Shown one piece after another: positions 1-33,918 of a stretch of DNA of 33,918 bases. The stretch is from Chloroflexota bacterium. GTDB taxonomy: Bacteria; Chloroflexota; Dehalococcoidia; Lucifugimonadales; Lucifugimonadaceae. The position numbers were made by a program, and so were the translations under genes. The stretch spans positions 1 through 33,918 of the forward strand of contig PAXI01000005.1 of the NCBI GenBank assembly GCA_002714425.1, read 5' to 3'. Below the pieces are notes generated by a model that saw only the letters and a list, made by a program, of their open reading frames with translations, ran no database searches and was not told where the DNA came from. Every line of letters starts with the position of its first letter. Position 1 is the first letter of the stretch.

Positions 1-4
1 TTAT

Positions 5-80
5 GGAGCGCTAGCTCAACTGGCAGAGCAATTGACTCTTAATCAATAGGTTCCGGGTTCGAGTCCCGGGCGCTTCACCA
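5..80 (+). tRNA. tRNA-Lys (anticodon CTT)
   Basis: Full 76-nt cloverleaf. The 7-bp acceptor stem pairs 5-11 with 70-76 and contains one G-T pair. The D stem is 14-17 with 26-29. The anticodon stem is 31-35 with 43-47, around a 7-nt loop whose anticodon CTT (38-40) reads AAG. The T-arm has the GGTTCGAGTCC pattern. The terminal CCA (78-80) is encoded. It is convergent with the sulfatase gene, whose stop codon lies only 15 nt beyond the CCA. Confidence 0.97.
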
Positions 81-95
81 AACTCAATCTGAACT

Positions 96-1775
96 TTAAA
101 GAAATTTTCCTTTACCATCAGCAATTTGACCAGCAGTAGGTCCTCTATGTTGATGGATGTGTGCATGGTCACCTTCTAGCCGTTTTGCTAAAACATTAGG
201 ATTTACAGGCCAGGGTAGAACATTACTAATTTTTGCCCATTCTTCCCATTCAATAGCCATTTCTTCAACCCTCTTTTTTTCTTTACTAGATAAATCGTTT
301 AATTCTGTTCTGTCTTCTGATAAATTATATAATTCCCAATCTTGATCATACTCTTTTACTAGTTTCCATTCTCCTTTCCTTATACCTTGATTCCCTTCAT
401 GTTCCCAGTACATAGGTTTTTCCCTAGACCATCTATTAACAAGTAAATCTAAGAAGCTTTCTCCCTCTATTTGTTTTATTTTATTACCATTGTATTCATC
501 TGGATATTTAGCATTTGCTGCATGAATTGCAGTAGCAGGAATATCCATAATATGTAACTGCTCTGATTCTATTCTTGACTCTTTGATAACTGAAGGCCAA
601 TGAACAATAAGTGGGGCGCTAATTCCTCCTTCATGAATCCATCTCTTGAAAAGTCTGAATGGACTATTGCTAACATTTGTCCAAGGAATTTCATAACTCT
701 GAAAGGTTGTTCCTGGTCCTGGCCTTAGGTTTGGTATATTACCAACTCTTACAGATTTCCCATTTATGGTATTTGTTTCCCACTGAGAGGTATTACTCCA
801 ATCTCCATCCTCTCTCATAAGTTCAGCACAACCTCCATTATCAGACATGAAGAAAATTAAAGTGTTATCCAATTGGTCGCTATTTTTCAAGCAATTTATC
901 ACTCTTCCTATACCTTGGTCCATACTATCAATCATAGCTGCATAAGCAGCCATTTTGGAATCTTCCCAGTCATGAAATTTATTATCTTCCCAATTTTTTA
1001 CATCAGAATCCCTAGGGGAAATATCCCACTTTGAGTCAACTATTCCTAAGCCTTTCATTTCTTCATGTCTAGTTGTTCTAAAATAGTCCCATCCCTTGAG
1101 ATATTTTCCTTCATATTTTGCTATGTCTTCTTGCTTGGCATGCAAAGGCCAATGAGGAGCAGTATAAGATAGATAAAGGAAAAAAGGGTTATCTTTATCA
1201 ATCGATTTATTAATCATGCTACAGGCCTTGTCAGACATTGCATCAGTAAAATAATAATCAGGATCATCTATATCAATAAACTTATCACCTTCCATAAGAC
1301 TTTCTGGTCTAAAAAAATTAGATGCAGCGTCCATGATACCGTAAAACTCATCGAATCCTCTTTGGGTAGGAAGCGGATGATTTTCTGTTCCTGCCAACCA
1401 CTTTTCTTTTTCTCTCGGATCCCAGCTACCACCTAGGTGCCATTTACCTGAAATATATGTATCATAATTTTCCTGTTTTAGAACTTCAGCAACAGTTACA
1501 CACTCATTATTTAAGAAACCTCTATATCCAGGAGCTCCTAAATCGCCTGATAGTTGTCCAATACCTGCTTGATGTCCTGTTAATCCTGTCATAAGTGAAG
1601 CTCTAGAAGGACTACATCTGGCTTGATTATAAAACTCAGAAAACTTAATGCCATTATTACCTAAACTATCAATGTTTGGGGTCTTTATTTCTGATCCATA
1701 ACAACCAAGATCTGAATACCCTAAATCATCAGCTAATATAATTATAATATTAGGTTTGTTTTTAGCATTATCCAT
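96..1775 (-). CDS. Sulfatase (arylsulfatase family, formylglycine-dependent)
   Basis: Predicted to hydrolyse a sulfate ester. The 559-residue protein has an alkaline-phosphatase-type fold signature: an N-terminal metal-binding segment LADDLGYSD with Asp16 and Asp17, and the sulfatase signature C54-S-P-S-R-A, in which Cys54 would be converted to formylglycine. 'SGKWHLGG' and 'FFMSDNGG' further along are typical family motifs. No signal peptide is visible, so a cytoplasmic location is likely unless an internal start is missed. It lies 2 nt downstream of the 3-hydroxyisobutyrate dehydrogenase-like gene, so the two probably share a transcript. The ATG at 1775 has only a weak A-rich ribosome-binding site, consistent with translational coupling. 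The substrate is unknown; choline-type or sugar sulfates are both possible. No sulfatase-maturation enzyme is present in the window. Confidence 0.93.
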   Translation of the reverse strand: MDNAKNKPNIIIILADDLGYSDLGCYGSEIKTPNIDSLGNNGIKFSEFYNQARCSPSRASLMTGLTGHQAGIGQLSGDLGAPGYRGFLNNECVTVAEVLKQENYDTYISGKWHLGGSWDPREKEKWLAGTENHPLPTQRGFDEFYGIMDAASNFFRPESLMEGDKFIDIDDPDYYFTDAMSDKACSMINKSIDKDNPFFLYLSYTAPHWPLHAKQEDIAKYEGKYLKGWDYFRTTRHEEMKGLGIVDSKWDISPRDSDVKNWEDNKFHDWEDSKMAAYAAMIDSMDQGIGRVINCLKNSDQLDNTLIFFMSDNGGCAELMREDGDWSNTSQWETNTINGKSVRVGNIPNLRPGPGTTFQSYEIPWTNVSNSPFRLFKRWIHEGGISAPLIVHWPSVIKESRIESEQLHIMDIPATAIHAANAKYPDEYNGNKIKQIEGESFLDLLVNRWSREKPMYWEHEGNQGIRKGEWKLVKEYDQDWELYNLSEDRTELNDLSSKEKKRVEEMAIEWEEWAKISNVLPWPVNPNVLAKRLEGDHAHIHQHRGPTAGQIADGKGKFL

Positions 1776-1777
1776 AA

Positions 1778-2644
1778 TTATTTTCTAAATCTCTTAATGA
1801 GGCTTGATGTGTCCCATCTTCCACCGCCCATTTCTTGGACTTCGCTGTAATATTTGTCAATAATTTTTGTTATAGGAAGTTCTGATTTATTTTTTTCAGA
1901 TTCTTCGATTGCAATTTTCAAATCCTTTCTCATCCAATCTACTGCAAAACCGTAATTGAATTCATCTTCAATCATAGTTTTATGCCTATTTTCCATTTGC
2001 CAAGATCCTGCGGCCCCCTGAGAAATAACTTCAACTACATCTTTCATATCTAAACCAGCATTCATACCAAAATTTATAGCCTCAGAAAGTCCTTGTACCA
2101 AACCGGCTATACAAATTTGATTAGTCATTTTGGCTAATTGTCCGGAACCCGCATTGCCAAGTAGTTTCATTTTTTTACTGTAGCAATCAATCACGTTTTT
2201 AGCTTTATCATATGCTTCTACATCTCCTCCAATCATTACTGTTAAGGAACCGCTTTCAGCGCCAGCTTGACCACCGGATACTGGGGCATCTAGTGATGCA
2301 AAACCATTTTCTTTAGCATATGTATATATTTCTCTTGCTATAGTTGCTGAAGCAGTAGTATTATCTACATATATAGCTCCTTTTTTTATATTTTGAAAAA
2401 CTCCTTCTTCTCCAAAAGTAACTTCTCTTAGGTCATTATCATTTCCAACACAAGTAAATATAAAATCTGCTCCTATTGCAGCTTCAGCTGGAGTTTCCGT
2501 CTTCTTTCCTTTATATTCTTTTATCCATTTTTCTGCTTTTGAAGAAGTTCTGTTAAAAACACTGACCTCATGACCTGAATTTGATATAAATCCAGCCATA
2601 GGGTAGCCCATTACTCCTAGTCCTATAAATGCAACCTTGCTCAT
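1778..2644 (-). CDS. 3-hydroxyisobutyrate dehydrogenase family (NAD(P)-dependent beta-hydroxyacid dehydrogenase)
   Basis: Probably oxidises a beta-hydroxyacid or reduces a semialdehyde such as tartronate semialdehyde. Residues 1-15 contain the Rossmann motif IGLGVMG. The substrate-binding signature DAPVSGGQAGAESG and the catalytic-lysine segment GSGQLAKMTNQ are both present. At 288 residues it has the usual family length (285-300). I chose the ATG at 2644. An in-frame GTG at 2662 exists, but the AAGGA ribosome-binding site (8 nt before 2644) lies inside that extension. It is first in a two-gene minus-strand unit with the sulfatase. The family assignment is firm, but the particular substrate is not determined. 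The dehydratases elsewhere in the window make a sugar-acid-derived semialdehyde plausible. Confidence 0.9.
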   Translation of the reverse strand: MSKVAFIGLGVMGYPMAGFISNSGHEVSVFNRTSSKAEKWIKEYKGKKTETPAEAAIGADFIFTCVGNDNDLREVTFGEEGVFQNIKKGAIYVDNTTASATIAREIYTYAKENGFASLDAPVSGGQAGAESGSLTVMIGGDVEAYDKAKNVIDCYSKKMKLLGNAGSGQLAKMTNQICIAGLVQGLSEAINFGMNAGLDMKDVVEVISQGAAGSWQMENRHKTMIEDEFNYGFAVDWMRKDLKIAIEESEKNKSELPITKIIDKYYSEVQEMGGGRWDTSSLIKRFRK

Positions 2645-2884
2645 AATATAATTCCTTTTCACTAAAAATATTATTATATAAATTTTTCAATAACTTAACA
2701 GAAATATTCAAACATCTTTTGTTGATATTTCACTAAACAATTATATAGGCAGGTTCCAAAAATAATTTACTTGAATAATGATTAAATATAATATTTGTAA
2801 ATTTTTAAGAATAAAGAGTGAAGAATTACTAATTATTTCAAACCTGATAAGTTTTTATATGATGATTGGGATATAAATATATAT

Positions 2885-2897
2885 GATACCCTGTATC
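2885..2897. promoter_or_regulatory. Operator-like inverted repeat 1 (GATAC-N3-GTATC)
   Basis: The sequence GATAC CCT GTATC is a perfect 5-bp inverted repeat with a 3-nt spacer, 23 bp upstream of the -35 hexamer of the DUF5679-like gene. The same arms and spacer length recur at 2966-2978. Recurrence of the exact half-site is what supports a protein-binding site; the regulator is unknown. Confidence 0.5.
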
Positions 2898-2919
2898 TCA
2901 TATATTTATATTCTTTTAC

Positions 2920-2950
2920 TTGACAAATTAGTATATTGTATTATTATACT
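2920..2950 (+). promoter_or_regulatory. Sigma70-type promoter of the DUF5679-like gene
   Basis: A consensus -35 TTGACA sits at 2920-2925 and a -10 TATACT at 2945-2950. The 19-nt spacing is longer than the optimal 17. The -10 is embedded in a perfect 14-bp palindrome (2944-2957, TTATACTAGTATAA). Transcription would start near 2957, giving a leader of about 50 nt. This is the best-defined promoter in the window. Confidence 0.6.
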
Positions 2951-2964
2951 AGTATAAATTAATT

Positions 2965-2979
2965 TGATACAAGGTATCA
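2965..2979. promoter_or_regulatory. Operator-like inverted repeat 2 (TGATAC-AAG-GTATCA)
   Basis: Perfect 6-bp arms with a 3-nt spacer, sharing the GATAC-N3-GTATC core with the site at 2885-2897. The two centres are 81 bp apart and flank the promoter. This copy would lie just downstream of the transcription start, a usual place for a repressor site. In RNA it could also form a small hairpin. Confidence 0.5.
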
Positions 2980-2983
2980 TAAG

Positions 2984-2998
2984 CCTTATATCATAAGG
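2984..2998 (+). promoter_or_regulatory. Inverted repeat overlapping the ribosome-binding site
   Basis: CCTTAT-ATC-ATAAGG is a perfect 6-bp inverted repeat. Its 3' arm merges with the purine-rich Shine-Dalgarno AAGGGAG (2996-3002) that precedes the ATG at 3009. In the mRNA the hairpin would partly hide the ribosome-binding site. The 9-nt word TATCATAAG occurs twice here (2975-2983 and 2989-2997). Confidence 0.45.
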
Positions 2999-3008
2999 GA
3001 GAAATATT

Positions 3009-3194
3009 ATGAAATTAACTGCATACAGTGTGAAATTAAAAAAAGTAGTAGAAATTGCTAACCCTGAAATAGTTACAATGAAAAACGGTAGAAAAGCCGT
3101 AAAAGGAGTTGCAGCTGAAGATCCTACATCTAAAGTGTTCAGAATCTTAGGAGCAAATGACTTAGCTGAAGCTGAAAAGCTTATAAACGGCTAA
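3009..3194 (+). CDS. Small DUF5679-like protein lacking all zinc-ligand cysteines
   Basis: A 61-residue, lysine-rich basic protein. Its core resembles the DUF5679 zinc-ribbon family as I remember it: YxVKxKK near residues 6-12, a central VTMKNGRKAVKG (22-33), and a C-terminal KVFRILG (42-48). In that family the YCVKCK and GTCPVCGTK positions carry four cysteines. Here the corresponding stretches read YSVKLK and GVAAEDPTSK, and the protein contains no cysteine at all. The residues after 48 (ANDLAEAEKLING) look helical. The gene is monocistronic, with a consensus-like promoter, a strong ribosome-binding site (AAGGGAG) and its own terminator, which suggests abundant, regulated expression. Molecular role unknown; a nucleic-acid or ribosome-associated role is a guess from charge and size. 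Confidence 0.82.
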   Translation: MKLTAYSVKLKKVVEIANPEIVTMKNGRKAVKGVAAEDPTSKVFRILGANDLAEAEKLING

Positions 3195-3266
3195 AAAATA
3201 AATTTTTTTCTCATTAGATTTTCATAGTTTTTTCCCGAATCAATGAAATAATTGAATGAGATATAA

Positions 3267-3310
3267 AGGTTGAGTGTAACGAATACTCCTACACTCAACC
3301 TTTTTTTTTT
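3267..3310 (+). terminator. Intrinsic terminator after the DUF5679-like gene
   Basis: A 12-bp perfectly paired stem (3267-3278 with 3290-3301) around an 11-nt loop, followed by ten T residues (3301-3310). This is the strongest factor-independent terminator I can see in the window. It lies 72 nt after the stop codon of the small gene. On the other strand the T-tract is weak, so it would only partly stop transcripts from the minus-strand NTF2-like gene. Confidence 0.92.
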
Positions 3311-3367
3311 GTTTTTATAAAATCAAATTAAAAAAAAGTATTTTAAAATTTTTTCTAATATTTATAT

Positions 3368-3784
3368 CTAAAGTAATTGATCTGAAACTTGCGAAGAAGC
3401 ATTGAGAAATGAAGATCTAAATTGAATCCCCCATTTACCTTCGATTTTTGTTATTATCCAAAGGGTTTCAAATCTGTGATATTCCTTGTCGTTTTTATCT
3501 CTTCTTGATTGTGTAAGCAATAAATGAACTTTATTTTTGTTTGATTGTATAGGCTTTATATCTAGTGTTACAGTGTGGTCCCAACCTTCATTCATTAGTT
3601 TTTCTGTTTGAATATCAAATCCTTTTATAAATTCTTCTTCAGTAAAAACAGAAAATTTATTATCCCATAGTCTTATATGAGGAAAATGAAGATATTTTAC
3701 ACATATAATTTTATCCCTTCTATTAAACCCTTCATCGTTCCATTTGCGTGCTACATTTATCGCTTCTATTTCAAAGTTATTCAT
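3368..3784 (-). CDS. SnoaL/NTF2-like fold protein
   Basis: A 138-residue protein with the layout of small NTF2-like (SnoaL/DUF4440-type) proteins: an N-terminal helix with a W near residue 15, a mid-region rich in alternating strands, and a C-terminal strand pattern 'RFETLWIITKIEGKWGIQFRS', quoted here in part as ETLWIITKIEGKW. Such proteins are either small enzymes or ligand-binding domains. No catalytic residues can be assigned. It follows the iron alcohol dehydrogenase gene on the minus strand with a 9-nt gap, so the two are likely co-transcribed and may act on related substrates. Function is otherwise unknown. Confidence 0.7.
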   Translation of the reverse strand: MNNFEIEAINVARKWNDEGFNRRDKIICVKYLHFPHIRLWDNKFSVFTEEEFIKGFDIQTEKLMNEGWDHTVTLDIKPIQSNKNKVHLLLTQSRRDKNDKEYHRFETLWIITKIEGKWGIQFRSSFLNASSQVSDQLL

Positions 3785-3793
3785 AATAATATA

Positions 3794-5077
3794 TTAAATC
3801 CAAGAATTATCTAAACTTTTAAACAAAAGATTTTTTATATCCTTAGGTGTAATTTCTATTGGACTTAACTTAGTTACTCTGTGTTGTGGAATAGTACCTT
3901 CAACTAATTTATCAATATCTTTTTCTGCATATCCTAAATCGCTTAGTTTTGTTGGCATGCCAATGTCAGACATAATTGTTTTTATTGCTTTAGGGAGAAT
4001 TGTATCTACGTTTTCTTCGTTTACATTTTCGTATCCTAATGCCTCAGTAATCTCAATATGTCTCTTGAAATTACTTTTTGCTGTGAAGTTAAAAATGGCT
4101 GGCGCACAAATTGCAACTGAAAGCCCGTGTGGAATTAAGGGTGAATTTTCTGGATAGTCATCTAAAACGAAATTTTTTACATTTCCTGAAATCGCATAAG
4201 ATAATCCATGACATAAATGGACCCCTGCATTTCCAAAACCTACACCCGCAAATGTTGCTGCGAGAAGCATTTGTGATCTTGCAGTAAAATTATCAGGGTT
4301 GTTAACAGCTTCAACTATATTTTGTGCCACCATTTTTATCGCAGTTAATGACCACACGTCACTTATTGGATTAGAACCTTGGTATGAAGGTCTTTCTCCT
4401 GGATTGTTTCCTTTTATTCTTTTATTGAATGGTAGGGCGGTATACGATTCTAATCCGTGACATAAAACATCTAGCCCGCTACACGCAATAACGTTTGAAG
4501 GAAGAATTTTTACATTCTCTGGATCCACTAAACCCATTGATGGTCTTAGGTAACGATGCATTATTCCGGTTTTAGCCTTCATTTCTTCTAAATCGAATAT
4601 TGCACCTCCAGTTGTTTCACTTCCCGTACCAGTAGTTGTAGGTATTGCTATAAGAGGTTTTAGAGGTCCCGGAACTGGAGTTCCTTTACCAATTGGTGCA
4701 TTTACGTATGCCATGAAATCATTAGGATAAGTTGAATATAAATTTGCCGCTTTAGCTGTATCCATACTTGACCCTCCTCCAACTCCTACAAATCCATCAA
4801 TATCCTTTTCTATTGCAAAATTTATAGCATTTTTAAAAGATGTATCAGTTGGTTCCACACTACATTGATCAAATAGAAAAAATTTTATGTTATTTTTGTC
4901 TAATGATTTGATAACAGTTTGAACACTTTGATGTTCTGTAAGGTTATTATCTGTTACGATCATGACATTTTTACAACCAAGTCTATCTAACTCCCAACCT
5001 ACCTCCTCGCTTACACCAGAGCCAAATTTAATACTTGAAGTATCTATACTAAATGCAGTATCTTTGATATTTTCCAT
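3794..5077 (-). CDS. Iron-containing alcohol dehydrogenase, hydroxyacid-oxoacid transhydrogenase (ADHFE1) type
   Basis: Members of the ADHFE1 subgroup oxidise 4-hydroxybutyrate-like acids while reducing 2-oxoglutarate to 2-hydroxyglutarate with a bound nicotinamide. The 427-residue protein carries the GGGS nucleotide loop (100-103) followed by MDTAKA, the segment IPTTTGTGSETTGGAIFD, and metal ligands Asp203, His207 (GLDVLCHG), His290 (CHGLSY) and His317 (PHGLS). The segments 'YVNAPIGKG', 'YQGSNPISD' and 'GVGFGNAGVHLCHG' match the animal-type transhydrogenase more closely than ordinary Fe-alcohol dehydrogenases, from memory of that family. The C-terminus 'IPQHRVTKLSP' also fits. It is upstream of the NTF2-like gene and divergent from the PhyH gene. 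Class assignment is strong; true physiological substrates are inferred. Confidence 0.92.
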   Translation of the reverse strand: MENIKDTAFSIDTSSIKFGSGVSEEVGWELDRLGCKNVMIVTDNNLTEHQSVQTVIKSLDKNNIKFFLFDQCSVEPTDTSFKNAINFAIEKDIDGFVGVGGGSSMDTAKAANLYSTYPNDFMAYVNAPIGKGTPVPGPLKPLIAIPTTTGTGSETTGGAIFDLEEMKAKTGIMHRYLRPSMGLVDPENVKILPSNVIACSGLDVLCHGLESYTALPFNKRIKGNNPGERPSYQGSNPISDVWSLTAIKMVAQNIVEAVNNPDNFTARSQMLLAATFAGVGFGNAGVHLCHGLSYAISGNVKNFVLDDYPENSPLIPHGLSVAICAPAIFNFTAKSNFKRHIEITEALGYENVNEENVDTILPKAIKTIMSDIGMPTKLSDLGYAEKDIDKLVEGTIPQHRVTKLSPIEITPKDIKNLLFKSLDNSWI

Positions 5078-5215
5078 ATTTAAAACCTATTTTGTAACTT
5101 TTAGTACTTTCTAATTTTCTTAGTATATTATATTTTTACTTTACCTATAAATCTATTTGTAAATACTTACTTATTGCTGTAATATATCTCTTAATATACA
5201 GTTTGGAGTATCATA

Positions 5216-6190
5216 GTGACACATTTATCAGCGAATCAAATACAAAAATTTAATCAAGAAGGTTTTCTTGTGGTTAATAATATTTTTGATTCTGAAAATG
5301 TAATAGATCCAATAATTGATGAGTATGCTACTGTTCTAGATGATTTAGCTAATTACCTTTATTCGAAAGGTAAAATATCATCAAATTATTCTGAATTAGA
5401 ATTTGGGGATAGGGTGACAAAAATTTATTTAGAGTCACAAGCAACTTACAATCAATTTTTTGATTTTTCACTTCCACAAAATGGCATTGAATCTGATACA
5501 CCTTTTTGGGCTGGTCCTGCAGTTTTTAATGCCTTAACATCAAAAGGTATTTTGGATGTAGCTGAGTCCATTGTAGGTAGTGAAGTTTATTCTAATCCTG
5601 TGCAGCATGTTCGAGTTAAGACTCCAGAATCTATAAGTCCGCGTGATGAAAATGGAAATCTAATTGGTGATATAAAAACTACTCCATGGCATCAAGATAG
5701 CGGAGTAATAAATAAAGAGGCTGATAATACAAATCTTCTTACTATATGGTTCCCATTAATGGATGCAAGTGTCGAAAATGGTTGCTTGCAAGTTGTTCCT
5801 GGCTCTCACAGAGGAGATATTTTAACTCATTGCCCACAAGAATCAGGCACTCAAATTCCAGAAAAATTATTTAATTCAAATGAAGCTATCCCTATTCCAA
5901 TTAAAAAAGGTGATGCCTTACTTCTTACCAAAACAACAGTGCATTCATCATTACCCAATATTAGCGATAGAATTCGTTGGAGCTTTGATTTAAGATATCA
6001 ACCCACTGGCCAGGCCACAGGTAGAAGTGCTTTCCCAGGCTTTATAGCAAGAAGTAAATCAAATCCTAGCTCAGAACTTCGCAACTCTAAAATTTGGTAT
6101 GAAATGTGGAAAAATACAAGAGATTCATTAGCTGTAGGTAAACAACCTAAATTTAACAGATGGGATGGAAAACACCCAGTTTGCGCCTAA
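5216..6190 (+). CDS. Phytanoyl-CoA dioxygenase (PhyH) family Fe(II)/2-oxoglutarate oxygenase
   Basis: Probably hydroxylates a small organic substrate using O2 and 2-oxoglutarate. The facial triad is visible: His159 and Asp161 in PWHQDSG, and His243 in TTVHSSLPN. A downstream Arg (RIRWSFDLRYQPT) fits 2-oxoglutarate binding. The segment 'NGCLQVVPGSHRGDIL' is a PhyH hallmark. Length is 324 residues. Translation starts at GTG 5216, 8 nt after TTGGAG (5202-5207). It is transcribed divergently from the transhydrogenase gene, 138 nt away. PhyH proteins form large paralogous groups in SAR202-like bacteria, and the substrate cannot be inferred here. Confidence 0.93.
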   Translation: MTHLSANQIQKFNQEGFLVVNNIFDSENVIDPIIDEYATVLDDLANYLYSKGKISSNYSELEFGDRVTKIYLESQATYNQFFDFSLPQNGIESDTPFWAGPAVFNALTSKGILDVAESIVGSEVYSNPVQHVRVKTPESISPRDENGNLIGDIKTTPWHQDSGVINKEADNTNLLTIWFPLMDASVENGCLQVVPGSHRGDILTHCPQESGTQIPEKLFNSNEAIPIPIKKGDALLLTKTTVHSSLPNISDRIRWSFDLRYQPTGQATGRSAFPGFIARSKSNPSSELRNSKIWYEMWKNTRDSLAVGKQPKFNRWDGKHPVCA

Positions 6191-6251
6191 TTTATATCTT
6201 TTTCAAAATGATATAATTGTATTTAAAAAATAATTTATTTTGGAGTTATAT

Positions 6252-6716
6252 ATGAATATTAAAGAAGGTGAAAAAGTTCCTGATTTTAGTTTGGTTGATC
6301 AAAATGAAAAAATAGTAACTCTAGAATCATTAAAAGGGAAACCTGCGGTTCTTTACTTTTACCCAAAAGATGAAACTCCAGGTTGTACCGTTGAGGCTTG
6401 TGAGTTCAGAGATATATATGATGAATTTTCCAAAATGAATTGTGAAATATATGGAATTAGTCCAGATGGACCAAATTCACACAACAAATTTATATCTAAC
6501 CATTCATTACCTTTCAAATTACTCTGCGACCCTGATAAAAAGATGATAAAAGATTTTGGTGTATGGGGAGAAAAAAATATGTATGGGAAAATTTCGTATG
6601 GAATTATTCGATCTACTTTTCTTATAGATGAAAACGGGACATTGATAAAAAAATGGACAAATGTACGAGCCAAAGGTCACGCAGAAAAAGTACAATCCGA
6701 GCTTGAAAAAATATAA
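6252..6716 (+). CDS. bcp: Thioredoxin-dependent peroxiredoxin, BCP/PrxQ type
   Basis: Reduces hydrogen peroxide and organic hydroperoxides. The 154-residue protein has the AhpC/TSA thioredoxin-like fold. The motif FYPKDETPGCTVEAC carries peroxidatic Cys45 and resolving Cys50, the CxxxxC spacing typical of atypical 2-Cys PrxQ proteins. I chose ATG 6252. The TTG at 6240 in the same frame is part of the ribosome-binding site TTGGAG (6240-6245), which sits 6 nt before the ATG. A -10-like TATAAT at 6212-6217 could provide its own promoter. Its stop codon is immediately followed by the ATG of the HMA-MauE gene, so both are translated from one message. Confidence 0.95.
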   Translation: MNIKEGEKVPDFSLVDQNEKIVTLESLKGKPAVLYFYPKDETPGCTVEACEFRDIYDEFSKMNCEIYGISPDGPNSHNKFISNHSLPFKLLCDPDKKMIKDFGVWGEKNMYGKISYGIIRSTFLIDENGTLIKKWTNVRAKGHAEKVQSELEKI

Positions 6717-7487
6717 ATGCAAAAGTATAAATTTTTTGTCTCTGGTATGACATGTGATAGTTGTACTAATGCAATTAAATCTGCAATTATAAATAAATAT
6801 CCACTATCTAAGGTTGATTTATCACTAACTACAAAAGAATTATTAATTAGTACGAATAGTGAAATTTTACTTAGTAATTTAAATGATTTAGTTAGATTAC
6901 TAGGTGATTATGAAATTAGCGATAAAAAATCACAGGAAAATAATTATGTTAGATTTGACTTAGAAAAAAAAGATAAAACGGCATTTGATAATATATACAA
7001 TTATTTAAAAGATAAGAAACCTTTATTAATCGCTCTTTTTGTTGTTGTCGCCTCATCAATATGTTTATCAATTAATTCCACCAATGATGACTTGATTAAT
7101 AAATTTTTATCATATTATATGGGTATGTTTTTTACTGTTTTTTCTTTTCTAAAACTATTAAGTGTTAGGGGTTTTGCATCAAGTTTTTCTGGTTACGATA
7201 TTATTTCAAAAAAAATATATAAATATTCTTTAATTTATCCATTTATAGAGCTTATGTTAGGTTTATATTATTTATCTGGGAATACGAACTTATTTGTTTG
7301 TATTTTTGTTATTGTAATTATGGTTTCTCAAACTTATGGTGTAATAAATATTCTATTTGGTAAAAAAAATATAAGATGTGCTTGTATGGGAGAAACTATA
7401 AATTTAAACATATCTGAATTAACTTTACTAGAAAATATAGTCATGATAGTTATAAGTTCATATATGATATATGATTTTATTTTTTGA
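6717..7487 (+). CDS. HMA domain fused to MauE/DoxX-like redox membrane protein
   Basis: A 256-residue two-part protein. Residues 1-70 form a heavy-metal-associated domain with the metal site GMTCDSC (Cys13, Cys16). Residues about 100-256 are a membrane domain with four to five hydrophobic helices (near 102-119, 132-150, 172-188, 190-212 and 238-255). It carries MauE-like features: GFASSFSGYDIISKK, YPFIELMLGLYYL and, near the C-terminus, a paired-cysteine CACMGETINL. MauE-type proteins are thought to pass electrons or support disulfide formation. The ATG directly abuts the peroxiredoxin stop codon, supporting a joint thiol/redox or copper-handling role. Domain calls are good; the transported or bound species is not known. 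Confidence 0.83.
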   Translation: MQKYKFFVSGMTCDSCTNAIKSAIINKYPLSKVDLSLTTKELLISTNSEILLSNLNDLVRLLGDYEISDKKSQENNYVRFDLEKKDKTAFDNIYNYLKDKKPLLIALFVVVASSICLSINSTNDDLINKFLSYYMGMFFTVFSFLKLLSVRGFASSFSGYDIISKKIYKYSLIYPFIELMLGLYYLSGNTNLFVCIFVIVIMVSQTYGVINILFGKKNIRCACMGETINLNISELTLLENIVMIVISSYMIYDFIF

Positions 7488-7497
7488 AAAATTATTA

Positions 7498-8985
7498 TTA
7501 ATTTGATACTATCTCGAGATCAAATTCTTCGCCATTTATAGTAACAGTATGGTTGAAAATATCTTTAGTTGGTGAATTGTCATCTTTATATCTAACTCCA
7601 AGTTCTCCATTACCTTTTAAGAAGTCGATACCTTTTGTGCCACATGTTGCAGAGATAAATATATTTTCATCTGTAATTTCAAGATTATTATCTTCAAGAA
7701 TTTTTTTATTATAATCTATTCCAAGTTCAGGGTTTGAATCATTTAAGTCATGAGGATCTTCTTGTGTGGGTTCGAGTCCTAATTGTTCTGCTGCTATTTT
7801 CATGATTTCTGAATCTGGTTCTGTTGGAGTTTTACCAAAATATCCTAAAATCATTTTTCCATAGTTATCTGAGATCTTTTTCCAGTTACCCTGAACAGTA
7901 TTAGAGAATGCTTGCTGAAAATAGAATTGGGAAACTGGTGTAACTGATGTTCCATATCCACCTTTTGCAACTACTTCTCTCATGTTTTCTATAACCTTTG
8001 TAAATAAATGAAATGAATTATTATCTCTCATCATTTGAGTATTAGCAGTTAGTGCTCCTCCAGGCATTGGAGAAAAGGGTATTATTGGATCAACTGTAAT
8101 AGCTTCAGGAGGAAGAAAATACTTCTCCATTTTTTCAGCAAAAAATTTTTCTACTTCAAGAATTTTTTCTTCGTCAATATCGAGGGTATATTCAGTTCCT
8201 CGTAAACTTTGCCACATTGTTAAAATATCAGCTTGTGAAGTGCCTCCACTAACTGGTGACATAGCTAAATCAATCATGTCTGCACCGGCTTCAATAGCTG
8301 CCATGTTACAAGATACACCCATCCCCGCGGTATCATGAGTATGAAATTGAATCATTGTACCTCCAGGAAGTAATTTTCTAGCAGATTTTATTGATTCATA
8401 AACAATAGATGGGGGGGTAGTTCCTGATGCATCCTTAAAAGCTAAGCTATCAAATGGAATATCTGCTTTTAATATTTCTTTTATTTTATCGGTATAAAAT
8501 TCAGCAGAATGGTAATAGCTCTCTTTTAAGCTTGGTGGAAGGCCCATTAGAGCTATAACGATTTGGTGATTTAATCCTGCGTTAGTGATACATTCTCCTG
8601 AATAAGATAAATTTCTGATATCCATAAGTGCATCAAAATTTCTAATAGTTGTAATTCCATGCTTTTTAAATAATTTAGCGTGTAAATTTACTATGTCCCT
8701 TGATTGAGATTCAAGACCTACAACATTAACACCTCTAGCTAAAGTTTGTAGATTAATTTTATCGCCAACAATATTTCTAGCACTATCCATCATGTCAAAA
8801 GCATCTTCTTGACAATAAAAATACAAACTTTGGAATCTTGCCCCACCACCAATTTCAAAGTTGTAATTTCCTGCATCAACAGCAGCAGTTAAAACTGGTA
8901 GAAAATCTTCAGTTTTTACTCTAGCTCCATAGCAAGACTGAAACCCATCTCGAAATGAAGTATCCATAAATTTAATTTTTTTCAT
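7498..8985 (-). CDS. Carboxyltransferase subunit (oxaloacetate decarboxylase alpha / transcarboxylase 5S-like), no biotin domain
   Basis: A TIM-barrel carboxyltransferase moving CO2 between biotin and a keto acid such as pyruvate/oxaloacetate. Residues 8-14 (DTSFRDG) give the first metal ligand Asp13. His215 and His217 in FHTHDTAG complete the metal site. Lys184 in FKDASGTT is the lysine usually carbamylated. The C-terminal conserved region 'MPGGALTANTQMM' is present. The 495-residue protein ends with TVTINGEEFDLEIVSN, the point where OadA or PycB proteins usually continue into a linker and a biotinyl domain with an MKM site. That domain is absent, so a separate biotin carrier must exist elsewhere, as in 5S-type transcarboxylases. 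No partner gene is in the window. Confidence 0.88.
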   Translation of the reverse strand: MKKIKFMDTSFRDGFQSCYGARVKTEDFLPVLTAAVDAGNYNFEIGGGARFQSLYFYCQEDAFDMMDSARNIVGDKINLQTLARGVNVVGLESQSRDIVNLHAKLFKKHGITTIRNFDALMDIRNLSYSGECITNAGLNHQIVIALMGLPPSLKESYYHSAEFYTDKIKEILKADIPFDSLAFKDASGTTPPSIVYESIKSARKLLPGGTMIQFHTHDTAGMGVSCNMAAIEAGADMIDLAMSPVSGGTSQADILTMWQSLRGTEYTLDIDEEKILEVEKFFAEKMEKYFLPPEAITVDPIIPFSPMPGGALTANTQMMRDNNSFHLFTKVIENMREVVAKGGYGTSVTPVSQFYFQQAFSNTVQGNWKKISDNYGKMILGYFGKTPTEPDSEIMKIAAEQLGLEPTQEDPHDLNDSNPELGIDYNKKILEDNNLEITDENIFISATCGTKGIDFLKGNGELGVRYKDDNSPTKDIFNHTVTINGEEFDLEIVSN

Positions 8986-9059
8986 AGTTCACAATTATAA
9001 ATAATTAGAAAATAAATTAGATATAAATAAAGGACTAAAACTTCCAAATAATGTAATTT

Positions 9060-9689
9060 TTATAAAAACGATTCATCTGAATCGATATATTTCCATAAGT
9101 AAAGGCAAGCGATCGTTTTGTAGGGTGACCATAATTTTTCTAATTTCTTTAGTTTTGGAAGATCTAATTTATTTTTTACATCGATATTATACATGTGTTT
9201 TATAGATTTATTTAAAGCTACATCACCATGGGTAAACATATCTAACCGGTGCATATTAAACATCATGTACATACTTGATGACCATTGCCCTAGGCCTTTG
9301 ATTGAAGTTAGAAATTTTTCTAGTTTATAATCATCAAGACTAACAAGATGTTTTTCTATGTCCTTATTATCAAGGAAAATTTTAGCAACATTTTTTATAT
9401 ATGAAGCTTTTTGTTTAGAAATCCCTGATTCTCGAAATACATTATCATCTAATTTTTGAATTAAAGTTGGATTAAATTTAGATAATTTGCTTTCTAATCT
9501 ACTAAATATTGTAGAAGCAGCTTTGTTGGATAGTTGTTGATTAACTATAATTTTAACAAACTTTGTGAAGGGGTCCTCTTTAGGAGGTAATGTTACAATG
9601 CCATGCTTTCTTACAAGTTTTTCTAAGATAGGATCTCTCTTTGACAGATAATTAGCGCATAGTTTATAATCAATCTCATTTTTACTCAT
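9060..9689 (-). CDS. DNA-3-methyladenine glycosylase II (AlkA-like, HhH-GPD)
   Basis: Excises alkylated bases in base-excision repair. The 209-residue protein lacks the N-terminal AlkA_N domain and consists of the HhH-GPD core. The segment VNQQLSNKAAST (49-60) is the typical start of the domain. The helix-hairpin-helix is LTSIKGLGQWSS (127-138), and Asp156 in FTHGDVALNK is the presumed catalytic aspartate. The C-terminal 'WSPYKTIACLYLWKY' is a family signature. It lies downstream of nothing obvious: 74 nt separate it from the start of the carboxyltransferase gene on the same strand. It is divergent from the enolase-family gene. The ribosome-binding site before ATG 9689 is weak. Confidence 0.9.
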   Translation of the reverse strand: MSKNEIDYKLCANYLSKRDPILEKLVRKHGIVTLPPKEDPFTKFVKIIVNQQLSNKAASTIFSRLESKLSKFNPTLIQKLDDNVFRESGISKQKASYIKNVAKIFLDNKDIEKHLVSLDDYKLEKFLTSIKGLGQWSSSMYMMFNMHRLDMFTHGDVALNKSIKHMYNIDVKNKLDLPKLKKLEKLWSPYKTIACLYLWKYIDSDESFL

Positions 9690-9788
9690 AATTTGATCTA
9701 ATTTTTAGGTTTTTTGTACATAGATATTTTTTTTTCAAAGAAATTTGTTGTATATTCATATTATAAACTTGAATAAGGATTAAATAAA

Positions 9789-11063
9789 TTGAAAATTTCA
9801 AATATAACCCCCATCGTAACAATGCCAATTGATGGTTTGCCATGGCTTTTTGTAAAAGTAGAAACAGATGATGGATATTATGGATTTGGCGAGTGCACAG
9901 ATTACAGTGTAAATTTGCATCTTGTTAATGGTATTAAGTCACTTAGATCTATGATTATAGGAATGGATGCAAGTAATATTGAAAATATATGGCAAACTAT
10001 ATTTCACTCTTATGATGACTTAAATGGTCGAGGTTATGTTTCCCACCTTATAAGTGCTATTGATATTGCCTTATGGGATATCAAAGGAAAAGTATTAAAT
10101 ACCCCTATATATAATTTATTAGGCGGTGCTGTTAGAAATAGAGTTCCTTTGTATACTCATGTTCAAGATTATAATTCTGACAAAAGAGACAAAAAATTAT
10201 TAGGCGGTGCTGTTAGGGAAGTTTCTTTGGTCACTAACGATCAAGATTATAATTCCGATGCAGGACGTTTGGAATCTTTAGCTAAAGCTGCAAAAGAGAC
10301 AAAAAAAGCAGGATACGATGCTATAAAGACTGATCCATTCCCATCAAGTATTAATGGTTACTCCGGCCCATCTGAGGTTGAAAGACTTACACCTAAACTA
10401 CTTAGGCTATCTCTTGAATGGATGCAAACATTGAGAGAAGCTGTTGGTGATGATTATGAGCTGATGGTTGATGCTCATGCAAGGTTTGATGTTGCATCTG
10501 CTATCGCTGCAGGAAAACAATTAGAAGATATTAATTTAGTATGGTTAGAAGAACCTATTCATGTAGAAAATCATAATGCTCTAAGGCAAGTAAAAGAAAA
10601 TATCAATATCCCAATTTGTATAGGAGAACGTCATTTTACAAGATGGGACTATACAGAAATATTTAATAATCGATTAGCTGAATATGTTATGCCTGACGTT
10701 GCGTGGTGTGGCGGTATATCTGAGTTAAGAAGAATTGCAGCTCAGGCTGAAGTAAACTACATAAGAATTAGTCCGCACGATGCTTTGGGGCCGATATCAA
10801 TTGCCGCTGGATTTCAAGTATGTATGACAACACCAAATTTATATAGGCAAGAATGCCTGCATACATGGTTTAATACATTTGAAAAAATAATTAATCCAAT
10901 GTTTACTATTGAAAATGGAGCTATTTTGCCAAACAATTTGCCAGGTTTAGGTTTAGATCTAAATATTGATGAAGTAAAAAAATATGAAGTTAATCCTGAA
11001 AACAACCAATATCTAAATATTACAGATAATGATCAGAATGCATTAAATCAATGGATCAATTGA
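9789..11063 (+). CDS. Mandelate racemase/muconate lactonizing enzyme family dehydratase with internal 27-residue duplication
   Basis: Enolase-superfamily protein, closest in pattern to galactonate dehydratase-like enzymes that dehydrate sugar acids. The capping domain is 1-115 and the barrel runs from about 118. Metal ligands are Asp228 (MVDAH), Glu254 (WLEEP) and Glu280 (IGERH). Asp303 (PDVAWCGG) and His330 (SPHDALGP) form the likely base dyad, with Lys180 in IKTDPF. Start is TTG 9789, 8 nt after AAGGAT. The length of 424 exceeds the usual 390-400 because residues 110-136 and 137-163 are a tandem repeat (LLGGAVR...QDYNSD twice). The insertion falls right after the first barrel strand, at the active-site mouth. 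It keeps the frame. Divergent from the AlkA-like gene; rmuC follows by 18 nt. Confidence 0.9.
   Translation: MKISNITPIVTMPIDGLPWLFVKVETDDGYYGFGECTDYSVNLHLVNGIKSLRSMIIGMDASNIENIWQTIFHSYDDLNGRGYVSHLISAIDIALWDIKGKVLNTPIYNLLGGAVRNRVPLYTHVQDYNSDKRDKKLLGGAVREVSLVTNDQDYNSDAGRLESLAKAAKETKKAGYDAIKTDPFPSSINGYSGPSEVERLTPKLLRLSLEWMQTLREAVGDDYELMVDAHARFDVASAIAAGKQLEDINLVWLEEPIHVENHNALRQVKENINIPICIGERHFTRWDYTEIFNNRLAEYVMPDVAWCGGISELRRIAAQAEVNYIRISPHDALGPISIAAGFQVCMTTPNLYRQECLHTWFNTFEKIINPMFTIENGAILPNNLPGLGLDLNIDEVKKYEVNPENNQYLNITDNDQNALNQWIN
10116..10277 (+). repeat. In-frame 81-bp tandem duplication inside the enolase-family gene
   Basis: Unit 1 (10116-10196) and unit 2 (10197-10277) both begin with the same 20 bp (ttattaggcggtgctgttag). 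They also share an identical 16-bp block around caagattataattc, at 10164 and 10242. The sequence between these blocks differs in the two units. Unit 1 ends in caaaagagacaaaaaa (10181-10196), which recurs at 10291-10306 in a different reading frame. Confidence 0.9.
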
Positions 11064-11081
11064 TTTGCTAAGGAGTTTAAT

Positions 11082-12272
11082 ATGGAGCAAATAATTATAG
11101 GAGTATTAGCATTTACGATAGGTGTAATTTTATGTTCTGTTTTTTGGAAGTTGAAGATTGATGTTAAGAATTCGGAAATTAAAAATATTCTTGAACAAAA
11201 AGAACAAATAAATAATAATTCAATAAATTTAAAGGAAACATTTGCCAATATTGCATCTGATGCTTTAAAAAATAATAATGAGTCTTTTCTAACTTTAGCT
11301 AATGAAAAAATGAGCAATTATCAAAATCAGGCAAAATCAGATCTTGAAAAACGTCACGTAGAAATACAAAAGTTAATTAATCCAGCTATAGAAACAATTA
11401 AAGCCATAGATAACAGAATTGAGATTTTTGACAAAGATAGAATAAGGTCTCAAACATCGACTTATGAGCAGATGAATGTATTGATTAAGGAAACATCAGA
11501 TCTCTCTAAGGCTCTTAGAGCTCCTAACTTAAGAGGTGCATGGGGTGAAATGCAACTACGTAGAGTTGTGGAAATTGCTGGGATGATGAAATTTTGTGAT
11601 TTTGTTGAACAGAAAGTTTTCTCTGATGATGATTCAAGAATCATTCCTGATTTAGTTGTAAATATGGCAGGTGGGAAAAATATAGTTGTTGATGCAAAAA
11701 CTCCAATGGATGCATATATAAAATCTATTGAGTCTGAAGACAAAAAAATTAAAGAAAATTATATATCGCAACACATAAAAAATACAAGAGATCATGTGAA
11801 TTCACTATCATCAAAAAAATATTGGGATCAATTCCCTGATTCTCCAGAATTAGTAGTTATGTTTATACCTATCGAATCTGTATATATGTCTGTTCTAGAT
11901 AATGACTCATCATTACTTGAGTGGGCTAGTAACAAAAATGTCATCATAGCATCTCCATTATCGCTTCTCGCACTATTAAAATCTTTTGCTGTTGGTTGGC
12001 GTGAAGAATCAATGGCAGAAAATGCAAAACAAATTTCAGATTTAGGTAGAGAGTTATATGAAAGATTAAGCGTTTTTACTGAACATTTTGGGAGCATAGG
12101 AACCACTCTTGGAAGAACAGTTGATGCGTATAATAAAGCAGTAAGTTCATTCCAGTCAAGAGTGTTTGTTACTGCAAAAAAATTTAAAGAAATCAATATT
12201 ATTGATCAGAATGATAATGACCTTGAATTAAAACAAATAGATAAAGTTGCCAAAAAAATTGAAAAAGACTAA
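11082..12272 (+). CDS. rmuC: DNA recombination protein RmuC
   Basis: RmuC proteins limit genomic inversions and contain a PD-(D/E)XK-like nuclease fold. The 396-residue protein starts with one transmembrane segment (about residues 4-22), followed by a coiled-coil-like stretch (30-140) of acidic and basic helices. The conserved core starts at LRAPNLRGAWGEMQL and includes VVDAKTPMDAY, the likely nuclease motif region, and PLSLLALLKSFAVGW. The start ATG has a good ribosome-binding site, AAGGAG. It follows the dehydratase gene by 18 nt and is probably in the same transcript. Its stop codon directly touches the stop codon of acsA on the opposite strand, with no room for a terminator. Confidence 0.95.
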   Translation: MEQIIIGVLAFTIGVILCSVFWKLKIDVKNSEIKNILEQKEQINNNSINLKETFANIASDALKNNNESFLTLANEKMSNYQNQAKSDLEKRHVEIQKLINPAIETIKAIDNRIEIFDKDRIRSQTSTYEQMNVLIKETSDLSKALRAPNLRGAWGEMQLRRVVEIAGMMKFCDFVEQKVFSDDDSRIIPDLVVNMAGGKNIVVDAKTPMDAYIKSIESEDKKIKENYISQHIKNTRDHVNSLSSKKYWDQFPDSPELVVMFIPIESVYMSVLDNDSSLLEWASNKNVIIASPLSLLALLKSFAVGWREESMAENAKQISDLGRELYERLSVFTEHFGSIGTTLGRTVDAYNKAVSSFQSRVFVTAKKFKEINIIDQNDNDLELKQIDKVAKKIEKD

Positions 12273-14249
12273 TTAGGAACTTTTATTATTTATTAGTTGC
12301 TCAACAACCTCAGGCTCCGCTAGTGTAGAGGTGTCACCTATAGTATCAATTTCGTTAGTGGCAATTTTTCTAAGTATCCTTCTCATAATCTTGCCTGATC
12401 TGGTTTTTGGTAGAGATGGCGCCCAGTGAATTACATCAGGTGTAGCTATTGGGCCAATAACATTTCTTACTTGTCTTTTTAGATCATCTATGAGTTCATT
12501 TGTGTATTTCTCACCCACATTTAGGGTTACGTAAGCATAAATTCCTTGGCCCTTAACATCGTGTGGAAAACCTACGACTGCAGCTTCTGCTACTGCATCA
12601 TGTAACACCAAAGCGCTTTCAACTTCTGCGGTACCCATTCTATGCCCTGAAACATTAATAACATCGTCTACTCTTCCAGTAACCCAATAATACCCATCTT
12701 TATCTCTAGTAGCTCCATCTCCAGTGAAGTAGTAACCTTTATACATTTCAAAATATGTAGATTCAAATCTAGAATGATCACCGTAAACAGTTCTCATTTG
12801 CCCAGGCCATGTTTTTTTTATTGCTAGCACTCCAGAAACGTTATTTCCATTGATTGGCTTCCCAGTTTCTGATTCAAGAATTTCTGGTTCAATTCCAAAA
12901 AATGGCAATGTTGCTGATCCGGGTTTTGTTGGAATGGCACCCGGTATTGGGGTAATGAGAATACCTCCAGTCTCAGTTTGCCACCATGTATCAACAATAG
13001 GACACCGTTCTTTGCCTACGTTTTTATAGTACCAACGCCAGGCTTCAGGATTGATAGGTTCTCCTACAGAACCCAATAACTTTAAAGAACTCATTTTATA
13101 TTTGTTTGGATAATCATCTCCAAGTCTAGCTATTGCTCTAATAGCGGTAGGGGCTGTGTAAAATTGGTTCACATTCCATTTTTCCACTATTTGCCAAAAT
13201 CTATCAGGCTCAGGGTATGTAGGTATCCCCTCAAACATTAATGTAGTGGCACCATTTGCAAGTGGACCATATATTATATATGAATGACCAGTAACCCAAC
13301 CGATGTCAGCTGTACAGAAATAAACATCATTTTCTTGGTAATCGAATATATATTTGTGGGTTTGGGAAGTATATATCATATATCCAGCAGTTGAATGTAA
13401 GACTCCTTTTGGTTTACCTGTTGACCCAGAAGTATAAAGTATAAATAAAGGATCTTCAGAGTCCATTGGCTCAGCGTCACATATTTCATTTGAACTATTC
13501 ATCAAATTATGCCACCAAAAATCTCTATCTAAATTCATAGAACATTCAATTTCTTTATTCTTAACCCTTTCAACTACTATGCAAGTGTTTACTTTAGAGT
13601 CCATCAATTTTTCAGCTAAATCTATTGCTTCATCTGCTACGGGTTTCATCTCTATAGCCTTATCACCACGATATGTTCCATTACATGTTATAAGTATTGA
13701 ACAGCTTGAATCAGCAATTCTATCTGCTAAGGCCTCAGCAGAAAAACCTCCAAAAACTATTGAATGTATAGCCCCAATTCTTGCGCAAGCTAGCATAGCA
13801 ATTGCTAGCTCAGGAATCATTGGCATATATATAGATACTCTGTCTCCTTTTTTTACACCTTTAGACTTTAATACATTTGAAAATTTCGAGACTTCTTTAT
13901 GAAGTTCATTGTATGAAATAACTCTGTCTTCTCCAGGTTCATTTCCTTCCCAAATTATTGCAGTTTTTTCACCCAATGATTCTAGATGCCTATCTAAGCA
14001 GTTGTATGCAATATTAGTTTTTCCACCTTCAAACCACTTAATATTTACAGCCCCATTTCTTAAATCAAAGTTATAATTTCTTACTTTGCTCCATTTTTTA
14101 AACCAGAAGTACTCTGAAGCTTTTTCCTCCCAAAAGCTTTCCGGGTCCTTTACTGATTTTTCGTATTCTTTTTTGTATTCTTCAAAGTTTTTAATATATG
14201 CTTTTTGACTAAAAGAATCATTTGGGTAATAAAATTCCTTATTTGACAT
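12273..14249 (-). CDS. acsA: Acetyl-CoA synthetase (AMP-forming)
   Basis: Activates acetate to acetyl-CoA through acetyl-AMP. The 658-residue length is typical of Acs. Visible are the N-terminal ACAS_N-type region ([19 protein letters not shown]), the P-loop [11 protein letters not shown], the motif WWQTETGG, the hinge/ATP region '[21 protein letters not shown]' in part, and the C-terminal [11 protein letters not shown], whose lysine is the usual acetylation-controlled residue. Catalytic features are complete. It is divergent from the sarcosine oxidase-like gene, with an 86-nt gap holding an ATTTGT-A-ACAAAT palindrome (14282-14294) of uncertain meaning. It abuts rmuC at its 3' end. It would link acetate released by catabolism to central metabolism. 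Confidence 0.96.
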
Positions 14250-14335
14250 TTTTCACCATGTTGCTTCCAAGTTTCTTAATGATTTGTAACAAATTTAGTT
14301 TTATCATAAAATCAACTTATTGAAAACATAGTTAT

Positions 14336-15478
14336 ATGGTAATAAAAAATCGAGAAAAAAAGTTTGACACAATTGTTATAGGTATTGGAGCTATGGGTAG
14401 CTCTACTCTTTATCAACTAGCAAAAAATAATAAATCAGTGCTAGGAATTGAACAATCAAATATTCCTAATTCAGTTGGTTCATCTCACGGTATAAATAGA
14501 ATTATAAGATTAGCCTACTCTGAGCATCCAGCTTATGTTCCAATGCTCAGAAGAGCTTATGAACTATGGTATGATTTAGAAAAAAACTGTAATGAAAAAA
14601 TACTTTTCAAGACTGGCTCACTTGATATTTCAAAAGAAGATCATTGGGTTTTTTCTGGATCCTTAAATTCCTGTATACAGCATGAAATTCCCTACGAAGT
14701 TTTAAAAGGTAATGAAATTTCAAAGAGATTTCCAGCTTATAATTTTCCTACCAATTACAAAGGTTTATTTCAAAAAGATGGCGGATTTTTGTTGTCAGAA
14801 AAAATTATAGAACATTATGCAAAATTAGCTCTACATCATAATGCAAAGATTTCATCAATGGAAAGCGTTATTAGATGGGAAGTTAATAATGGGGAGGTTT
14901 CAGTCACAACAAATAAATCTAACTATAAATCTGATTCATTGGTAATTACTGCTGGTTCATGGATAAATAAATTAGTACCTGAGTTATTAAATCTAGCTGT
15001 TCCTGAAAGACAAGTTCTTGGTTGGTTCAAAACAAGAAATGATAATAAATTTAAAAAAAATTTCCCAGTTTTTTCATGCTCTGTTGATGAAGGAAGATTT
15101 TACGGATTTCCAATTCATAAAATTCAAGGTTTTAAAATTGGTAAATATAATCATCTAAATGAAATAATAGATCCTGATAGACAAAATACAGATTTGTCTG
15201 ACCTTGATGAGCATGCATTGAGATATGCAATTAGTAAATATTTCCCAGAAGCTAATGGGAAACTTTTGGAGTACCAGACTTGTATGTTTACAAATACGCC
15301 AGATGAGAATTTTATTATAGATAGGCATCCTAACTACTCGCAAGTTTTTATAGCTGGTGGATTTTCAGGTCATGGTTTTAAATTTACAAGCGTAGTTGGA
15401 GAAATAATTTCTGAAATGATATTAAAATCGAAATTTCCTAATGAATTAGAATTCTTAAGATTAAGTAGATTTATTTAG
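14336..15478 (+). CDS. Monomeric sarcosine oxidase-like flavoprotein (FAD amine oxidase)
   Basis: A DAO-fold flavoenzyme that would oxidise a secondary amine such as sarcosine, N-methyl amino acids or pipecolate, releasing H2O2. The N-terminal FAD-binding motif is GIGAMGSSTLYQLA, about residues 16-29. The family segment SSHGINRIIRLAYSEHPAYV follows. Cys316 in TCMFTNTPDENF matches the cysteine that binds FAD covalently in monomeric sarcosine oxidase. The C-terminal 'IAGGFSGHGFKF' is the second conserved FAD region. Length is 380 residues (family 370-390). No clear ribosome-binding site precedes ATG 14336. Its 3' end overlaps the opposing ThDP gene by 4 nt. The exact amine substrate is undetermined. 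Confidence 0.92.
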   Translation: MVIKNREKKFDTIVIGIGAMGSSTLYQLAKNNKSVLGIEQSNIPNSVGSSHGINRIIRLAYSEHPAYVPMLRRAYELWYDLEKNCNEKILFKTGSLDISKEDHWVFSGSLNSCIQHEIPYEVLKGNEISKRFPAYNFPTNYKGLFQKDGGFLLSEKIIEHYAKLALHHNAKISSMESVIRWEVNNGEVSVTTNKSNYKSDSLVITAGSWINKLVPELLNLAVPERQVLGWFKTRNDNKFKKNFPVFSCSVDEGRFYGFPIHKIQGFKIGKYNHLNEIIDPDRQNTDLSDLDEHALRYAISKYFPEANGKLLEYQTCMFTNTPDENFIIDRHPNYSQVFIAGGFSGHGFKFTSVVGEIISEMILKSKFPNELEFLRLSRFI

Positions 15479-17115
15479 TTTCTAAAATTTGATTTCTTAT
15501 GATAATAGTTTGATTTGATATCAATTAGTACTGACTGACCTTTTGCATTAATTTCTTGAGCTTTAATTATTGCAGGTGCTATTTCGTTTGGTTTATTAAC
15601 CTCAATTCCATATCCACCCATCCCTTCAGTTATTTTTGCATAATTACCTATCATTTCAGAGACACCATATTGTTCTCTAGCAGTTGGAAAACCTCCGGGA
15701 TATGTTGCCATACCACCATTATTTAACAATACAGTAGTTATTGGAAGGCCTAATCTTGTAGCTGATTCTATATCTGTGCCTGACATTCCCCAAGCGCCAT
15801 CACCCATGTAGTTCAGGCAAAATTTATCAGGTTCTGCTAGTTTGGCTCCAATCATTAATGGAATTCCAAACCCAAGATGAGTTGTTTTACCCCAGCCTAT
15901 GTAGCTATGAGGATTAGTTGCTGTAAAAAAAGGAACCATGCAATCTCTTGGCCCTCCAGCATCGTGGGTTACTATACTATTTTCAAGATCAATATTTTTA
16001 TTAATTTCGTTTATGATACGGTATGGGTTCATAGGATTTTCGTCGGAATCCAGTACAGGTTGCCATTCCTTTAACCATTCTTTTTTTTCTTTGGCTATTT
16101 CTTCTCTTACATTAGTTTTTCTGCCACTTTCTCCAATCGAACTCTTTACCTCTTCAATAATCATTTGCAATGTTAATTTTGCATCACCAAGAAGTCCTAT
16201 ATCTGAAGGCGTTTCTTTATTTATCTCTTCTGAATTTATAGTATTGTGAATAACACATTTTTTACCTTCAGGTATATTTCTTGTGTAGTTATTAATTGAG
16301 AGACTAGTCCCTAACCCTAAAATTACATCTGATTGATTAATCCACTTAAAAGCAGGTCCTGTAGTAGCACCACTGCCTGCCCCTAAGGATAAAGGGTGTC
16401 TTTCATCAAATGAAGACTTACCTTCCATTGTGGTGAAGACAGGTAAGTCTAGAAGGTTAGCTAATTCCGCAAGTTCATTTGTTGCTTCAGAAAATAGAAC
16501 ACCTGACCCTGACCAAATCATTGGATATTTAGCAGATAATAATTGTTTTACCGTATCCTTAATATCCTCCTTGGTAGGAGCAGATGAAGAAATTTGTGGA
16601 GAGGAATAATTTGAGTGTTCAGAAGGAACTTCTAATTCGCATACATCTAATGTCATCTCAACTACTACTGGTCCTGGATTTCCGTTTTTTAGGGCATTAA
16701 AAGCTCTTCTCATTACATCTTTTATTTGCGATGGAGTATCTATTGTTTCAACCGATTTGACAACCGTCTTCCAAGAATCTCTTGCAACAAAATTTGGTCT
16801 TACATTTCTTCTTTCTAAAGGGTAACCTCCAGGGAGTATTAATATTGGAACATTATCCCCGTATGCTTGAGATATGGCGCCAATAGAATTTTCAGCACCA
16901 GCTGCAAATTGAACTGCAGCCACACCGAATTTTTTTCTATTTTTCATTCTGCTATATCCATCAGCAGCCATTATTGCGCCTCTTTCATGTCTAAACATAT
17001 AAGGACGTATTCCTTCTTTAGATACAGCTTCTATAATATTATTGCTAGGAAAACATGTTATATTTTCAACACCTTCTTCTTTTAATATTTTTGCAACTAA
17101 TTCATTACCAGTCAT
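15475..17115 (-). CDS. Thiamine-diphosphate-dependent enzyme (acetolactate synthase-like), paralogue 1
   Basis: A three-domain ThDP enzyme of the acetolactate synthase/benzoylformate decarboxylase group, 546 residues. Glu44 in FRHERGAI is the cofactor-activating glutamate. The central domain spans about 180-320. The ThDP/Mg motif starts at GDG (438-440) and ends with NNGG (465-468). Some positions that are conserved in true acetolactate synthase are not: there is no typical FAD-site pattern I can recognise, and no small subunit gene is nearby. It is therefore more likely a decarboxylase or carboligase for a catabolic 2-keto acid. It overlaps the sarcosine oxidase gene tail by 4 nt and is divergent from the RraA-like gene. 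Substrate unknown. Confidence 0.88.
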   Translation of the reverse strand: MTGNELVAKILKEEGVENITCFPSNNIIEAVSKEGIRPYMFRHERGAIMAADGYSRMKNRKKFGVAAVQFAAGAENSIGAISQAYGDNVPILILPGGYPLERRNVRPNFVARDSWKTVVKSVETIDTPSQIKDVMRRAFNALKNGNPGPVVVEMTLDVCELEVPSEHSNYSSPQISSSAPTKEDIKDTVKQLLSAKYPMIWSGSGVLFSEATNELAELANLLDLPVFTTMEGKSSFDERHPLSLGAGSGATTGPAFKWINQSDVILGLGTSLSINNYTRNIPEGKKCVIHNTINSEEINKETPSDIGLLGDAKLTLQMIIEEVKSSIGESGRKTNVREEIAKEKKEWLKEWQPVLDSDENPMNPYRIINEINKNIDLENSIVTHDAGGPRDCMVPFFTATNPHSYIGWGKTTHLGFGIPLMIGAKLAEPDKFCLNYMGDGAWGMSGTDIESATRLGLPITTVLLNNGGMATYPGGFPTAREQYGVSEMIGNYAKITEGMGGYGIEVNKPNEIAPAIIKAQEINAKGQSVLIDIKSNYYHKKSNFRN

Positions 17116-17217
17116 AGATCAAATTTTCTCCTGATTATTTTTCTAAATATTTTTATTACTTATTTTTTTAAATTAATGTTAATATAATTAGATATTTATA
17201 TCATTAAAGGAAATTTT

Positions 17218-17934
17218 ATGTCAGAAATTAAATCATATTTAACAGAAAATCTAATAAAAAAACTTGAAACAATTGATACTCCTACCATAGCAAATGCACT
17301 AGAGCTCCTAGATATTCTTCCCAGAACAGAGGGATTTTTAAGGCCTGAAATTAAATCTCAAACAAAAATTAATAAGACATATATCGGTAACGCAGTCACT
17401 GGAGTTATATCTGCGCGACATAAATCTCCTAGCGCTTTGGAAAGAACAGATTATTATAGAGCAATTTTATCCATTCCTGGTCCAAGAATGGTGGTGCTTC
17501 ATGATCTTGATTATCCAGCGACTATTGGCTCATATTGGGGTGAAGTTCAAGGAAATATAGCAAAAGGATTGGGTTGTGTTGGAGCGGTAACAGATGGAGG
17601 AGTTAGAGATTTAAAAGAAGCAGAAGAACTTGGGTTTCCTTTCTGGTCAAAAGAAGTTTTAGTGTCACATGGATATGTTCACGCTATAGATTATAATATA
17701 CCTGTAGATGTTGGGGGTGTATACATAAAACCTGGTGATATTATTGCTGCTGATATTCATGGTGCAATCAAGATTCCGCATGATGTTGTTAACAAAATTC
17801 CAGATTTAGCTAACTCTTTAGCAGAACAAGAATCAATAGTTATTAATGCTGCTCGTGAGAAAAATGTAAGTGTAGACTCACTGGGAGAAGCATGGAAAAA
17901 ATCTGCCGAAAAAGGTGCTAAAGAAAGTTACTAG
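17218..17934 (+). CDS. RraA-family protein (4-hydroxy-4-methyl-2-oxoglutarate aldolase / oxaloacetate decarboxylase type)
   Basis: A 238-residue RraA-like fold protein. The active-site loop GAVTDGGVRDLKEAEELGF gives the Arg and Asp that bind substrate and metal in HMG/CHA aldolases. The N-terminal 'DTPTIANALE' is also typical. Enzymes of this family split 4-hydroxy-2-oxo acids into pyruvate plus a second carbonyl, or decarboxylate oxaloacetate. A clear AAGGAA ribosome-binding site precedes ATG 17218, and a TATAAT at 17183-17188 could be its -10. It opens the plus-strand side of the sugar-acid-like cluster and overlaps the cupin gene on the opposite strand by 4 nt. The RNase E-regulating role known for E. 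coli RraA is unlikely for this divergent paralogue. Confidence 0.9.
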   Translation: MSEIKSYLTENLIKKLETIDTPTIANALELLDILPRTEGFLRPEIKSQTKINKTYIGNAVTGVISARHKSPSALERTDYYRAILSIPGPRMVVLHDLDYPATIGSYWGEVQGNIAKGLGCVGAVTDGGVRDLKEAEELGFPFWSKEVLVSHGYVHAIDYNIPVDVGGVYIKPGDIIAADIHGAIKIPHDVVNKIPDLANSLAEQESIVINAAREKNVSVDSLGEAWKKSAEKGAKESY

Positions 17935-18245
17935 TTTTCAACTGAATTTCTTGGGTTGACAGTTACTCTTTCCAGATTTTTTTCGCCTGTGTTTATAAAT
18001 TGATGTCTTTGATTTGCTGGTACTAATATACAATCACCTTCTATTATGGGATATTCTTGTCCATTACATACTAATACACCTTCTCCTTTGGTGATATAAG
18101 CTTGGTGTTCCCATTGATGGGTGTGATCTGGGCTACTTTCCCCTTTTTTATGAACAACATAAAGCATTACATAATCACCAACTTTATCTTCAATAGATAA
18201 TATAGGATTCTTATAATTATTTTTGTTTTTTATTACTGGATTCAT
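17931..18245 (-). CDS. Small cupin-domain protein
   Basis: A 104-residue single-domain cupin. Motif 1 is PDHTHQWEHQAYITKGEG, with histidines and a glutamate placed to bind a metal. Motif 2 is ILVPANQRHQFINTGE, with the second histidine. Small cupins of this type are often isomerases, sugar or keto-acid binding enzymes, or accessory proteins of catabolic operons. It is transcribed against the RraA-like gene, overlapping its 3' end by 4 nt, and divergently from the enolase-family gene at 18327. The shared 81-nt gap contains a long inverted repeat. No specific function can be given. Confidence 0.85.
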   Translation of the reverse strand: MNPVIKNKNNYKNPILSIEDKVGDYVMLYVVHKKGESSPDHTHQWEHQAYITKGEGVLVCNGQEYPIIEGDCILVPANQRHQFINTGEKNLERVTVNPRNSVEN

Positions 18246-18268
18246 TTTATTCTTTCTTGTTAAATTTT

Positions 18269-18298
18269 TATAATTTATATACTATGATATAAATTATA
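18269..18298. promoter_or_regulatory. 11-bp inverted repeat between divergent cupin and enolase-family genes
   Basis: TATAATTTATA (18269-18279) and TATAAATTATA (18288-18298) are perfect reverse complements around an 8-nt centre. The site occupies the middle of the 81-nt divergent gap, where a regulator could control both genes. The arms are purely A/T, which lowers the weight because such palindromes arise readily in AT-rich DNA. It also contains possible -10 elements in both directions. Confidence 0.35.
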
Positions 18299-18326
18299 TA
18301 TTTAATTTGAACTAAGGTGATTTTTT

Positions 18327-19448
18327 ATGATAAATGTAAAAATAACAGACGTTAGGATTGTTAATCTTCGTGTGACAGAAAAAATAGGTGAAATTGAACC
18401 AGCTTGGAGTCCTGGACAATTGTCATCTTTTGAGAAGGGTGGAGGATCAATATTAAAAATAGAAACCGATTCAGGTGTTTATGGTATTGGTACTTCTTTG
18501 AATCCAATCTTTTTAGATTCTGTTCGTAACTACTTAATTGGTAAAGATCCACTTCAAATTGAATTACATTCTGCAAACCTTTTACAAGGTTATTCACTTC
18601 CATATCAAGGTATGGCTGGTGTAGATATAGCATTGTGGGATATTCTTGGTAAACTTTCTAATTTGCCATTGCACAAAATTTGGGGGGGCAATAGGAATAA
18701 GCTTATTCCTTATGCAAGCATGATAATTTTATCTAATCCTGATGAAAGAGCAGAAATGGCAAAAAAATTATATCAAGAAGGTTGGAAAGCCATAAAATTA
18801 AGACTTCATCATGATTCAATTCATGAAGATATTAAAACGGTAGAAAAAGTTCGATTAGCAGTTGGTAAAGGTATGACAATTATGGTTGATGCTAACCAAG
18901 CTCAATCAACCGTAAGGTATCAAAAAGGCGTAAAGTGGGATTTTAAGCGAGCTTATGAAACAGCCAAAGAATTAGAGAATTTAGATGTATACTGGCTAGA
19001 GGAGCCTCTTTATAGATATGATTTTGATGCTTTATCAGAACTTGCTTCAAAGGTTAATCTACGGATAGCAGGAGGCGAAAATAATATTGCAATGAATGAC
19101 TTCTTGTTGTTTTGTGAAAAAAATTCATATCAAGTTCTTCAACCAGAAAGTATGGTTCTGGGTGGAATAACGCAACTTAGAAAAATTGGTGTATTAGCTG
19201 AAATGTATGGAAAAAAAATTGTTCCTCATCACGGAGGTGGCGGTATAGGTGTTATAGCTCATATGCATTTAGTTGCTTCATGGAACAATGCACCTTTTAT
19301 GGAATTACTCCATGATCCACCAATTGGTTCTTATACACATAAATTTTCAATTATGAAAAATTACCCTACAATAGATAAAGATGGTTATATGAACCTTCCA
19401 TCCAAGCCTGGTCTTGGCGTAGAAATTGATGAAGATTTAATAATTTAA
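18327..19448 (+). CDS. Mandelate racemase/muconate lactonizing enzyme family protein (sugar-acid dehydratase-like)
   Basis: A 373-residue enolase-superfamily enzyme of the COG4948 type. The second-strand catalytic motif is KLR (Lys157, Arg159), and metal ligands are Asp188 (MVDANQ), Glu225 (WLEEPL) and Glu251 (AGGENN). Where most mandelate-racemase-type enzymes read QPD, this one has QPES (Glu274) before LGGITQ. His301-His302 (VPHHGGGGIG) supply the likely general acid/base. The KxR plus PHH-GGGG pattern resembles acid-sugar (for example tartrate- or fuconate-type) dehydratases, but the specificity cannot be read. Ribosome-binding site AAGGTGA precedes ATG 18327. It leads a plus-strand operon with the lactonase (14 nt later) and aldo/keto reductase. 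Confidence 0.9.
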   Translation: MINVKITDVRIVNLRVTEKIGEIEPAWSPGQLSSFEKGGGSILKIETDSGVYGIGTSLNPIFLDSVRNYLIGKDPLQIELHSANLLQGYSLPYQGMAGVDIALWDILGKLSNLPLHKIWGGNRNKLIPYASMIILSNPDERAEMAKKLYQEGWKAIKLRLHHDSIHEDIKTVEKVRLAVGKGMTIMVDANQAQSTVRYQKGVKWDFKRAYETAKELENLDVYWLEEPLYRYDFDALSELASKVNLRIAGGENNIAMNDFLLFCEKNSYQVLQPESMVLGGITQLRKIGVLAEMYGKKIVPHHGGGGIGVIAHMHLVASWNNAPFMELLHDPPIGSYTHKFSIMKNYPTIDKDGYMNLPSKPGLGVEIDEDLII

Positions 19449-19462
19449 GAAAAAGGAGACTC

Positions 19463-20560
19463 ATGAATAATTATAAAGCATTTATTGGAACCTATACTCA
19501 AGGTGGATTAGGTGGAGGAAATAGTAAAAATAGTAATATTTTTAGTGATGGTATTTATACTGTTTCTATTGATTCAGATACCGGAGAAATATCTATTATG
19601 TCTTCTACAAAAAATGTTGATGTAACAAATCCTTCATTCGTACATGTTTCTTCTTCAAAAAAATATCTATATTCAGTTTCAGAAGTAACATCAGAAAGAA
19701 CTGGTAGCGTGGCGTCTTTTGAAATAGATAAAGAAAGAGGAACCCTTAAATTTATAAATAAGCAAATTACAAAAGGTACTGGTCCTTGTCATATTAATTC
19801 TGATCCTTCGGATTCGGTATTAATAACTGCTAATTATGCTGGTGGTAGTGTTAGTTTTTTCCCCATAAATGACGATGGTTCAATTTCAGAATTATCAGAT
19901 TTTAAACAACATAAGGGGAGTTCAATAAATAAAAATCGTCAAGAAGCCGCTCATGCCCATTCAGTTAGTATAGATGTCTCAGGAAAATACGCATATGTAT
20001 GTGATTTAGGATTAGATAAAATTTTCAAGTATGAAATAGATTATGATGAAAATAAATTATTTTTAGAAGAAAATTCAATAATCAACGTTATGCCAGGCTC
20101 AGGTCCTAGACATTTTACCTTTCATCCAAACAACAAAAAAGTATTTGTAATAAATGAACTTGGTGGCTCTGTACTATCCTATGATTTAGGTAAAGATGGT
20201 TCACTTAATTTGATTGAAACAGTTGATACTTTACCAAAAAATTATAATGGCGATTCATGGACAGCAGATATTCATACATCGATAGATGGAAACTATGTTT
20301 ATGGGTCCAATCGAGGGCATGATTCGATAGCAATTTTTAAATTTGATGAATCTAAAAATACTCTAGATAGTATTGGTCATCATTCATCTATGGGGGAAAC
20401 GCCAAGAAATTTTGCGCTTTCACCTGATGGAAAATTTTTATTTGTTGCCAATCAAGATACTAATAATATTGCTACACTAAAAATTAATGATGATGGTTCT
20501 CTTTCTGACACTGGACATAATTTGAATATACCCTCTCCAGTATGTATTAAATTTTTATAA
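19463..20560 (+). CDS. Beta-propeller lactonase (6-phosphogluconolactonase YbhE-like)
   Basis: A 365-residue seven-bladed propeller of the lactonase family that would hydrolyse a sugar lactone to its acid. The N-terminal FIGTYTQGG is the family start motif. Recurrent blade signatures include VHVSSSKKYLYSVSE, LITANYAGGSVSFFP, HSVSIDVSGKYAYVCDLG, RHFTFHPNNKKVFVINEL and ALSPDGKFLFVANQDTNN. No signal peptide is present, so it should act in the cytoplasm. Ribosome-binding site AAGGAG; the gap to the preceding dehydratase gene is 14 nt. Sitting between a dehydratase and an oxidoreductase, it most likely opens an aldonolactone rather than acting in the pentose-phosphate pathway, but this is inference. 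Confidence 0.92.
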   Translation: MNNYKAFIGTYTQGGLGGGNSKNSNIFSDGIYTVSIDSDTGEISIMSSTKNVDVTNPSFVHVSSSKKYLYSVSEVTSERTGSVASFEIDKERGTLKFINKQITKGTGPCHINSDPSDSVLITANYAGGSVSFFPINDDGSISELSDFKQHKGSSINKNRQEAAHAHSVSIDVSGKYAYVCDLGLDKIFKYEIDYDENKLFLEENSIINVMPGSGPRHFTFHPNNKKVFVINELGGSVLSYDLGKDGSLNLIETVDTLPKNYNGDSWTADIHTSIDGNYVYGSNRGHDSIAIFKFDESKNTLDSIGHHSSMGETPRNFALSPDGKFLFVANQDTNNIATLKINDDGSLSDTGHNLNIPSPVCIKFL

Positions 20561-20573
20561 AATAAGGTCCTTT

Positions 20574-21485
20574 ATGCAATCAAATATATTGGGTAGAACT
20601 GGTTTAAGAGTTTCTCGGTTAGGTTTTGGAACATCTGAAATTGGTCTTAATTTAGAAATTAAAGATAAAAAAAATATTTCCGATATTTTTAATTTTGGAC
20701 TAGACAATGGTATTAATTTTATTGATACTGCATCTTCATATGGTATTGGAGAACAGATAATTGGTGAGTGTATTTCAAATAGAAGGTCAGAATTTATTTT
20801 AGCTTCAAAAACCGGTCATTCGGTTTTGGGGAAAAATTGGACCTACGATAATATTATCGATTCTGTGAATAAATCATTAAGATTACTAAAAACAGATTAT
20901 ATAGATATTATGCAGTTACATGGTACAGAAATTTCTTCGTTAGAAAAAGGAGATGTTGTAAGAGCCCTGCAAGATTTGAAAGCAGAAGGTAAAATTAGAT
21001 TTTTAGGATATAGTGGGGGTAATGAAGATCTTTCTTGGGCCATTACTAGTGGGTTATTCGAAACGATTCAGACCAGCTTTAATATAGTAGATCAGTACGC
21101 AAAAAAAAATTTTTTCGATGAAATAAAAAAAAGAAATATAGGTTTGATAATCAAAAGACCTATAGCTAATGCTGTTTGGGGAAAAAATAAAAATTCGATA
21201 ATATATTCACATATGCCAGATTATACTGATGAATATTTTGATAGATCAAGAAAAATGAAAAAATTAATTTCAAAAATAGATTACCCAGAAGATGATATTT
21301 TTTTAGCACTAAAATTCACTTTGAACTTTCGCCAAGTTCATACTGCAATAGTAGGAACTAAAAATATATCTCACTTAAGAAATAATATAAAAATTATGGA
21401 ATCAAAGCTTAATATTTCTCAAGAGGTAGTTGATGAACTTTGTAGAATTTGGTCTAATATTAGTAATGGTTGGGAACAAAAATAG
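20574..21485 (+). CDS. Aldo/keto reductase
   Basis: A 303-residue AKR-fold oxidoreductase. The catalytic tetrad is recognisable: Asp and Tyr in FIDTASSYG, Lys in ILASKTGH and His in IMQLHGTE. The N-terminal 'LGRTGLRVSRLGFGTSEIG' is typical of the aryl-alcohol/L-galactose dehydrogenase branch. The C-terminal part, AIVGTKNISHLRNNIK, is the NADP-binding signature. Members related to galactose or fucose dehydrogenases oxidise a free sugar to its lactone, which would suit the adjacent lactonase. It is the third gene of the operon, 13 nt after the lactonase, and is followed by tRNA-Leu. Confidence 0.92.
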   Translation: MQSNILGRTGLRVSRLGFGTSEIGLNLEIKDKKNISDIFNFGLDNGINFIDTASSYGIGEQIIGECISNRRSEFILASKTGHSVLGKNWTYDNIIDSVNKSLRLLKTDYIDIMQLHGTEISSLEKGDVVRALQDLKAEGKIRFLGYSGGNEDLSWAITSGLFETIQTSFNIVDQYAKKNFFDEIKKRNIGLIIKRPIANAVWGKNKNSIIYSHMPDYTDEYFDRSRKMKKLISKIDYPEDDIFLALKFTLNFRQVHTAIVGTKNISHLRNNIKIMESKLNISQEVVDELCRIWSNISNGWEQK

Positions 21486-21522
21486 TTAATTTTTTTGTAA
21501 AATAACAAAAGTAAAAATAATT

Positions 21523-21607
21523 GCGGGAGTGGCGAAATGGCAGACGCGCTTGACTTAGGATCATGTGTCCAAAAGACGTGTGGGTTCGACTCCCACCTCC
21601 CGCACCA
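21523..21607 (+). tRNA. tRNA-Leu (anticodon TAG)
   Basis: An 85-nt class II tRNA. The acceptor stem 21523-21529 pairs with 21597-21603, and CCA (21605-21607) is encoded after the discriminator A. Anticodon TAG (21556-21558) lies in the loop CTTAGGA. A long variable arm follows (about TGTCC...GGACG-type) and the T-arm GTGGGTTCGACTCCCAC is intact. The anticodon stem 21549-21553/21561-21565 has one T-T mismatch at its second pair (21550/21564). It lies 37 nt after the aldo/keto reductase stop and only 21 nt before the 2-hydroxyacid dehydrogenase start codon. Confidence 0.96.
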
Positions 21608-21628
21608 ACAAAAAATAACAAAAAATTT

Positions 21629-22615
21629 ATGAAAATATTAATAACTAGAAGGACATTTCCAGAAGCGGTAAAAATACTAGAAGAATTCGGGGCAGAAGTA
21701 ACAGTTTGGGACAAAACTGAATCTCCTAACCGGGCGCAACTTTTAGATGCTGTCAAGGATATTGATGGAATGTATGCACATATTACTAATGAAATTGATG
21801 AAGAGTTACTTTCTAAGGCCCCAAAATTAAAAGTTATTAGTGAATTTGGAGTTGGTTATGACAACATTGACGTCTCTACAGCATCCAAACTTGGAGTAGC
21901 TGTTTGTAACACCCCTGGTATACTTTCAGAGAGTACAGCAGATGAAGCTTTTGCTTTATTAGCAACGTTTGCTAGAAGAACATACGATTTGCCTAATATT
22001 GTGAAAAATGGTGAATGGGGTGATTTTGATCCCTTGGGTTATCTTGCAACTGACATACATCATAAAACTTTAGGAATTGTTGGAATGGGTAGAATTGGAA
22101 GTGAAATGGCAAAAAGAGCTAATGGCTTTAATATGAATGTTGTATACCATAATAGATCAAAAAGAGACGAAGAATTTGGCGCAAAATATATAGATTCACT
22201 AGAACAATTACTTTCTATTTCAGATTTTGTTTCTCTTCATAACCCTTTAAATGAATCAACAACAAACTTGATGTCAATGAAGCAATTCAAAATTATGAAA
22301 AATTCTGCCATTTTAATCAATACAACTAGAGGCCCTGTAGTAAATCAAGATGATCTATATGAAGCTTTAGTTATGGGAGAAATTGCAGGAGCAGCATTAG
22401 ATGTTACGGTCCCAGAACCTATCCCAGCGGACCACCCATTGTTATCCTTAGATAATTGTTTGATCATGCCACACGTAGCTAGTGCAACTCATGATACCAG
22501 AATGAAAATGGCACTAATGTGTGTTGAGAATATCATTTCAGGTCTAAAAGGTGATATCCCGCCTTACTGTGTTAATACAGATTCTATTGTGAATAACTCT
22601 AGGTTGAAAAATTAA
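21629..22615 (+). CDS. D-isomer-specific 2-hydroxyacid dehydrogenase (phosphoglycerate/glyoxylate reductase-like)
   Basis: Interconverts a D-2-hydroxyacid and a 2-keto acid with NAD(P)H. The 328-residue protein has the GMGRIGSEMAKRA nucleotide motif, Arg in INTTRGPVVNQ, Glu in PEPIPADHP and His in MPHVASAT, which together are the catalytic triad region of this family. The open frame continues upstream into tRNA-Leu, but the family start fits ATG 21629 (MKILITRRTFPEAV). No Shine-Dalgarno sequence is visible in the 21-nt A-rich gap after the tRNA. Its stop overlaps the opposing enolase-family gene by 4 nt. It could reduce or oxidise a keto acid from the neighbouring dehydratases. Confidence 0.93.
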   Translation: MKILITRRTFPEAVKILEEFGAEVTVWDKTESPNRAQLLDAVKDIDGMYAHITNEIDEELLSKAPKLKVISEFGVGYDNIDVSTASKLGVAVCNTPGILSESTADEAFALLATFARRTYDLPNIVKNGEWGDFDPLGYLATDIHHKTLGIVGMGRIGSEMAKRANGFNMNVVYHNRSKRDEEFGAKYIDSLEQLLSISDFVSLHNPLNESTTNLMSMKQFKIMKNSAILINTTRGPVVNQDDLYEALVMGEIAGAALDVTVPEPIPADHPLLSLDNCLIMPHVASATHDTRMKMALMCVENIISGLKGDIPPYCVNTDSIVNNSRLKN

Positions 22616-23841
22616 TTTTCAAAAAAATCCTTATCTTCTTCTTTAAGGTATTTCTTTGCTTCATCTTCTATAAATGTTACCCCTAATCCTGGTAAGTCAT
22701 TTACTTCAATATGACTATCCTTAACTTCTAATTTATCTGTATTTGTTAGAATATCATTCCACCACTCAGGCTCAGCATTAGGTAGCTCAAAAGCTATATA
22801 GTTTTTTGGTAAAGTTGCTGCAAGGTGAAGATTTGCTGCAATACCTAAGACTCCATCAAGAGTTCCATGTGGGGCGAATAATATTCCATGTAAATCTGCA
22901 TACTCTGCAATAAATTTCATTTCAGCAAGTCCGCCAACATCTGCTACATCTGGACCCAATACGTTAACAGCATTTTTTTCAATAAGTTCAACAAAGTTTT
23001 GCCTTAAGTATATTTGCTCTCCTGTATGAATTCTTGTAGTTGTAAATGGCGTTACTTGTTTGTAAAGATCTGCCAAAACATAAGGTGTATAATCACCAGT
23101 TATCATATCTTCTAGCCACATTATATTTTTGCCCTCAAGAGCCTGTGCTAATCTTTGTGCATCTGGAACTGTAAATCCTGGACCACAATCTAAAGCTAAC
23201 CCAACTTTATCTCCACATACATCGAGCATTGCATCTATACAATCCATCATGTAATTAAATCCTTCTTGAGTTATGAGTCCAGAGTTAGGGTGTCTTGCAA
23301 TATTCACTTTTTCTCCGTAGTAAAAATTTGGAAATTGAGTTGCTTGGGGACCATGAAAAGCAATACCTTGTTTAATGATTGAAAAATTGTGAGGAAGATC
23401 AACCATTTTTTTCATTATTTTTCCATATTCTTCTGGTGATAGTGCATCTCCTACTTTTGAAGCATTAAGGTATTCTTCATGAGATAATTTAAAACGAATA
23501 TTACCATTATATACTTGTACTTTATCTCTGACTTTTCCACCTAGTAATTTGTATATTGGTAAATTTGCAGCTTTTCCTGCTAAATCCCAAAGAGCTATTT
23601 CTATGACACTTATCGCGGCACCCCATGGTTTAAATCCACCTAATCTTCTAATACCCAGCATAACTCTTTCGACATCAGTGGGGTCTTTACCAATTATGAA
23701 TTCTTTATAAAATTCAATCATTGGCTTTAGGTAGGGTTTACTTGATTCTGCTGCTGCGATACCATCAACTCCTTCGTCAGTAGTTATTCTTACTACAGGA
23801 TGATTGCCTATAACTGCTACCTTTAGATCTTTTATTATCAT
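22612..23841 (-). CDS. Mandelate racemase/muconate lactonizing enzyme family protein
   Basis: A third enolase-superfamily paralogue, 409 residues. Metal ligands are Asp218 (ALDCGPGF), Glu244 (WLEDMI) and Glu275 (HTGEQIY). Asp298 (GPDVADVGG) and His325 (FAPHGTLDGV) form the dyad expected of mandelate-racemase-type enzymes. At the second-strand position the sequence reads IIKQG: Lys157 is kept but the second basic residue of a KxK motif is absent. A region of about 45 residues (114-160) after the first strand is longer than usual. I chose ATG 23841: the ribosome-binding site GAGG lies 6 nt before it, whereas the in-frame TTG at 23853 overlaps that site. It is divergent from the Zn alcohol dehydrogenase gene. 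Confidence 0.9.
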   Translation of the reverse strand: MIIKDLKVAVIGNHPVVRITTDEGVDGIAAAESSKPYLKPMIEFYKEFIIGKDPTDVERVMLGIRRLGGFKPWGAAISVIEIALWDLAGKAANLPIYKLLGGKVRDKVQVYNGNIRFKLSHEEYLNASKVGDALSPEEYGKIMKKMVDLPHNFSIIKQGIAFHGPQATQFPNFYYGEKVNIARHPNSGLITQEGFNYMMDCIDAMLDVCGDKVGLALDCGPGFTVPDAQRLAQALEGKNIMWLEDMITGDYTPYVLADLYKQVTPFTTTRIHTGEQIYLRQNFVELIEKNAVNVLGPDVADVGGLAEMKFIAEYADLHGILFAPHGTLDGVLGIAANLHLAATLPKNYIAFELPNAEPEWWNDILTNTDKLEVKDSHIEVNDLPGLGVTFIEDEAKKYLKEEDKDFFEN

Positions 23842-23919
23842 TTTTAACCTCAATTTACAAATTTATATATTATTTTTACAATATAAAAATATAAATGTAA
23901 ATAAACTAGGTTCATTTAA

Positions 23920-24918
23920 ATGAAAATTGCTAAGTGGTATGGCGAAAAAAAATTCGTTATAGAGGAAGCTCAAATCCCTAAACCAATAAGCGATCAACTT
24001 GTTGTAAAAATTCATTCTGCAGGAATATGTGGTACTGATATTCATATAACTCAAAATTTATTTCCAAAAGAAATACCTAATGTTTTAGGTCACGAATTTT
24101 CAGGAACAATTCATAGTGTTGGGCCAAAATTATCGAAAAATTTGATAGGAGAAAAAGTTACTTGTACGATATATGCTTCATGCAAAGAATGTGAATCTTG
24201 CAAAAATTGGTCATTAATGCATTGTGAAAACTCGGTAAGAAGAGATGGAGCCTTTTCTCAATATTTATTAATTGATTATGGGCAAGCATATTTTTTAAGC
24301 AACGACTTTGATCTAGAAATGGCATCTTTTGTTGAGCCTCTAGCTTGTGTAATTTCAAATTTAAATTTAGCAGGCTTGAAAAATGTAAATACTGCTATCG
24401 TAATTGGTGGCGGGTTACTTGGTTTATTTTCTATAGCTATGTTGAAGTTAAAAGGTGTGAAGAATGTTATTCTTTCAGAACCTAAAAATTTAAGGAGAAA
24501 TTTAGGAATGGAAATGGGGGCATCGCATATTCTTAATCCTTGCTCTGACGATATTGAAAAATTTATATCTAATTTTACAGATAACAAAGGAGTGGACCTT
24601 TGTATTGAAGCTGTTGGATTGCCTAGTTTATTGGCAGGGTCAGTTAAGTTAGTTAGACCTAAAGGACAAATTATTATGATAGGTGTCTCACCTAAAGAAG
24701 CAATAGTTCCTGTTGATCTTTATGATCTTCATTATAAAGAAATATCAATTTCTGCAGCTATGGGTGCTGGAAACTCCTTTGAAGAAGCCTTGGATACTAT
24801 TACAATGATATATAATCCAAATTTAGTTGCAAAAAGGTTTTCATTGAACGATATTAAAAAAGCGTTTATTGAAGCAGAAAAAGGTGAAGGTGCTAAGTAT
24901 ATTATTTCACCAAATTAG
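23920..24918 (+). CDS. Zinc-dependent alcohol dehydrogenase (threonine/polyol dehydrogenase-like MDR)
   Basis: A 332-residue medium-chain dehydrogenase. The catalytic zinc site is Cys37 (GICGTD), with His58 and Glu59 (GHEFSG). The structural zinc site has four cysteines at 88, 91, 94 and 102. The Rossmann segment 'IGGGLLGLFSIAML' binds NAD. The pattern fits L-threonine, L-iditol and sugar-alcohol dehydrogenases. ATG 23920 has a weak AGG upstream. It is followed 17 nt later by the second ThDP enzyme, so the two are likely one operon, and it is divergent from the third enolase-family gene. It may oxidise a polyol or sugar-derived alcohol. Confidence 0.92.
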   Translation: MKIAKWYGEKKFVIEEAQIPKPISDQLVVKIHSAGICGTDIHITQNLFPKEIPNVLGHEFSGTIHSVGPKLSKNLIGEKVTCTIYASCKECESCKNWSLMHCENSVRRDGAFSQYLLIDYGQAYFLSNDFDLEMASFVEPLACVISNLNLAGLKNVNTAIVIGGGLLGLFSIAMLKLKGVKNVILSEPKNLRRNLGMEMGASHILNPCSDDIEKFISNFTDNKGVDLCIEAVGLPSLLAGSVKLVRPKGQIIMIGVSPKEAIVPVDLYDLHYKEISISAAMGAGNSFEEALDTITMIYNPNLVAKRFSLNDIKKAFIEAEKGEGAKYIISPN

Positions 24919-24935
24919 AAAAGAAAGGTTTTTTT

Positions 24936-26591
24936 ATGACAAAAATATCTGGTGGAGAAGCATTAGTTCAATCATTAGTAAGAGAAGGTGTAGAAGTTGT
25001 ATTTGGTCTTCCTGGAGTACAAATGTATGGAATTGTTGATGCTTTGAGGAAGGAAAAATCTATAAAATTTGTTGTTACAAGACACGAACAAGCAACTACA
25101 TATATGGCTGATGGTTATGCAAGAACTACGGGTAAACCAGGAGTAGCTTTAGTTGTTCCTGGCCCTGGTATTTATAATGCTGGAGCCGGAATATCAACCG
25201 CCTTTTCTAGATCATCACCAGTTATATTGATTGCTGGTCAAATTCCAAGAAAAACAATTGGAAAAAATTTTGGTGGCCTACATGAAGTTAATGATCAAAA
25301 AGAAATAACTAGACCAATAACTAAATGGCAAAAGTTAGTATTAAACGCAAAAGAAATACCTGAAAATATTCATGAAGCATTTTTTCAAGCACAATCAGGT
25401 AGGCCTTCACCAGTTCATTTTGAATTACCACCAGAGGCTATGGTTGAAAAAGATAATATAAATTTAATGGAACCCAAAGTTATAACTAGGATTGCTCCAG
25501 AACTTGCTCGTATTAAAAAAGCTGCAAAAATATTGTTAGGAGCAAAAAAACCTGTGATCTATGCAGGTGGAGGAGTAGCAAGGTCTAATGCTGAATCTAA
25601 ATTGGAAGAATTTGTAAATCTGACAAAAATACCTGTTATAACATCCGCTGGAGGCAAGGGAACTTTATCTGATGCCCACCCTTTGTCCTTAGGTTCATCC
25701 CTTTCCGGTAAAGGATTATTAAAAGATTATATAGATAGTGCGGATGTTATTCTAGGTGTTGGTACTAGATTTTCTATGCGTGATCAATCTGGTGGTAAAG
25801 CAAAACTAATTCACATTGATATTGACCCAAATATGATAGGCCATATTCATAAAGATACTTATGGATTGATTGGAGACGCTCAAGAAACACTTAGACTTTT
25901 ATCAGAAGAAATTCAGAACTTAAAGTATGATTCTTGGAGAAATCCTGAAAAAGAGATATTGGAAATAAAGAGTAAATTGTCATCAAATGAAGATGAATTA
26001 AATTACCCACAGGAAGATTTTCTTAATGCTTTGAGAGAGGGTGTCCCCAGTGATGCTATAACTATTTTTGGTATGACTCAAATGGGATATTATTCTAGAT
26101 CTAGGTGGAGTGCTAAATCTCCCAAATCATATATTGATTCCGGCTACTCTGGAAATTTAGGTTATTCTTTTCCAACTGCATTAGGGGCAAAAATTGGTAA
26201 CCCTGATAAGGCCGTAATTTGTATTTGTGGAGATGGTGGATTTATGTATAATTCTTCTGAAATTTCTACTGCAGTTAAATATGGTATTAATCTAGTAACT
26301 TTGATATACAACGATGGAAGTTATGGGAATGTTGCAAGAGATTTAGACAATGATTTTGGAGGAGCTTATGAGACTGATTTTGTTAATCCTGACTTTGTTA
26401 AATTAGCTGAATCCTTTGGGGCAGTTGGAATTCGAGCTAAAAATCCAATGGATGTTAAAAATATTATTCCAGATGCAATCAAATTAGATAAGCCGGTATT
26501 TATTGATGTTCCAATGGACAGAGTTCCAAGACCTAAACAATGGGCAACAAGTGCACCATGGAGGAAGCCACAAGAAGGATTGATCAAGTGA
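24936..26591 (+). CDS. Thiamine-diphosphate-dependent enzyme (acetolactate synthase-like), paralogue 2
   Basis: A 551-residue ThDP enzyme closer to acetolactate synthase and glyoxylate carboligase than paralogue 1. Glu51 in TRHEQATTYMADGYAR activates the cofactor. The segment VVPGPGIYNAGAGISTAFSR is a classical family stretch. The ThDP/Mg site begins at GDGGF (432-436) and ends with YNDGSYGN, around 458-465. No regulatory small subunit is adjacent. Ribosome-binding site AAAGG lies before ATG 24936. It may fuse or decarboxylate 2-keto acids derived from the sugar acids processed by the cluster. Its stop codon overlaps the GTG start of the YceI-like lipoprotein gene by 4 nt. Confidence 0.9.
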   Translation: MTKISGGEALVQSLVREGVEVVFGLPGVQMYGIVDALRKEKSIKFVVTRHEQATTYMADGYARTTGKPGVALVVPGPGIYNAGAGISTAFSRSSPVILIAGQIPRKTIGKNFGGLHEVNDQKEITRPITKWQKLVLNAKEIPENIHEAFFQAQSGRPSPVHFELPPEAMVEKDNINLMEPKVITRIAPELARIKKAAKILLGAKKPVIYAGGGVARSNAESKLEEFVNLTKIPVITSAGGKGTLSDAHPLSLGSSLSGKGLLKDYIDSADVILGVGTRFSMRDQSGGKAKLIHIDIDPNMIGHIHKDTYGLIGDAQETLRLLSEEIQNLKYDSWRNPEKEILEIKSKLSSNEDELNYPQEDFLNALREGVPSDAITIFGMTQMGYYSRSRWSAKSPKSYIDSGYSGNLGYSFPTALGAKIGNPDKAVICICGDGGFMYNSSEISTAVKYGINLVTLIYNDGSYGNVARDLDNDFGGAYETDFVNPDFVKLAESFGAVGIRAKNPMDVKNIIPDAIKLDKPVFIDVPMDRVPRPKQWATSAPWRKPQEGLIK

Positions 26592-27334
26592 AATTTCACT
26601 ATTTTTTTGTTTTTTTATTTGCCATTTTGATTTTATCCTGCTCAGATGAGGAAATTATAACTCCAGATGTAAATTCAAAAATAATTGATGATTCAGTGAA
26701 AGTTATACCCACAAATGAAGTGCTGTCTCAAATGACTGAATCAAATGATGAAAATGAATCCTCAGATTTTTTATTAGAAAAAATTCACTTTAAGTCCACA
26801 TATTTTGAAATTGATGAACCCTCATCAGTCACTTTCACGGTTAATGAAAAACTTGCTAGGTTACCATTACCTATTGATGCTGTTTTATCCACCGAGATTG
26901 TTAAGGGTTCTATTGACCTAGAGTATTCAAAAGCTGATATAACAGTAGATTTGCATACATTAAAGAGTGATCAGAATAAAAGAGATAGGTATGTTAGAGA
27001 ACAACTTTTTCCAGATCAAAAATATGCATTTATTAAGATAGATAAATTTCCAACTATTCCAGATGAATTTTACGAGGGATCGAGTTTTGAAACCAATATT
27101 TCAGCTATAGTAAATGTTAATGGTGTCGACGCAGTTTTAGATTTTGATATAACAGCTCAACTTTCTTATATTAATCCTTTTTATTCGGATGAAGTTTTAG
27201 AAATCACAGGTGTCAGTCACTTTTATTGGTCAGATTTTAATATGGAAACCCCAAAGAGTGGTTTTTTTACTCTTAAGGATAAAGTTGATGTGCAGTTGTC
27301 TTTTTTTGCCAAATCATTAGTTATTAGGTATTAG
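26588..27334 (+). CDS. YceI-like lipoprotein
   Basis: A 248-residue exported protein. Residues 1-18 form a hydrophobic signal with a lipobox-like ILSC ending at Cys18, so it is probably lipid-anchored on the outer face of the membrane. The rest shows the YceI pattern: a beta-rich barrel with '[21 protein letters not shown]' (partly quoted) and '[17 protein letters not shown]'. YceI proteins bind isoprenoid-type lipids; binding here is inferred. I chose GTG 26588, which overlaps the preceding TGA (GTGA), has AAGGA 8 nt upstream and begins exactly at the signal peptide. An open frame starting at 26540 would add a stretch within the ThDP coding region that is not signal-like. lepA follows by 4 nt. 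Confidence 0.8.
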
Positions 27335-27338
27335 CATA

Positions 27339-29156
27339 GTGGAACAAACAAACCTTAGAAATTTCTGCATAATTGCTCACATAGATCATGGGAAATCAAC
27401 ATTAGCTGATAGATTGATAGAAATTACAGGTGCAGTATCCGAAAGAAATATGACTGCTCAGCATCTAGATACTATGGAACTTGAACAGGAGAGAGGCATC
27501 ACTATAAAAGCTCAAGCAATTAGACTTTCATATAACTCTGATGGTCAAAAATACCAATTAAACTTAATCGATACTCCTGGCCATGTAGATTTTTCTTATG
27601 AGGTTTCAAGATCACTAGCAGCTTGCGAAGGTACAATTTTACTTGTTGATGCTACTCAAGGGATTCAGGCACAAACACTAGCGAATGTATATTTGGCTAT
27701 GGAAAATGATCTTGAAATTATACCGGTAATTAATAAATTAGATTTACCTGCTGCAGAACCTGAAAGAGTTAAGCAAGAACTAATCAGCACATTTGGATTT
27801 AAGGAAAATGAGATACTTAATATATCAGCAAAAACAGGTGATGGTGTAGAAGCATTATTAGAAGAAATTATTTATAAAATACCAGCCCCTAAAGGAATCA
27901 CGCATGACCCCCTTAGAGCGTTAATATTTGATTCTAAATATGACCCATATAAAGGTGTAGTTGCTTATATAAGAACTATGCATGGTTCATTGCAACAAGG
28001 AGAAAAGGTTAGATTTATGGGTACTGATCAATCTGCTGAAATTATTGAATCTGGTTATTTTAGTCCAATTCTTGAAAAAACAAATGGTTTGTACACAGGC
28101 GAAGTTGGATATGTAGCAACAGGTTTAAAAGATGTTCGTTCGGTTACTGTTGGTGACACTATGACTACGCTAAAGAATTCATCAAAAATTCCATTGCCTG
28201 GTTATGAACCACAAAATCCTATGGTTTTTACAGGTATCTATCCAACTGAGGGAGAAGACTATCCGTTACTTCGTGAAGCTCTAGAGAAATTACGTTTGAA
28301 TGATGCTGCGTTGTTTTTTGAACCAGAATCATCAGCTGCCTTAGGATTTGGGTTTAGATGTGGTTTTTTAGGATTGCTACATATGGATATTATTCAAGAA
28401 AGACTCGAAAGAGAATATGATTTAAATTTGATTGCTACAGCTCCAAGTGTAAGTTATGAAATTAAGTTGCATGACAAATCAATTGTGAAAATTGAAAACC
28501 CATCTAAATTACCGGTTAGTAATGAATACACAGATATATTTGAGCCATGGGTTAGTATAAATATAATTACACCCTCAAAATTCATAGGCGTGATAATGGA
28601 TTTAGTAATAAATAAAAGAGGTGAATATAAAAGGATGGAATATTTAGAATCGAAATCTGTAGAAACCTCAGACGGGAGAGTGCTTATAGATTATGAGATG
28701 CCACTTTCAGAAATATTAATTGATTTTCACGATAAATTAAAATCTGGAACACAAGGATATGCATCAATGGATTATAACCTTATTGAACCTCGATCTTCAA
28801 ATCTAGTAAAAGTAGACATTTTAGTAAACCATGAAAATGTTGATGCATTATCAATGATTGCACATAAAGATAAAGCTTCAATATTAGGTAAATCACTTGT
28901 TGAAAAATTACAAGAACTTATACCTAGGCAAATGTTTCCCATTCCTATACAAGCTGCTATAGGTGGAAAAATTTTAGCGAGGACTAATGTTAAGGCGCTT
29001 AGAAAAAATGTTTTAGCAAAATGTTATGGTGGTGATGTTACTAGGAAAAGAAAATTGCTTGAACAACAAAAAAAAGGCAAGAAAAAGAGAATGAAGATGA
29101 TAGGGGCTATAGAAATCCCTCAAGATGCCTTTATGGCTGTATTAAAACTAGATTAA
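27339..29156 (+). CDS. lepA: Elongation factor 4 (LepA)
   Basis: A ribosomal back-translocating GTPase of 605 residues (typical 597-605). G1 is AHIDHGKST near residues 11-19, the switch-II motif is [11 protein letters not shown] and the NKLD motif is [10 protein letters not shown]. The LepA-specific C-terminal domain is complete, with [17 protein letters not shown] and the basic end '[17 protein letters not shown]'. It starts with GTG 27339, 4 nt after the YceI stop, with only a weak ribosome-binding site, so translation is probably coupled. Its final 9 nt overlap the end of galU on the opposite strand. Confidence 0.98.
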
Positions 29157-29996
29157 TTCATCGATAACTTTTTTTAATTGAGGATCCGATTTTGCTGTCT
29201 TAATAATTGCCCTTAACATTCCTTCTGGAGTTCCGGTGTCTGCATGATAACCATCGATTAAATTCCCTAAAACTACAGAGTTTTTTATTAACATTTGAAT
29301 AGCATCTGTTATTTGAAATTCTCCATTAACTTCGTTTTCACACTTTTCTAAAAAATTAAAAATTTCAGAAGTAAAAATATACCTACCTAAAATACTAATA
29401 TCGCTGGGTGCTTCCTCTAAAGAAGGTTTTTCAATAACGTTTATTATTTTGTGAGATTTTTTATATTCAACCATTTCAACAATACCCTTAAATGGTATTT
29501 GAGAAGTTTCAATTTTGGTTAATGCTATAACACTGTGCCCAAAATTATAATAATCACTTAAAATTTGTGAGCTAGCTGATACATTATTGAAAATTAAATC
29601 ATCAGGAAAAATCACCAAAAAAGATTCATTGTTACAAAAATCTTTTGCTTTTAGAATTGCGTCACCAGGGCCAATAGGATCATTTTGGATTAAAGTTGTA
29701 ATTTTTGCCAAATTAGATATAGATTTTAGTAAATTTAAATTATCAACATTATCTCTTTTTTTTAGTTCGCTAATATATTCATGTTGAAAATTAAAATATT
29801 CTGGTACTTCTGCCATTCTAGGAGATATTACTAATGCGATTTCGTTTATTCCTAGCTCGCTTGCTTCTCTAACAGCATACTCAATAATAGGTTTATTAAT
29901 TACTGGTAAGAGTGGTTTTGGCACTGATTTAGTAATGGGTAGGAACCTTGTGCCTAAACCTGCAACTGGAATAATAGCTTTGTTTATTTTTTTCAT
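29148..29996 (-). CDS. galU: UTP-glucose-1-phosphate uridylyltransferase
   Basis: Forms UDP-glucose from UTP and glucose-1-phosphate. The 282-residue length is typical. The N-terminal nucleotide-binding motif [17 protein letters not shown] is complete. 'FPDDLIFNN' contains the metal-binding aspartates, [13 protein letters not shown] is the sugar-phosphate region, and [10 protein letters not shown] is a family signature. It is convergent with lepA, overlapping by 9 nt. On the other side it is divergent from the SRP RNA gene. A ribosome-binding site before ATG 29996 is not obvious. Confidence 0.95.
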
Positions 29997-30062
29997 AATT
30001 ATATTGTATACGTTTTTATCAAGTTTGTTTAAACGCTTATATAAGTTTCATTGATTTATAAA

Positions 30063-30068
30063 TATGAT
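30063..30068 (+). promoter_or_regulatory. Probable -10 element for the SRP RNA
   Basis: TATGAT at 30063-30068 lies 12 nt before the start of the first paired bases of the SRP RNA (30081), the distance expected for a transcription start near 30075-30081. I cannot find a convincing -35 at the usual spacing, so this is a moderate call. Confidence 0.4.
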
Positions 30069-30079
30069 AGGATTTAAGA

Positions 30080-30352
30080 AGGTCGTGCTAGATGGGGCGT
30101 TAGCGGTGCCTTGTACTCGCAATCCGCTACAGCGAGATTGAATTCCTCATTTGAGGGTAAGTATTGGTAACCTCTAAACTTAAATTATAATGTTGATAGG
30201 CCAGTCCTACGCGGCGAATTGTCGTGAACTCCGTCAGGACTGGAAAGTAGCAGCGGTAAGCGGATTTATTTGGGTGCTGTAGGTAATCTGGACTTGAGTT
30301 GTATTTAAGTTTTATGTTATTAGTTCTGCTCAAATTTGAGGGCACGGCTCTT
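30080..30352 (+). ncRNA. ffs: Signal recognition particle RNA, large bacterial (Alu-domain-containing) form
   Basis: The 5' part (30081-30145) has the Alu-domain sequence pattern 'TAGCGGTGCC...CGCAATCCGCT' typical of large bacterial SRP RNAs. The conserved helix-8 Ffh-binding loop is at about 30233-30256: GTCAGG, then ACT-GGAA-AGT with the GGAA tetraloop (30242-30245), then AGCAGCGG. The ends pair: 30081-30089 (ggtcgtgct) with 30341-30349 (ggcacggct), allowing G-U pairs, and a TTTT follows at 30351. Length is about 270 nt. The gap between galU and rsmA (29997-30360) is explained by this gene. The minus-strand open frame across it is a chance frame. Ends are estimates. Confidence 0.9.
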
Positions 30353-30360
30353 TTAGAATT

Positions 30361-31179
30361 ATGAAAAAAAAATTTGGTCAACATTTCTTAACTGATGAAC
30401 TAATTATAAATAAAATTATTGATTCAGCTAAAATAAATTTCGATGATATTTTAATTGAGATTGGACCAGGTAATGGTGCACTTACAAATAAACTCCATAC
30501 ATTAGTAAAAAAATTAATTCTAGTTGAATATGATGAAAAATATTATAATATTATCAAAAATCGCTATATAGATGCATCACTTGAAATATATCATGAAGAT
30601 GCAAGAAATTTTGATTATTCAAAAATAACTAATAACAAAAAAAATTATTCTATTATAGGTAATCTTCCATATTATGCATCTAACCCTATAATCAGAAATA
30701 TATTAAGACAAAAAAATAAACCAAAAAAAATGACTTTTATGATTCAAAAAGAAGTAGCTGAACAGATATGTGCTAAAGAGGGTAAATTCTCTTTTTTGTC
30801 AGCATATATTAACTTGTTTTCAAATGCAAAAAAAATTTTTGATGTAAGCCCAAAATCCTTTAATCCTGTTCCAAAGGTAGTATCATCAGTAATTGAGATT
30901 CAACCTTTAGAGAAAAATATACTAGCTAATAGTGAGATCGATGCTTTTATTGAATTTCTTACTTTTGGTTTTAAAAGTCCAAGAAAACAAATTCATAATT
31001 CATTATCAGACGGCTTGTTTTTGAAATTAGATTGCTCAAAAAAAATAATTGAAAAAGCAGAGATTGAAACTACTAGAAGGCCATCGACATTAACTATTTT
31101 TGAATGGAAAAAATTATTTCATATTTGGCTTGATTTTGATTCTCCCAAAAATACACCTGGTTCAATTAGGAGAAAATAA
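30361..31179 (+). CDS. rsmA: 16S rRNA dimethyladenosine transferase RsmA (KsgA)
   Basis: Dimethylates two adjacent adenosines near the 3' end of 16S rRNA. The 272-residue protein has the SAM motif EIGPGNGALTNKL (motif I) and the catalytic motif NLPYYASNP (motif IV). The N-terminal KKKFGQHFLTDE is the family start. The C-terminal helical domain contains the conserved region 'FGFKSPRKQIHNSL'. ATG 30361 lies a few bases after the SRP RNA end, without a clear Shine-Dalgarno site. The stop codon is immediately followed by the TTG start of ispE, so the two are co-translated. Confidence 0.97.
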   Translation: MKKKFGQHFLTDELIINKIIDSAKINFDDILIEIGPGNGALTNKLHTLVKKLILVEYDEKYYNIIKNRYIDASLEIYHEDARNFDYSKITNNKKNYSIIGNLPYYASNPIIRNILRQKNKPKKMTFMIQKEVAEQICAKEGKFSFLSAYINLFSNAKKIFDVSPKSFNPVPKVVSSVIEIQPLEKNILANSEIDAFIEFLTFGFKSPRKQIHNSLSDGLFLKLDCSKKIIEKAEIETTRRPSTLTIFEWKKLFHIWLDFDSPKNTPGSIRRK

Positions 31180-32028
31180 TTGTATATTGATTCCTTTGCA
31201 AAGATAAATTTCACGTTGGAAATACTCGGTAAACTTAATAATGAATTTCATAGCATTAGTTCCTTGATGCACACTGTTGATTTGCATGACGAAATTTCAA
31301 TAAATAATTCTAAAATCCTTAATATTGAAACATCTCAAAACACAATTAAATTAGAAGAAAACATAATTTATAAAACCATATTATTAGTCAAGAATGAGTT
31401 TTCAGTTAAAAAATGGGTAGATGTTGTTATAAAAAAAAATATACCTTTATCTGCTGGACTAGGGGGTGGATCAAGCAATGCAGCGGCTACGTTATTATCT
31501 TTAAATAAGTTATGGAAACTCAAGATGAATGACAATAAACTAATTGAAATGGGAGCATTGCTAGGCTCTGATGTCCCCTTTTTTATAAATGGAGGTGGGG
31601 CAGTTGTTAGTGGCAAAGGTGAAATAATATCTCCTGTTAGTAATTGTAATTTTGATGAAATTTTGTTAATTTATCCAAAAAATATATTTCGTTCGATTGA
31701 AAGTAAAACTAAATATATGTATTCAAGAATTTCTAACATTCACTATACTGACGGAAATTTTACTGAAAATATAATAAATAATTTATCAAAGATTAGTAAA
31801 TTAAATTTTTCTAATTTTCATAATCCTTTTTTTTCTGTCCTTTGTGATGAATCTAGAGAATTTAAAGACATAATATCATACCTTGAAAACCAAAATATTA
31901 ATAAATATTTTTTATCAGGAGCAGGTCCAACCATAGGTGTTTTAGATTTTAAAAATAAAATTGATTTAGACAATATTTCTAAAAATTTTAATGTTGATTT
32001 TTTTCTTGTGAAAAATAATATGTTATGA
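31180..32028 (+). CDS. ispE: 4-diphosphocytidyl-2-C-methyl-D-erythritol kinase
   Basis: The kinase of the MEP isoprenoid pathway. The GHMP-kinase motif PLSAGLGGGSSNAAATL binds ATP, and the N-terminal SFAKINFTLEILGK and C-terminal FLSGAGPTIGVL are the other conserved stretches. Length is 282 residues (family 280-300). It starts with TTG 31180, 6 nt after AGGAGA (31168-31173), directly after the rsmA stop. The next start codon overlaps its stop (ATGA). The presence of ispE shows the organism uses the MEP route. Confidence 0.95.
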   Translation: MYIDSFAKINFTLEILGKLNNEFHSISSLMHTVDLHDEISINNSKILNIETSQNTIKLEENIIYKTILLVKNEFSVKKWVDVVIKKNIPLSAGLGGGSSNAAATLLSLNKLWKLKMNDNKLIEMGALLGSDVPFFINGGGAVVSGKGEIISPVSNCNFDEILLIYPKNIFRSIESKTKYMYSRISNIHYTDGNFTENIINNLSKISKLNFSNFHNPFFSVLCDESREFKDIISYLENQNINKYFLSGAGPTIGVLDFKNKIDLDNISKNFNVDFFLVKNNML

Positions 32029-32438
32029 ATGATTTTCCTTACATATTAATAGTTACTCTTATTTCAGGCGCTTTATTTGGATTGATATTTGTTGCTCATA
32101 TATCATTATTATTTGTATTTAAAGAAGACCTTTACAAAAAAAATAATTTATTATTTATAAGATTGGTCACGTTTATAATTATTGGTGGTTTTTTATTCAT
32201 TAATTTTATAACTTTTATTTTTGTAATATTTGCTAGATTAGTATTAGAAACTAAATTAAATCTGTGGGAATTCAATGACTATTACCTCATAGTTTTGATG
32301 TTCATAAGTATTATTACTGCTTTAGGGTTATTTTTATTACCAAAATATATCAAGCATATACTTATACAGATGCTTATTTGTTTTATTATATTTGTTATCA
32401 TAATTCCTAATTTACTTATATCGTTAGAGGTTATTTGA
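32025..32438 (+). CDS. Small membrane protein of unknown function
   Basis: A 137-residue, very hydrophobic protein with four predicted membrane helices (about residues 7-31, 43-70, 83-104 and 109-134). Short loops contain most of the charged residues (KEDLYKKN, ETKLNLWEFNDYY, KYIKH). I do not recognise a family. It overlaps ispE by 4 nt (ATGA) and is itself overlapped by 1 nt by the SDR gene (TGATG). Tight coupling on both sides suggests it is a real gene. Function cannot be stated. Confidence 0.7.
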   Translation: MNDFPYILIVTLISGALFGLIFVAHISLLFVFKEDLYKKNNLLFIRLVTFIIIGGFLFINFITFIFVIFARLVLETKLNLWEFNDYYLIVLMFISIITALGLFLLPKYIKHILIQMLICFIIFVIIIPNLLISLEVI

Positions 32439-33244
32439 TGAGATTTAAAGATAAGGTCATTTTGCTTACAGGGTCTGCTGCCTGTGATAAAAATAAAATT
32501 ATGGGATTTGGGGGAGCAACTGTATGGAGATTTTTTGAGGAAGGTGGACGTGCTGCGATTATTACCGATGTTCAACAAGACCTCGGAAAAGAATCTGAAT
32601 CATTATTAAGGTCACATGGACACGATGCAACATATATGAACCTTGATGTTACGAAAAACGAAGACTGGCAAAAAGTGATCTCTTTTATAGATAGTAAATA
32701 CTCAAGGTTAGATATATTAGTTAATATAGCTGGGATTCTTGATCCGAAATCTATCATGGATATTGATATTAAGTTGTGGGAAAAAACTATGCAAATTAGT
32801 ACTTTGGGGATTTTTCTAGGTGTAAGAAATTCTGCTAATTTAATGGAAAAATCTGGAGGAGGTTCTATTGTAAATATTTCATCAATGGGTGCTCTTCAAG
32901 GTAGTAATGCATACGGTTCAGCATATGGTTTTTCTAGAGGAGGTATGATAAATTTTACTAAATCTGCAGCAATGCAATTGGCTGATAAAAATATCAGAGT
33001 TAATGTTGTTATGCCAGGGTGGGTTCATACCCCATTTACTGATTATCTATACAAGGATGAAATTCAAAGTAAACATAGAGTATCTCAAGTACCATTAAAG
33101 CGCTGGGGGAAACCAAATGATATTGCTGCTGCAATTTTATTTTTATCCTCTGATGATGCATCATATATGACAGGATCACAAATGCTTATAGATGGAGGGG
33201 TGACTGCAGGAAGAATGAGAATAGCTAATCCTCTGGATAAATAA
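32438..33244 (+). CDS. Atypical short-chain dehydrogenase/reductase
   Basis: A 268-residue Rossmann-fold protein with SDR layout, but several core motifs differ. The usual TGxxxGxG coenzyme loop is stretched: TGSAACDKNKIMGFGG, with about six extra residues before GFGG. The usual NAG-type motif is NIAG. At the Asn position on the fourth helix it reads MQISTLG (Ser in place of Asn). The catalytic Ser is kept (NISSMG). At the YxxxK site the sequence is AYGFSRGG, giving Tyr with Arg in place of Lys. The C-terminus 'YMTGSQMLIDGG' is typical. I chose ATG 32438; a TTG at 32435 is the alternative. It overlaps the preceding membrane protein gene by 1 nt. Confidence 0.88.
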   Translation: MRFKDKVILLTGSAACDKNKIMGFGGATVWRFFEEGGRAAIITDVQQDLGKESESLLRSHGHDATYMNLDVTKNEDWQKVISFIDSKYSRLDILVNIAGILDPKSIMDIDIKLWEKTMQISTLGIFLGVRNSANLMEKSGGGSIVNISSMGALQGSNAYGSAYGFSRGGMINFTKSAAMQLADKNIRVNVVMPGWVHTPFTDYLYKDEIQSKHRVSQVPLKRWGKPNDIAAAILFLSSDDASYMTGSQMLIDGGVTAGRMRIANPLDK

Positions 33245-33288
33245 TATTTTACCTTCTCCTTTATGATTAGCCATTTCTTTTTCTTTTC

Positions 33289-33918
33289 TTAAAAACTAAT
33301 TGCAATTTTTATTACATTATCTTTTTTTTGTCTATACATTTCAAAAGCTTCTTTCATTTGATCAAATTTCATATTATGAGATCGCAATTTACCTGGTTCT
33401 AACCATCCTCTGCTTGCTAAATTAACTACCTCTTTAATTTCCTGGATTGGATTTGAGGTAGAAGCCGCAACAGTAGCGTTTAGTTGTAAATTTTTTGTCA
33501 TCCATTGTCTGTGATTAAATTCTACTTTATCTGGATGGACTAAACTAAATGATATAATTTGACCTTCGTTTTTTGCTATATTTATAGCAGTATTTAGTCC
33601 TGTATGATCTCCTGAGGCATCTACAACTGTATCGAATAACTTACCATTGGTAATTTCTAGTGATTTATCTAAGATGTTTTCTTTTTCTGGGTGTATAAAA
33701 TCTGTAGACCCAAATTCTATACTCTTGATACATCTTGACTTGATCAAATCAATTCCTACGATATTGAGAGCTCCTTGTTTTTCAGCAATTTGAGTAAATG
33801 TTAGGCCAATTGGTCCTTGCCCTATTATTGCTATATTTTTATTTATTGGATTACCCCATTTTTTTGTGGAGAATAAAGCTGTGCCCATTGGCTGGCACAT
33901 TACCCAATCATCAAGTGA
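33289..33918 (-). CDS. Zinc-type alcohol dehydrogenase (MDR), 5' end beyond the window
   Basis: The C-terminal part of a medium-chain dehydrogenase. The frame stays open to the window edge (six more codons, SLDDWV, before Met at 33900), so the N-terminal zinc-binding part is missing from view. Visible is the nucleotide motif IIGQGPIGLTFTQIAEKQG, followed by IVGIDLIKSRC and VVDASGDHTGL, the standard MDR Rossmann layout. The MCQPMGTAL segment corresponds to the helix that precedes the coenzyme domain. It is convergent with the SDR gene, with a 44-nt pyrimidine-rich gap and no clear hairpin. The substrate is unknown. Confidence 0.87.
   Translation of the reverse strand, partial: SLDDWVMCQPMGTALFSTKKWGNPINKNIAIIGQGPIGLTFTQIAEKQGALNIVGIDLIKSRCIKSIEFGSTDFIHPEKENILDKSLEITNGKLFDTVVDASGDHTGLNTAINIAKNEGQIISFSLVHPDKVEFNHRQWMTKNLQLNATVAASTSNPIQEIKEVVNLASRGWLEPGKLRSHNMKFDQMKEAFEMYRQKKDNVIKIAISF

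Follow-up and report, generated by a model that had tools for sequence, protein, structure and literature searches.

The window, a stretch of 33,918 nucleotides from a Chloroflexota bacterium, harbors a short gene for a protein that resembles the zinc ribbons of the family DUF5679 and contains no cysteine, which raises the question of whether this protein is a decaying remnant, has acquired a new function or replaces its zinc-binding relative. The gene extends from position 3009 to 3194 on the forward strand, starts with ATG and encodes 61 amino acids (pI 9.6) without a single cysteine or histidine. Its product has the core VTMKNGRKAVKG and KVFRI in the C-terminal part, and reads YSVKLK and, at the position of the GTCPxCG knuckle, GVAAEDPTSK, just as a preliminary description of this DNA had reported; none of the four cysteine zinc ligands of DUF5679 is left, in agreement with the joint loss proposed there. 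A search against the Pfam model PF18930, also suggested in that description, gave a divided answer: DUF5679 was the sole match of the window protein but a weak one (18.4 bits against a cut-off of 27, E 0.0024), while 21 of the 25 orthologues matched at E<=0.01. Profile-profile comparison of 25 Cys-less or nearly Cys-less sequences with 20 sequences carrying all four cysteines (Cys4) yielded 99.4 % with an E of 1.5e-21 over 52 columns. The two results together indicate that the homology is real; by sequence comparison, the window protein is homologous to the zinc ribbon family DUF5679 over the whole domain, with the core TMKNGRKA common to both forms, yet lies outside the family as curated. A literature search found no text mentioning DUF5679.

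The loss of the ligands is not restricted to this assembly. With each species represented by one genome, a scan recovered a near-identical Cys-less protein from many SAR202/Dehalococcoidia assemblies; searching whole genomes across the order widened its occurrence to several families, and in total the Cys-less form is present in dozens of SAR202 (Chloroflexota) genomes, which represent independent assemblies. Two congeners (L004 and L005) encode a protein 100 % identical to that of the window, with 12 synonymous and no non-synonymous codon differences between the window genome and each of them, and the median dN/dS over pairs was about 0.07, indicating strong purifying selection. Cysteines retained by the same gene in close relatives would have pointed to a sequence error, but the congeners have the identical Cys-less protein. 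As dozens of genomes share this form and it is under purifying selection, the four ligands are lost and not mis-sequenced. A decaying or mis-assembled zinc ribbon without function might have explained the Pfam score below the cut-off; however, the identical protein despite 12 synonymous changes, the low dN/dS, the number of independent assemblies, the conserved operators and the confidently predicted fold (see below) already refute this explanation, to which we give practically no credence.

The relatives display graded stages of cysteine loss, with forms retaining one cysteine (GYCMGLKK), two (YCLPLRRMC) or a Cys3Asp set (YCVKDKK...CPxCG). In a tree of 61 columns, in which the inner order is unsure, every Cys-less and partial form fell on one side of a branch with 100/99 support. 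Cys-less proteins of archaea and of SAR202-f5 clustered with a support of 100/97, and this grouping suggests, at the level of sequence, a transfer of the Cys-less gene between bacteria and archaea. Two further observations concern variants of the domain. Aspartate in place of the second cysteine is found in many DUF5679 proteins of Chloroflexota (L087, L089, L092, L096-L101, L103, L104 and others), possibly forming a Cys3Asp site. At one locus (L178:527-1108 in genome G424), a Cys-less DUF5679-like domain is fused C-terminally to a putative SprT-like metallopeptidase (17.9 bits, below cut-off); a cold-shock-like gene and a third copy of DUF5679, which has decayed, come next.

The proposal that the fold is kept without metal is supported by a confident AlphaFold2 model of the metal-free form (pLDDT 88.6), in which strands are predicted at residues 4-7, 12-23, 29-35 and 42-46 and a helix at residues 49-60. 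Most Cys4 proteins end ahead of this C-terminal helix. Compared with Cys4 DUF5679, the Cys-less form thus has no metal ligands, a rebuilt second knuckle and an added C-terminal helix, and, as described below, new regulation. Foldseek identified no match of the Cys-less model in the PDB at E<=0.001, a PDB sequence search with either the Cys-less profile or the Cys4 paralogue gave nothing useful, and a search of PHROGs with the Cys-less protein returned no phage family.

A zinc ribbon that lost its ligands has been described before in Cren7 (PMC5906684), and Cren7 and Sul7d resemble the Cys-less protein in being zinc-ribbon descendants without ligands that kept a small beta barrel (PMC5906684). 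Both DUF5679 forms might then be small DNA-compacting proteins like Cren7, the Cys-less form being a metal-free nucleoid protein. Such a role would agree with the pI of the window protein, with the lack of an HU-family (PF00216) match in the window genome (95 % complete), with the similarity of the Cren7 loop KDPETGKYFR to AEDPTSKVFR of the window protein, and with Cren7 chains ranking near the top in VIA-align (Z up to 3.8, rmsd 2.6 Å, 50 residues). However, a Z of 3.8 is within the noise and tied with unrelated folds, Foldseek gave nothing significant, and hhalign against Cren7 reached a probability of 4 % with the Cys-less alignment and of 31 %, over CPxCG only, with that of the Cys4 proteins. 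Homology to Cren7/Sul7, as suggested by the loop and the VIA-align rows, is therefore not supported. Unlike the window protein, Cren7 is an archaeal chromatin protein, and we know of no zinc regulation of Cren7. A DNA-compacting role appears unlikely to us; as it is not strictly exclusive with a zinc-sparing logic, it could be the molecular role beneath it.

The region around the gene suggests that it is expressed. The preliminary description had credited it with its own promoter, a terminator and a strong ribosome-binding site. A sigma-70 type promoter TTGACA-16-TATTAT is predicted at 2920-2947 on the forward strand with 11 of 12 consensus bases, although shuffled sequence yields as many promoter-like matches of 9 or more. 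The ribosome-binding site is present, and downstream of the gene an intrinsic terminator was identified at 3265-3311 (forward strand; -19 kcal/mol, z -6.2), consisting of a hairpin with a 14-pair outer stem at 3265-3303 followed by a T run. A simple terminator scan missed this hairpin, probably as its loop is longer than the scan allows, but we judge it to be real. Together with the low dN/dS, these elements favor the earlier view of a gene that is probably expressed and under selection rather than decaying.

The promoter is flanked by two copies of the palindrome TGATACnnnGTATCA. Putative operator 1 (TGATACCCTGTATCT, one mismatch) lies at 2884-2898 upstream of the -35 box, with an equivalent second site kept in both congeners, and putative operator 2 (TGATACAAGGTATCA, exact) at 2965-2979 downstream of the -10 box. 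The 1.4 Mb genome contains only two exact matches to TGATACnnnGTATCA, operator 2 and a site before znuC, and six sites with at most one mismatch. Of the four that are not at the window promoter, two are intragenic. The remaining two, the only further near-matches in intergenic DNA, precede znuCB and zur-znuA: the first is located 37 bp upstream of znuC, and the second overlaps the start of zur, a Fur-family gene with a His-rich znuA as the next gene. Pfam confirmed FUR, ZnuA and ABC-3 at these loci. The palindrome is hence common to the window gene and the znu genes, and Zur is its presumed binding protein.

This arrangement recurs in related genomes. Eight relatives contained 11 exact sites, compared to none for a reversed control pattern, and 9 of the 11 precede znuC, znuA or the Cys-less gene; of the other two, one falls within a gene and one is found upstream of a gene for a metal-type periplasmic binding protein. 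A TGATACnnnGTATCA-type footprint occurs upstream of eight orthologues (L004, L005, L008, L014, L017, L021, L032, L034), and the layout of two sites around the promoter is kept in L004, L005, L017 and L021 despite changes in the surrounding sequence. A second type of palindrome (type B, TGAGAATnATTCTCA) is found before the orthologues L018 and L025-L028 and also before znuA in L024. Among 21 Cys4 genes, none has the TGATAC site, and the second palindrome type is matched, with two mismatches, in one (L282). Three GC-rich SAR202 loci (L250, L252, L253) have a zinc linkage but no recognisable box, and three orthologues in multi-copy genomes (L015, L019, L039) have neither box nor zinc neighbor. 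As a separate observation, the Peripla_BP_2 lipoprotein-like gene downstream of an exact TGATACnnnGTATCA site (L336:1550-3013, genome G569) is a possible further member of the regulon.

The putative regulator is a Fur-family protein encoded together with zinc-uptake genes (FUR, 69 bits; the next gene ZnuA, 154 bits). Among the NCBIfam models, that of Fur gave it a higher score (60 bits) than that of Zur (21 bits), with the Fur, PerR and Zur models all far below their cut-offs, and for this reason its metal was deduced from the adjacent ZnuA, which matches the zinc-uptake family and carries a long His/Asp-rich loop. Loops of this kind are typical of zinc carriers. The ambiguity of the Fur-family models could also mean that the regulator senses manganese or iron and that the Cys-less protein forms part of a response to metal starvation in general and not to zinc shortage specifically. 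In favor of this, box type B resembles what we take to be generic Fur boxes, and the fold of the Peripla_BP_2 protein behind one exact site is also used for iron carriers. Speaking for zinc are the family and the His/Asp-rich loop of the ZnuA next to the regulator, a COG0523 GTPase gene that follows the Cys-less gene in L023 and is found next door in Marine Group III archaea, and the nature of the lost ligands, as the Cys4 set in zinc ribbons binds zinc. A response to manganese or iron thus seems very unlikely, and a Zur-type regulator remains the preferred reading.

A link to zinc is further suggested by the genes surrounding the Cys-less copies. Although the window gene itself is not beside znu genes, many SAR202 genomes carry a Cys-less gene next to znuA, znuBC or zur. 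In an unsupervised count of the neighbors of SAR202 Cys-less genes, ZnuA, ZnuC and ZnuB were the three most recurrent families; the neighbors of Cys4 genes are unrelated housekeeping genes. A zinc-uptake or COG0523 neighbor was present in 5 of 10 Cys-less sequence clusters compared to 1 of 21 Cys4 loci (Fisher 0.007), whereas counting the same sample per locus instead of per cluster gave a p of 0.07, which is not significant. The sample of this test comprised loci not picked for zinc genes, while a first contingency had included loci chosen for nearby Fur hits. In Marine Group III archaea, the Cys-less gene is situated between znuA and znuC within the znu operon in all 6 genomes having the gene, with a Cys4 copy close by in all six and the COG0523 zinc GTPase next door in several. 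The window genome (95 % complete) gave no cobW/COG0523 (PF02492) match, and this part of the classical zinc clusters is therefore absent there. We found no literature report on zinc regulation in SAR202, and none combining SAR202, zinc and znuA. Two observations on neighboring genes stand apart. The first gene of the znu operon in Marine Group III encodes a small ribbon-helix-helix-like protein that ends in a His/Cys tail (HNHGP..C.C.LGCC; L212:2752-2991, L210:9134-9373, L211:7270-7509), a candidate archaeal zinc regulator, of which the L212 copy has no Pfam match. At L285:5036-8893 (genome G442), a Cys4 DUF5679 gene adjoins zur and znuABC, perhaps representing the ancestral arrangement.

The frequent position within znu operons, directly after znuA, and the retention of a nearby Cys4 copy in Marine Group III would also be expected if the Cys-less protein had a new function in zinc uptake or trafficking itself, e.g., as a partner of ZnuABC, instead of replacing the Cys4 protein. 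However, lacking cysteine and histidine, the window protein has no obvious zinc ligand, and the core shared with the Cys4 form is closely conserved. In addition, the Cys-less form occurs in seats (conserved gene neighborhoods) otherwise taken by the Cys4 form. The Cys-containing paralogue, the presence of which the preliminary description had proposed to check, was found in the window genome at C10:14733-14870 between pheS and an aldo/keto reductase (AKR) gene. This pheS-DUF-AKR seat is held by the Cys4 form also in L269 and L271, and by the Cys-less form in seven genomes of a sister genus, in which, incomplete as they are, no Cys4 gene or other copy was found and the Cys-less gene has no zinc neighbors. 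Similarly, the infB-rbfA-truB-DUF seat is occupied by the Cys4 form in six genomes and by the Cys-less form in L213, where again neither a further copy nor a zinc neighbor was found. As far as gene order can tell, this takeover of a Cys4 seat in two lineages suggests that the Cys-less protein performs the function of the Cys4 protein without zinc, and it disfavors a neofunctionalised subfamily, one of the two explanations offered earlier. A function in zinc uptake or trafficking is improbable in our estimate.

If both forms serve the same purpose, one expects constitutive expression of a sole copy and regulation of a backup. This fits the distribution of an operator or zinc neighbor, which was found in 0 of 14 genomes with a sole Cys-less copy and in 18 of 21 multi-copy genomes (Fisher 3e-7, not phylogeny-corrected; the 14 single-copy genomes represent three clades, and the test overstates independence as orthologues are tied by ancestry). 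Together with the seat swaps, this distribution supports the interchangeability of the two forms.

Taken together, the most likely reading in our view is that the Cys-less gene encodes the C-minus counterpart of the Cys4 C-plus protein, a paralogue that works without zinc and is under repression by a Fur regulator of Zur type. When zinc is sufficient, the zinc-loaded regulator encoded beside znuA would occupy the two TGATACnnnGTATCA operators and keep the gene off, and the cell would use the Cys4 zinc ribbon made beside pheS, which presumably binds the metal. When zinc is scarce, repression would be lifted jointly for the Cys-less gene, znuCB and zur-znuA. The metal-free fold would be held by the beta core, the rebuilt second loop (AEDPTSK for CPxCG) and the added helix, and the protein would take over the job of its Cys4 counterpart, thereby sparing zinc. 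Zinc shortage, the presumed selective pressure, had already been named in the preliminary description, but a simple adaptation of the family to zinc-poor water does not describe the case well: as the genome keeps the Cys4 form and the Cys-less gene has two copies of the znuCB and zur-znuA operator, the gene is probably a regulated backup.

Cys-less replacement is established for ribosomal proteins and, by prediction, for DksA and others (PMC6103462, PMC2770081). As in the Zur-regulated C-minus ribosomal paralogues (L31/RpmE2, L33, L36, S14, S18 and others; PMC6103462), a small zinc ribbon occurs as a pair of Cys4 and Cys-less forms, and the Cys-less gene carries a Zur-type site or lies within a zinc-uptake locus; DUF5679 is, however, a different family, its pair is found in SAR202 Chloroflexota and Marine Group III, and its Cys4 gene is fully replaced in some genomes. 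The DksA2 type of Zur-regulated paralogue without the C4 zinc finger (PMC2770081) likewise lost all four cysteines and follows Zur sites, often with znu and COG0523 genes as neighbors, but is an unrelated protein, whereas Cys-less DUF5679 gained a C-terminal helix and a rebuilt loop. The C-plus/C-minus principle is thus known; its extension to the family DUF5679 and to the lineages SAR202 and Marine Group III appears to be new. Since two of the usual seats of DUF5679 adjoin translation genes (pheS and infB-rbfA-truB), our guess would be a role in translation or another core housekeeping process. More tentatively, and possible rather than probable in our opinion, DUF5679 may be a housekeeping protein of bacteria and archaea whose abundance and zinc consumption have gone unrecognised. 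Associated with translation or the nucleoid, it would be so large a zinc sink that marine SAR202 and Marine Group III evolved a metal-free version and exchanged it, some streamlined lineages now having only the zinc-free form.

With these results, the DUF5679 domain gains a first biological handle, as cells appear to pay to do its job without zinc. In cultured bacteria, ribosomal proteins and a few enzymes are well-known cases of zinc-sparing replacement by Cys-less paralogues; here it appears in SAR202, a lineage that is abundant in the ocean and uncultured. In Marine Group III, the presumed replacement sits inside the zinc-uptake operon, and the tree suggests that it was passed between domains. 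The gradient from genomes with both forms and regulation to those with the Cys-less form alone, unregulated and in the old seat, provides a natural series for the loss of a metal site, and ocean metatranscriptomes could be screened for the Cys-less gene as an indicator of zinc stress.
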